64,000 bases of DNA, from the NCBI GenBank assembly GCA_963971405.1, contig OZ020485.1, positions 11,036,001 to 11,100,000 on the forward strand, in the 5' to 3' direction. Below the pieces are notes generated by a model. It had not been told where the DNA came from. It ran no database searches and saw nothing but the letters and a program-made list of their open reading frames with translations. Numbering within the stretch: the stretch's first letter is position 1; each line of letters begins with the position of its first letter. The DNA is from Psococerastis gibbosa. Lineage: Eukaryota > Arthropoda > Insecta > Psocodea > Psocidae. Below are positions 1-64,000 of the stretch, in pieces. Both the position numbers and the translations under genes were made by a program.

Positions 1-128
1 CCACCGACCTCTCATTGCATAATGCAAATGACATTGACGTGGTAGCAGATATCATTAATAAGTCTTGAATGTGCTACCACGTCAATGTCATTTGCATTCT
101 GCAATGAAAGGTCGATGGAAACCCCGCC
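1..128. mobile_element. Foldback MITE, inner-type arms around an outer-type loop; cut by window edge
   Basis: Bases 1-48 and 72-128 are near-perfect reverse complements, so the copy is almost one hairpin. The arm begins CCACCGACCTC and contains the octamer ATGCAAAT (22-29, and 90-97 on the other arm). The right tip ends ACCCCGCC at 128, and the matching left tip lies before base 1. The centre (GTGGTAGCAG to CTGCTACCAC type) is the loop found in the outer element at 4969-5359, while the arms match the inner element there. No coding capacity. It belongs to a family with 3-base TNA duplications, which suggests a PIF/Harbinger-like source by inference. Confidence 0.85.
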
Positions 129-1164
129 ATATGAAAGTGAACTTACAAACGTTTCGTTAACAGCCTGCGCTCGACATATTCAGTGACGCTGCGCTAATTT
201 CGAAGGTACAACCTATATCGACCACGGCCCATCAGCCCGGATTCGGCCACGGCCCATCAGCCCAGATTCTACTGGTTCTTCACCTGACTCTGGTCGTGAA
301 GGCCTTTGCAGTTACAAAGCTGTAATTATCACTTTTGCTTTGTGTTCTAATTTCAATTTCAGAAATACAGTATGTGGATTTTCCCCGGTTAGCTTCTCAC
401 TCACTGAATAGTTATAAGTAATAAATAAATATATATTCGTCAAATAAACAGTTGTAGGTAGTTAAATATAACGGACAGTGTAGAAAGCTTTCCTTATGAG
501 ATGGTTATTAGCATTTCTCGCCACTATCAGTTCATTTGGAAGTTGTCGGAAATAGGCGAAGCTCTCCAGGTGAGTCAGTCAGTCAGTTAGTATAATCGAT
601 GTCGGTGAGAAATAGATTTAAAATTCTTTGTTTAGTTCTAAAATAAACATGTTGGGAAGAAGTAATATTTCAAAATAAGTCCCTAACATAATTATTCAAT
701 TTTGTAATCTTGTAGCAGTGAGTACCGTAGAATCCCACCAGACTTTTAACCACCTACACTTGTCAGATATGTACCTCTTGGTTACGTGTCTAATTTTAAT
801 ATAACGCGATTGAATTAATTGTATTTGTACTTATTTGTATTATTTTCAGAGCAATAGCGTGTACGACAGTACGCATTTTGATAGAACAAACAACGCTCTC
901 TACATAGCCAGCCTGCAAAGTCCCGACAGTATTGCGGAATGCAGTATTGCAAGTTCAGGTAGTCTCGTGGCCCAGCAATGATTTACTAGTCTTTTACCAT
1001 GATATTTTAATTGATCTTCATAGATATTTACTTAACTATGCAATGTTCGCCAAGGTTATAGTGTGAATGTTTGCCAAGGGATGTGTCCTTCCATTGTAAA
1101 CTTCACCCCCGGGTTACATTTTACATCTGTCCCCTTTACAATACTATATGGCTATGCAACAGTG
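129..1164. other. Unclassified AT-rich stretch with a 25-base tandem pair
   Basis: No reading frame of note. At 222-270 the unit CCACGGCCCATCAGCCC followed by GGATTCGG occurs twice in tandem (period 25). A short CAGT microsatellite lies near 570-590. The rest matches no other part of the window that I can see. Confidence 0.5.
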
Positions 1165-1334
1165 TCAGAACTTGAGTTCTACTTAGGGGGAGCGAGGGAC
1201 ATTCCCTCCCGCCAAGAATATATTTTGAATTTCGAAACACACTTTGGCGCTTCCAAACAAAACAAACCCGTCGTGACTGCAAGTCGTGCTCTGATTGGTT
1301 GAAGAAAACGTGTCAGGTGGCATCGGAAATATAA

Positions 1335-2126
1335 AAAATCCATTTCGGCTCTGGCCGATCTGCAGCCTGATCGAGGCGATTATAATACCGGGGCTAAATA
1401 AACACCCTAGGATTATAACTGTAAACAAACAAATTTTGAATAGCACTTTCCATTATAAAATTATCTTGTTTACCAGGGGATTAAATAAATACCGGTATTA
1501 TAATCGCCTCGATCAGGCTGCAGGAATAGGGAGATTCCGCAGACCCTGCTTTTCCTCTACGCTACCTACGCTATATATGTAATCACAAATAAAAAATACT
1601 TCATTATTTTCCCGACCACAACATCAACACACAAAACACTCTTGTGTTCCAAATTTCGAACCACAATGCCGACTATGAACTTTTATTTATCAAATTATTT
1701 TCACTTTGACTGGATGCCATCTTAAAATGGTTGATTTGTCGTAAAAAGTGGTGATTACCATTATCGTAGATAATAATAAGGACTTTCAGCCAGATTTTAA
1801 TTCATTCCTCTGCGACCAATATTAACTGAGATATGAATTATACAAGGTTTCAATCGGCCGCCATCTTGTAACTAAATAGGGGATCTAGCTGGTTAACGAA
1901 CTCGATCCGGACATTTGTATGATCAAGTTTTTTGCCAAGTTTCATCAAAATCGGATAATGTGTACGGAAGTTAGAGTGTTTCCTAAAACCGATATACATA
2001 TATATATAACATCTTGAACGGAGGGTGGTTTTAGGCTCAGGGGGTCATGAAATGAAAAGTTGTGAAGGAATTTTCCGAAATTCGAACATTGGTCGCTATC
2101 TCAATAGGTAGATGAATCTCCCTAAA
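1335..2126 (+). repeat. Mid-size dispersed repeat RA, copy 1, with a MITE insertion
   Basis: The copy starts at AATCCATTTCGGCTCTGGCC and ends at CTCCCTAAAAC. The same text occurs at 27520-29560 (plus), 16510-17165 (minus) and 24560-25090 (minus). Shared landmarks are the TGCTTTTCCT block, the GGCCGCCATCTTG block, ATCAAAATCGGATAAT, and a GGTCATGAAATGAAAAG block near the end. It is about 650 bases without insertions and non-coding. Copy 1 is interrupted at 1363-1520 by a palindromic MITE. The family is probably a non-autonomous DNA transposon, but I cannot assign it. Confidence 0.75.
1363..1520. mobile_element. hAT-like MITE HM, copy 1
   Basis: The ends are reciprocal inverted repeats, CAGCCTGATCGAGGCGATTA and its complement. 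The centre is itself nearly palindromic (TGTAAACAA against TTGTTTAC). A closely similar copy lies at 5581-5748 in the opposite loop orientation. CAG tips fit hAT elements, and the sister copy has a 9-base duplication. This copy shows no clear target duplication. Confidence 0.75.
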
Positions 2127-2187
2127 ACATGGCGGGAGCGAATGTCCTATCCTCCTATATAGAACTCAAGTCAGAACCAGAGTATTT

Positions 2188-2990
2188 TTGCTTTCCAATT
2201 TATACGTAGTATAATGAAAGCTTTGTGATGGTCGAAATTTTCGATTCCGAGATTTCAACGGATTTACACGTTTTGAGGTCCCAGGAACCCAAAAAAGTGG
2301 TTTTTACGAAATGTCTGCCTGTCTGTCTGTGAGTAGATTTGCGGGAAAACTAGTCGGTGGATTTGGCTGAAATTTGGCATGTCGGTTCACAAAAATCATA
2401 CCTCGAAGCAGTTTTTTTTATTTGGGGCTAACTCAATTTTGGGGGGTTTCATTCTCAAAAAACCGCCAAAAAACATCTAAAAAAATTATTTCTCAAAAAC
2501 GACTCCAACGATTTCTTTTAAATTCACATATATTGCTGTCGTTATTAATGTTGACAACATGCGGGGGGTCGCTTGCCCCTTGATAGTTTGCTTATGGGGG
2601 TAAAAAAATAAAAATAACTAAATCGTAATGAAAAATGACTAAAAATAATTTTTCTGCGAAACCTTTCCATCGATGATTCCTACCTTCAGGCATGTTTTAG
2701 GTGTTAAATTGAGTAACGAAACCGGACAGGTTGTTTCCCAAAAAACTATTTGGTTTTGTGCAAAAATTTTTTTGAGAAAATGATAGAAAATTCACGCTCA
2801 AATGCATTGCGTGCCTTGCCATTATTACTGTGTGGTAATGTGTTGGTTTGACCTATCTAGAATTTACATCACCTCCAGTGACGTCAAGTGGACACCCCCC
2901 CCCCCTCCCCATTACCATGAAATTACTCATTTTCTCCATCTACTAATTGATAAATTGGAAAGCATGTTCGAGTAAACTCGGTTCTTTTTA
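2188..2990 (+). repeat. Dispersed repeat RB, near-complete copy 1
   Basis: It begins TTGCTTTCCAATTTATACG and its far end carries the inverted word GATAAATTGGAAAGC followed by GTTCGAGTAAACTCGG. Matching copies lie at 38921-39768 (minus, full), 20161-20578 (partial) and 21057-21656 (rearranged). Internal landmarks are a GTCTGTCT microsatellite seed, GTCGCTTGCCCCTTGATAG, and a C11 run beside GTGACGTCA at about 2880-2905. It is non-coding. The inverted end words suggest a non-autonomous DNA transposon. The 69-codon frame inside it is incidental. Confidence 0.75.
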
Positions 2991-3970
2991 ACGTACTGCC
3001 ACTGTCCGTCATATTATTTGGTTGTACCGCTGCCTTATCATTTATTAAGTAGGCCTATAAAGTGGTTGACCGGAATATCCCACCCCCCTCTATTAAACTG
3101 TAAAGAATGTTTTGAAAGAAGAGTCAGTGGTAACAGATGTAAAATCCAACCGTCCCCCGTTCTCGAATTCCAAATAGATTAGGCAACTGTGCACAGGGGG
3201 GTTTTCAATACTTTTGAGGAGGGGCACGCTGCATAAGTTAGATGTAAACTTCAAACTTGTGAAACATCTAACTACCTTTATCGGCATAACTTCTGGTAAG
3301 TCAGTGCTTCTTGTTGGAGTCTCTGACTTGCAGCAACTTGTCCAAGTGAACACTACATCCTGCTGCTGGTATCTGCGACGGTCTCAGTGACCGCATACTT
3401 GATAGAGACTGCCAAAAACCCTATTTGAATGTTCAGAACACTTGCGGGTCAGATGGAAGGTGGAAAGTTTGTGAGGCGGTTGTTGAGTGGCTACGCTATG
3501 GGCTACGGGGACAAATGATACCCGGACTAATAGCAAAGAAAAAACATGTTATTTAAGGGGCTATCTCGGTTTCAACTAATACAATTTTAATAAACTTCTC
3601 GTCTCATACCAAAGTAGATTCTAAAAGTACACTTTGAATGTCCCTAAGACTTGGTAAAGTGGAAAACCCCACACTATTGCAAGTGCATAGCCACACCTAC
3701 AAGGAATTCGTGTAGATATTTCTCTATTTTGTGGTGCTTTTATTGTGGTAAACCTGTATCAAAATGACATGTATATGTACAGTATGCTTAATTGTTATTT
3801 TATGAGCAAATTATCACCGATAGTTTGAGTGAAGAACACATCACGCATTTACTTTCAAAACACTAATTTTCACCATTACTTTCATTTTAAGAATTTATTA
3901 CTGTAGTAGGATATTAATGTTGTTCGGCAGAACTAAAATGTGATTCCAGTCAGTACTTATGGCAAAGTTA
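2991..3970. other. Unclassified stretch, no gene seen
   Basis: Short frames only. Several C or G runs of 6-7 (3083, 3197) resemble decayed remains of the G-run repeats found elsewhere. I see no match to other parts of the window and no splice-bounded coding pattern I would trust. Confidence 0.4.
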
Positions 3971-4357
3971 AGGCCCAATCGAAGTCCCCCCCTCCCGTGG
4001 ACACCGTTCAACAAGTCACATTTCAAAGTAAGTATTTATTGTAGTGCTAGACAAATGCTTAGGAATAAGAAATATTCCTTGACAATTTGATACATGATAT
4101 GTGGCCGTCACCAGCGCCAATTGGACTCAATCGTCAGAACTGATTTGTATAAAAAACGGTTGGTAAGGCGTCCGGACCCCATTTTTGTACATATCAATTG
4201 TAACATTTCATGTATAAAAATGTTGAGAAATATTTCTTATAATGCTAAAGATCTTTTATGTAGCTCTGCAATAAATATTTACTGTGAAATTTGACTTTGT
4301 ACAAAAAAAAAGCGAGTGGTGTCCCGTGAGAAGGGGGGGGGGGACTCCGATTGGGCC
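3971..4357. mobile_element. TIR MITE with C/G-run arms
   Basis: The ends are inverted repeats of about 33 bases. The left is AGGCCCAATCGAAGTC, a C7 run and then CCGTGGACACC. The right is the complement, with an 11-G run at 4333-4343. The 320-base interior is unlike the arms and has no long frame. No clean target duplication is visible. Confidence 0.75.
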
Positions 4358-4543
4358 TCAATATAATTTGTTTGATTATTCGAATCGATAAGCTATGTTT
4401 GTTTCTAAATGAGTCGCTAAAAGTGCTTTAACAAAAGGCTAAAAAATTCCCTATTTACAATGTTGGTGAATATAGGGCAGATATACAATAACATTTATGA
4501 TGAACTGCATGAGAAAGTTGAGGCACCAAGATTATGTTTATCT

Positions 4544-4813
4544 TTCGCCAGCGGATGACGTCACAGCCCAGATTTATGCTGGCAAAAGATTTATTTGTTC
4601 ACCAGATACCAGATGCCAGGTAACCTGGTCACCCGAGTGACTAGTTTGGTTTTTGAATAAAACAACGGACTTCCCAGCCTGATCGTTAAAAGTTTGAATA
4701 TTAAATAAGTTTTACTAAAGTTAAAAAATGTTCTCTCACTCCAATTAATTAAAACTTGAAAATAATAAGTTCGTGCCTTTAAAAGCAGTTGCTTTTGCCA
4801 GTGTGTGACGTCA
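4544..4813. promoter_or_regulatory. Direct repeat carrying consensus CRE palindromes TGACGTCA
   Basis: TGACGTCA occurs at 4556-4563 and again at 4806-4813, each preceded by a similar word (TTTCGCCAGCGGA and TTTTGCCAGTGTG). This is the consensus CREB/ATF site. No promoter or transcript start can be tied to it, and the repeated context may simply be the ends of an old repeat. Confidence 0.25.
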
Positions 4814-4968
4814 TTATATGTTGGTCCCTCTGAAATTCTAACATGGCGTGTCTAGAGTATTGCATGGTCGAAGGCTTGGATTGTACCTATTCGGTTATGT
4901 ATTGTCAAACACTGTAAAATGTTCGAAAATTTCAGTTTTATTGATAAATAAGGTGTGACAATACATAA

Positions 4969-5359
4969 GGCGCATGTTCCACCGACCGGCTAGGGCTAAA
5001 TACAAATACGGTGACGTGGTAGCAGACATTCATGACTTAGGCGGGGTTTCCACCGACCTCGCATTGCAGAATGCAAACGACATTGACGGAAATTTGAATT
5101 TTTCTTTTTATAGAAATCTATTAAAATGTCTGTACTTAACATATCCCATGACGCCATTTTTTAATTTTAGTTTGTTTGTGATTTTACTCTATGATCATTG
5201 ATCAATTTTAACTATGGCATAGAGTAAAACAAACATTTCCGTCAATGTCATTTGCATTCTGCAATGCGAGGTCGGTGGAAACCCTGCCTTAGTCTTGAAT
5301 GTCTGCTACCACGTCACCGTATTTGTATTTAGCCCTAGCCGGTCGGTGGAATATGCGCC
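4969..5359. mobile_element. Composite foldback MITE, outer element, copy B
   Basis: The arms start GGCGCATGTTCCACCGACCG, run through GGTGACGTGGTAGCAGACATT, and are mirrored on the right to TATGCGCC at 5359. The centre of the outer palindrome (GAC-TTA/TTA-GTC) is split by a second palindromic element at 5040-5288. The same nested arrangement recurs at 46723-47116, and in reduced form at 6082-6341. There is no coding potential: a 75-codon frame here only reads through an arm. Confidence 0.85.
5040..5288. mobile_element. Foldback MITE, inner element of copy B
   Basis: The arms begin GGCGGGGTTTCCACCGACC, carry GAATGCAAATGACATTGACGG in slightly altered form, and close with the complement ending CCTGCC. 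TTA stands on both sides (5037-5039 and 5289-5291), fitting a 3-base duplication. The 150-base loop includes TTGATCAATTTTAACTATGG and orients the copy. A solo copy in the same orientation is at 17547-17781. Confidence 0.85.
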
Positions 5360-5580
5360 TTATGACCGACTAGGTATAATAGAGGTGAAAAGCAGAAGTC
5401 TAGGAGTCAGTTTCAACCCGACTTCTGTCTTGTATTCATCAATGATTTAGAATGAAATGAAATGAAAAACGGCTTTATATTAGGCAAGCTTTAGCCCCGA
5501 AGGGCTACTCTACCAGCTAACCTAAAGAATGAATTGACTGTTAATTATGCTTTGAATCTGAATAAAAATAACAGCTGCAC

Positions 5581-5748
5581 CAGCCTGACCGAGGCAATTA
5601 TAATACCGGTATTTATTTAATCCCTGGTAGTAAAAATGTAAACAAGATAATTTTGTAATGGAAAGTGCTATTCAAAATTTGTTTGTTTACAGTTATAATC
5701 CTAGGGTATTTATTTAACCCCGGTATTATAATCGCCTCGATCAGGCTG
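5581..5748. mobile_element. hAT-like MITE HM, copy 2, with target duplication
   Basis: The tips are CAGCCTGACCGAGGC and the complement GCCTCGATCAGGCTG. The 9-base word CAGCTGCAC flanks both ends (5572-5580 and 5749-5757). CAG tips plus an 8-9 base duplication are the hallmarks of hAT transposition. It is non-coding, 168 bases, and closely similar to 1363-1520. Confidence 0.85.
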
Positions 5749-5757
5749 CAGCTGCAC

Positions 5758-6081
5758 TGAGAAAGCCCCAGGCTAAAACGGACCTGACTGAGTTATTTCA
5801 TTTTTACACTTATAGATGTAGATTTACTATGCAAGATTTAGTATATTCAAGTTGTAAAACTATTTCACACATAAATCACATAATGTCATAGAGTTCTTTT
5901 CATTTTTTATGAATTTAAATTAATTAATTAATTTCTTAAAAAATGGAAAATGACGTATTTGAATTTTGGCGCGAAATTTCACTCGAGAATTTTTGTGGCT
6001 GGGCTAGTTTTGTTTATATATATACACCTATAGTTCTGTGAGGCTGACCGTAAATTCGCCGATCCCACTCTTATTAGTTAA
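5758..6081. other. Unclassified AT-rich stretch
   Basis: Low-complexity AT-rich DNA (for example a TAATTAATTAATT run near 5920). No frame, repeat match or motif that I can support. Confidence 0.4.
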
Positions 6082-6341
6082 GGCACCCATTCCACCGACC
6101 GGCTAGGGCTATTTACAAAAACAGTGACGTGGTAGCAGACATTCAAGACTTAGGCGGGGTTTCCACCGACCTCGCATTGCAGAATTGACGGAAATGTTTA
6201 TTTTCCTCTATGCCATAGTTAAAATTGATCAATGATCATACAGTAAAATCACAAACTAAAATTAAAAAATGGCGTCTTGAATGTCTGCTACCACGTCACC
6301 GTTTTTGTAAATAGCCCTAGCCGGTCGGTGGAATGGGCGCC
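6082..6341. mobile_element. Composite foldback MITE, copy C, internally deleted
   Basis: The outer arms match copy B (GGCACCCATTCCACCGACCG on the left, complement to GGGCGCC at 6341). TTAA lies on both sides (6078-6081 and 6342-6345). The inner element is present only as its left arm and half its loop. The loop then passes directly into the right outer arm at GGCGTCTTGAATG, removing the right inner arm. The left inner arm also lacks about 11 bases. Its loop runs opposite to copy B. Confidence 0.8.
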
Positions 6342-7718
6342 TTAAGTGCATTCAGTGACATTATGCCAATATTTCTCCTTGACTAGCCTTATATCTCGGA
6401 AAGTAATGGCGCGTATTATAATAGAGATAATACAATATTGTAGTACTAATAATTTATCTAAAAGCAATTAGTGTCATGTAAAAATTTTGGTAGACACTTT
6501 TACACCAAAATACCTAAGTCGAAATTTAAAGTTTAAAAAATTAAATTAAAATAAAACATAATTGCTTTTACTTGTATATTTCGAAAGTATGATCTGGCCA
6601 AATTATTTCACTGGTCAACTCCAATATTAGTGGTACTCGCATGCCCCGTGATAAAGTGAGAAGCTCTACCCGTGTTTGCTGCTGTACCTTCCCTAATAAC
6701 TCCTCCATTTGCAATATTCCTACAGATGCCACTATTTTAGACTAACGCGCCCGTTTCTGTTCCTCATACTGAAACATCGTACAATAGGCAACGGCAACCT
6801 GTTTGTTGTCTAGTGCGCTCCCCATAGCAATTTGCCGAAGCACACTATTGTATTACATACAAACAAACAACGCGTAGCGTAAACCATAAAGAGCGTTGCG
6901 TTGTTATTTTTTAAAAATAATAATAAATAACTAAAAAATTAACATGAAATACCATTTAATTTATTTACTTTTATTTTCCCCTTTACCAAGGGATATGTGA
7001 GTATTATTTAACAATGGGTTAGTTAAATAATATTGCACCGTTGCCATTATCCTTTACCAATAGGATATGTGTACCTCTGCTATTAAGTGCGATAGGCTTT
7101 TCAATATATCTGTTCTTTCGCTCTCTTTGTGTAGGCTAATATTCACACTGCAAACACCGCATGTACATTTTATTGAGATTATGTTAACTGTCAGTATTTA
7201 TTACTTTTTTGTATGTGTAAGCAATCTTCACAACTAGGTAGGCTATACAGTTTATCTTGGATGTGGCAGATGTATTAACTGGAATTTAAAATGGAATATT
7301 ACAATTTCCGATTTTAATTTTGACGAAACTACGATCATACACTGATAATAATTTAAACGATATAAAAGTAATTTCAGTTATGTAGGTAGTAAAAAATGGA
7401 AAATTTTACATATTGAAAATTGATTATTGACTGTACTGTATCGAGAAACATTTCGTTGTATATAAGTCAATTCTGATCTAGGTACTTACCATACATCTAC
7501 TGCCAGAAATTAGTTGTGGGTATATACAATAACTGGTTAACCTTAAGCTAAATTAGTCACAATAATTATGTATTAATCAATTTAATAAGAGTCGATTTTA
7601 ATGGTGGAATATTCTATAGCTGCAAAACCAAAAGCTAAAGTAAGAATTGTCCATAATGTGACACATACGAGTAAGTTCACTGTTTTAAACCGGGTTTGCA
7701 TGCTTTCTTTTTGCATGT
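6342..7718. other. Unclassified stretch with a short repeated word
   Basis: AT-rich and non-coding. CCTTTACCAA followed by GGATATGTG occurs at about 6980 and 7060, flanking a small hairpin (TATTATTTAAC against GTTAAATAATAT). A related word, CCTTTACCAATCGG, is seen near 62418. No gene seen. Confidence 0.4.
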
Positions 7719-7894
7719 CATATTTGAATATGATCGATATTAGTGCAATTTTACCATTGACCCAATCTCACTATCCTATCAATTTTTATCGATAATCGAT
7801 GATCGATAATGCAATTTTACCATATCATATTTGAATATGATCGATATTTTGTGCAATTTTACCATTGACCCACTTTCCTATCAATCTTTATCGT
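7719..7894 (+). repeat. Tandem duplication, period 107
   Basis: CATATTTGAATATGATCGAT starts at 7719 and again at 7826, followed in both by GCAATTTTACCATTGACCCA and then CCTATCAAT. Between the copies lies a string of ATCGAT-type palindromes. Two partial units, non-coding. Confidence 0.7.
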
Positions 7895-8469
7895 CCTTAC
7901 GACAGTTTTGGAACTAAATAATAATTGTAATTACTGTAGCCAAACATGACAAATTTTATATTGGGCCGTTTTTATAATCAAAAGCACAACCATAATCTCA
8001 AACTCAAAGAAAATTCTTAAATTAGTGTAATTCTTAGGTAGGTTGTAACTTTGGCTAACGCCTGTTACAATGTGGTAATCATGTCAAACCTTGTCCATGG
8101 TAGCTTGTGGCCGGTGTGAGTTGACAACGTTTCCAGTGTTAAAAAAATTCAACACGTGCTTCTAACTATTAACTAGTTTTCAATTTTATTTTTCTAAATT
8201 AACATTTTTGCAATGGTGCAGGGAACTGCAGGGCAGGAAGAAACTATAAATGATATGGAATCATTAAAAATTGTGAGCGCTCTAGAAGACGACTGGCGGG
8301 TCATATATAATCTACAAAAGAATTAATAGCCTTCCTACATAATAATCAAGCCTTGGCAGATATAATTTTTAGTGGGAGAAAGTGGTAAAAGTGAGAAATG
8401 GTTCTTAGCTAACCGATTAATCTAGTCTGGGAGTGTTTTTTTTTTTTTTTTTGTTAATGTTACCTCAAA
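7895..8469. other. Unclassified stretch with a T-run
   Basis: No reading frame or recognised repeat. A T-run of 16 or more lies near 8436-8452, just before the foldback element. Confidence 0.4.
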
Positions 8470-8693
8470 GGAGCTGAAACATCCTTCCGATGTGTCTTCT
8501 GATTTGATTTTGTGAATTTTGTCATTGACGTTTGTTTTGTTTTAAGGAGACTATTATGTAGATACTTAACTTATCTATAATAAATTAAGTTATAATAAGT
8601 ATCTACATAATAGTCTCCTTAAAACAAAACAAACGTCAATGACAAAATTCTCAAAATCAAATATGAAGTAAATCGGCCGGTGGAATAGCCGCC
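8470..8693. mobile_element. Foldback MITE, GGCGGCTATTCC type, copy G
   Basis: The core 8500-8660 is an almost perfect hairpin: GTCATTGACGTTTG, GGAGACTATTATGTAG and TACTTA, mirrored to the right. The right tip is CGGTGGAATAGCCGCC, and the left tip (GGAGCTGAAACATCC) is a diverged version. CAA stands at both ends, compatible with a 3-base duplication. The loop text GTAGATACTTAACTTATC is shared with the element at 36953-37140, though the arms differ. Confidence 0.75.
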
Positions 8694-9559
8694 TCAACAT
8701 TGCCAATATATTCATAATTACTTTTTACTTAGGTCGAATGCCCCATTACTGGTTACGATTCTCTCTGCCAGATATTGAAGAGGGACACATTGAAAGCAAA
8801 AGAGATTCACTTGTTTGATTATTTATTGTGTTGGTTGAAATGAAAAAAACATAAAAAATTGAGGCTCCAGAAAATCAACGATATATATAATGGGCGAAAC
8901 TCAGGTCCTTGCGTTGGCCGGGGAAGGTTTAATGCGCTAAGTAGGCCTACACGCATAAAAAGCCCTTCAAAATAATAACGAGGTAGGCTCCCTAAAACAT
9001 GTTTTCGGTTACTTTCTTACGGTATTGGTATTAAACAATGTAAAAGTGCTATAAATACAATAGGTGTACCATGCAGCTGTGCACAATGACAGATCTCCCA
9101 GCAGTATTGTGGCGTAGAATCTGTCTTTGTGCACCTTGTTAATTTTACCCGAACCATGCAACAATCTTTGACTCATTTGAAAATTTACTGCTTTTAACCT
9201 ATGAATTCGGCTCATTAAGTGGCTTGTATATATTTGACTGTAATGCTAAGAAGTTCATGATCTCAAAAGATGTGTTTGTGTTTCCAACGAATTTATTTTT
9301 CTAATTCTGTTAACTAGGCTTAATAGCTTAGTAGATTTTTATTTTCTCGATGTAAGAAAACGAGGTTCCTTTGATTTTGTATTATAATTTTAAGTGAAAA
9401 ATGTATATTTGCTTTGTTAATTAGTACCTAGTATTTATTTTAAGTGTAAACAATTATATTAAAATTGTAATCTAGGGATCCACAATATGCTGGGCATGGA
9501 CCTGGGCATTTGGCTAAATAGTTGCATGTTTCACATTGGGGCTGGGGTGGCTGTTGATG
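8694..9559. other. Unclassified stretch
   Basis: A 68-codon frame on the minus strand (9009-9215) has no recognisable motif. No repeat match elsewhere in the window. Confidence 0.35.
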
Positions 9560-9860
9560 TGCCGAACCCCGGCCTAACCTTTCTTCTGAAGTTGGTAGCG
9601 GCTTCCTAATTGTCGTCCAGCTCTCTCGGTACTGTGCCTTCTTCAGTTCTTGGTACGTTCGAGCTCATGCTCTCCCGTTCCTCCTTTCCTCCCGTTCTTC
9701 ACTTGATCCATGAATTTCTTCTTCGGTAACCCTCTTCAGTTGGTTCCTTCCACTTTGCCCTCAATAATGCCCTACCCATTTCACTCTCTTATTTTTGTAC
9801 GGGCTAGTACCTGTCTCTCTCCTTCAATAGCCTCTAGCACACTTTCATTCGTCACGTGGA
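9560..9860 (-). pseudogene. Decayed LINE reverse-transcriptase C-terminal fragment
   Basis: Read on the minus strand, pieces of a familiar non-LTR tail appear: TNESVLEAIEGERQVLARTK, then GIIEGKVEGTN, then KKKFMDQVKNG, then LERTKN. This order (RT tail, then a Gly/Lys/Arg-rich stretch, then a Trp/Arg-containing end) is typical of the last 100 residues of LINE ORF2 proteins. Several breaks interrupt it. The assignment rests on gestalt rather than on a catalytic motif, so it is tentative. Confidence 0.4.
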
Positions 9861-10380
9861 CCCTAGTGGGGCATTAACTTACGCTGGACCCTGGACGTAT
9901 ACTTTAAGTAAAAAGGTGCATTTCGAGTAGGTTCCTAAATTTTCTTATATCTACTCAGTCTTGGCCTAGTTGAATTAAATTTTTTAATGCATATAAGTAC
10001 TAAAATACCGTAGCAAACTGCGAAAACATACAATGGTATAAACTAAACTATTATGGGTCGATTAATTTCGTCAAAAAAAAAAAAACAGACTTTCCTCCGA
10101 GACTAAGGTGAATCTAGTCTAACAGTCATGTATACATTCGCGATGAAAACTTCAAGGCTTGGTATTGCCTATTATAATATTTGCAGGCGCTGAATCATGA
10201 TATTACCTTAATATGAATTTAAACATACCTATGCATGAAAAATGTAAAAAAGCCTACTGTATATGAAATATACAGTTTGCAATTTTCTCCATTCTATACT
10301 AACTAAATCTATTTAAAATTGAAAATGTTATAGTATTGTAGTTTCAGCATGTAGGCTACCAACTATTAAATTAATATATT
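9861..10380. other. Unclassified stretch
   Basis: AT-rich, no frame and no repeat match. It ends in the target duplication of the following SINE. Confidence 0.4.
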
Positions 10381-10694
10381 ATACAGAAGGCCTAGTAGTG
10401 GTAGTAGTGTTCGTCGGGTTAATAACGACTTAGGCCTCATAATTGGGCCCATAGAGCGACCCCGACTTGACTGTCCTACGCCAGCCCATAGGACAGTGGA
10501 CCTCCTGATTATAGTGGATTCCGAACCACTTGGGAAACACAGTGAAGTCACACGATTAGTTCGGAGGTGACCAGGACAAGTCCTACCATGTTTCCCTACC
10601 GGCACTGTGCACACGACCAAGTTATCTGCAGCTTTGAACCTGCTCTGGTCCGCTGGATTCAACTTGGTATGGCGGCCGGCATACAGAAGGCCTA
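10381..10694 (-). mobile_element. SINE S-ACT, full-length copy with 14-base target duplication
   Basis: The 14-mer ATACAGAAGGCCTA flanks the element exactly (10381-10394 and 10681-10694). The 286-base body reads on the minus strand from GCCGGCCGCCATACCAAG to an (ACT)n tail. Order in the element: a head with GCAGGTTCAAAGCTGCAG, which loosely resembles a pol III B box; a central block with CTGGTCACCTCCGAAC and GTGGTTCGGAATCCACTATA; a hairpin formed by ACTGTCCTA and TAGGACAGT; and a 3' part with GGCCTAAGTCGTTATTAA. The long target duplication and simple tail show target-primed retroposition. Relatives: 18325-19002 and 23961-24202. Confidence 0.9.
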
Positions 10695-11496
10695 TATTAA
10701 GCCATTTAATATTATTAATATTAAGCCTATTAATCGGTAACCTAGACAGTGGAATTTTTCACTTGCTCCTATTATCAACAAATCTTCTAGATTCTTGATC
10801 AAATGTCTTCTTCGGGCACTACAGCTTGGAGTGAGCTTTGGCCTCACGCACTATATCCATCCAATATAGGCCCACATCACGGTTCCTCAGGAACATCATT
10901 TGGGGTGGTCAATTGCCCCTCTGGGATTGAAAAAAAATGCTACCATGATCATCGAGAAAAGCGTTCCAAAATTGCTTGAAAATATTGTAATCCCGCCCCC
11001 CCCCCCTCCTGGAAAATATTGAAATGAAGCCCCTGCGGTTCATTGTCGGACTCCACTTCCGCGGTCTAGCCTCTAGGCTACATACTGTGAGCTTAAGGCT
11101 TCAGGCTACAAATTATGCATTGCACAGATAGGCAGGCCTACAGCTTGCCTGGTGTTTCAGAATTAGTAGCCATATCATTCTAAATTACGCAAATAACTAC
11201 TCACCTTCTTAGAGAGCCGAAGATAATGACAGGGACACCCAAACTTCTATGATTAACATGCCGAAAGTGAGCACAAAATCTAAAAATGAAGTCGATATTA
11301 CATTTGATTAGGCTAAACCTGTTGCAGAAATTAGTAGTTGCACCGTCGTCCCCTGCTACGGTATCATTTGCTGCTCGGGTCATTCACTTGACAAGAGGGC
11401 AAGCTTGTACATACGGTACCTATAGCTATCAATCATAGGTAGGTAGCCTATCTAGCTGTGGCTCGTGGATGCCAAATGCATTAAATCATAAATTCT
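10695..11496. other. Unclassified stretch with a C-run
   Basis: No gene seen. C11 at 10996-11006. Many TAGGCCTA-type words (10866, 11076, 11128, 11308, 11440). Confidence 0.4.
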
Positions 11497-11700
11497 ATGC
11501 CCAGATCCAAAGGTCCTTTTTATATACAAACAATTCAATGAATGTATCCGAATAACTTGCTTCAGTCGCCTCTGTAGGTAATTATACCTGTGTTGAGTTA
11601 CGACAGGTCACCAATCGCATGATGTTTAGAGACTCGCACAAGTACGAACAAGCTACCACTATGCCATCGACTGGGCCGTCCCAATTGTAATGGAGAAGAG
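11497..11700 (-). mobile_element. SINE S-B, copy 1
   Basis: On the minus strand it reads GGCATAGTGGTAGCTTG, then GCGAGTCTCTAAAC, CATGCGATTGG, TCGTAACTCAACAC, ACCTACAGAGGCGACTGAAG, and ends near TTCATTGAATTGTTTG. The AGTGGTAGC word resembles a pol III A box, while the B box is weak. Other copies: 16244-16432, 34488-34672 and 34815-35034. Confidence 0.7.
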
Positions 11701-12960
11701 GGGCGACATTATTTTCGGGTCCTTTCGAAAATATTTTTATGTCCTTCCGTGAGTTTTACAGGGTATGCTTTGGGTCATCATCACTAAGTTACCTGCTGTA
11801 TTTATTACTATTTATAACTATATAGATATCTGTAGGTACTGATGTAGCCTATACGTACCGTATATATAGGCCTACATGTGATATACATGACTCGCGCAAT
11901 TTAGATATATAGGTACCCTCATCAAAGACATTGCAGTGTTTTCTTAATTGCTACAAGATGGGGCCCGAAGGATGAGGGGGCCCCGAGGGCTTCTCATCAA
12001 TTTTTTCCGCGTGAAGAGGCCGTTTTAAGTGGTGTGCAGACGCGAGGGGTCATTGGGCTAATTCCTCTTGTATGCCCAATGACCTATGCTGCTTTGTACA
12101 ATACGGTTACATGAGTACTCATCATCATCTTTAGCCCATATGGCAAATTATAATTTAATGAACATTTTATGAAAACACAAGTACCTACCGGACGTAGACC
12201 TAAAATATGAGATTTGTGTTAGACGCCGACCAGAATTTCCTGCCACTTTCTCGTATCCCAGGGTATTTAGTACCGACGGGGCAAGGGGTAGTCAAAGGGG
12301 ACGAAGGAGTCAACGTCCCCCAAGAAACTCCCGAAAAATTAATTACTTCCTAATGATCGTTTCTGAGTGTAGTCCAGTTGACTATGAAAGCGGACCGGCC
12401 TCTCGCCCGGGACCACCTAATTTGATAAGGGGTATACCTTAATTCTATCATGGGGCCGACCACAGCCTTTCCTGGGGAGGGGGGGGGGGACTGGGAGGTT
12501 TGCGATCCTTTCATTTTATGATTGGCCGGAGTCATTTGGATATTAGTTCGAGTACACCTTGTGGAAACACATGGCTTCTTGTTGGAAATATTCAGTTCTG
12601 GTTTTACTATATTATGAGCATTCAAGGGCTCCCGCACTTGCCACAAATGTATTCATTAATTAAAGAAACGAGTTTTTATTATTAAAAAAAATTAGTAAGA
12701 AAAATATATAAAAATAAAAAGTTTTACATTTAAGCGGGAACATGGCCCATTATTGTCACAGTTTCAGAGTCTGCTCACAGTTGACAATGATGATTAGTCG
12801 ATACCGGTACCGGCGGTACCTACCTACATATAATATATGTATACAGTGATATATATTTTTTTCCCGTTATGTTTACCAAGTTGATTTTTGTTATGTGTTC
12901 AAAATATTAGAAAGTTTAAAGGAGACGATTTCATATATTGCAGCAGTCATAAAAGATCCT
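11701..12960. other. Unclassified stretch
   Basis: An 11-G run lies at 12479-12489. A 98-codon minus frame (12350-12646) looks compositional. No gene or repeat match I can support. Confidence 0.4.
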
Positions 12961-13106
12961 TTAGGTGGTTATTCCACCGACGTCAATAGTGATAGTGTTG
13001 GTGATATTGGCGTGATAGCAGACATTTTTAGACTGTCTTTAATGCCTGCTACCACGTCAATACCACCATTACTATCACTATTGACGTCGGTGGAATAACC
13101 GCTTTA
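12961..13106. mobile_element. Foldback MITE, GGTTATTCCACCGACGTC type, copy D
   Basis: The arms 12964-13012 and 13050-13103 are mirror images (GTTATTCCACCGACGTCAAT through TAGTGATAGTG). TTA lies at both ends (12961-12963 and 13104-13106). The loop keeps GATAGCAGACATT and its complement, the same loop module as in the outer elements at 4969 and 46723, although the arms are different. 140 bases, non-coding. Confidence 0.85.
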
Positions 13107-13488
13107 CCAGTCCTTAGGAGCTGCCTTGAGCCCGGAATAGAGATTGGCATATCATGGCGTTTTCTTCTGATTTTATTAGCAGATTTTTTAACCTACATGT
13201 CTCGTGATGCTCCTCTTACTAACTGAAGAAAAGGGTGAACGGGTGGTGGAGTTCGCCTTAATCCGGTATAAACCATTATTTTAGGTAGGCTACAGGTGAA
13301 AGAGGAGTGATGTGTGACTGGCATAGTACCCCCATATACGCACTTGTATACCTAATTTAACCAGTTGAAGGGATTGCTGGTTAATAATACCCCGCATAGT
13401 AATGACCAGTCTTTTGTTGGACTTTACTGGAAATCCCCGAACCGCTTTGATTGATTGATTTCGCACCTTACAAAACCGTTCTTCCAGT

Positions 13489-13863
13489 TCAAAGGTTGGC
13501 CATCATTCTCCTTCTGCATATCGTTAAATGAAGCACTTTCGGCAGTTGGCTACATTGGCGTCGTTCAAATTTTAAGTGCCGACACAGACCTGAATTACGA
13601 GCGCATATAATACCCAAAGTCCTATAATGGTCAGTTTGATGCATGGTTTGATGACCTTTACTACACGTGTTTTCGGGAAGGTTTATGAGACCTGTTGAAT
13701 CCTGATTGCCACATAGGGTAACAAAACTCAGCTCGAATTTAGACTCCCTGAATTGAGGGGCAGAGCGTACCGTACGTTTATTAAAAAATTGCAATTCCTG
13801 CAAAATTTTAATGAAGCAATCGTGATGTCGCCTTCTAACTAGGCCTATTGTTTTTTCCTCCAT
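13489..13863 (-). CDS. Unrecognised 124-codon open frame, probably not a gene
   Basis: It starts at ATG 13863 and stops at 13489. The product is basic and rich in His, Cys and Arg, with no signal peptide, membrane span or motif I can name. It lies just downstream, in the same direction, of a decayed LINE (13875-14690), but nothing in it reads like LINE protein. It is among the longest frames in the window, yet a frame of this length can arise by chance in 64 kb. I list it because nothing else explains the stretch. Confidence 0.15.
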   Translation of the reverse strand: MEEKTIGLVRRRHHDCFIKILQELQFFNKRTVRSAPQFRESKFELSFVTLCGNQDSTGLINLPENTCSKGHQTMHQTDHYRTLGIICARNSGLCRHLKFERRQCSQLPKVLHLTICRRRMMANL

Positions 13864-13874
13864 TCTCTACTAGC

Positions 13875-14690
13875 CGCAGCTCAGGATAGAAGCAGGGCAG
13901 TCTGGGCAGCTGGCACGTTTGCAGAGGACATTGTCCAGCCATCGCATCCGTGGTCGTCCCACTAGTCTTCTTCCTTGTGTCACCTTGTTTAAGGCTGCTC
14001 TTGTAGCCCTATTTTCTGGATTCGTTCCACGTTCTCTTTTTTTAAATAGTTCTTTAAGGGCGTTTGCAAGTTGTATCTTGCTTTTACGCCCGCTGCGTGT
14101 GGTTTTCCCTAGTTATATTTGGGTCATTAGACCCGAGGCGGAAATAAATTTTAGGACTGCAGCCGTTTTGTTTTCATTGTCACTCGGAAGATCTGCGAGT
14201 GGTATTTGGGGTGGCCATGTGCGGTGTTCGTTCCAAGTACCCTAGCCACATAATGCGGGCTCTCTTGATTTCGGCTACAAACGTAGGTTCTCGCGGTATT
14301 GCGTAGAGCTCGTCATTTCTACTGATACGCTACTCTCTCTGTCCCTTCCTCTCCCCCTGATTTTACACTGGTCCATACACCTTTCGGAGTATCTTACGCT
14401 CCTACCTTTCAAGCAGCTCCTCGCTCCTCTGACTATAACCCATGTCTTACACCCGTATGTTACAACTAGTCGGATTATCGCTCGATATATTAGACCACGG
14501 TATGTCTGCTCAAAATTATCATTATAGGCGTGGGCTCTCAGTTGCTCTGAATTTTTGTATCCGCATTGATTCGTTGTGGGAGATGTAATGAAGGCAGTCT
14601 CGTGCAGATCTAGTTGCAGATTTTGCCGCACCTGCGAGAAAGAAAGCACGACCCGGCGATTCCCACAGCTGAAGGTCGGGGTCACGTGGC
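13875..14690 (-). pseudogene. Decayed LINE, reverse-transcriptase C-terminal region
   Basis: The minus-strand frame 14275-14685 contains YRAIIRLVVTYGCKTWVI at residues 67-84, matching the conserved 'LIRPVLTYGSETW' stretch found after the RT palm in many non-LTR elements. Downstream on the same strand, in other frames, follow pieces of the usual tail: a basic block, a WLG-like piece, then GRPRMRWLDNVLCKR near 13925-13975. Intact LINE proteins run about 900-1200 residues, so only the last fifth or so remains. Multiple frame breaks and stops mark it as dead. Clade uncertain (RTE-, Jockey- or CR1-like). Confidence 0.75.
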
Positions 14691-15094
14691 CCCAGGTACA
14701 CAGAGCTACTGCTACTGAAATTCAAGAGGTTACGAAAGCGGCCATATGAGTACGCTCCGACAGGTCTAATGGGTAATGGGTTGCTCTATTAGGGCATTTC
14801 AACGCTCATATATAATATGGTTCTTCGTGGCAGGCTGTAGCGTGAATAGATAATAGTCATGTCTTATTCGAATTAGGCTAGACAATAATAATGTACATGC
14901 AGGGTAAAGTGCGCTTTTTGCCGCTAGCAATGTACCGTAGTGCTTATTTGAAATTATTTTTATCTACGGTACGTATGAAGACTACAGATGCAAATAGTCA
15001 CCGCAGGCTATGAATCATCCAGGAGCCAGGGACGTCAAAATGTCTTCAACACTTCTTTAGCTTCAATAACTCTTTCTGATATTGGTGCATTCTC
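14691..15094. other. Unclassified stretch
   Basis: No frame or repeat match. A small dyad TACCGTAG/CTACGGTA lies near 14932-14973. Confidence 0.35.
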
Positions 15095-15345
15095 TTGTTC
15101 TTATGCCTCTTCTATCGAAGATTGGCAATCATTGTGGCAATTGTAGTCATGATGACTATACTAGGGAATTGTAATGCAGCAGTGGTTTCCCGTTGCCTTC
15201 TGCATCCTTATGCCGTTGACTCGTCAATGAGTTCCTCCGCCTTCGGGGTCAGTTTCCAAACCCCCAAGAGGAAAGAGTGTCATGCACAGAAAAGACTGTG
15301 TTGTTCGCTTATCCCGGCTCAAACTCGGCCCCCTATTCGGAATTT
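15095..15345 (-). mobile_element. SINE S-AAG, diverged copy
   Basis: The minus strand matches the full copy at 18517-18886. Shared words: GGCGGAGGAACTCATTGA, GAGTCAACGGCATAAGGATG, CAGAAGGCAACGGGAAACCA, and the 3' end GCCAATCTTCGATAGAAG. The (AAG)n tail is nearly lost. A 90-codon plus-strand frame here merely reads through it. Confidence 0.7.
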
Positions 15346-15769
15346 GAGCTGGTATAGAAGGTTCTAGCCTACGTTTCTTATTCAAACAATCAAACATAAT
15401 CAATATCTAACCATAACTTTGACTTACAATTCTGCAAAGAAACCCAGGAGCTAAAGCGTAATAGGCTATGACAGCTATATAAGCACGTTTTAGGGCCATA
15501 AAATGGCAGGTTGCGAATACAAGGTCACTTTGCAATATGTTGTCAAATGATGGGACATGAGGATTTAAAGGTTCAACAGTTTATATGTTTTGGAGGCTTT
15601 TGACCTGACCGTGAAGGACATATTGTCCAATTGTTCTACAAATTTATAGCTTAGAGGTATAACAAAGCGCCCGGCGTGGCTTCGCGCAGGACAGACTGCA
15701 AACAAAAAAAAAAAAATGTCATTGCACTGAAGTCCGCAGCTGGAACCTATTTCATCATCATCGACATCA
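15346..15769. other. Unclassified stretch
   Basis: No repeat match apart from a short A-run near 15705. Frames on both strands across 15565-15900 come from CTT/GAA triplet runs. Confidence 0.35.
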
Positions 15770-16165
15770 TCATCACCTTCTTCTTCTTGAAAAGCCTCCT
15801 CTTTCATCATGGCAATTTGTACCTTGGAGACTGCTGCTCTGAAAAGGGAAGTCGTGCTCTTGCAGTAGTTTGGGCACGACTTCCCTTTTCAGAGCAGTAG
15901 TCTTCAACAGTATCTGTTTATTCATCGGAAATGATCATTTACAAGGATTTCCAACAAGGGTTCGGTTCCATTGCCCCTATCAAATAATTCTATCGTTATT
16001 TCACCATACGCCTATTTAACGACGGCTGGAGAAGAACACCCTGATTGAAAAACCTGAGGCAATGGTTTGGCAAGAGCATGACTTCTCAGCAGTCTCCAGG
16101 GTCAAAATTGCCATGATGATCGCCAATCTTCGATAGAAGGGGCATTTAAAGAAGAAGAAGAAGAC
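15770..16165. repeat. Inverted pair of SINE S-AAG 3' ends around a perfect-looking hairpin
   Basis: At 15770-15850 the 3' end of S-AAG lies on the minus strand (CTTCTTCTT tail, CATCATGGCAATTT). At 16055-16165 a similar end lies on the plus strand (AAAATTGCCATGATGATCGC, then GATAGAAGGGGCATTTAAAG and the AAG tail). Between them, 15827-15857 and 15874-15904 form a 31-base-pair stem with two mismatches and a 16-base loop. Non-coding. Confidence 0.7.
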
Positions 16166-16243
16166 GCGATGGCCTCACCATTCACCACAAAAACGCCATG
16201 GCATGACAACCTAGCAGAGGATCCTCAATTCCTCACTCTTCAC

Positions 16244-16432
16244 CACTTCACTATTTGGGATGTTTCGATGGCAAGGTGGTAGGCAGCGTGCTTGTACTTG
16301 TGGGAGTCTCTACAAGCCATGCGATCGGAGACGTGTCGTAACTCAACACGGGTACTAACCTACAGAGGCGACTGAAAAGTCAATCGAATGCATTCATTAA
16401 ATTGTTTGCATGCGATTAACCTTTTTGTAAGA
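16244..16432 (+). mobile_element. SINE S-B, copy 2
   Basis: Head GGCAAGGTGGTAGGCAGCGTG, then GAGTCTCTACAAGCCATGCG, GTGTCGTAACTCAACACGGG, ACCTACAGAGGCGACTGAAA and the 3' part TTAAATTGTTTGCATGCGAT, followed by an A-run. It matches 34815-35034 (plus) and 34488-34672 (minus) along its length. tRNA-like head by inference. Confidence 0.75.
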
Positions 16433-16509
16433 AAAAAAAATGTTGTGGTCAGCAACATGCCAGTTAGGCACCCATTAGGGTTGGGTGGACCCAGGTCAGA
16501 TGAAGATTA

Positions 16510-17165
16510 TTTTCTTTATTTTAGGGAGATTACCTATTGAGACGGCGACCAACGTTCGACTTTCGGATAATTTTTTCACAACTTTTCATTTCATGACCCC
16601 CTGAGTCTAAAACCATGTTATACGTTATAAATGTTATACTGTATGTACATACGTATGTATATCGATTTTAGGAAACACTCTAATATCTGTAAATATTATC
16701 CGATTTTGATGCAACTTGGCACAAACATGTATCACACAAATGTCTTGATCGAGTTTGTTAACCAGCTAGATCCACTATTTAATTACAAGATGGCGGCCGA
16801 TTAAAACCTTATATAATTCATATCTCAGTTAATATTGGTTGCAGAGGAATGAAATAAAATCTGATTGAAGGCCCGTATTATTATCTACGATAATGGCAAT
16901 CCCCACTTTTTACGACAAATCGACGATTTCGAGATGACGTCCAGTCACAGTGAAAATAATTTGATAAGTAAAAGTTCACAGTCGTCGTTGTCGTTCGAAG
17001 TTTGGAACACAAGAGTGTTCTGTGTGTTGATGTTGTAGTCGGGAAAAGAATGAAGTATTTATATATTTTTATCTACATACATGGCGTAGCATAGAGGAAA
17101 AGCGGGGTGTGCGCTTGCATGGAATCACCCTACAGGCCTACACCTGATCGGCCAGAGCCGAAAGG
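16510..17165 (-). repeat. Dispersed repeat RA, copy 3
   Basis: Reverse complement of the 1335-2126 repeat, from TTTTAGGGAGATTACC to GGCCAGAGCCGAAAGGG. It lacks the MITE insertion and the CTTGAGTTCTA tips, so it is the cleanest view of the family's own length, about 650 bases. Several small gaps relative to copy 1. Non-coding. Confidence 0.75.
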
Positions 17166-17543
17166 GATTTTTAGGACTAGCCTCGAAACTAGACCTTCCA
17201 TTTCATAGTCTAGATCTCTACCTACTGGACTATTTCTGAACACCATTCATCATAACGGCCGCCAACCATGAAAAAAAAATATAATAATTCTCTCTGCTGC
17301 CTGCAGTACGGTATTGACTTAGTTGTCAGCTGGTGGCATATTTTCTAACTTGTCTGCTGTTAATGACATCACGTGGGCTACAATATAGTATTTTATTGTA
17401 ATACTGGGACTACTGTTACACATGGACAGGTCGGATTCAGTTGAGTGGCTGCAGTGACGTGTCTGTGTGGACAATATCATGTCGGTACTATTATCATAAC
17501 TGTGGACCCCATTAGGTACCGCTTTTATTCTTCTCTGCAACGC
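17166..17543. other. Unclassified stretch
   Basis: A 73-codon minus frame (17319-17540) has no recognisable motif. No repeat match. Confidence 0.35.
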
Positions 17544-17784
17544 TAAGGCGGGGTTTCCACCGACCTCTCATTGCAGAATGCAAATGACATTGAATTTTTC
17601 TTTTTATATAGAAATCTATTAAAATGTTTGTACTTAACATATCCCATGACGCTATTTTTAATTTTAGTTTTTGATTTTACTCTATGATCATTGATCAATT
17701 TTAACTATGGCATAGAGTAAAACAAATATTTCCGTCAATGTCATTTGCATTCTGCAATGCGAGGTCGGTGGAAACCTCGCTTAA
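17544..17784. mobile_element. Foldback MITE, solo inner element, copy E
   Basis: Same arms and loop as 5040-5288 (GGCGGGGTTTCCACCGACC; loop TTGATCAATTTTAACTATGG), standing alone. TAA lies on both sides (17544-17546 and 17782-17784). It shows that the inner element can move by itself. The left arm is shorter than the right because bases after ACATTGA are missing. Confidence 0.85.
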
Positions 17785-18310
17785 GTTCAAAGTATTTCTT
17801 CTTGACTTTACCGTATATCTGAGAATATGTTTCACCCTAATGTTTTCGATGTAGATGAAATAAGAATGGGTCTAAATTAATTATAATTATGCATTCAATA
17901 TCACGTCTGAAGTAGGCAGAAGATTAGCACCATTAATTCCAGTTTAATCATTAAATAATTTATTAGATTTTTATGTCCTACTTAAAGACTTTAAGCCGAA
18001 TAAATGAGAGCTGACTGAACAAAGCTGTGTGGTCAGGAAAAGTAGGCGGACAGTGAGCCCCAGGAAGCGAAGAATGAATGAATGAATGAATGATGATGTT
18101 ACTGATGATGATGATTCCTGATGTTAGCACTGCCGGAAGCGGGCAAAGTCACCTCTCGGTGGCAGAGAGTGATGAGAGAGTCCAAAAGTTCCCCAGGACT
18201 GGCAGCGCAACAAAAAAGTCAAGGGCAGTAGTCGTCAGACTTTTATGGAGACTTTCAAACCAAAAATATGAAAACAATAGCCGCATGTATACACACGCGG
18301 ATGCACAGTG
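17785..18310. other. Stretch with TGAA/GAT microsatellite
   Basis: (GAAT)n then (GAT)n at 18073-18115. A 73-codon frame starting inside it is low-complexity. No gene seen. Confidence 0.45.
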
Positions 18311-19016
18311 AGTAAACAACTGCAGCCGGCCGCCATGCCAAGTTGAATCCAGCGGACCAGAGCAGGTTCAAAGCTGCAGATAACTTGGTCGTGTGCACAG
18401 TGTCGGTAGGGAAACATGGTAGGGCTTGTCCTGGTCACCTCCGAACTAATCGTGATTTGACTGTGTTTTCCAAGTGGTTCGGAATCCACTATAATCAGGA
18501 GGTCCACTGTCCTATGCTAGGGCTGAACTGCAGGCTACTAGTGGGGTCACAGGTGGCGGATAGTGAACGGCCATCAGATATGATGGTTAGCTGCGAATAA
18601 GATGAATAAGCAGTCCCCGACCAAGCAGTACCGAGTGGGGTCCGGTTAAAGATCCCCCACCTAGCTCCTTGGAGCTAGGGCATGGGCGCCCTTTTGTCCA
18701 TGGGAGAGAAAAAGCTCCCTAAAGGCGGAAGAATTCAACAGAGGAGTCAACGGCATAAGGATGCAGAAGGCAACGGGAAACCACTGCATTAAAGGTCCTT
18801 CGGGGCATCCCTTGTACAATCATCATGAGCGTCGCTCAAATGATCGCCAATCTTCAACGTTGAAGGGGCACGAGAAGAAGAAGAAGACTGTCCTATGGGC
18901 TGGCATAGGACAGTCAAGTCGGGGTTGCTCTATGGGCCAAAATATGAGGCCTAAGTCGTTATTAACACGACGAACACTACTACTACTACTACTACTACTA
19001 CTAGTAAACAACTGCA
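18311..19016 (+). mobile_element. SINE S-ACT, full-length, with 14-base target duplication, split by another SINE
   Basis: AGTAAACAACTGCA flanks the whole unit (18311-18324 and 19003-19016). The element runs 18325-18516 and resumes at 18898-19002. Head GCCGGCCGCCATGCCAAG, central block CTGGTCACCTCCGAAC, GTGGTTCGGAATCCACTATA, hairpin TAGGACAGT, then (ACT)n. The middle is occupied by a 370-base S-AAG element. Without it the length is about 297 bases, like the copy at 10395-10680. Confidence 0.9.
18506..18897 (+). mobile_element. SINE S-AAG, full copy nested in S-ACT with 11-base target duplication
   Basis: ACTGTCCTATG occurs at 18506-18516 and 18887-18897, duplicating the host SINE sequence. 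The inserted element is 18517-18886. It starts CTAGGGCTGAACTGCAGG, contains GGTGGCGGATAGTGAACGG, a strong stem (CTAGCTCC/GGAGCTAG), GGCAACGGGAAACCACTGCA, and ends GATCGCCAATCTTCAACG, then a (GAA)n tail. Its 5' half resembles a LINE 5' leader more than a tRNA; that is inference. Other copies are 3' parts only (15095-15345, 15770-15850, 16055-16165, 35975-36090, 57408-57455). Confidence 0.85.
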
Positions 19017-19089
19017 AGAAAACTAGCAGAATTAATAGAAGAATAGTGGCAACTATACCAGAGCCTACTTCACAAACGTGAAATTTCTT

Positions 19090-19565
19090 TAGTCTCATAT
19101 ATCCAGAGTCTAGAAGTTTAAGATCTACAAAACCCTTATAAGACCGGTTGCAACATACGGCTCAGAAACCTGGAACCGACACCGAACTGCGAGTATCTTA
19201 AAGGAAGCAAATAAGGAGTAGTTATGGACCCCTGTATAAAAAAAACGGAGAGTGGCGTATAAGCAATAACGCTGAAACATAGGCAATACTCAGTGTCTCG
19301 TCCGTTCTATAAAATCGCAACGTCCAAGGTGGCTGAGACACGTTGTATGAATGTCAGAAGACCGTGTGACCAACAAAATTTACAAAACAAACATGACGGG
19401 AAGACACTGCAAGGACGTCCGCAAAACCGCTGGTAGGACGAATTAGAATCCGACCCCTACGAGTTGGAAGCCCGTATAGATGGCGGAGTGTCGTGTATAA
19501 TCGAGAGGACTGGAGAAGTATTGTCGAGCAGGCCAAAGCCGTCAAGGACTGTGCAGCCGGAAGAA
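19090..19565 (+). pseudogene. Decayed LINE, reverse-transcriptase C-terminal end with (GAA)n tail
   Basis: At 19123-19173 one frame reads IYKTLIRPVATYGSETW, the conserved stretch past the RT palm. Further on come RRVAYK-like and RPRWLRHVV pieces, GRHCKDVRKTAG, and YCRAGQSRQG. The copy ends in GGAAGAAGAAGAAG. Order, spacing and the CRAGQS ending match the copy at 57545-58025, so both belong to one family. Stops and frame changes are frequent. Only about the last 150 codons remain. Such proteins prime reverse transcription on nicked chromosomal DNA. Confidence 0.8.
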
Positions 19566-20160
19566 GAAGAAGTCATATATGTAGCCTAATCATAGTGTGA
19601 CACCGTCATTGTATTTATTAATGCGTACCGTACAATACGCAACCTACAATGGCTACAATTATTCGCTGTAAGAAGGCTTAAAATTGTCACAGCCGACTTT
19701 CATCCATCTGTTGAAAAGCCAAACCAAACTTGACAAGTCACTTGGGAACACACAGCGGTAGGCTACCGCCAATTATTACGTACCCAACATATTGAGACCG
19801 TCTCATAAATGCCATATCCTCCATCAAAACGCCTACAACAAGACTAAACCTAATGACTGGGCTGCAAAAATATCACAAAAATATTCATCTAGGCAAAAAG
19901 TGATTTTAAATTCTTTAAAATAGCTGCGTTTGGAATTTTGGAAGATCTTTAAAATTGTGATGTTTAATATTTTTTGGTAGGGCATTACAAACATGACTTT
20001 AGTAGAGACCAGTCAATGGAGCAAATAGTGAGGAGGCATTAAAGTGGTGCATTCCAAATCCGCGATTATTGTCGGGATCCATTCAGCTGGAAGTTGCAGA
20101 TTCACGAAATAGCTCTTGCCTCCATATGAGTAACGGCCATAGGCAAGCCGGTAACCAGGA
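19566..20160. other. Unclassified stretch
   Basis: No frame or repeat match. Confidence 0.4.
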
Positions 20161-20578
20161 TTTTTTGCTTTCCAATTTATACGTAGGCTAGTATAAGGAA
20201 AGCTTTGTGACGGTCCAAATTTTCGATTCCGAAAACGGAATTACACGTTTTGAAGTTCCAGGAACCCGAAAAAGTGGTTTTTACGAAATGTCTGTCTGCC
20301 TGTCGCTCTGTCAGTCGGTTCATCGCTTTCCGGGCAAACTACTCGGTCGATAATGATGAAATTCGGCATGTAGGTTCACAAAAATCACACCTCGGGACCA
20401 TTTTTATTTTTATTTTGGGCTAACTCAATTTGGGGCGGTTTTATTCTCAAAAAAGTCCAAAAAAACGTCTAAAAAAATTATTTCACAAAAACGGCTCCAA
20501 CGATTTCTTTTAAATTTACATATATTGTAGTCGTTATTAATGTTGACAAAATGTGGGGGGTCGCTTGCCCCTTGATAG
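20161..20578 (+). repeat. Dispersed repeat RB, 5' part only
   Basis: Matches the first half of 2188-2990, from TTTTTGCTTTCCAATTTATA to GGTCGCTTGCCCCTTGATAG, then passes straight into a GC-block repeat. The GTCT microsatellite seed is present near 20290. Confidence 0.75.
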
Positions 20579-20599
20579 TTTTTGAATTTTGAAAATATA

Positions 20600-20890
20600 A
20601 GTTAAAAATAGCGGGGTTTTACGCATTTTAACAGCAGTAAAGTATGGATTTTACAATGCTTACAAAAGAATGTTTATTCATAAAAATAATATTGCATTTA
20701 ACCCAAAGAGGGGACTCGGGGGGTCTCCCCCAGGGGAAAAATTTGAAAATGTAAGTGCAAAACAGTGGTGTTTTACAACAGGAAAACTTGCAAAGGAATG
20801 CATATTTATATTGCTCCAAACAGGGGGACTGGGGGTCTCCCCAGGGGGAAAATGTGTGGAAAAAAAATAGGTCGAAAATAGTGAGGTTTA
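20600..20890 (+). repeat. GC-block repeat, about two units
   Basis: Units alternate a G/C block (GGGGACTCGGGGGGTCTCCC, CAGGGGAAAAATTT) with an AT-rich block (AATAGCGGGGTTTTACGCAT, AACAGCAGTAAAG). Related blocks: 25745-26010, 47838-48020 and 58606-58700. Frames on both strands (66 and 101 codons) are artefacts of it. Confidence 0.65.
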
Positions 20891-20969
20891 AACAGCAGTA
20901 AAGTTTATAATTTACCGAGGAAGACGTATTCATGTTACCGATATAGATTTATTTAATTCTCAACATTTC

Positions 20970-21018
20970 ATTTCAAGGGGGGGGGGGACTGCAGCCCAAT
21001 AAGCCCCCCCCCTTGGTT
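20970..21018. repeat. Hairpin with G11 and C10 arms
   Basis: CAA, then G11 (20977-20987), a 16-base loop, then C10 (21004-21013) and TTG. The arms are perfectly complementary homopolymers. Confidence 0.75.
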
Positions 21019-21056
21019 ACGACCTAGAACATGGGGACTGGGTAGATCACTGGGGT

Positions 21057-21656
21057 TATTGCTTTCCTATTTATACGTTAGTATAAGGAAAACTACGGTG
21101 TGCGATGGTCGATACTTTCAATTTTATTAATAATTCAGCGGATTTACACGTTTTGAGGTCTCAGGAAACAAAAAAAGTGTTTTTGAAAATGTCTGTCGGT
21201 CTGTTCGTTGATTTATGGGCAAACTACTCGGTACCATCAGCTATAAGCCATGTTTGCTTCTTTCAAAAATGTAGATAGTTCACATTTCGCTGGCAAAAAT
21301 AAGAACCGGTCCGAGTTTACTCGAACATGCTTTCCAATTTATCAACATTAGTAGATAGAAAATATGAGTAATTTCATGGTAAATAATTTTCCAGTGGTTA
21401 AATTTCCGATATCTTGGGGGGGGGGGGGGTTGTCCACCTGACGTCACTGGAAGTGAGATAAATTCTAGATTGGTCGGACCAACACATTAATTACCACACA
21501 GCAATAATGGCAGGGCAGGACAGACGGACAGACATTGCGTAAAAACCACTTTTTTGGGTTCCTGGGACCTGAAAACGTGTAAATCCGTTGAAATCTCGGA
21601 ATCGAAAATTTCGACCATCACAAAGCTTTCCTTATCCTACGTATAAATTGGAAAGC
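21057..21656. repeat. Dispersed repeat RB, rearranged palindromic derivative
   Basis: Both outer ends carry the same RB terminus in opposite directions (TTGCTTTCCTATTTATACG at 21060, complement GTATAAATTGGAAAGCAA near 21640). The other RB terminus (AACCGGTCCGAGTTTACTCG) sits inside at about 21301. G14 at 21416-21429 next to CTGACGTCACTGG. The middle of RB is missing. Confidence 0.7.
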
Positions 21657-21860
21657 AATAAGAATGCTAAATTGTTTTTGTTTATTTAGGCTATGATGCG
21701 ATACATTTTTCCCTATTCTGTGCATCACAAAAATGTCTTGCTACAGTACACAATACTGTGTGCTTACCAACTGCATATTTCACTTACACACTTTCTATAT
21801 GCAATAGGCTACCGTCAGTGCGACAGCACTAAATGGCACCTTGCAATGTAGACCGATAAT

Positions 21861-22240
21861 AGTGGCCCCAGGCGTTCATTCGCGAAATTTAACATTTTAC
21901 ATTTTTCGAAGGATACGTTTCAAGAACGATTTAATTGATAAATAAATTTTAATATGACTTTAATGTGTTGGGCGCATTCCTGAGGCTTGTATAATTGAAC
22001 ATTCGCAAAATTTTACATTTTACGAAGGATATGTTTTAAGTACGAGTTAAAAAAAATTAATAAATTTAAATAGGACCTGCATGCATTAGGCGCATTCCTG
22101 AGGTTCTAAGTGTACTCGTGGGCCCGAGCGAACATTCACAAATGTTACATTTTACGAAGGGTACATTTGAATAACAATTTAATGAATAAACAAATTTAAA
22201 TAGGACCTGAATGTGTTTGGCGTATTCCTGAGGCTCTGTA
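21861..22240 (+). repeat. Tandem array, three units of about 123-133 bases
   Basis: CATTCGC or CATTCACA starts at 21877, 22000 and 22133, each followed by ATTTTACGAAGG, then TTAATAAATTTAAATA-like text, GGACCTG, and GCGCATTCCTGAGG. Units are diverged. Non-coding. Confidence 0.75.
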
Positions 22241-23311
22241 GATACCCCATATTTTGTGCTGCTTCGTGCTCGCTTATTTTCGGTACAAAACCCTACGGCC
22301 TTAGCGGGGGATCAGACTAAATTCGAAAAATAAAAGTAGGAACAACTGTTCGAAGCGGTATGTCTAAAAAACCCACATCTGTCGGCTTAGCGGGGCAACG
22401 TTTATTCCAGACTTATCTTTGCCTCCAACGGCGAGCGGCATGGTAACAATTTACCTATAGGTGTTATGTGTTAGCGAGTATGTTGTAATGCATTGCTATC
22501 CTTCGTGGTTCCAGGAGGTAGGTAGGTAGGTACGTAATCCATACAGGGCGACACCAATGTACTCACTATATAATTACTATATACACTGTATATAAAATAA
22601 ATAGGTGCGACGAGGGGCACGGATGGGCCGAACACGCTGTGCTTCCGAGTATCTTATTGTAACTATGACTCTCTTATCCGTCAAAATCTTCGAGAATTAA
22701 TCGAATGAGCCAGGGTAAAAGATCATAGTATGATAATGATCATATTATGATATGCCTATTCTATTCGTCTTCGTCGCAATGCTGGGAAACGGAGGAATAC
22801 ACCGTCCCGTTCACGGTAGACTAAGCACAAGCAGGGTCTGGGGACGTTCCTCCGGCTAACAAGAAGGGCAATGGGGGCTCTGGGGATACCAGCCCCTCGG
22901 CCAGAAATATTCCGAGTATCCAATTGCTATACTACTGACAATTAGGGGAAGACAAAGCTCTCTGTCGCACCAATTCCTTTGCAGGGGCGGAGTAGATATA
23001 ATTGAGCCTAAGTACACAGGCTCTGTAACCAAGTAATATATTCCGAGCTGCTTAGATTTCCCGTTCTATTAGATGACCGCCCAGTTGCTTTTATTACGGT
23101 AAAGCAAACAAGATGGTTGACTTTCCTCAACGGGGTGCAAGCATATTATAGAAATTCCATAACATAAAATGCCTTCTTTGCATGCTTTAAAAAACGCTTA
23201 GCTTAATTGAATTATGGTCTTGTTTCGATCATAAAATCTTTATATGAAACTGAAATGTCGTATCATTTAATACCGCGTTGAGAATGGCTTGCCGTCCAGT
23301 TCCTGGATGAG
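22241..23311. other. Unclassified stretch
   Basis: No frame over 60 codons. GC content rises near 22780-22920 with no motif. A small dyad ATAATGATCATATTATGAT lies near 22730. No repeat match. Confidence 0.4.
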
Positions 23312-23398
23312 AATAAATAAATAAAGACTTTTTGTTAAATTTCTAAGCCAATGGAGTTAGGGCTGCAGAGCTATTCTTTACAATCAGCTAGGAAGGTT
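23312..23398 (-). mobile_element. SINE S-Glu, 3' part
   Basis: Begins with the AATAAATAAAT tail, then GACTTTTTG, CTAAGCCAATGGAGTTAGGG and CTAGGAAGG. The tRNA-like head is absent. Confidence 0.7.
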
Positions 23399-23947
23399 GT
23401 TCCGTACTTACAATCCACAGACACATAACGCAATACATATAGGCTACATACAAAGCATACTTTTAGTTTCAAATTACATCTTTCTTAGTTTTAAGAATTC
23501 TGAATAAGTCAGGCCCTACATCTTATTTAGACTCTGCTTCAAATTGCATGTACGCGTGCGCGTATTGTGATCGAGCATCGAGGAGTATATTGACGACAAA
23601 CAAAAGCTAAATATCCTACACTTTAACGACGTATATTTCCATTGGGCTCAGTTTTAATTTCCCCAAACGCTTTAGCCCACTTTCACCCATATTATTATAT
23701 TATTATATTAATCAGAAAAAATACAGAAATCATATCGCATACCGTTATGAAGATTAACGGCAGATTAATGGAGAAAATAACAATTATTTCATGTATAGCC
23801 TAATAATAATAACATATTTTTAATACACCGAGCTTTTTGGTTCTGTAATATATTTGGCATTCTCCTTTGCCTAATAGTAGGTAGACGCTTTCGCTTTACA
23901 TTGCAATTATAGTTTACATTTTATGTAGGCATATTCGCAAGTATTAA
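23399..23947. other. Unclassified stretch
   Basis: ATT-rich simple sequence near 23690-23715. No gene or repeat match. Confidence 0.4.
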
Positions 23948-24215
23948 CTGGAAGAAATTAGTAGTAGTAGTAGTAGTGTTCGTCGGGTTAATAACGACTT
24001 AGGCCTCAAATTTGGGCCCATAGAGCGACCCCGACTTGACTGTCCTATGCCCCAGCCCATAGGACAGTGGACCTCCTGATTATAGTGGATTCCGAACCAC
24101 TTGGGAAACACAGTGAAGTCACACGATTAGTTCGGAGGTGACCAGGACAAGTCCTACCATGTTTCCCTACCGGCATTGTGCACACGACCAAGTCATCTGC
24201 AGCTGGAAGAAATTA
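23948..24215 (-). mobile_element. SINE S-ACT, 5'-truncated copy with 13-base target duplication
   Basis: CTGGAAGAAATTA flanks both ends (23948-23960 and 24203-24215). Body 23961-24202 on the minus strand, with a tail of six or so ACT units. It is truncated at GCTGCAGATGACTTGG, so the head is lost. 5' truncation plus a long target duplication is typical of incomplete target-primed reverse transcription. Confidence 0.9.
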
Positions 24216-24559
24216 TGGGCACTTCTTTATATTTGGACACCAGCAGTATTTTGTACTAGGTTATGAGTCCAAGCCAACTTTTCTTTTACAGACAGAGTCA
24301 TTTACCGTAGGCTATAATGTGTGCAAACCTTAGGGGAGTTTCTTACTTGGATGGTCCGTGAGAATTGTGCCATGCATACCAAGATACATATGGCCAGTAA
24401 TATATGCGATGGTGACCCCAGGTCCAGCGCGTGACCCCACGGCCATCTTTTACGCCGGACCCACCGGACTCGACAAACATTCAATGAAAATCGCTAATAA
24501 TAGGTGGAATCAGTAAAGTTGATAATACTTTCCATTCATGTAAGAACGCCCTAATGTTG
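24216..24559. other. Unclassified stretch
   Basis: No supported feature. The 60-codon minus frame has no motif. Confidence 0.35.
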
Positions 24560-25090
24560 TTCGGCAGATTTCATCTTCCTATTGAGACGGCGAACAGTGT
24601 TAGAGTTCCGGAAAATTCCATCAGAACTCTTCATTTCATGACCTCCTGAGCCTAAAATTACCCCCCGTTCAAAACGTTACGTATGTACGTAACATGCAGC
24701 AGGAAACACTGTAACTTCCGCAGATATTATCCAGTTTTGATTAAACTTGGCACAAAAACGTATGGTACAAATAAATAATGACTTTTCGTTCTATTACTAA
24801 GCCAATAATATAAAGCTCTCTCTTCCACTAAACTAGGAAGGGATCCGCCATTTTGTTTCAATATATGGTGGCCAATCAAAAACATTTCATGCGTCAGATA
24901 ATATTGGTCGCATAGGGATGGAATAAAATATGATTGAAAGCCCTTATTTTTATTTACGATAATAGTAATTAACACTTTTTATGAAAAATTAACGATTTCA
25001 AGATGGCGGATAGTCGAAATGAAAATAATATAATAGGCTACTTGCATTGATATTATCCGATTTTGATGAAACTTGCTGGCACAAACATTT
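24560..25090 (-). repeat. Dispersed repeat RA, diverged copy 4
   Basis: Matches RA from CTATTGAGACGGCGAACA through GAAACACTGTAACTTCCG and, after an insertion, AAATTAACGATTTCAAGATG. The segment with ATTATCCGATTTTGATGAAACTTG appears a second time near 25050, so the copy is partly duplicated. It holds an S-Glu SINE fragment (24768-24843). Confidence 0.6.
24768..24843 (-). mobile_element. SINE S-Glu, 3' part inside repeat RA
   Basis: AAATAAATAATGACTTTTCG, TTCTATTACTAAGCCAATA, AGCTCTCTCTT and CTAGGAAGG match the tail halves of the copies at 38111-38330 and 44464-44612. Confidence 0.7.
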
Positions 25091-25744
25091 ATCGTACCAT
25101 ATCAATAATGTTATCAATTATAAGGGAAGAAGCCACCGTGGCTTTCGGACATTATTGGTCTTGTTCTGAATGAATTTCTAGGTAATTACTAACTAAATAT
25201 TTTTGGCCCCCATCCACCCCTGGTTATGGCGCGAGTAAATTTTTAAAACTTATAGGCTGCGCCTAGTCCTGCTGGTCTATACCGGTGCAAAACACAATGC
25301 TGTGAATACAATGGATTGCAAGTTGAATAGTTGTGGTATACGAAGGTTATTCAGAAACAATGCAAAAATAAAGATTGAAAGCTGTCCACGAGACCTTGCG
25401 GTCCATCCGCACAATGGAGCCGAAAAAGTTGCAATCATTGTCTTAAGATGGTAAAATATGCATAGAGAATGAATGTGTGTTACAATTGAGCGGGTAAAAA
25501 AATGGTGCGGTATGTAGAAAGACAAAGGAAGGTTCTGGGCTATCTGCTATTCTTGTGCTTTTGAAATGGTGCGGTAGATGCTGGCATGGTGACATCAAAC
25601 GCAAAGGCCAAGGAGACTTGAATTGAAAAACGATATGAAAACAGTTTAAGTACAATATATACTGTATATGGCAATTCGAAGAGGCAAGAACAAGACTCTT
25701 TCCGGATTATCGAGGGGTGCGGATTATAGTACCTATGCCATATT
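25091..25744. other. Unclassified stretch
   Basis: Overlapping 70-82 codon minus frames (25277-25655) show no motif. No repeat match. Confidence 0.35.
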
Positions 25745-26010
25745 TAATTAATTTGGGGGGGGCAAGGGGGCCCGGGGGTCACCCCGGGGGAAGGTTTTTG
25801 AAAAAGAATATGCCCAAAATAGTGGAATTTACTCACTATGTTCATAGTTTACATGTGAATATTACAGGGGGCTACCGCGGGAAATGTTTTTTAAAAGATA
25901 GGCCTGAAATAGTTTGCCGGCAGAAAATTTTTGATTTTTCAGACGATGACTTCATTAAAAAAAACTGGAAACAAGAGGAACCTGGGTCTCCCCGGGGAAT
26001 TTTTTTTACA
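25745..26010 (+). repeat. GC-block repeat, two to three units
   Basis: GGGGCCCGGGGGTCACCCC with a following GGAAGGTTTTTGAAAAAG, then GGGGGCTACCGCGGGAAATG, then CCTGGGTCTCCCCGGGGAA. Same style as 20600-20890. The 98-codon frame over it is not a gene. Confidence 0.6.
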
Positions 26011-26057
26011 TAACTATCTAAAAAATTTGCTGTTTTGCTAAAAAAAAATTTTTTTTT

Positions 26058-26130
26058 GGGGGGGGGGGGGTCGGCTACGCCACTACCCGGGTTCGAATCC
26101 CGTTTCCGTTAATTTTTCCATGTTTACCTT
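26058..26130 (+). other. G13 run followed by a B-box-like word
   Basis: G13 at 26058-26070, then CCACTACCCGGGTTCGAATCC. GGTTCGAATCC is a perfect pol III B box, but no A box or cloverleaf fits upstream. Possibly the remnant of a tRNA-derived SINE. Confidence 0.3.
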
Positions 26131-26864
26131 TCTGTAATTCCCCTGCCTGTAGAGGCTTTTTATAGGCTATATTTAGTCATGTCGTAATTTGTCGGTCTTT
26201 TAGGCGACACATTGCACCGTACATGTGAAATGTCCGACTCATTCCATAATTTAGGTTGTACCTTTGCACCTAATACGCAGACTGGAGTTCAACATATTTT
26301 CACATGCAATTCGCAATGCCTCGTCACGCAATGCAAATTTGCAGTATGCCAATGCACAATCACCTTTGACGGATGGGTGAACTCAATCAATTCCCTTAAT
26401 TCAACTCGTATTAACATAATTAAGAGATCCCTTCTGATGTTAATTAGTTTTTAGTCAGTGATTGATCTGAGGTCAGGGTTTAACAGACTCTTTCTTAAAA
26501 TGGGTTTCAAGACAGTTGTTTATAGTCTTGCTTAGTGTACTGTTATAAGTACTGATAAGGTAAACATCTAAGTTACGAAAGAGAGGTGATAAAAAGTTCA
26601 TGGAAGTTACTCCCAAATGGAAAATGAGTAGTGCGAAATACTCCCCCTTGGCGATATCCATTAGCATTTTTCAAGTTTTCATCCATTCAAAAAAGAAAGA
26701 AAAGAATGGATTATATAATTATATCGCATTGTAGTTGGCAGACATCACAGAACCATATCGCCCTAGCTGGGCCAACGGGAAGTATATATAACTCGAAAAA
26801 ATCGAAAAAAATCTTTTAAATTTTTAATTCTCCTTCGGAACAACAGTTTCCTCATGTGTTGCGA
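26131..26864. other. Unclassified stretch
   Basis: Frames of 62-80 codons with no motif. No repeat match. Confidence 0.35.
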
Positions 26865-26995
26865 TACTATGGCGATATTTTAACTTCCGATTAAAAATGT
26901 AAACAAGATAATTTTAGAAAGAAAAGTGCAATTCAAAATTGTTTTGTTTAGATTTTTAATCCCAAGGATAAGTTAATACTAAACGTCATTGTAGC
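26865..26995. mobile_element. hAT-like MITE HM, variant copy 4
   Basis: Shares the centre AAAAATGTAAACAAGATAAT ... GTTTTGTTTAGATTTTTAATCC with copies 1 and 2, but the flanks carry GATACTATGGCGA as in 45856-46017. Diverged ends, no clear duplication. Confidence 0.55.
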
Positions 26996-27519
26996 CCCAC
27001 TGATTGGTATAGAAGTCATTCAACTACCATAGCTTCTCTACTATTTCTCTCTATTTATATGGTCACACGGAGTGGCGTATCCATCTGCGGCCTGATAATA
27101 AAATAAACGAGAAACCCATTTTTGGCATTTATTTGAAACTGCAAATTTTGAGTTAGTTCCCTTTGAATCAGCAAAGGCGATACACAGTATGTGTCCCTCA
27201 GATTTGGGAATAGGGTCAAGGAGTATATTATAAATCATCATAGACCAAATGCTGCACTATATACTGTATGTATTCCTTTCAGTGAACTCAAAACTACTGC
27301 CTTGTTTCATCTAAGCATACGAACTCCACGATATTGTAGGGCGAAGTAGACGTGCTAGATGACAAGATGAGACAGACTTACTGCAGTTCTTTCAGTCATT
27401 ATGGCCGAAAAAAGCCCAATGAGTATTTTTCATCTTGCTATTTTGTTTCTGGGCAGAAAATAAACAAATAAATAAAAATAATCACGCTTGAAAATCAAAT
27501 CGAATCACGATGAAAATTA
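26996..27519. other. Unclassified stretch
   Basis: No gene. A short minus frame (27041-27241) has no motif. An A-run precedes the next repeat. Confidence 0.35.
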
Positions 27520-29560
27520 AAAAAAAATCCCTTTCGGCTTTGGCCGATAAGGTATACGGAGATTCCGTAGACCCTGCTTTTCCTTCTACGCTATGTAGGA
27601 TAAAAATACTTCATTATTTTCCCGACCACAATATCAACACACAAAACACTCTTGTGTACCAAACAATGACGACTATGAACTTTTACTTATTAAATTATTT
27701 TCACTTTGACTGGACGTCATATTGAAATCGTTGATTTGTCGCAAAAAGTGTCGATAGCCATTATCGTAGATAATACTACGGGCTTTCAGACAAATTTTAA
27801 TTCATTCCTCTGCGACCAATATTAACTGAGATATGAATTATATAAGGTTTTAATCGGCCGCCATCTTGTAACTATATACTGGATCTAGCTGGTTAAAGAA
27901 GTCGATCAAGACATCACATTCGTATGATCAATTTTTGTGTCAAGTTTCATCAAAATGAGATAATATTTACGGAAGTTAGAGTGTATCCTAAAATTGATAT
28001 ATACACACTGCCCCAGACCATCCGTCCACCTACTTTTTCTCGAAAACGAATTACGTCAGAGGTCTGAATTTTTTTAATCATTACAAAGTGGGGATTGATG
28101 CATTTCTGGAAATTAGTTGGGAATTTTTTGGGGACCTGTAAGGGGGGTTTTGGGGGGGTCCATATGCTGTTTTTCGGAATAATCAAATGTAAAGGTATGT
28201 CAAATTGCACATCATTTGAAAGCTTATAAAGTGTTCATTCATAATTTGCAAAAATTTTGATTGTATCCGTACAGGTTCAGGTACAGGGAGTCTTTAAAAG
28301 TCAAACTTTGGGTACCTGTGGGCTATTAGTGTGCTGAATGCTAAAAGTCAAAACCAAATTTTCTGATAAAGAAAAAATAGGAGTACTTGACGATCTAACC
28401 TTGGTGTACCTGAGTTTTTCAGTTCAGGTACAGTAAGCAGCTAAAGTTTGAGATTAAATTTCTCTAAAATATCAAATGACATCATATGGCATGTTGTACG
28501 TTAAATGAAAGCTTATTACAAGAGTTGTCAAGTTGACTATACAAATCGTACCTGAACCTGCGCTTAAACGGGTAAAGGGGCGATGGGTGGGAATGGGCCA
28601 CCTAAAGCATGGCAAGTGACACCTCAAATGAAAGCTCATGACTTCAGCTTAACAATGACACACAAAGTTTAGTACCAATATATAAAAAAAAAAAAATTGT
28701 TTGTCGACATGTTCATTGTTTCTAGGTAAAGGGTTATAGTTCTTAAAAAATTGGTGGTATTGTGAAGGTACGGCGGTTTGTTTCATTAACTTGATAACTC
28801 TTCTAATAAGCTTTTATTTGAGGTACAGCTCCTGTCAAGCTTCGCGTGACCTACTCCCGCAGGTTCAGGAGCGATTTGTATAATTAACTTGATAACTCTT
28901 GTAATAAGCTTTCATTTAACGTACAACATGCCATATGATGTCATTTGATATTTTAGAGAAATTTAATCTCAAACTTTAGCTGTTTACTGTACCTGAACTG
29001 AAAAGCTCAGGTACACCAAGGTAAGATCATCAAGTACTCCTAATTTTTCTTTATCAGAAAATCTGGTTTTGACTTTTAGCATTCAGCACACTAACAGCCC
29101 ACAGGTACCCAAAGTTTGACTTTTAAAGACTCCCTGTACCTGAACCTGTACGGATACAATCATAATTTTTTGCAAATTATGAATGAGCACTCTATAAGCT
29201 TTCAAATGATGTGCAATTTGACATACCTTTACATTTGATTATTCCGAAAAACAGCATACGGACCCCCCCCCAAAAACCCCCCTTCCAGGTCCCCAAAAAA
29301 TGCCCAACTAATTTCCAGAAATGCATCAACCCCCACTTTGTAATGATAAAAAAAATTCAGACCTCTGATGACATTCGTTTTCGAGGAAAAGTAGGTGGAC
29401 GGATGGTCTGGGGCACCCTGTATGTATGTATATATATAACATTTTGAACGGAGGGTGGTTTTAGGGTCAGGGGGTCATGAAATGAAAAGTTTTGAAGACA
29501 ATTTCAGAAAGTCGAACATTGGTCGCCATCTCAATAGGTAGAAGAATCTCCCTAAAATAA
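27520..29560 (+). repeat. Dispersed repeat RA, copy 2, split by a long inverted repeat
   Basis: RA text runs from ATCCCTTTCGGCTTTGGCCG to about 28005 and resumes near 29425 (CATTTTGAACGGAGGGTGG) up to CTCCCTAAAAT. The break falls in the TATATA-rich segment that is continuous in copy 1 (near 1990-2010). Confidence 0.8.
28006..29421. mobile_element. Long inverted-repeat (foldback) element, 1.42 kb
   Basis: The left arm 28006-28565 and right arm 28862-29421 are reverse complements over about 560 bases with few differences. The loop is about 300 bases. The tip reads CACTGCCCCAGACCATCCG on the left and, complemented, CAGGGTGCCCCAGACCATCC on the right. Each arm contains the motif TTCAGGTAC several times and AAATGAAAGCTTAT-like words spaced about 290 bases apart. 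Frames of 78 and 86 codons in the two arms are mirror images of each other, not genes. It is inserted in repeat RA. The target is AT-rich and its duplication ambiguous. Confidence 0.85.
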
Positions 29561-31335
29561 TAATATTTCTGAGACACCTTTACCATACTGTTCAGATGTA
29601 TTTAGGAGTAAATAGATTTTTACTCTATTTTACCTAAATACACGTTATTACACGTTATTTTTAAAACAAGTTTTTGTTGTTCACAATAAAATGCATTAAA
29701 AAAAATGGAGGCATATCCATAATATGCCATCGCATTGTGCCCTATGCATAATTAAATACACAACTGTATTTTCTTAGTGAATTGCTGCCAATCGAACCAG
29801 CTAATGCTTTTGGATAAGAAAAATCGTGGCAACCGAAAATAAATTCTGATCATTTATCATGGATGGGCATCTCACTCATTATGTACTGTAGCATTTATTA
29901 TAGCAATGTATTGCGTTAATAGGAAAGCATTTACTCGTATACCTACGTCGAGTTCTTTAAAATATGTTGGCCGACACAATTCCAGGAATTACTGTGTAAA
30001 AGTGCCTACAATGCCTACATACGGTTTTCTTATATCCCTATAATTATAAAGGGCAGTAGGATCCTACAATAGGCCGTAGGCGATATTGGCCTATTGAATG
30101 CATAAAAATATAAAGTGGAATCTCGTGTCTTTCGCCAGACGTGCCACTTATCCTTGCATGCAGTGCATATACACGCGGCAGTGTCTAAGTCTCGTTTTGA
30201 CCAAATTTATGTGAGTTAGTTTTCAGCTCCGAATTTCGCCCCATAAACCAGTTGATTACATGTCTACAGTTGCCACCGCACAGCCAATGCAGCCTACCTG
30301 CAGTTTACTAAAGTTCAAAAATTTGAAACGCCTATTTAAAAGACGAAATTACGCAAGTTTTGAATTACTTTGCATGGAAGAAGAAGAAAGTGAAGAAGGC
30401 ATACACAGTGAAGTACTTGCAGTCAAGTTCAAATATGCAAACGCACAATGATAAGAAAATAGTTGTATAGGAAGCATCAGCCGTTTTACCAAGCGTGGGG
30501 TCTGGTGCGGGGGAGAAAATATTTTCCTGGGGGGGGGGACTGACAGTAATGACAATGACGAATTAAGTCAAAAATCTGAATATAATAATATGGGCGTACG
30601 TACTACACGTTGGTAGATAGGCTACTGCAGATACAATAAAAGACGTACATTTCAGCATTTCATCCCCGCTTAAATTTGAAACATTTTATTTTTCAAATAT
30701 TTTTACTACACTTTTTTATTAAATTTAATGATTTATTTTTATCAATGAAAAAATTGTGCCAAGCGCGGGGCCCCTTGACAGCGCGGGGCCTGTGGCTTTC
30801 GCAATAAAACCAGTAAAACCGGCACTGCGAGGATATGCCGGTATTTACAGTGAGAAAAGTTGCAAAAAATATTTTTCTGCCAAATAGGATAACGTGGTAC
30901 CGTATTTGCGAAAAGACAATCATAAAAAGTAGTGATAAGAAAATAGACATGTGGTGTCGGCAAGAGAGGCGTTTCCAGAGTGGTCAGTGATCTTCCAGTC
31001 TAGCAGGTAGCATCTTCCGCGTCGGCCACCTCCAATACTGGAGTCCTTCACTGTACATCGCGAGTTGCAAATGTGTCCATGTCTTTTTAATCGGTTCGCG
31101 AAAATTATTAAAGTGATGTGATTCAATGCGGATTAAGCTGCTGTCGCAATAGGGTAAGTATTATTTGTCTTTAAAAAAAAAAAAAAAAAAAAAAAACGAC
31201 ATGGGGTAATATACCGGCCGTGGTTTCAAAGCATACGGCATAAGTGGTAGTTGTTTTCAGTCCATTGCAGAAAAATCATATTTTTATCTGTCTCAAAAAC
31301 AAAAAAAAATCAAAGAAATGGTTTGAATGATAAAA
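29561..31335. other. Unclassified stretch, no gene supported
   Basis: Holds a G9 run near 30530, a small direct repeat AGCGCGGGGCC (30759 and 30780), and an A-run of about 24 at 31171-31194. Frames up to 85 codons, none with a motif. The A-run could be the tail of an old retrocopy, but the text before it shows no LINE or SINE match. Confidence 0.4.
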
Positions 31336-31602
31336 ATACTAGTTTGAGGTCATTCACCCCCAGGGGTGGCTTACTGGCCTATTGTATTATTTCAGAACAA
31401 ACTGCAAAAACTGATCAAATTTCTCCTATTGAATGCAGTTAAACATTTAAAGTATTCTATGGTAAGGGTTGAAGGGGTTGCCTATTCATTAGGAGGAATA
31501 CTGTTTAGCTATCGTTCAATAAGGAAAATTTCATCAGTTTTTACAGTTTGTTATGAAAAAATGATGAACCACCCCTTGAGGTGAATGACCTGAAACCAGT
31601 AT
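31336..31602. mobile_element. Foldback MITE, TACTRGTTTNAGGTCATTCACC type
   Basis: The left arm has GAGGTCATTCACCCCCAGGG, ACAAACTGCAAAAACTGAT and CTCCTATTGAA. The right arm gives the complement of the same words (AGGTCATTCACCTCAAGGGG, ACAAACTGTAAAAACTGATG, CTTATTGAA). Arms are about 110-130 bases. TA at both edges could be the duplication. Two overlapping short frames here are not genes. Confidence 0.75.
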
Positions 31603-32040
31603 ATTTTATTATTTAGACTTATATGTGTATATTTATGTGGGGAAAGTGGGGAAACGCATCAGAAATGAAAGAATCAAATGTTTTGTTTTCATTAAAATTA
31701 CTTTCATGTATTTACTTTTTAGACCTAATTTCTATATTATCAATTTAATTTAATTTTTCTTATTCAATTTATATTGTATAATATAGTGAATACCCTTATT
31801 TTCATTTGTGCAGGCCATTCACCCACTAAAATGTTAATAATTTACATAGAAAGTTAACATCATTCAAACACCAATTACGAGCAGTGGCATCATTCCAGAT
31901 TTTCTTGGGGGCAAGAAGGAGGGAATTAATAAAAAATAAATAATATTAATAAAAAGTACCAGTCTCAACTATCAGTCTAGTGCGTATCTTCCCAAATCCG
32001 GCCATTCGCCTATTATGTCCAGCCATTCAAAAAAACGTAC
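31603..32040. other. Unclassified AT-rich stretch
   Basis: No frame or repeat match, apart from a lone CATTCACCC word at 31813 like the preceding tip. Confidence 0.35.
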
Positions 32041-32197
32041 CAGATCATGGCGATTTTAATACCGGGGTTAATATAATACCCAGGTATTAAAATATAAACA
32101 AGATAATTTTACAATGGAATGTGCTATTCAAAATTTGTTTGTTTACAGTTTTAACCCCAGGAGTAAGTTAATACCATTCGCCATAATCGGCCCACAG
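32041..32197. mobile_element. hAT-like MITE HM, copy 3
   Basis: CAGATCATGGCGATTTTAAT, ACCGGGGTTAA, the centre AAACAAGATAATTTTACAAT, then AAAATTTGTTTGTTTACAG. The right tip is diverged (GCCATAATCGG). The frame over it is incidental. Confidence 0.65.
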
Positions 32198-33499
32198 GTG
32201 GCCTCAGGGTTTAAAAAAATATTTTCTGCGGGTTGGAATGTCTCATGTCTCCTATATAGAACTGTGACCGTACCTACCATTTTCCGATAATTAAGGGGGC
32301 TCTTCTCATGCAATAGCAATAAGGCATATTTAAATAATTTTTTTATATTACAATATTTAATCATTAAAAAAAACATTTCGTCTTTGATAAAATTAGGTAG
32401 GTTTTGAACCAAGTGATATTTTACTGAACAGTTTTATGGCTGACAGCCGATCATATGAAAATTTCAAAGCTTCAGCTAGTTATAGAAGTAGGTAGGTAGG
32501 ACTTCAATTATAATAATGGCGGGCAATGTTAAACATTTTTGCAACTGGTCCCCTGAAATCTCAAAAAAATGTACTGTACTCTCAGGCACTTAGTACTGCA
32601 CTTGTGTCTTGTGTAGGTAGACCCGTTGTCGATTTTCTACTTATATGCACAGTGTAAAAGAACCAACATCTACACTATTTCTAGGCACCAGGCGCAGATT
32701 TGGTATTAAGAAAAATGACGGACCAAATTAAGCCTAATTACTAAACGCTACCATGCATAGTTGCGATGCTTTATCTTTGGTTAATTACGGATAATGTAAA
32801 TGCGAGAGATTATCACAACCTTCCATGTTAATTTATCACTGCCTTTTAACACGACGCTTACAATAAGTCACTTGATTTTGTAATTGTGAGCTTGTGATTT
32901 AACGCTTTGCACCAGTGCATTCCGTGCTATTCTATGCAAAAGTGCCTAGCCTACTCAAGATTTGCAGTGACAATTACAAAATGCCTGTGACTCCACTCGT
33001 AAGTGAAGAAGTCATAAATTTTTGTATTGTGCTAAATGAATTTATTAGGTTTCTATTGTATAGGTTGCTACAGAAAGGGTTACCAAGGCCGTTACACCTG
33101 CAGCATGTTGGGTCGTATAGATATAAACGGTTCTATAGGTTACTATTAATGTAAAGGGCGGATTTAACCTATAATAGGCTCATTGTAGCGTTGTAGAATA
33201 CTTTATAAGCCGATATTTTCAATTCTACAAATTTTCTTCTAAACTAACAGCGTGTTTTGTTGCTTATTTCTAGGTATATCTCTGTTAGCCTATTTTATTT
33301 ATGTCTTCACATGCTCCATTGAATTTGTGCCACGTTTCTTACTGAAAAGTATAGAAGTATAGAAAGTATAGAAAAGAATATTTTTGTAATGTTAGGACCT
33401 ACTAGTATAAGGATCAATGGAGCCTTGCATTTTCCATTTATCTTTTTTTCTCTTCAATCCCACAAAAAAAAGACAGCGCCAATCTTCATCAATCAGGCC
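32198..33499. other. Unclassified stretch
   Basis: Frames of up to 89 codons without motifs. No repeat match found by eye. Confidence 0.35.
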
Positions 33500-33680
33500 A
33501 GGAAAAGTAGTGGTACGGACTCTGATTTTCACCGAAAGTTTGTTGGTTCGAGTCTCATACTTGCTACATTTTCTGGCCATGTAAAGCATGCGGACCTAGT
33601 TGAGTGTAAGAGTGGGCTTTACAGCTTAGTAATAGAATTAATAGAAAGCCATCATTCATTCATGATTTATTTATTAATTA
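33500..33680 (+). mobile_element. SINE S-Glu, near-complete copy
   Basis: Head AAAGTAGTGGTACGGACTC (A-box-like), GATTTTCACCGAAAG, then the B box GGTTCGAGTCTC at about 33545, ACATTTTCTGGCCATG, AGTTGAGTGTAAGAG, GGGCTTTACAGC, TTAGTAATAGAAT, and a tail TTTATTTATTAATTA. The TTTCACC loop and B box resemble tRNA-Glu(TTC). A pol III-transcribed, non-coding retroelement. The 107-codon frame across it is chance. Confidence 0.8.
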
Positions 33681-34487
33681 GCCTATTTTCTAATGAACTT
33701 ATTTCGTTTTAAACCTCTCTTGTGTGTAAGTACCCTCTACGGTATTTGGAATACCATCGGGTCTCCAAACTAAAGAGCCCACCCATATGCAAATAAGGCA
33801 GTCAGACAAAGAGTGCCAATTTACCAATTTTTTTCTACGGCTCTAGAGCACGATAATACGAGTATGCAAAACTCATGATTTATGCTAATCCAATTATTTT
33901 CCAATTAATTCTCTCATTCAGTTGAAACTCAAAATCATTTATTTTCAATTTGTAGTGGGGAGAGGATGGGAGGGGGTAAAACTTGCAATGAATCTCGAAC
34001 ATTAATTTCCATGATGACCGCTATGATTTCCTGGAAGTTGACATCGAGTTCAATTGCTTCAACGATGATTATATAATTAAAAACAATAGTTAAGAGGATA
34101 ATGGCCGCAATACCTGTCCTACTAGTTTCCCCGGCAACAGCAACATACTAGGTCTATTGGTTAACTGTTCCATAGTCTTTATTTCCATTAAGTTAACTGC
34201 AATAAATATATGGTGGTGGTTTCCACGGAGTCCTATTTGCTATAAATGTATAACTTAAAAATAACATACAGTAATACAGCTTCTGTACACTTACGCAGTG
34301 AGTTACGCTGGAATTATGATTTTCATATGTTTACTATAAATCGCAGACTGAATTGAAAGAACGAAACCATGTAAAGGGATGAATGATTAGAACTTACGTC
34401 TTTCGTCCTATGTGTGCAATGCGTTGACAAACATCGAATATCAGCTGTTAATGACTCTATTAATGTACTTTATTGCATAAAAGGTTA
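33681..34487. other. Unclassified stretch
   Basis: No frame of interest. No repeat match. Confidence 0.35.
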
Positions 34488-34672
34488 ATCGCATGCAAAC
34501 AATTTAATGAATGTATCCAATTCATCTCTTCAGTTACCTCAATGACTAAATTAATACGTGTGCTGAGTTACGACACGCCATTGCTCGCATGGCGCGTAGA
34601 GACTCGCGGAAGTACAAGCACGCTACCACCTTTCCACCGATGTCGATAAAGTCGCTGCTACTCCAGCATAGC
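34488..34672 (-). mobile_element. SINE S-B, copy 3, left half of an inverted pair
   Basis: On the minus strand: GGTGGTAGCGTGCTTGTACT, GCGAGTCTCTACGC, GTCGTAACTCAGCAC, ending TTAAATTGTTTGCATGCGAT. Faces the copy at 34815-35034 head to head. Confidence 0.75.
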
Positions 34673-34814
34673 CATTTTAATGGGGAAAATATCTTATTTT
34701 TTTAAATAAAAACATAGACACCTTTAAGTCAGTCAAATAACAATAAATGTTATTCGAACGAGCACTAAGAATTGTCATTAACAACACGGTTGTCACAAAA
34801 TTCTAAAAAAAAAG

Positions 34815-35034
34815 TTCTAGTTCCCTTCACCACTGCTCTATTTGGGTTTTCCAACATCGACTTTGAGGGCAAGGTGGTAGTGTGCTTGTAGCTTTTGCGA
34901 GTCTCTAGACGCCATGCGACCGGATACATGTCAAAACTCAACACGGGTACTACTAACCTACAGAGATGACTGAAGAGGTAAATCGGATACATTCATTCAA
35001 TGGCTTGTATGCGATTATCCTTTTATTAAAAAAA
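34815..35034 (+). mobile_element. SINE S-B, copy 4, right half of an inverted pair
   Basis: GGCAAGGTGGTAGTGTGCTTG, GCGAGTCTCTAGACGCCATG, AACTCAACACGGGTACTAC, ACAGAGATGACTGAAGAGG, ending TTGTATGCGATTATCC and an A-run. Confidence 0.75.
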
Positions 35035-35974
35035 AAGCCTACCCGGCATTTTTCCCCACCAGTGAAGGTAAGGGCCTGGCCAAAAAATGTCCCTTTTATG
35101 TCGAGTATCGAACTTCGATCTTCCAATTTATTATCTAGATCTCTATCAACTGGACTATTCCTGACTTTTGATTTAAAAAAATATAATTCAAGATGCTAAA
35201 TCGAAGATAAATTCTTTGCAATGATCGGGCCGTTGATTTACAATTGTTTGAGCAGGTCTGACACAGGTAGCTGTAAGGCTCACGCCTAAAACAAGTTCAT
35301 CCGAACATAAGCCTACTATTACAACATGTACGATATGTCTAAATAGAAACAACTATTCAAATCCGGCTTTGTTTCCCAAACATTCACGATACATTCGAAT
35401 TCCGAGCCTGCGATTAGAAACAATGATACATGCGCCGAGTTATTAGAGAAGTGGACGTGCGCCGTGCTGCTAAGTGGTTTGGCATACAACCAGTTAAGAG
35501 ACTAGCAGACCCCACACGTATTTAGTAAAAAAAAATATAAATTTCACAGGGATTAATGATAGTAGAGGCATCGCTGGGGACGAAAGGGGAAAAAATAAAT
35601 GTTTCTTTACATTTTCCGATTCAGTATGTGTCTGACACTATCATCGATCGCCCACAGTTGTGGGAAACTGAAAGCGTGGGAAGTGCAAAGATTTTTCGTG
35701 TTTCCGATAATTTTTCATAACCGTTGCCAAATAATGTTAGAGACTTTCTTCTGTCCGTGATTACTAGATCAAGAATCTAGTATATTATGCGTCTTTTTGT
35801 CTTGTCTTGTCTTCAAAGTAGCTGAGCTTTATGAGTACTGCCTTATGGTCTCAGAGGCGAATACGCGAAAATCCCAAAACTGTACCTCCTCGTAGTGAGT
35901 ATGGAAGCAAGTAATGGCGACTGAACAATTAGGCCGGGAGAAGGTATAAGTGAAAAACACAACCTTTTCTGTGC
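35035..35974. other. Unclassified stretch
   Basis: No gene seen. Repeat of TCTTGTC near 35790. No other match. Confidence 0.35.
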
Positions 35975-36090
35975 AGGGCACTGTTTTGTCCATGGGTTAG
36001 GTCTGTTAGGGTACTGGCCCTGAAGGCGGAGGAACTCAATGAAGAGTCAACGGTATGATTGCCAATTTCGATAGACAAGCCATTTAAAGA
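35975..36090 (+). mobile_element. SINE S-AAG, 3' part
   Basis: TTTTGTCCATGGG, CCTGAAGGCGGAGGAACTCA, GAAGAGTCAACGGTATGATT, GCCAATTTCGATAGA and CATTTAAAGAAAAAT match the 18517-18886 copy in order, with an internal deletion. Confidence 0.65.
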
Positions 36091-36949
36091 AAAATATCTG
36101 AATATAGCATAAAATCGAGTGATAGTTTTTTAGTTCTCTTCTTCTGTAGTTGCAATCTAGCGGTTGGTTTGCAGCAAATCTTTTCACCTCCACTCCTCCC
36201 TGTCTTGGGCCGTTCTCTTGAGTTCTTTTGAGTTCCAAGTTCTCAGCTGTAGCGAACGCAATATGTATAAGTACCTAGATATTTTCTAGGAGATCTGCTT
36301 AACAAGCAAGCAAAAAAATATTGAAAGCATCGTACAAGCTAATGAGATGCCTGTCAGGTGGATTGAACCTGGTCGAGTAGCTGCACTTGCCAATACCAAA
36401 GCAAACAACTAGGCTCATTATAAGATAGCCTTTTCCTCCAGTTTGAGAAATTCAGTTGAATTAAATAAAACTAGCTCGTTAAATAGAGACTAGTGTCCAT
36501 ATTCAGTGCATATAAGTAGATAACATGCAGAGTTCTGGTTTTTCAATTAGACTAACGTTGATTTTTTATTAGTTGGCTCTAATCTACTTTTACTAGGGAA
36601 TTCAACTTTATAAAGTACCTATTTTGATAAAACTAAATTCCATCTCGTTTTTCGTACCCAATCAGGCATTTTAATTATTGACCAGATATTTGGCAGGCTT
36701 TCAATCAAAATAAGGGTCTTCACAATGCAGTGGCAGATCCACTGGGTTATGACCTCTTTCAAAAGGGCGCCCAATATTAGACAAGTTTAGTAAAAATATG
36801 TATTATCTCATAAACCAAAGAAAATAGCCTACCGTCAACCGGTCCAACTTTGTAAACACTTCTATTAAACTATAAAATTGTTGAATTTCGCGGCAATTTT
36901 TTCACATGGATATTTTTTTTTCATTGTTGGCTAAAATGATTATGAGCGC
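36091..36949. other. Unclassified stretch
   Basis: No frame of interest, no repeat match. Confidence 0.35.
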
Positions 36950-37143
36950 TGAGGCGGCTATTCCACTTGTCAATTTTCCCGTCAAATGTGATTAAAAAGA
37001 GTCTGCTACCATATTATAACTTAATTTATAATAGATAAGTTAAGTATCTACATAATAGTCTCTATAAATTAAGTTATAATATCGTAGCAGACTCTTTTTA
37101 ATCACATTTGACAGGAAAATTGACAAGTGGAATAGCCGCCTGA
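36950..37143. mobile_element. Foldback MITE, GGCGGCTATTCCACTTGTC type, with TGA duplication
   Basis: The arms 36953-37018 and 37080-37140 are near-perfect mirrors (GGCGGCTATTCCACTTGTC, AAAAAGAGTCTGCTAC). TGA lies at both ends (36950-36952 and 37141-37143). The loop holds GATAAGTTAAGTATCTACAT, the complement of the loop text in 8470-8693, while the arms are unrelated past the tip. 188 bases, non-coding. Confidence 0.85.
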
Positions 37144-37656
37144 GTGGCCATTTCTTGTAGAGTGTAGACACTAGAACTGATTGAAATGGTTTGGCCGTTT
37201 GGGCGGTACATATATACAGTATCTGCATATAAATTGAAATAATGAAATCAATCAAACTATAGAGAGCAATAATGACTATCAATTCCATCCCTCGCTGTCG
37301 TCTTCACTTGCTCCACTCACATTTATTTTGTCAAATATGGTATTAAGAATATTTAGAGCATCATTATTATTAACTGTCGTAAAGAAAATAACTGGCATCT
37401 CTAAAAGGGAAAATAGGCAGATGGGGAACGCAATTAAAAGACAGACATTTCAAAAATTATTTGAAAACAAAAGTTCATTTTGAGAAAATTAATTAATTCC
37501 TGTTAGGTACTCAGTCGCGCAAAGATGAGAAAATAGCCGCATCAAAAATTCATGAAAAGTAAAAGCTTTCTCAAAGCGCAGACTTTTAATTAATCCGACT
37601 GTTTTCCTATAGTAATACTGCTATGTTTTTGAAGACAATCTTACAATAATACAAGG
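37144..37656. other. Unclassified stretch
   Basis: No supported feature. Confidence 0.35.
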
Positions 37657-37828
37657 GCGGATTTTAGGGGGGGGGGGGATCAGAGGGTCCAAAATAAAAT
37701 GAACTTACACTAGATCACTAGATAACAATGGGTGTATAGTGGGAATTAAAAATAATAATGTTTTTTAATGTTATAATCCACTGCCCGCTGACCCCCCCCC
37801 CCCAAATTGAAGGCGAAATCCGCCATTG
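37657..37828. mobile_element. MITE-like unit with G12 and C12 arms
   Basis: GGGCGGATTTTA then G12 (37667-37678), GATCAG; on the right CGCTGA, C12 (37792-37803), then GGCGAAATCCGCC. The tips are mirror images (GGCGGATTT). Interior about 110 bases, AT-rich. Confidence 0.65.
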
Positions 37829-38110
37829 CAATAATAGGGCTACATCATATTAGTATGGTATTTTTATTTAAATTTTTGTTGTAATTTTTTTTATACATTT
37901 GATAATTAGCTAAATTTATGCCCCTTATCAGTTTAACGGAACAATCACTGCAATTCTCACATTGCTAACTATTGTAGGCATGCATGAAATTTCCCCATGT
38001 AACTTTGATAGACTAAATCTTAATAACTAGCGTAGTAAATTAAAGGGAAAAAAACTGACAGATATTGGAGTGATTCAGGGGTGGGAAATATTCTCATTAT
38101 TATTTGTTAT

Positions 38111-38330
38111 AAATAAATAAATAAATAAATAAATGGCATTTCCTTCTATTACTAAGCCATTGACCTACCTCTTCGTTGAGTTAGAGCTATAGAGCTCTCC
38201 CTTACACACCCGGGACCACCTACTTTAAATGCCCTCCAAAAAATGAAGGAATAAAGTGTGGGACTCGAACAAGCAACCTTTCAGGTGAAATTTGGAGCCC
38301 GTATCTCTACTCTACTTGTCCTCACATATA
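38111..38330 (-). mobile_element. SINE S-Glu, full-length-looking copy
   Basis: The tail (AAAT)n at 38111-38134 is followed, in reverse, by CTATTACTAAGCCATTG, GTTAGAGCTATAGAGCTCTC, GTGGGACTCGAACAAGCAAC (B box) and CGTATCTCTACTCTAC (A box). This copy spans both pol III boxes and the tail. By length and box spacing it is the best reference for the family. Confidence 0.8.
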
Positions 38331-38683
38331 ACTAACACACTGACCTATTGTATACAAGGGTTCCACTCATTGGAAATGTCTGGTTAAGGAATACTGGACG
38401 GCATCTCCATGCATTGGAACACGGCGGTGCCGTCCAGTGTTCTAAGTATGGCGACAGCCTTAAAACGATAGAAACAAAAAGCAATTGTCATTCTTTTCCA
38501 ATTGAATGAATTTTGGAGCATACGGTACCTACTGTATAATTCCCTCAAAAAGTGCTTCTTTAGGGTTCCCAACAATTTATGTGGGGGCAACGGACCCCCT
38601 TCCATAAAAGCGACGCTAGGCAATTTTTCTGGAAGGGACACTGTCTCTCATAAAATAAAATAACAATACGTGAATGTTAAATA

Positions 38684-38923
38684 GTCAAGTTTTTTTTTGT
38701 CACAATTTCCACCCTGAACTTCTCATGAAGACGCAGCAGCCTGCTTACAACCCTCGTAGGAACTCAAACGACGCTATGCTCCACAATGTAATAAAAAATT
38801 GTCAAGTTTTTTTTTTGTCACAATTTATTATCACAATTTCCACCCTGAACTTCACAAAACGCAGCAGCCTGCTTACAACCCTCGTAGGAACTCAAACGAC
38901 GCTATGTTCCACAATATAATAAG
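38684..38923 (+). repeat. Tandem duplication, period about 131
   Basis: CACCCTGAACTTC, CGCAGCAGCCTGCTTACAAC, CCTCGTAGGAACTCAAACGA and CGCTATG occur twice (from 38709 and 38840), each after GTCAAG and a T-run. The two units are nearly identical, so the event is recent. The two frames here are artefacts. Confidence 0.85.
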
Positions 38924-39608
38924 AACCGGTCCGAGTTTACTCGAACAGGCTTTACAATTTATCAAAATTAGTAGATAGAGAAAATTAGTAATCTCATGGT
39001 AAATAATTTTCCTATGGTTAAATTTCCGATATCTCGGGGGGGGGGGGGGTGTCCACCTGACGTCACTGGAGGTGAGGTAAATTCTAGATAGGTCAGACAC
39101 ATTACCACACAGCAATACTGGCAGGCAGGGCACGCAATGCATTTGAGCGTGAATTTTTTCAAAAAAACATTTTTTTTTACAAAACCAAATGCTTTTCTGG
39201 GAAAGCAACCTATCCGGTTTCATTACTCAATTTAACACCTAAAACATGCCTGAAGGTAGAAATCATCGATGGAAAGGTTTCGCAGAAAAATTATTTTTTA
39301 GTCATTTTTCATTAAAACTTAGTTATTTTTATTTTTTTACTCCAAGAAGTAACCAATCAAGGGGCAAGCGACCCCCCACATTTCGTTAACATTAATAACG
39401 ACTACAATATATGTGAATTCAAAAGAAATCGTTAGAGCCGTTTTTGAGAAATATTTTTTTTAGAGTTTTTTTTTTAGTTTTTTGAGAATAAAACCCCCCC
39501 AAATTAAGTTAGCCCCAAATAAAAAAATTGTTCTGAGGTATGATTTTTGTGAACCTACATGCCGAATTTCATCAAAATCGACCGAATAGTTTGCCCGAAA
39601 ATCGACGC

Positions 39609-39643
<35 letters not shown>

Positions 39644-39768
39644 TTTCGTAAAAACCACTTTTTTGGGTTCCTGGGACCTTAAAACGTGTAAATCCGTTGA
39701 AATCTCGGAATCTAAAATTTCGGCCGTCACAAAGCTTTCCTTATACTACGCATAAATTGGAAAGCAAA
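38921..39768 (-). repeat. Dispersed repeat RB, full copy 4
   Basis: From AACCGGTCCGAGTTTACTCG to GCATAAATTGGAAAGCAAAA, the reverse complement of 2188-2990 throughout. G14 at 39036-39049 beside CTGACGTCACTGG. (GACA)n at about 39609-39643, expanded relative to the other copies. Confidence 0.8.
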
Positions 39769-42700
39769 AAACAATGTAGCGCTGCGCTGGTGAAATTGTG
39801 AAATTTAGGCAAGCACATTCTTACACTCAGTAAAGAAAAAAACACACAAAAACTTGTAGCTGAAAGGATCGTTTGATCGCATCTCCAGTTAACTTTACGA
39901 TCTCTCTTTATTGACGTTCAATGCAAAGTCACCGGACCCGCCGCAGTAAATACGGATAATAAGACCTTAAAATGTGAAGCCGATGCAGGGGTTACCATGT
40001 TGGCCACCCGATTGGCAGAAACCCCCCTAATAAATACAATTAAGTAGCTGGTAAGTCGCCAATAAACATGCCAATAGAACCAATCAGCGTTATAAGACAA
40101 TGGCAAATACGCCGAGTCATGTAAAAATTGGGTCCCGTATTTCGCCGCTAATTGGGCGCAGGGGCCCACCATAAGACCGTAAGTGGAGGTTTCATGCCAT
40201 CATGCCAAGACAAACAGGCATGTTAATAATCAAATTTTTCCTTTTTAAGCTTATACTTTTGCCCAATAGTTATGGTAGTTAGCACTCTCGCAATGAATGC
40301 TTAGGGCGCCTATAGGTTGCATCGATTTGTGCGAGGTACGAGGCTCATTCAAGAAAGGATAGATCCACGACAAAAAATTATCGAAAAATTGACGCATAAC
40401 TCACCAATTTTTTTACTTTCACTCTTTTTAGGCGCCAAAATCAGGTATTCGTCTTATCTGTAAGAAATACATGAATGTCAGTTACACTAGGTTTTGATTA
40501 ATTTGAGTAATTTGTGAGCTGAATAGTTGCATATGATGCAGATGGAATCTTCCTTATGATATGCTAGTTTGTAGTTTAAAATAGTCTAGAATATACAATA
40601 TCATCATCTACCGCAAGGCGACACCCGTGCGCCGTTTTTTTGATCTCGATGGTAATAATGTCTCAATGATGGTTCTACTATCGATAATTCATGCTGTGAA
40701 ATTTAATTTTTACACTTTAAAGGCTTTCCTGTCCAGTTGTCCCACACTGATACCGAATTTTTCGATGACTAAGCATAATAATGTCATCGTAGCAAGCGAC
40801 ACACTACATGGCTAGACAAGTTTTTCGCAGCCCGGTACTTTTTATGTATTGGTCATATTTACAGAGTGGTGTTACACATGGGTGAAAGTGAATGGGATTT
40901 CTCTTTGGCCAAAGTACACTGGTCATCTCTTAATTATTACGGACAGGTTCCCAGCCTCTGTCTCCGGTTTCCGATGGGGATATACTACTATGGTAGAATA
41001 ATAGCACAGATGCGGCCAGCCGCAATTCACGCCCAAGTTTCTCACAGTATCATCATCACGTCTTGTACGATATGTTTGCGATATGTCCGACAATTTTATA
41101 TTTTAGAGCAAATCGGACGCCCCCATTATTACGCGTTTTTGTACTAAGTCGAACTTCACAGGAAATGTTCATTGCAGAGCTACATCAGAAATGTCGCATC
41201 ATATCACTTAAATGCAACAATCGTATAGGTACATTTCTATATTATGTAGGTATATGATGTGTGGTAACCACTTCTTTCCTCACCAACTGTTTTTGTGCAA
41301 ATTAATAACGATGGCCAATCTGTGTTAGAAAGAGGCACATTTAGGTACAACAAAATGGTCAGGTAAATACTTCTTTTAAGATATGCGACAATTTTGACGG
41401 CTCTGCGATCGATATTTCAAGTGGTATTTCCTTCTGACACTTGACACTCGTTAGGTGTGTCTCGTTAGGTTCCCCCTTATATTAGATTGTATAAAAATGG
41501 TAAGATGGCGGGGTTGCTTGGCAAAGCTCGGTGCGCTCGATATTTTATAATACAGGTGATATAGCGAATTTTTCCTAGTACGGGAGTTTTCCGAAGTGGA
41601 ATGAATTTATTCATATCTTTGTTTTTTATTAGTTAGTATTTTATTATGTAAAATACACACACTAGGAAGAACTGAGGTTTCAAAGAATTGACTAAAATTA
41701 TTAAATGGTGCGGCTTAATTCCGAAGGGAAAGAATATCCCTAAAGTCCGGCTATCATGCCTGTAGAGTAGCCACTCAACAACAGCCTAACAAACTTGCCA
41801 ACTCCCTTCACATCAGCAGGTGTTTAACACATTCTGACACTCTCTATCATGTACATGGTCATTGAGACCATCGAACATATAGCTGCAGGAAGATGCGCAA
41901 TATTCAGATTGCTTACTTCGACAAATCGCTGCAAGACATAGAATGATAGATTCCATAAAGAAGCAATGTATTTTCACAAGCTATGCCGATTACTTAGTGA
42001 GTTAGTGGCATCCCTTAATAGAAATGATCTTCTACATGTTAATATGTAAATTTGTGTTCGTCACCATACCTCTGATCAACTTCAGGTAGGATGCGAAAAA
42101 CGGTGGATAGTGTTACAAATCGATGCTCTGGTGGCTATATACGATAAATCGAAACGCAGTGGAACAGTTTGCATACCAAAAATCTACTTTAGGCTGATTT
42201 CGGGTTAGGCATTAAATTTTGAAGTGACCATGCTCTAAATATCCACTAGCGCATTTAAACCGTTAATCTTAGGGAAAAACTCCAATTTGACGCCAAGTGA
42301 GTAGTAACTTGATTAATAAAAAATCAGTCAGGCTAGAGGATAATTCCACTGAATTTTAGCCGTTAACTTCGACACCGTTGGTGACCTCATAATTAATTAA
42401 ATTTGGGATTAAAAACAACTTTACGGCGATAAAACCACTGAATCTCCCATAAACCGAAAAAAACCAAGTTACCATACGCTCATCAACCACAGCCCCTTTA
42501 TAATATTTCACGTATGAATAATCACGCGGATCCGTAAAATTAAACAGCTATGGGTCAGCTAGTGGATGATTAATGGAGCTTTTTCGAAGACCGTTCCTCC
42601 GATGAGCCGGATGACCAGACGAAGGTCACACGTTGGCCTAATTGGAGGCAAGTCCGCGGGGTCGGGGGTCATAGGTCCGTCCATTGAAATGTATGGCCAA

Positions 42701-42929
42701 ACCCGCTCAATTTTGCATAGGCCCGGCTGCCTTTACAACGGTACGTTTGAAGGAGCGGTGGGCATCTGATCGATACATCAACATGATGTTATGGCAAGTG
42801 ATGGATAATTGTTCAGACAGCTTGTCTTGGGGATTGGTGGTTCACGGTTTAGGTGAGTAGGAAAAGGTGACCGGGCCATTGATGTCGTGGCTAGAATTTA
42901 ATGTGCCTAAAATAGTCGTGGTAACCGTT
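39769..42929. other. Apparently single-copy stretch, 3.1 kb, no gene recognised
   Basis: The longest part of the window without a repeat I can match. Frames reach 93 codons (40866-41147), none with a familiar motif or signal peptide. If a host exon or conserved non-coding element exists in the window, this stretch and 49-52.8 kb are the likelier places, but I see no positive evidence. Confidence 0.4.
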
Positions 42930-43144
42930 GCTTTAATATTGTTTTCATTTTTTGACGATCTTTTTATGGATGCAGGTTTCAGCGTGAATGCGATCACCAG
43001 GCTGAATATTGCTTTAATATTGTTTTCATTTTTTGACGATCTTTTTATGGACGCAGGTTTCAGCGTGAATGGATTACCAGGCTGAATATTGCTTTAATAT
43101 TGTTTTCATTTTTTGACGATCTTTTTATGGATGCAGGTTTCAGC
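42930..43144 (+). repeat. Tandem array, period 80-81, three units
   Basis: GCTTTAATATTGTTTTCATT starts at 42930, 43011 and 43091. Each unit continues TTTTGACGATCTTTTTATGG and GCAGGTTTCAGCG. The spacer GCGTGAATG ... ACCAGGCTGAA appears in the first two units, and after the third it is followed by its own inverted complement (TTCAGCCTGGTGACCCATTC). The 81-base period keeps a frame open, giving a 72-codon repetitive product, which I take as incidental. Confidence 0.85.
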
Positions 43145-43321
43145 CTGGTGACCCATTCACGCTGAACCTTACCCTAAGCTCTTTGATTTATTGGACATCG
43201 GTATGTGTAACCCTATTGATTGCGCGGAAATTTTCTTGCTGCATTTATACTGCCTTGTGTAGGCTTAGCGATTAAGGAATGGTCCCCAACTCGTTCCCAC
43301 TCTTGGATAAGTACCAAATTT

Positions 43322-43582
43322 CGGAAATGCAAGAGAGGGAAGGAGTCCAGAGGGCTGGGGGTCCCGAGAGAAGGGGAGAGGGAGAAATGAGCGCCACGCC
43401 GTCAATTAGTCTAAAAATGCAAACACTTATGTAAAAGCGTAATTTGGACAATGGAAATGTAAGAGAGGGAAGGAGTCCAGAGGGTTGGGGGCCCCATGAG
43501 AAGGGGAGGAGGAGAAATGAACGCCACGCCGTCAATTAGTCTAAAAATGCAAAAACTTATGTAAAAGCGTAAATTGGACGTC
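43322..43582 (+). repeat. Tandem duplication, period 130
   Basis: GGAAATG, AAGAGAGGGAAGGAGTCCAG, GCGCCACGCCGTCAATTAGT (ACGCC in unit 2) and AACACTTATGTAAAAGCG occur from 43323 and again from 43453. The units are about 92-95% alike by eye. An 87-codon minus frame reads both units and so repeats itself. Confidence 0.85.
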
Positions 43583-44463
43583 CTCGAACCTCCAAGGACA
43601 TCAAATTACAGATAGAGACGATGCGTCCACTTTCCCTAAGTCCCAGAAACTCGTTGCAACATACACTGTCCATGTTTTACACTCTACAACTTTCTTGACA
43701 GCTGCAACCATATTATGATTGTATAGTTGAGATAATCATATAGAGTTGAAATGTATGGACCTAAGATCAGCTTGATAATTATTCCAAGATAATAAAGTTG
43801 TAACAATGACACTTTCAGTATCTAGACGATAAATGACTCGCATTGCAACAATCCATAAGCTAGACATAAGATTTAAAATTTGGCCGATAGTGGAGATAAC
43901 CATTGATGTAGATGTAACGGATTTTTAAAGCATAGATGGTGAGATATAAGCGAATTTCTACACAGCATGCTACGATCGAAGACCCGCACACTGTACAGCT
44001 ATTTCAATTGATTGAAGAGGTTATTCGGATACCCTACATACATAGGCTACATACATTTGTTTGTAGGATTTATAAAAGCAATTAAGTAATTAAAGATAAT
44101 AAAATAATTAAAAAAATAACAAATAATAATAAATAAGATATCTGTGAACAAGAGTCGCATATATAGCTAGGATCCCTTTTGATTAAAGCCAGACAGAAGC
44201 CGTCATATGTGCATATTCAAATTGAATACGCACACTAACAGTTTTTTGTTTCTCATGAAATATAGATCATGGAGCCATTACTAAGATGACATTAAGCAGA
44301 AGAAATGTCCATCTTTATTTTGATACATAGTGTGTAGCCGATATTGTGGCCAGAGTTTAAAATCGCAACGCCAGATTTGGTCCACATCTTTAGAAATGTA
44401 ATAGAACTGAATAGATTATAATGATCAGGGAAATAGAACAATACAATGCGCAAACATAACACT
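43583..44463. other. Unclassified stretch
   Basis: No frame of interest, no repeat match. Confidence 0.35.
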
Positions 44464-44612
44464 TAAATAAAATAAAATAATGACTTTTTGTTCTATTACT
44501 AAGCGCTACCCAACAGAGTTAGGGCTATAAAACTCTCTCTTACACTGAACTAGGAAGGCCCAGGACCGCCTGCTTTACACAAGCCCGTACCACTACTCTA
44601 CATGTCCTGAGT
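44464..44612 (-). mobile_element. SINE S-Glu, internally deleted copy
   Basis: Tail AAATAAAATAAAATAATG, CTATTACTAAGCGC, GTTAGGGCTATAAAACTCTC, CTAGGAAGG, then directly CCCGTACCACTACTCTACAT (A-box region). The B-box segment is missing, so it could not be transcribed by pol III. Confidence 0.75.
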
Positions 44613-45694
44613 CTTAAATCTAACATAAACATTGCCAAGAAACATAACAAAAATGGTAATTAGCCTAAAAAATTATATAATTACACTCTTTTCAGAAACT
44701 CATTTAACTAATAAAACACACTTCACCATGAAAGCAGAATGTAATATTGAATGTAAGCAAAGTAATGTGAATGAATGTAAACAGAATGTAATGTAGGCCT
44801 GAACTCAGGGACGGTTTCAGAAAAGGTTTTCGGGGGGAGGGGCAGTGGCCGGAAAAATATCGCGGGGGGGGGGGGAGACCGCCCCCAACGTCCCCCCAAG
44901 GATCCTGAACTCTCCAGCCTCCGACTTATCCCTCTTTAAAAAGCTGTAGCCAAACTGAATTAATATGTAGGGGAAACTTTCTCCTACTTATTTTGCTACT
45001 CATTTATGATACTTTATTAGAAATTTGATGTTGTACAAAAATGATGCGTCCGATTGTCTCTTTAATAGGATGGCAAGTCGAGCTGACTGACTCATTAATT
45101 AGAAAAATTAGAAATTTATTTGATTACCAGAAATTTTTACCGCGGGAGGTCCAAAATGTTTTGATTGGCAGGAACAATATTAAAAGCTAATTAAAAACAC
45201 TGGAAGAGCATAATTTTACGGGGTCCGTGTGACCCCGTGAGGTGAGCGGGCGGCGACTCTTCACACAGCAATAACTACCTACCAATTACCGCATTCAACC
45301 TGAGTCTTGTTTGTTTTATCATAAGCATTTGCATCCCATTTACCATATGATCCTTTTAGCATAAATGTTGCTCTGTTTTTACCACTTGTAATATTTACTT
45401 GCCGCCTATTTGGATATCAATTTAATTGAGATTAAGGTCGTAAATAAACTATTTAGATAAGCGTGTCGGCATTTCACTTTTTGTGTATACGGCTATAGGT
45501 AGCCTACTTATTTTAATTAACGATCAGTGGCGTTCATATTTTAATGATCCGGGAGGGGGGCATAATCGTAGATGAGTGGGTTCATTTTTTAAATTTTTTA
45601 AATTATAATTATTGAAAAGTTACTATACTACAGTATGCAATTCAAAACATAACCAGTTGCGGCAGTTTTCCCCCTGCGAAGAAAATTAAGCAAA
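44613..45694. other. Stretch with a G12 run
   Basis: 44830-44895 is a G/C-rich island with G12 at 44864-44875 and C-runs after it, like the GC-block repeats. The rest is unclassified. Confidence 0.4.
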
Positions 45695-45765
45695 TATGTG
45701 AGACTCGAACCAACAAACTTTCAGGTGATAGTTGGAGTCCGTAACACTACTCTACATATACTTAC
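45695..45765 (-). mobile_element. SINE S-Glu, head only
   Basis: GTGAGACTCGAACCAACAAA (B box), CTTTCAGGTGATAGTTGGAG and TCCGTAACACTACTCTACAT (A box). The body and tail are absent. Confidence 0.7.
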
Positions 45766-45855
45766 TTGTTATACATAATGTATGTATTTATCCATTCTAA
45801 CCGCTTTCTATGCTTTTAAGTTCTATATCAGTGCAGCTCACCATAAAAATTAACG

Positions 45856-46017
45856 ATCTGCGGGGATACTATGTCGTCTAATAATAATTTAATCTAGGGG
45901 CTAAAAATGTAAACAGAACCATCTTGAATAGCTCTCCCCAATACAAAATCATCTCCTTTACATTTTTGATTCCAAATCTCAGGTTAAGATTAATAGAAAC
46001 GGCATAGTATGCGGAGC
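45856..46017. mobile_element. hAT-like MITE HM, variant copy 5
   Basis: Tips TCTGCGGGGATACTATGTCG and complement CGGCATAGTATGCGGAGCAGA. Centre CTAAAAATGTAAACAGAACC ... CTTTACATTTTTGATTCC. Same palindromic core as the other HM copies, with a variant tip shared with 26865-26995. Confidence 0.65.
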
Positions 46018-46078
46018 AGACCCACTTCTCATTTTATTCTTCCTCCCCTTGTTCAATAGTATTGTAACTTACAAAATG

Positions 46079-46190
46079 ACCCATTATATTGCAGTATTTA
46101 TATGGTAAATATAACACTGAAATTAAATTAACTTTAGTCGAAGAGGTAACCTCCTGGTCATAACCGAAATTAGAGGATATAGAAAAAATG
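46079..46190 (+). repeat. Left member of an inverted repeat pair, 112 bases
   Basis: CATTATATTGCAGTATTTAT, TATAACACTGAAATTAAATT, GAAGAGGTAACCTCCTGGTC and ATAACCGAAATTAGAGGATA match, inverted, 48582-48693. Family unknown; possibly a terminal inverted repeat. Confidence 0.7.
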
Positions 46191-46722
46191 TATGGCCCAC
46201 ATATTTTCCGCATTTTCCAACAATATGACCGAAATCCGCAATTTTGAGGTCAGTAAGAACAATCAGGATTTAAAATACCGTGTAAGGCTAATTAAAGCCG
46301 TGTCTATGCAGTTTCTTTCACGGGAGGAGACCTCCGGATCTGTTCCACAGCCGGCACGCAAGCTTTCTTTAATGACCTGCGACCACCAGTTGACCTCGCG
46401 CAATGTCACAGGTCATCGTGCGGTCACTTATGGTGACTTTCACTAAGCATCACTGCCGCTATTTCAACTTTTGCGGTATCGGGTGATGTCACCTTTTGTT
46501 TTGGAGACAGAGGAATTTTTTGACTGTAGGCTATTTTGAGCTACACTTCCGAGAAATCATACAGTTTTATAGTTTTGAACCTAAACTTTTGCCAACTTGG
46601 ACGTTTGACTCCGGGCTCCAGGACTCCAGGACTTTTTTAATCACTTGGAGCGAACAGGCAACAGCAGAGAAATTTATTGGTGACACACGGAAAATTCAAC
46701 GCGATACAGACGTGCGGGATAA
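46191..46722. other. Unclassified stretch
   Basis: Two frames of 83-84 codons (46192-46446 and 46496-46747) with no motif. The second runs into the foldback. Confidence 0.3.
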
Positions 46723-47119
46723 GGCGCATATTCCACCGACCTGCTAGTGCTAAATACAAATACGGTGACGTGGTAGCAGACATTCAGGACTTAGGCGGGG
46801 TTTCCACCGACCTCGCATTGCAGAATGCAAATGACATTGACGGAAATGTTTGTTTTCCTCTATTCCATAGTTAAAATAGATCAATGATCATACAGTAAAA
46901 TCACAAACAAACAAACTAAAATTAAAAAATGGCGTCATGGGATATGTTAATTACAAACATTTTAATAGATTTCTATAAAAAGAAAAATTCTAATTTCCGT
47001 CAATGTCATTTGCATTCTGCAATGCGAGGTCGGTAGAAACCCCACCTAAGTCTTGAAGGTCTGCTACCACGTCACCGTATTTGTTTTAGCACTAGCAGGT
47101 CTGTGGAAACCCCGCCTAA
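46720..47119. mobile_element. Composite foldback MITE, copy F, hybrid right tip
   Basis: The outer left arm is GGCGCATATTCCACCGACC and TACGGTGACGTGGTAGCAGA. Inside, at 46794-47046, sits the inner element with its loop reversed relative to copy B. The right outer arm repeats the complement (TGCTACCACGTCACCGTATT), but its last 20 bases switch to the inner-type tip (GGAAACCCCGCC). TAA stands at both ends (46720-46722 and 47117-47119). Same nesting site as copy B, so the composite moved as one unit. Confidence 0.85.
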
Positions 47120-47837
47120 GGAGTATGAACAAGAGCGAGGAGACTTGCCACAATATTAATAATATAAATTATAAAGGTTAGATTGCGAGTGTGACTCGTA
47201 TCTGTACTTGGTTAAGTCATGCTTTTGCCTGTTTCATTGCGTCAATGGTAAGCTTGTCTCAGCTTGTCCATTATCGCAAGTATCCGGTGTAGGTTGACAT
47301 CGAGAACGTATTCCAGTTTGCCAATGGCCAACTATTCATACGGAAACAATACAAATAATATCCGAAATCTATGGGGTCGTTGGCATTGGACAAGGGACCA
47401 ATGGGCCTGGGTCCATAAAAACCTCTGAAAAAATAATAAGAAAAAATAATAATAAGGTTAAAATGTGCTTGGCGTTAGAGAATCAAGAAAAAACTGGATA
47501 CTCGCTGGACACACTCGAACACACGATCTAGCCAGAGGCTTGAGGCATCCAGGATGTCATAGAAAAAAATTAGATTACCATTAACTTCCTTTGTGATAAC
47601 AAAACATTAGTGTTTTAATAAAACTTGTTACAATAGCTATAGAGTTAGTAAAGTAAAGTAAAGTAATATATAATCTTTAATAAATTAACTTTGCCAAAGA
47701 AACCCACTAGTGTTAGTATGGAACCCCGAGCTAAGAGCTGCCATCTACAGAGGGAAATACACTAGCACAGTGGGGGGGCTTTTGGACCACAAGACTTGGA
47801 TTCATTACTAATTCACTTCTGAAGTGAGAAAAAAGAA
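47120..47837. other. Unclassified stretch
   Basis: (AAAGT)n-like run near 47650. No gene or repeat match. Confidence 0.35.
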
Positions 47838-48020
47838 GAAAGGGGGGACCGGTCTCCCCCGAAGAAAAAAAAAACGATAAATAGGCCCAAATTAGTGAGG
47901 TTTTTCGCATTTTCCAAGCAGTAAAGTTGAGTTTATGCTGACCAAAAAAACTGGGGGGTCCCCCCGTAGAAAAATTTTGAGAAAATAAGTCTGAAATATT
48001 AGGGTTTTAAGCATTTTGTG
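47838..48020 (+). repeat. GC-block repeat, two units
   Basis: GGGGGGACCGGTCTCCCCCG, AGTGAGGTTTTTCGCATTTT, AGCAGTAAAGTTGAG, then CTGGGGGGTCCCCCCGTAG and AATAAGTCTGAAATATTAGG. Unit order matches 20600-20890. Confidence 0.65.
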
Positions 48021-48169
48021 TACCTAACATATTGTTTGAGAAAGTACTTGGTCAATATGTCGATTTTTTTATGATGTCTTGCATGTAAAATAAGCATACC
48101 AAGAATTAATTTCCCTTTCGTTATTGTGGATGCTATGCCTTTCGCCTCCATAACGTCTTTGTCACCAGA

Positions 48170-48240
48170 AATCCTAGGGGGGGGGGGGCTACGGGTGCCT
48201 CCGGGAGGGGGCTAAGCCCCCCCCCCCTAGGACCCCCTAT
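48170..48240. repeat. Hairpin with G12 and C11 arms
   Basis: CCTA, G12 (48177-48188), CT ... AG, C11 (48217-48227), TAGGA. Arms extend past the homopolymers, so this is a true palindrome, perhaps a very short MITE. Confidence 0.75.
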
Positions 48241-48581
48241 TTACGCCAATGGTGGTTACACCAATGAATTGTCTATTGCTCAACAGGAAGAGAAGATTAA
48301 AATTTGACTAGGAGGAGGAAACCTTTGAAAACGTAGAGATTAAAAAACTTTAAATAGTACGTACATAGGAGAAATCATAGTGAACGACACATTACTCAAC
48401 CGATCGTCCCTTCTCACATATTTAGCATTTCAGCCAGCAATTTAGGAATAGGTAACCAGCCCCGCCTCCACCCATTCCTTCAAATAGCAGCTCCCAATCC
48501 GATACAAATTAAGGTTTCTTCTCCCTAGTCACATTTGCATATTCTCTTTGTGTAGAGCAAGTCCCGCCAAGTCCAGTTTTT

Positions 48582-48693
48582 TCTATATATCCTCTAATTT
48601 CGGTTATAACGAGGAGGTTACCTCTTCAACTCAAAAAGTTAATTTAATGTCAGTGTTATATATACCTACCATATAATACTGCAATATAATGTA
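48582..48693 (-). repeat. Right member of an inverted repeat pair, 112 bases
   Basis: Reverse complement of 46079-46190 (TATCCTCTAATTTCGGTTAT, GAGGAGGTTACCTCTTCAAC, TACTGCAATATAATG). The pair encloses 2.4 kb including a foldback, a GC-block and a G/C hairpin. Confidence 0.7.
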
Positions 48694-51600
48694 TTATGTA
48701 TAGGTTTTCCCATATAGTCAGTGAAATTGAACCGTTGCCACAGCCTTGTATTTTGCCTTGCACTGGAAACGTATAAAACGTAAGCAAGCGAGAGCATGAT
48801 GGTACGGACGGCAGTATCCGTTGAATACACTTTGTGTCAGCCACCCCGCATCCTAAATAAGCTACTCTGGGGTTGATCCTTGAAGTAAATCCGATGAATT
48901 ATTCGTTCATAGCAACCCGCGTAAGGTATTAGATTGACCTCTTTCAGTCAAAATATCACACTTACATAAAACATCACGGCCTGATTTGTCAGATGTCCAC
49001 AGCAATAAAATTTGCTAGCCAATCATTAGTTTATAGCTTCTAGCGCTTGCGGTGAGTAAATTAAGCAGCTATAAATTCATCCTTGATAAACCCATTGAAT
49101 TTACTCGAATTCATAAAAAAAAAACACTTGCCAACCTGCTTGTTTTCTCTCCAGCCAAACTGCGTTGGCGGCTATCCCTCACGTCCATCGCGGTAAGAGG
49201 CTATAAATCAAATTGCAACGACCGGCTGTTAATACCTGGATAGAGACCGAACCTGAAAACGATGCTAACAGCACACCGCGGACTAATGATTGTTTTTCTT
49301 ACACCTGCAACACGACTCATTTTCAGCGGGACCTGATTGGAATCCACAGTCAAGGAAATTGATTTTAAAACATTTGGAGACCTACGTCTTTTCGTTTTCT
49401 CCTCACCATGTATTTTCATAGCAAAATAGAAAAGTCTCAAACGTTCTTATGGTGATGCATGTGCGTATAATTTGCATGATTGCAATGCAGTTGACCGCTA
49501 ACCTGCAGTCTGCACCAGCTCACAACCTATCGTCCATCTCTTTTCGAGCTTGTTCTTCTCCTAGACTAATGCAGACATCTTTTTGATGGACCGTACCACC
49601 TGCGGCGACGGTAAACTTGCGACATTACTTGGTTATTATAATGCAACATTACTAGTCACCGCAAGGGTGGCTCGTCACTGATGAATAATTATTGTTATTA
49701 TAACGAGGTGCATAAGGGATTTCATACTTTACAAGTTTACTTTGCATTTTCTAAAGGATGTACATCCATAGTAAATATCACCATTTGCTTAATTTAATTC
49801 TCCTTCTGGGCTAAGAACGGAAATCTGTACCGTCTCTCGTTCTATTGAGTTTATAGTACCGTTAGATAAAATACAATAATACCCTGTCAGCAAAATAAAT
49901 AATGCAATGGAACCTTTCGAAGTTTAAGGTAAAGTAACTTTAAGCCAAAACAATGCAATTTCATTACAACTGCATGGCTCCTTAGTGCTTACTACATGTT
50001 CATATTCCTTCTAAGTTGCTAACGCTATGATATAGGGTGTACAGTATACTGCAATAATTGTGTCTTTCGCCATTCGCCTCAGAAAGATCACCTAAAGGCG
50101 AAAAAATTATTTTTTTAAAAAGTAGGTTCAGTTTAATAACTTTGATTGTTTTCACTTTTCTTTTTAGTGAATTTAGCAAATGTTCCGTAATATTTTATTG
50201 CAAATAACTTACAGTAAGTATAAACCTTACATAGGTGTGCATGCCTAAAACCAGCCATTATTATAAAAATGGCCATACGCTTGCCCCCAATGTCGAGAGC
50301 TGGCGACGCCCTTGTCCATAGCTATAAGCGAATACGTATATTTTATATAGGCTGCGATATGAAGATACTCTATAATGTACAGGTGTCTTTTAAACCTGCG
50401 CAGTTTGAGGTCCAATTTTATATTCAATATATAACACGACGACGCGCAATATCAAAAGGATTATCCAGCAGGTGTTCAGTTTTGACAGAAGTTTTAAATG
50501 GTCCCATAGTATAGGTAAATATTATTGTAATCATCGGTGAGTCTGGAAGTTTTGTGTTTTATTGTAAGTATAGTAGGTACCAAATGTGTCGGTATGGCAA
50601 TAAAACACAATAAATTATAAAGCAATGAATCACGACACGGATAATCAATTAACTACAATATTATTATATGCTTCATTATTCCAAACTACCTAAGGGGGTT
50701 TTTGGTACTCTATAAAAATTGTATGCCTTAGTCCGTGGATTATCGGACGAAGGTAAAAAAAAAATAATAGTATTTCAAGCATTAGTAAAGTTATTGATTA
50801 GGTGGTTGCATATTATTGTAGTAGCGTGAGTATCCTAGGTTTATACTGTATTACACCTTTGACCTGATCGACCGAGCAGTTGTAAATGTACGCGTATCTT
50901 CTCTTACATAGAATTTAATGGGTATCAGAATATACAATGCGGTACTAAATTGAATGGTTATAGTCTTTAGATTCTTGCCTAGATCTTCGACGCATATGCT
51001 GTACTAGTAGTACAAAATATGTAAAAATTAAAATATCACTTCATCATAAATTTCCCATTTATTTCCTATATAAATACAATATAGATATCTTACATTATAT
51101 TGCACTGTGTTAGTATTATAGTGTATGTGGTTAAGCAGGTCACTGCAACTCAATGAAGGAATTATTCTTTATATTCTTTCGTTCCAACCATTAGATTTTC
51201 CTCATGGTCTCTCAATTGGATCAAATGCTATTCACTTCAGTAGGTCTACCGGCCTACCTAATTGTCAACGGATGAGGTCAGTCTCATATCATCTTCGGCT
51301 GTCTACTTGCAGCTCTGGATCTAGTTAAAAAGTTATATTTAAGGTGCTTGGACTCGAAAATTAGTAGACAAATATAATATTGACTAGACTACTAAGAAAT
51401 ATTTCATGTGCAATTTGATTTTTTTAACCGTAAGATTTTCCCCCTCTACTTGTTGTCTCTTAAGGACTAACGTGACGAAATCTAATTATGGTATATTTGT
51501 TATTTATTTATTCAAGTAGTGTTTTAAACACCAAAAACAATGCAGTTTTTACCACTGCATAGTTCCTGACAAGTGACAACCTCTGTACTTGTGAAGCGTC

Positions 51601-52867
51601 TAACAATTCCAACAAGAAAACAACAATTGCCCCTCTAATTCCCAGTGGTACGTGGATTTTGAGACTCACGGTGTGTAGAATGAACTACCCCTTTTATTAC
51701 CCTCCATACAGGTACGACAGGTGCTCCTGTTCAAACTATATGAGCACTCTTGACTCCCAAGAGCCGTCATAGCGATCCTCAATGTTTGTGTAGGTGGTAT
51801 GTGATGACAGGTACATGTGAACCTTAATCCACACCCATTTCAAGGCTCAATATGTTTTGCATTATTAGGTAATTATTTAGAAATAACGTTAGAAAATTAG
51901 TTTTGACATGATACACTAGTTTAGGCGGTTTTTATCTCAATTTGTCTTATCATAAACAGTTTTATTTGCAACAACTCTGCTAAAGGCTGCAACAAGTGTT
52001 AGTTAGTCGCCGTTTTCATGGACAAGCAACAGACCAGTTATTATATTGAGTTTGAAATGTAGAGGGCAGAGCTTGTAATTTGATCACACAACGAGTAGAT
52101 GATTATGATGTTGAGAAGGTCTGTCAGAGAATATGGTTGTATATAGTCATGCCGAGTGAAGGATGTATATGCCACCTAAGCACATATAAAGTGCAGCAGA
52201 GAAGGTCAAAATGTCAATGTTTACAATGATATCTTCATTTGACGTGGTTCATTGTGATGGTGTCTAGATATTGTTTGATGATGAACTATCTAATTTCAAT
52301 TTGACGTAAGTCTATGATACAGTAGAGTTCTATATATATAGGAGAGAAGGTACACTTAATTTAGCCTAAGATATTTTTTGAATTTCTGGCACCACTTAAT
52401 TGACACGTCTTCTTCAGAGTATTCGGCAAATTGACGTGTCTTCTTCGGACCAAAGTATTTTTTTCAATGGCTTTTACCTTTACTTTAATGACACTTTACA
52501 CTATGAAATCAAGTCAATCAAATCAATTTCAAGAATACAATGTGCATTTCTGCATTCGAATAATCAACGTTTCACTGTTTCATTTTATTTCATTATGACA
52601 CTATCGAACTATCCGTTTTTTGAACTAAATCAAATTTTATATCCCTTAGAAGAAATTCTCCTCTACATTTTGATGTAGGCCCTTATTCTCGAAGTAAGTT
52701 GCCGCGACTAACCCTCACTATTCGCTTTCTGTAGAAATCAAGGTCCATAACTGTGGCTAATTGGTGCTAGCGTTAGAAGAACATTTCATCTAATTAGGAT
52801 CGATCTAAACTCTAAAAGTCTAAGGTATCAATGGTTCCCTACTATCAATATTTGATATTTCAGCCTT
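48694..52867. other. Apparently single-copy stretch, 4.2 kb, no gene recognised
   Basis: Frames up to 92 codons (52400-52678), none with a motif. A short direct repeat (TTGACACGTCTTCTTC and TTGACGTGTCTTCTTC) lies at 52400-52447. No repeat family match otherwise. Confidence 0.4.
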
Positions 52868-53115
52868 TTCAAAACTGCAGCAAACTGGGTAGTGTACACA
52901 GCGTGGGGTATGAGAACGCACTGAAACTGGCATCAATCTGTCTATGTGCGTGTCGAGTCCTGGTCACCTATCTCCGAATTAATTGTGACTTTACTATGTT
53001 CCCCAAGTGGTTCGGAATCCACTATAATGTCAGTCAACTCGCCGTCTCCCTGAGGTGAAGGAGTCTACCCTTAGGGTGCCTCAAGTTAATAAACAAACTC
53101 ACGGCCCCCGCCAGG
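52868..53115 (+). mobile_element. SINE with S-ACT central domain but a different 3' part, copy 1
   Basis: Head AAAACTGCAGCAAACTGGGTA, centre CCTGGTCACCTATCTCCGAA, TTCCCCAAGTGGTTCGGAAT and CCACTATAAT, like S-ACT. After this it diverges: GTCAGTCAACTC, GAGGTGAAGGAGTCTACCC, AGGGTGCCTCAAGTTAA and CCCCGCCAGGCTAACAGG. No (ACT)n. Sister copy at 55085-55372. Confidence 0.75.
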
Positions 53116-53344
53116 CTAACAGGTTTACAAAAAAGCAGAAATGGCATTGGAAAACAAAGCAAAATATCTTATATTTCTTATGAAATTTGATTTCTGTCCA
53201 CCTATAAGGTTTTCCCCCGTTCGTTTAACAGCCTTCTGATAAAGCAGTACATTTTCAACTTTTTTTGTAATCTTTGCCGTGACAAAAACCACGTTTAGGC
53301 ACTTATAATTAAATTTTGTACAGTATAATCAATATGTAAGAACA
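53116..53344. other. Unclassified stretch between two SINEs
   Basis: No supported feature. Confidence 0.35.
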
Positions 53345-53535
53345 TGTAGAATAGGAGCAAAGACTCCGACTTTCACCCGAAAGGTGGTTGGTTCAAGTCC
53401 CACATTCGCTACATTTTCTGGTCATGCTTCGGAGGGCATGTAAAGCAGGTGTTCCTAGGCTTTCCTAGTTGAGTGTAAGAGAGGGCTTTATAGCCCTAAC
53501 TCGGCTAGGTATAGAATGAAAAGTCAACATTAATT
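53345..53535 (+). mobile_element. SINE S-Glu, near-complete copy
   Basis: GACTCCGACTTTCACCCGAA, AGGTGGTTGGTTCAAGTCCC (B box), ACATTTTCTGGTCATGCTTC, GGAGGGCATGTAAAGCAGGT, AGTTGAGTGTAAGAGAGGGC, TTATAGCCCTAACTCGGCTA, and a weak ATTAATTAAT tail. The anticodon-loop word CTTTCACC is well preserved. Confidence 0.8.
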
Positions 53536-55084
53536 AATATTATAATCGCGGGTAGAAGGAATCTCTCTACGACTTATTTACACCATATCATTAAATCATA
53601 AAGAAATGCGGCGCACGAGCTAAACGTATATATTAATGAGCTAGTTTTACTACCTGAATAAATATAGACGAGTCGCAAAGCTATGCAGACTACCTATGTT
53701 TTAGTGGACTATAACACTTCAAAACTTAGCAACTGCAACTATAACTTCTATAAAATCCATTACCTTCCCCTCCTACGATGCTTGGTAAATGACTGCATCT
53801 GCATGTAACGTAGGTCTTAGCTTTATGTACCATCTAACCTACTTAATATCTTTTCAATAATCAGCAATGAACAATTAGCGTCTTATGCGTGAATTCACGC
53901 CCCAACAGTCTGTTTATTTGCAAGGTAACTTATATAGATAGATAAGTAATAGGTGGTGTAGATAGCCGTGGAATACGCCTATTTGTACCTCATGAACCTG
54001 TGGTTACTCCTTAGATTGCCTGAAGGACGATTCTATACGGGATGCTCCGTTCTTTAACGCCAATTATGTATTAGCATACGATTTGCTATTATTACGTATA
54101 GGGACTGGTCTATTCTGCAGGGCAATGTCCAAGTAACATTAGTTAGGTATAAAGATAAAATTATTGAATGCGTTTTAGAAATTTTAATGGCTTAACGGAA
54201 AACACTAAAGGAATTTGTCATAATAGTGGATGTGGCCATCGTCCGTAAACTCAATTGACAATTTTATTTTATCAAAATATATGCTATGGTCATTTAGTTT
54301 ATATTTTAATTTTTTATTTTTCAGTTAGAATTGTAATAGCATGCAACATTGCATTATTTTTTATGGGTTAATATTGTAAGAGATTGCCGCGGAAGGCCCA
54401 AATTTTGACCAAATAGAAAATAAAGACAATTTTTCTTCTTTCTTTCTTCTTTCTATGATTCAAGTTATTGGAGATAGGGAAAATCTTGGCAGCAGAAAAT
54501 CAACCCCTCGCCTCAGACAGACAGCCCATGAACATTGCATGGATTAGATTTAAGAAAGGAAATTGCTGATATTTTTCATTCATCATACGACCCATGGGGA
54601 CTGTCACGTAATTTACAGTATTAATGGCTCCTCTTGCCAATGGGCTACAAAAAATATATTGGTGAAACTATTATTCTACAAATATATTATAGCCTGTATT
54701 TGAAATGATGGGAGCAAGACTAAAAAACACCTTTCGAAGATGTGGTTCGAATTACTTCACACACACTAGCACCCAACCTAATTATTAAATTTTTAAGTCC
54801 GGTATGCTTATGCTTCAACTGTAACTCGGGCTTTACCTACAAACTGAACAACAAGCCTTTCCTCTATGCAAAAAGGGCGATTTAGCTATTGATATCACAT
54901 GTACATAATATTTGACAATTCGGTGACTACAGTACCAGGATACCGAGCATAAATCTCGGCTAGTGCAGTGAAAATGGACTATAAATGAAAATTATATCTT
55001 CACAATTAACCAGCAGCTGATTTTCGTAAATGTGTTGTTGTTTCCAATCCCTGCTTTCAGCATTTCTGCTTTAAGCAACCCTGT
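53536..55084. other. Unclassified stretch
   Basis: TTCTTTCTTC microsatellite near 54436. No gene or repeat match. Confidence 0.35.
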
Positions 55085-55372
55085 CAGCCTGGCGGGGGGA
55101 GTGAGTCTTTATGTTACCTTGAGGCACCCTACGGGCAGACTCTTTCACCTCGGGGGAAAGGGGAGTTGACTGACAGGGTTGACCTCCTCATTGTAGTGGA
55201 TTCCGAACCGCTTGGGGAACATGGTAAAGTCACACGATTAAATCCGAGGTGACCAGGACTTGACACGCACGTAGACTGACTGGTATAGTCTCAGCGCGTT
55301 ATCATGTCCCACCATGTTCACATGCACACTGCTAAGTTTGCCGCAGTTTGAAACGTGCTCTGCTCGAATGGA
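55085..55372 (-). mobile_element. SINE with S-ACT central domain but a different 3' part, copy 2
   Basis: On the minus strand: CTGCGGCAAACTTAGCAGTG, GTGCGTGTCAAGTCCTGGTC, ACCATGTTCCCCAAGCGGTT, CGGAATCCACTACAATGAGG, then ACCCTGTCAGTCAACTC, GAGGTGAAAGAGTCTGCCC and CCCGCCAGGCTGACAGGG. CCCTGTCAG and CTGACAGGG make a terminal hairpin. Confidence 0.8.
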
Positions 55373-55969
55373 ATTTTTGTAAAGGTATGCAACAAGATTT
55401 ATATTTTTGTTCGGCTTAATATAATTTAAAATGGGCTAAATCGTTGAGGGAAATTAAAAGTGGGCCCAAATGAAATCTACGGCGTTTATAAATTTTGTAG
55501 AATTCTCCCATTATAAAGGGTGAAATCTAAAAAAAAACCTAAAACAGTGTTGTCATCTACTTGATTCCTCATGAGCAACCTTCACCACATAAAATTTATA
55601 CCAGCACTTAATCAAACCTTTCATTGGGTCCATGTTGTAAACCTGTTCATGAGAAGGGAAGGCATAGATTTGAAATGTCGCCCAAGGCCTGATGGAGCGA
55701 GCCTAGTACCGATTTTACAAGCTGATGGCGGTGCAAAAGAGTTCGCGTACAAGTTTTGCGAATTATAGCCGTGTCTGCGGCCAGGGCGGTGTGTACTAGT
55801 AGATGAAACTGTGGGCGATGTTGCTCTGGATTTGAGACATGATGCGATTGGAAGATAGATCATGCAATGTATGTAAGTATGTTACGTTTATGTTCCAAAA
55901 TGCGATGCAATGTTGGTTATTATTTACTGTCAGCGTCTCGACTACTTCGTATATTCCAACCAGGCGGGT
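55373..55969. other. Unclassified stretch, locally GC-richer
   Basis: Overlapping frames on both strands (55571-55768 and 55621-55863) over a GC-richer island. The plus product ends in ADGGAKEFAYKFCEL, which looks protein-like, but I recognise no family and no splice sites that would extend it. Confidence 0.2.
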
Positions 55970-55974
55970 CAGAT

Positions 55975-56545
55975 TGGCTTCCGCAGCTCAGCCAATCAAA
56001 GCGGCAGTAGTTGTGAGTCGGAGGTTCTCTCCATAAGCCAAATATAGTGAAAATTAAGCTAGTAAGATCGCCAGGGACCCAAGCAGGCCCCTACACAGGA
56101 TTTGTGGGGGGGGGGGGGGACAAAAATTGCTGTTAATGAGACTTCCGTACTAATTTGCCTGTAAATACAATGGCCATCTGATACTGCCACTGCCATCCAG
56201 TACAGTAGGTCTATACAGCCTACAATTACAGTACACTATGACACTATACTTTGCAGTACAATAAATAATATATTGAACGTTTATTTTAGTGTTTGGCTAT
56301 AACTCTTACATTACCTATTTAGTATTTTTTTAAATAAAATTTTGCCCCCCCCCCCCCTCCTTGGGTACGGGCATGGTCATGGGCGCAGAACTTCAGCGCC
56401 TGCGATTGTGTTGTCAGCCCTGCCTGAACACTTGACCGTGGGTCCATGGCGATCCCAATAGCTTTATATTGGCTATATTTGGCTTATAGCGAGAACCACC
56501 CGCTTACGTTCCGTCACAACTGCCGAATCAATGATTGACTGAACC
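55975..56545. mobile_element. Foldback element with a nested G-run hairpin
   Basis: The arms 56002-56083 and 56445-56525 are mirrors (GGCAGTAGTTGTGA, ATAAGCCAAATATAG, GATCGCCAGGGACCC). Between them G14 (56106-56119, GGATTTGTG before it) faces C13 (56345-56357), probably a second G-run element inserted in the loop. Non-coding. Confidence 0.7.
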
Positions 56546-56694
56546 ACGGATGCCCGGTTTACCACCTGATACATTCACAGTTTCGTCATCTTTCTCCTGT
56601 CTCAGAACTAAAAATTCTTTTTTACACGTACACCGTGCGGCTTTCTACTGCGGCAGAATAAAATACAAATAGTAATATACAAATAGTAATATAA

Positions 56695-56765
56695 TGCTTT
56701 CACCCGAAAGGTTATTGGTTGGAGTCTCACATTTGCTACATTTTCCGGCCATGGTTCGTGAGTTC
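56695..56765 (+). mobile_element. SINE S-Glu, head fragment
   Basis: GCTTTCACCCGAAAGGTTAT, TGGTTGGAGTCTCACATTTG and CTACATTTTCCGGCCATGG. Body and tail missing. Confidence 0.65.
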
Positions 56766-57544
56766 GGGGATTTTGCTAGTTGTGTTATTTGTTAATATTA
56801 TTTCGTAGTCTGAAAAAAACACCTCCACTTCTTGCCAGAAGCATAATCGTGGCATTTCAGTCTTTCGGGGACCTTGGTCGAGGTAACAACATCAGTCTGC
56901 CATTTTTCTATGCTATTCTCTTTGCGCATATTCCGTTTCGCTAGATATTCCAAGGTTTCCACGGACGCCCCAGAGATCTTCGGCTCTTTATGTTACAGGC
57001 TTTCTTCTGTACTTTAGCGAAATTATCTCCTCAACCTCCCACTATTCAATAATAGTTCCTAACATACAGTATGATGTAGATTATACATGTACATGTTTGG
57101 ATATGATAAGAATCGCATGCGACCAATATGTAAAGTAGCGGCGAGGGGGTCAGTATAGGGTCAGGATTGAAGGCACTGGCACAGGATGTACTCGTAGCAT
57201 CCTCCAGAGTCCAGAGCGTGATGCACGGTGACAGAACTCTCACGCGAGTCCTGAACCTGACCGGGGTGCCAAACCGAGTGACCTCCGCAGAAACTGTGCC
57301 ACTGGGTAAAGGATGCTGCTCCACCACCTCAGTAGAGATTCTCTAGGAGAAGCTGCGACTATGCTGGGGGAATTTGATTTATTTTGGATCCTGCAGTTTC
57401 TCCTTTATAGACATCTTTAAGCGACGATTGGCGATTATCGTGACAATTTGGACGTTGGAGGAGACTGGCATTTGTTGAAACGTGGCTCTCTGTTATTTTA
57501 ATATTCACTTGACAGAAAAAGAATTCGGTTAAACCGTGCACTTG
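56766..57544. other. Unclassified stretch with an S-AAG fragment
   Basis: 57408-57455 on the minus strand matches the S-AAG 3' end (ATAATCGCCAATCGTCGC then TTAAAGATG). The 93-codon minus frame at 57046-57327 has no motif. Confidence 0.45.
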
Positions 57545-58025
57545 TTAAGAATTTCTCTCTTCACTTGTTACAACACGATTGAAACATACGGCTTGGAAAC
57601 CTTGAATCTTATGGTCAATGACGCCAACATAAAACAGTATTAGGAAGTAAGATAATAAGGAGGATCTATGGACCCCTATGCGAAGACGGAGAGTGGCGCA
57701 TAAGAAACAACACCGAAATAGACGCAATACTCAACGGAGAAGGCGCATTCCGGTTTATAAAAGCACAACGCCCAAGATAGCTGAGACACCTCATAAGAAT
57801 GTCAGACGGCCGCATGCCGAAGATGTACAAAGCAAGCATTACAGGAAGACGAGTGGCCGAAAGTCCTCGAAAACGCTGGAGGGATGAACAAGAAACTGAC
57901 CTTCGCGAGTTGGGAGACCGTAGATGGTGGATCGTCGTACAAAACCGAGACGAGAGACGACTGGAGGAGTGTTGTCGAGCTGGCCAAAGCTCAACAACGG
58001 CGGTTGATCCAGAAAAAGAAGAATA
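57545..58025 (+). pseudogene. Decayed LINE, reverse-transcriptase C-terminal end
   Basis: One frame over 57650-57780 reads [20 protein letters not shown], then [20 protein letters not shown] and, after a stop, LRHLIRMSDGRMPKM. The 75-codon frame 57799-58026 continues: GRRVAESPRKRWRDE (residues 16-30), DLRELGDRRWW, and ends CCRAGQSSTT and EKEE. This is the classical C-terminal tail of a non-LTR ORF2 protein, same family as 19090-19565, and less broken. The AGAAAAAGAAGAAT end is a decayed (AAG)n tail. Clade uncertain. Confidence 0.85.
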
Positions 58026-58473
58026 AGATGACTTGTTACAACGAAGCCGACTAGAAACTCAGGCCCCTTGTGACTAAATTATACTCTTGTAAGACTTCCA
58101 TTTTTATATTCTTTTAGTAGAAATTAATGCGAATAAGCCATTTAAGCTGTTAGCGTCTAATGTTTCAAGATTGTGCTGTTTTCTGACTGACCTTTTATTA
58201 GCCAGCTTCAAAGACGATTCGATGAAGTCCACAACAGGCTATCATTGACTAGAATACTTGCCGACAGCTACATTCATTGATCACTGATTACCAAACTTTG
58301 GGTGTGCATCGACTGTGGCGTCAGGTTGGCAGAATACTGGACCCAGAAACTAGGAATCTATACCTCAGACACGAAAAGAAAGAAAGGAAGACCGAACTTT
58401 GGTAACTGCCAACTGATAAAATGAGAAAGACTTATGATGCAGCAGTAGGATCCGGGCTGATAGGGCTTGGTCG
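58026..58473. other. Unclassified stretch
   Basis: No frame of interest. It may contain further LINE-derived 3' text, but no motif is readable. Confidence 0.3.
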
Positions 58474-58755
58474 ACAGGCGCAGATCTAGAATGAGAGGGG
58501 GCTAAGACTAAATAAGATTTTTTTTTTTAAAACAGGGCAGAATTATTGTGGTTTTATGCATTTCATTTTCAGAGCAATAAGGGTTCTAAATTATAGGTAA
58601 TTACTACAATTCAGCACAAAGGGGGCCCGGGGGTTCCCTCGGGAGAAAATTTGTGAAAAATAGGACTGAAATAGTGGGGTTTTACGCATTTTGAAGAACC
58701 TAATGGGGGGGGGGGGGTTATAGCCCCCATAGCCCCGTAGATCTGCGCCTGATGG
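58474..58755. mobile_element. MITE-like unit enclosing a GC-block and G13 run
   Basis: Tips CAGGCGCAGATCTAGAATG and complement CCCGTAGATCTGCGCCTG. Inside are GGGGGCTAAG, the GC-block GGGGGCCCGGGGGTTCCCTC with AGTGGGGTTTTACGCATTTT, and G13 at 58705-58717, then AGCCCCCATAGCCCC. It suggests the GC-block repeats are internal parts of such elements. Confidence 0.65.
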
Positions 58756-60879
58756 TCGATATCAAAGCGTACTTTCAAGCGTTTCGCCAACATCTGCGGT
58801 CGATATTTTTATTTCCCCAACGTCGATATCAAAGATTGTATCTTGGAGCTTATAATAGCCAATTAACTAGGAACGCACCCTGAACTATTTAAATATGCAC
58901 CTACCGTGCATACTTAGGACGGTTTCTTCCGCAAAAACGAAAGTATGAGGATGTCAGTTTAATCGATACAGTGTTCCCCATCATACCCGATACACGTCAA
59001 AACTAGCAAGCAGAAGCACGACCTACGACCACGCAAAAATGGAAAGTAGCCATACTTAAAATGTTAATGGCGGGGTGAACATGTTACTATACAAGCAGTT
59101 GAAATCTGGACGGATGTGTCCCGCCCAGTCGGCTATCTAATGCCAACATCACACTGCATTTTGATGCATCTCGTCCCGCTGCACATAGCTTATTTTCAGC
59201 CAACTACCCACTGTATATATATGTGGAAACTCGTTCATCATGAACCAATCAATAAATTTACCGGCTAATCAATCAACCTCGTGCACTTCTGCTTTCAATT
59301 ATTTGATAAAGCGATTAAAAATTGCATGCCGCGGGCGTGAAAGTTGCACTAAAGATTGACGAGGATATGCCGGGGACGCGGGTCACGTGTGCGGCAAATA
59401 TTAAAAAAGTGGATTTCTAATGAGAGTATTCAGAATATTAATGGATTTTACTTGTTAGTTTTATGTCCCCCAAAATATAGTATCAGGCTCATGCAATAAT
59501 AGGGACTATCGGCGAGGGGAAAAGCACGGATTCTCTGCTCTAAAGAAGAACGACATCTGTGGTTGCTATCTATCTAGAGCTTCTTCCAACCCTTCTTCCA
59601 AAATATAACTGGATTTCTGCAACCAAATCCTAAAACAGCAGCTTGCATTAACTAGCGCATCTTTTTAGGAATTGACACTGTACCTAAGGATCCATTAAAC
59701 ATATAATAGCCCTTAAAGAGAATGATTTATAGTAAAAAAAAAACGCAATATCACGGGAGGCACTTAAGTATGTTAAGATCAGTTACCACACCTACTGTAC
59801 TGCAGGTATACAGGTCCATATATCGATAACCGGCGAGGGTGGTGGCCTTCATCGTTCTAAGACAATTTAGTTTGAGTACCTAAGGTGCATAATGGGTGTA
59901 GGTTGCCTGAGGGCTGTTTGCAGTAGACAATACGCAGTCTTAATTCTCCAATTACCCAGTCATGACTCGGCAAACACTTTAAACTCGTCTTATGCAGTAA
60001 AGCCCCGCACTTGCCCTGGGGGCACTCATAATAACAATACAAGAATGTAACCTTCCATATTTGCAACTCGCTAGATCAATTTATTTTATTGACAGCTTTG
60101 CTGCAAACGTATGTTTAATAACTGCGTCTTTTATCCACGGTATGTAGAGTGCAAGGGGGCGTTGGACGTTTCAACTTTTAGTACCTTAATGATCGCACTT
60201 CCATTTTCTTGTAACTCTGTAAAAAGTATTTGTGCCATAATTCTGCTGAGGGGCATTTCTAGTCCTTTAGTGCCGAAGCGTAAATTGCAATAAACTTGAA
60301 GAAAAACATCACGGTCTCTTTTCTAATTTTATATTACACATTTTATGTCAATACTGACATTAGTGACATTGTACTTTTCATGTCATTCATCGAGTTGGAT
60401 GCATCAATTTTGGAAATAAATGTAAACTGTTTGAATTCAAAAGTACTTTTTGTATACAGCCTTTTGTATGTAGTACTATACATGTATACTGTGCTACTGT
60501 GCATATAGGTAGGTACTTAATAAGGGAACTCAGTTTAGTGAGATTTTTTTCTCAAATAGCCCAATAAAAAGGTACGGTAGGCGAAATTGCGTGGTTGCCA
60601 GGTTATTTTCCTTTAGTAATTCGACCGAAACAAATTTAAAATTCATATTGAGGATTTCTCTTTTTCAAGTTACCGCCTCATGGCGGGTTGACAGCAAATT
60701 GTGACATCTATGCCTCCACTCCCCTCGATCCTGGCACACCCTTAGCTTCAAGAATGTAGTCCCCCCCAACAGCTTCCATCATTTGCTGCGGATATTCTTT
60801 TCTTGGGCGTCCATTGCCTTCTACGGTTCCTTCTGTGGTGCAACTGAAGAAATTACCGTGTTGTAGCAAATGTCCGATT
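58756..60879. other. Apparently single-copy stretch, no gene recognised
   Basis: Frames up to 70 codons (60296-60508), without motif. A run of POU/homeobox-like AT words near 59240-59340 is noted without claim. Confidence 0.35.
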
Positions 60880-61080
60880 GTGGATTTGTTCTTCTTCTTT
60901 TTCCTCGCTTTTATCCCTAGGCGGTATCACCGAAACGGCAAGTTCTCTTCTAATCCTTGAGATTATGTGCTTCGGCTGCAGTTGCTCCTACAATTCTGAG
61001 GTCTTGGTGGACTTTGGCTTCTACTGTTAGTCTGGGCTGTCCTCGTCTTCTTTTTCCCTCAACTTCGATTTATTGATCAA
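60880..61080 (-). pseudogene. Decayed LINE 3' end
   Basis: The minus strand reads RGQPRLTVEAKVHQDLRIVG, then ATAAEAHNL, then TCRFGDTA, and ends in an (AAG)n-like GAAAAAGAAGAAG. The 'GRPRLRW..V..DLR..G' pattern and ending are those of a LINE ORF2 C-terminus, of a lineage different from 57545-58025. About 55 codons remain. Confidence 0.65.
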
Positions 61081-61141
61081 AATGCACCCCGATCTTCCGA
61101 ATCCTTATCACTCTTTTCAAGATTCATTTGAGAGTAGTGAC

Positions 61142-61157
61142 GGGGGGGGGGGGGGGG
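61142..61157 (+). repeat. G16 run
   Basis: Sixteen consecutive G, the longest homopolymer G tract in the window, with no matching C-run nearby. Confidence 0.95.
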
Positions 61158-61809
61158 TAGTCACGGAATTCCAGTCTGAAAGTTGTTACCGGAGAACGTG
61201 AAACCAAAAAGTTGTTTGGTTTGTACAGTGCACAGTTTGTCTCGTACGCGAACTCGGTTCCGTTATCTTCCGCCAATCCTTGTCGATTATTATCTGTGGA
61301 AAGTGTATAGGTTGACATCAAGGACGTGTACTTGTTTGCCAGAATTCATGCTCTTCATGCAACAGCAATAATGTCCGAAAAATGCAATCCAAGAAGGCAA
61401 TCCTAATTATGTGACATTTTTGACTGCTCTACAACTGATGTTTTATCAGATATTTGATTTTTACACACGTACAACTTATCCCTACTCTGACTGTCTCCTA
61501 ATCGGAGGAATTTATATAGTTACAGATGTAGCCTAACTCTTTGTAGTATAAACATGTGATTTTATCAATGCTTCTAATAAAACGAGCTCATGGGGTCACG
61601 ATCTCCACGATCGGTCACGTATGGACATAGCAGGAAATTCATTTGTTTATACAATTTTCCAGAAGCTGAGCGTCAGGTGCATAATTCATGACCGCTCTCT
61701 GCTACAACTGCGATACATGACGGATGGATAGACAGCATGCGCATAGTCGGATAATGGACAAGTCGCTGCGGCCGGTCGCATTCTTAGACGACCGCGGGTC
61801 ACGACGGCT
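61158..61809. other. Unclassified stretch
   Basis: No gene or repeat match seen. Confidence 0.35.
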
Positions 61810-63290
61810 AAGTTATGTCCTTCTTTTCCAGCCAATATCAATGTATACGGTAATCCAGCATTACTGGTCAAGAAAGGCCGGTCTTGGAGAGTTCTCCATG
61901 CCCGACTAGAAATGCAAGAATTTTTTCCCCCAGATACTGAAGCACTGTGCATTTGGATGTGTGTTGGGGAAATTATATTTGGCAGATCTGCAGAGTATGA
62001 TTATGGATATGGCGCGTAGATATTGGTCACCCCTGGTTCACATAAACATTGGACAGTTTCTATTTTTTATTTAATTTAGTACGTAAGCTATATTATAAAG
62101 ACTTGGTCGATGGAAGTTGTAGAGGACCAGGGTCACCGAGTTGAGGGGAGGGGGCAAAGGTCCAGCTGCCGCCGGGAAATTAACACGGTTCCACTCAAAG
62201 GGTTATACTACTGTAAGAATTAGTGCCTAATCCCTCCGGACCCTCCCCAGTGTCCAGAGTATATTTTACTAGGAAAATTTTTTATTAAATAACGTTAACT
62301 GCTTTTAAATTAAGTCGGTGTAAAAAAATAAGTGCCTATCTTTTTAAAAGACCTCCATTTCGTATCACAACAAGACAATTAAAGAAACCTCATGTTCCAT
62401 ACACCATTGCCATTAACCTTTACCAATCGGTTATTGGGAATGTACGATTTGCTTTTAATGTATTAATGAAATCATTTATTAACACCAACGTTGTGCCCTC
62501 CTTTGTGCGGACAATATCAATGTACGGTAATCCAGCAGTACTGGTCTAGAAATGCTTGTATCCACGTGTTGATCATGCTCTACTAGAAATGCTCATTTCT
62601 CCCAGATTCCGAAATATTGCAAATTTGGACGAGAGCCAGAGAAATACATATGTATTGATGAATTAATTAATGAATGCCTTAGTTATGTCTATCTTATGCA
62701 AAAAATAGCATCACTTGGCAAGAAACTATAGTCTCCAGCAGGGCTTCTTTCTTCATGCTCGATCAGAAATGTTGATATGTAGATCTGGAGCGCATTAATG
62801 TATTGATGAATGCCAAAGTTCCTTCTTATGCAGAGAAATATCAACATGTAGGGTAATCCAGCATTACTTGAAAATAAATGCGCGTTTCCAGCTATTCTTC
62901 ATGCTCGACCAGAAATGTTCATATGCAGATCTGGTTAATGAATGCCTAAGTTTATGACCTTCTTATGCTGAAAATATCAATCTAGGGTAATCCAGCATTT
63001 CTTGACAATAAATGCGTGTCTCCTGTTGTCTTCATGTTCGACCAGAAACGTGCAGATCTGGAGCGCATTAATGTATTGATGAAAGAATTATTGAATGTCT
63101 AAGTTATGAACTTCTTATGCATAAAATATCAATCGAGGGTAATCCAGCATTACTTGAAAATAAATGCGTGTCTCCAGCTGTTCTTGATGCTCGACTAGAA
63201 ATGTACATTTTTTCCAGATTCCGAAGTGCTGCACATTTGGATGCGTGCCAGTGAAATACATCCAGATCTGGAACTCATTAATGTATTTCT
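61810..63290 (+). repeat. Degenerate satellite-like array, units about 136-186 bases
   Basis: ATATCAA followed by GGTAATCCAGCATTACTTG occurs near 61836, 62514, 62838, 62974 and 63126, with a decayed unit near 62700. Each is followed by AATAAATGCGTGTCTCC, CATGCTCGACCAGAAATG, CAGATCTGGAGCGCATTAAT and a CTAAGTTATGAC...TTCTTATGC link. Unit length varies by deletion. A gap of non-matching DNA lies at about 62000-62500. Frames in it are incidental. Confidence 0.75.
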
Positions 63291-63904
63291 AAAGAGAAAG
63301 AAATCAAAATAAGTACATGGCGTGCAGACATTAGTGTCATGCATAGGCGCCTTCGATGGTCTCCAGGGGGCTAGTGGTGCCACTCCCAGCTGAATTAAGA
63401 GGCGAGGAGTGTGCCTGGTGTCAGATGAACTGGTTTAAGCTGCGTTAGTAATTTCACTTAGGCAGGGCAATGCGGGAGATAAAGGAATTAACGTATATTA
63501 TGCCGATTTAAGTCCCTTCGCTAACGGGGGAGCCTATAAAAATCCATCAAACAGGATAAGATCAGCAGGTATAGGTTCCATCGACCGTACGAGAGACATT
63601 TACTTTCAACGATACGTAAGGTTGAATTCTAGTCGTTTGGGTAGACTTTCTTAAGCTGTTTAATGATGGAAAATTCTTGATTCTATTAAATAAAGATGAC
63701 AAATATTTCTATATTATATACTGTATATATAATATATTTTTCCGCCAAGACTGCTAAGCTACACCGAAAAATATAAGGTCCTGCACGCACCATCCTACAA
63801 AATATATTTAGGTTATCTACACCTTCCCTGGAACTCTATAATATTTAAGAAGATATATTAATATTACACATACACATTAACACCGTCACGTGACACCTAA
63901 CTGC
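63291..63904. other. Unclassified stretch
   Basis: AT palindrome TATATACTGTATATATAATA near 63715. No gene seen. Confidence 0.35.
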
Positions 63905-63962
63905 TATGGTATTAAATAATAAACCCCGGTATTATAATAATCCCAAATCGCCAATGATCGGG
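63905..63962. repeat. Possible HM MITE remnant
   Basis: ACCCCGGTATTATAATAATCC and AATCGCCAATGATCGG resemble an HM tip (GATCGAGGCGATTATAATACC complemented). Only one end fits. Confidence 0.35.
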
Positions 63963-64000
63963 CTAAAAGTTCCAAAAACGTATCCTTCGCTGTGAACTAA

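What the first reader, a model, noticed from the sequence alone, without database searches (positions are those of the whole stretch)
1..128. Foldback MITEs that shuffle arms and loops: a chimeric copy
This copy joins the arms of the inner element (as at 5040-5288) to the loop of the outer element (as at 4969-5359). The switch occurs at the pentamer TGACG, present in both parents, on both arms symmetrically. A symmetric switch on both arms points to template switching or gene conversion through a hairpin intermediate rather than two independent events. A set of MITEs that recombine as exchangeable hairpin modules would be unusual.
Basis: partly seen in the sequence, partly recalled or inferred. 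Interest (0 to 1): 0.8.

Follow-up and report, generated by a model that had tools for sequence, protein, structure and literature searches.

The report
Hairpin mobile elements with mirrored arms
The supposed patchwork copy belongs to an ordinary repeated family of tiny hairpin-shaped mobile DNA that looks like the parent, not the offspring, of its neighbour; more interesting is that in related elements both arms change together, as if one arm were copied from the other.

Summary
The element at 1-128 (138 bp; it starts 10 bases before the window) shares arms with the inner element (5040-5288) and part of its loop with the outer one (4969-5359). It is not one chimeric copy: all 40 scored genomic matches cover it, the other 39 at 94-96% identity. 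Exact arm-loop junction counts are 189, 12135, 0 and 8648: one combination is missing, so no shuffling is required. Intermediates join this element's arm to the outer element's arm in small steps. Simplest reading: the outer element began as this small element with the inner MITE inserted in its loop, and the composite then multiplied. TGACG lies in a block shared with other families. Template switching in a hairpin is the best explanation, inferred and not shown. Target sites look PIF/Harbinger (Tourist)-like; the link to a transposase was not tested.

The parts
1..128 (.). S element of the finding (whole element is -9 to 128; first 10 bases lie in the neighbouring stretch L046/L001). Left arm 10-34, TGACG 35-39, loop region 40-79, right arm and tip 80-128; the right loop half has a 2-base deletion against the family
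4969..5359 (.). Composite element: outer arms (O type, R/R loop) around an inner element
5040..5288 (.). Inner element (I) inside the composite; flanked here by TTA and TTA
6082..6341 (.). Decayed composite of the O type; the right part of its inner element is lost
17547..17781 (.). Inner-type element (I) standing alone
46723..47116 (.). Composite with an earlier O arm (TGCTAGTGCTAAATACAAATACGG); its two tips differ
12964..13103 (.). Member of another family with the same GG tip, TTCCACCGAC and TGACGTGGTAGCAGA blocks but a different arm

Best explanation
The element at 1-128 is one copy of a family (S) of about 140-bp hairpin MITEs and represents the unmodified state, not a chimera. Proposed history: an I-type MITE inserted at TAA in the loop of an S element. 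The composite moved as one unit and multiplied. Its outer arms then changed step by step, both arms together, until they no longer resemble S. The insertion also turned the short loop into an unpaired bubble between two long stems, and copying one side onto the other mirrored the bubble in either direction (L/L or R/R); the R/R form spread most. The likely copying process is template switching at a hairpin during DNA synthesis (quasi-palindrome correction); gene conversion between the arms would look the same. Shown: the family, the counts, the intermediates, the paired changes, the three loop states and the predicted bubble. Inferred: the direction of change, the copying mechanism, and movement by a PIF/Harbinger-type transposase.
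For: Family. Junction counts 189, 12135, 0, 8648. Stepwise arms S > L055 > L056 > L038/L054 > 46723 > 4969 > L040 > L033/L034. Early arms align to S better than shuffles (0, 1 and 3 of 5000 shuffles as good), the last do not (3006 and 2748 of 5000). 18 of 18 composites: 277 paired changes, 52 one-arm, 2 different; in random-site simulation 21 changes per arm coincide 2.5 times on average, at most 9 in 20000 runs. Loop states: of 7 composites with an L half that were read, 5 are L/R and 2 L/L; 11 L/L pairs in the 100 places listed of 681; 10727 R halves. Inner flanks TAA..TAA in 4 of 5 L/R copies, inverted TTA..TAA in 12 of 14 R/R copies. Solo S is L/R in 29 of 30 pairs, the 30th being the window copy with a deletion in its right half. 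Bubble of about 10 by 10 bases in an L/R copy, closed in an L/L and nearly closed in an R/R copy. 42 of 43 O-type arm halves adjoin an inner element; the exception is the decayed copy at 6341.
Against: Mirroring is incomplete: 9 inner halves in the sample carry a 10-base deletion on one arm; L055, L043 and 46723 have 5, 7 and 6 one-arm changes, L056 6 paired and 6 unpaired. The window composite 4969-5359 has TTA..TTA, not TTA..TAA, around its inner element. The direction S to O has no outgroup tree behind it. Composites share ancestry, so 277 paired changes are not 277 events. 78 of the 100 listed L halves have no listed partner and were not read. In 50 of 54 places where an arm ending ATTGACG adjoins an inner element the half is R, which does not fit S-armed composites being mainly L/R; their outer arms were not read.
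Confidence: 0.7

Rival explanations
1. One reading: S arose by joining I-type arms to an O-type loop at TGACG on both sides, and MITE arms and loops are exchangeable modules.
For: S has I-like arms and an O-like right loop half; the TGACG block occurs with several arms and interiors; L035:5522-5660 has TGGTAGC after TGACG on one side and GAAATTT on the other.
Against: O arm + GAAAT junction count is 0 against 12135 and 8648 for the other large classes; the S left loop half is absent from 4969-5359; arms of O and S are linked by intermediates; L022 carries S's arm and loop start in one piece.
Confidence: 0.1
2. Arms stay symmetric because selection for transposase binding removes mismatched copies, without any arm-to-arm copying.
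For: TTCCACCGACC and TGACGTGGTAGCAGA are conserved across families at similar spacing, as binding sites would be.
Against: Many paired changes lie in the variable spacer and the loop half; selection does not itself explain why the same new base appears on both sides.
Confidence: 0.1
3. New symmetric elements form in one step by fold-back synthesis (snap-back copying of one end) during transposition or gap repair, rather than by repeated correction in place.
For: It would also give L/L and R/R forms and paired changes.
Against: The arm series is gradual and includes copies with one-arm changes; the inner element is kept in R/R and L/L copies, and its own arms are often not mirrored.
Confidence: 0.2

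Closest known systems
PIF/Harbinger (Tourist-like) MITEs such as mPing (PMC2836001, passages read)
   Same: Short, no coding sequence, many copies, 3-base target duplication TTA or TAA
   Different: Here the terminal repeats are about 49-59 bases and nearly the whole S element is a hairpin; a nested composite multiplied as a unit; transposase not linked
Template switching between imperfect inverted repeats (PMC8604942, abstract; PMC8794818, abstract and opening)
   Same: Homogenises inverted-repeat arms and makes multi-base paired changes
   Different: Described there for coding DNA and RNA genes; here the record lies in a transposon family and follows insertion of one palindrome into another
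Coral CMITEs (PMC2872659, abstract and passages)
   Same: Families share a conserved internal region while terminal repeats differ; one new element was made by a MITE insertion
   Different: TTAA target sites and piggyBac-like; short terminal repeats; no stepwise paired-arm series in what I read
Composite MITE AgaP2-P12MITE of Anopheles (PMC1562414, passages)
   Same: A MITE whose parts come from two element lineages
   Different: Its two ends come from two P subfamilies; here one MITE lies inside another

Membership tests
MITE | Short, with terminal inverted repeats, many copies | tested here: met
   138-140 bp S elements, 391-bp composites; counts; hairpin
PIF/Harbinger Tourist-like MITE | 3-base target duplication TTA/TAA | tested here: met
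   Of 58 element pairs 37 have TTA or TAA on both sides, 27 of these identical (19 TTA/TTA, 8 TAA/TAA) and 10 mixed; Fisher p = 0.027. The 10 mixed cases are unexplained
PIF/Harbinger Tourist-like MITE | Ends shared with a PIF/Harbinger transposase element of the same genome | not tested
   150 PF13359 matches scored in the genome, but no flanking DNA could be read
piggyBac/Kolobok-type MITE | TTAA target duplication | tested here: not met
   Flanks of the S copies and of the sample elements show TTA or TAA, not TTAA on both sides, as the rule
Quasi-palindrome template-switch product | Mismatch bubble lies between paired stems | tested here: met
   Predicted DNA fold of L038:3509-3895
Quasi-palindrome template-switch product | Correction seen towards either arm | tested here: met
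   L/L (L052, L054) and R/R copies beside L/R copies
Quasi-palindrome template-switch product | Change made in one event at one locus | not testable with these tools
   Needs the same insertion in two individuals or species

The most novel reading that the evidence does not exclude
Inserting one palindromic MITE into the loop of another makes a self-mirroring composite: the trapped loop becomes a bubble that hairpin template switching copies in either direction, and the arms then diverge as one locked pair, so new transposon families arise whose ends stay symmetric although unrecognisably changed. One genome holds a readable series of the stages.
Probability: 0.5. Interest if true: 0.65.

Novelty: new variant of a known kind. 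Interest (0 to 1): 0.5.

Why it matters
How long terminal repeats of MITEs stay identical while families diverge is seldom seen in action. Here intermediates from the unchanged arm to an unrecognisable one survive in one genome, and one loop exists in its original and both mirrored states, so arm-to-arm copying can be counted. It also warns that a shared arm plus a shared loop is not evidence of recombination.

Tried and rejected
Chimera and free module exchange: rejected on the four junction counts and the arm series. A single damaged copy: rejected. TGACG as a recombination site: rejected, since it is part of a block shared with other families. The two interiors differing by an 8-base indel (TGGTAGCA) after TGACG: noticed, not tested. 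Linking the MITEs to a transposase by reading transposase flanks failed for lack of DNA. Species not identified. Literature: in the listings of eight searches I saw no title or abstract start describing paired-arm divergence of MITEs; older work on hairpin amplification of teleost 'Angel' elements is recalled only. Corrections made on checking: one half in L044 had been detected twice, so one search counts 59 pairs and 13 systematic composites where there are 58 and 12; I had used 10 of the 18 composites with both arms, and one search uses all 18.

Full report
What is there. The window lies in a 409-Mb genome of 68 contigs, by its size and repeats a eukaryote; species not identified. The element at 1-128 is 138 bp long (-9 to 128), flanked by ATA on both sides, and folds into a near-perfect hairpin.

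It is a family. A whole-genome DNA search gave 1941 first-look candidates, of which 40 were scored; all 40 span the element, one is the window copy and the other 39 are 94-96% identical to it. Thirty were read and aligned. Of 30 solo S pairs in the data, 29 have one L half (TATCATTAATAA) and one R half (CATTCAAGACTTA); the 30th is the window copy, whose right half has a 2-base deletion. These are best hits to one L/R copy, so the sample is biased. An exact pattern for the whole L/R loop has 89 matches genome-wide. I call this family S, the inner element I and the outer arm O.

Do arms and loops shuffle? Exact junction counts over the genome: S/I-type arm + TGGTAGCAG 189; the same arm + GAAAT 12135; O arm + GAAAT 0; O arm + TGGTAGCAG 8648. 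The reversed-pattern control gave 0 each time. Three of four combinations fit a tree without exchange. The O patterns cover only arms ending AAAWACGG.

Wider view. I took the window plus twenty 10-kb stretches of C1 and C2 (264 kb; nineteen at set intervals, one next to the window), listed ends with TTCCACCGACC and paired them. Several families share a GG tip, TTCCACCGACC, a variable spacer of about 25 bases, and TGACGTGGTAGCAGA. TGACG is thus part of a conserved block. A 259-bp MITE in L022 runs from an S-like arm through TGACG into S's own L half (67 of 75 positions identical) and then into a different interior. So S's arm and loop start belong together.

The composite. Outer plus inner is itself a repeated unit: 12 composites with both ends in the 264 kb, 11 R/R and 1 L/R. 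Scaled up this is some 19,000 in the genome, a rough figure. Patterns for the unusual left half led to six more loci. L055 is a composite whose outer arms are nearly S: its left arm is partly changed, its right arm still S-like. L056, then L038 and L054, then the window copies at 46723 and 4969, then L040, L033 and L034 form a series. Over all 18 composites with both arms detected, changes from S identical on both arms number 277, changes on one arm only 52, different on both 2; per element the paired number runs from 1 (L055) to 22 (L012) and the one-arm number from 0 to 7. L051, L052 and L053 are not among the 18 because the right arm is shortened (L051) or cut by the fetched stretch. The composites share ancestry, so these are not independent events. 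A random-site simulation gives a mean of 2.5 and a maximum of 9 coincidences for 21 changes per arm. By direct comparison the last arms are no more like S than shuffled sequence (3006 and 2748 of 5000 shuffles as good), whereas the early ones clearly are (0, 1 and 3 of 5000). Among 18 complete pairs in the listing, 15 have the same arm variant on both sides against 9.6 expected.

The loop tells a similar story. Of the seven composites with an L half that I read, five are L/R (L038, L051, L053, L055, L056) and two L/L (L052, L054). Genome-wide there are 681 L halves beside an inner tip; the 100 listed hold 11 L/L pairs and 78 halves without a listed partner. R halves number 10727. Arms ending ATTGACG beside an inner tip number 54, 50 with an R-like and 4 with an L-like half; their outer arms were not read, and this excess of R is not what I would expect if S-armed composites were mostly L/R. 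In L/R copies the inner element has TAA on both sides in 4 of 5 (L055 has TAG on the right), in two of them with one extra base; in 12 of 14 R/R copies it has TTA and TAA, an inverted pair, as mirroring would leave; the window copy 4969-5359 is one of the two exceptions. Folding shows why mirroring may happen: in an L/R copy the two halves form a bubble of about 10 by 10 bases between the outer and inner stems, whereas an L/L copy is paired throughout this part and an R/R copy nearly so. Imperfect palindromes are a known substrate of template switching (PMC8604942, abstract; PMC8794818, abstract and opening).

Results against. Mirroring is incomplete: nine inner halves in the sample carry a 10-base deletion on one arm, and L043, 46723, L056 and L055 have 5-7 one-arm changes. 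The direction from S to O is inferred from the loop states, the flanks of the inner element and the finding that 42 of 43 O-type arm halves adjoin an inner element, not from an outgroup tree. Present-day S copies may be a later burst of an old type.

Kind of element. Flanks are TTA or TAA on both sides in 37 of 58 pairs, identical in 27 of the 37 (Fisher p = 0.027), which fits PIF/Harbinger (PMC2836001, passages). PF13359 transposase matches were scored at 150 places, but whether any has these ends was not tested.

Verdict. The copy is a member of a normal MITE family and most likely of the parental type. The chimera reading fails; the idea of symmetric change through a hairpin gains independent support from the composites.

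Noticed in passing
37 element pairs (window, L002-L056): 10 of 37 have opposite target triplets (TTA on one side, TAA on the other) although both are TWA; a normal duplication gives the same triplet twice.
   Followed up: partly
win 6161; L033 1236 and 4327; L034 4051 and 4939; L035 3; L040 690; L044 4495; L046 9001: Nine inner-element halves carry the same 10-base deletion in the arm, on one arm of the composite, so inner arms are not mirrored there.
   Followed up: partly
L031:6377-6801: A 425-bp element with other arms whose right interior (TTTACTCTATGCCATTGTTAAAATTGATC) resembles the inner element's interior; a possible relative of its parent.
   Followed up: no
L035:5522-5660: A 139-bp element with TGGTAGCAGACATT after TGACG on one side and GAAATTTTTGTTTTA on the other, perhaps the two ends of one ancestral element.
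   Followed up: no
window 27997-29427: Large palindrome: inverted arms of 313 bp at 96% (28250-28562 and 28858-29170) inside further inverted arms.
   Followed up: no
window 42911-43147 and 62492-63261: Tandem copies of about 80 bp, and diverged repeated units further on, found.
   Followed up: no
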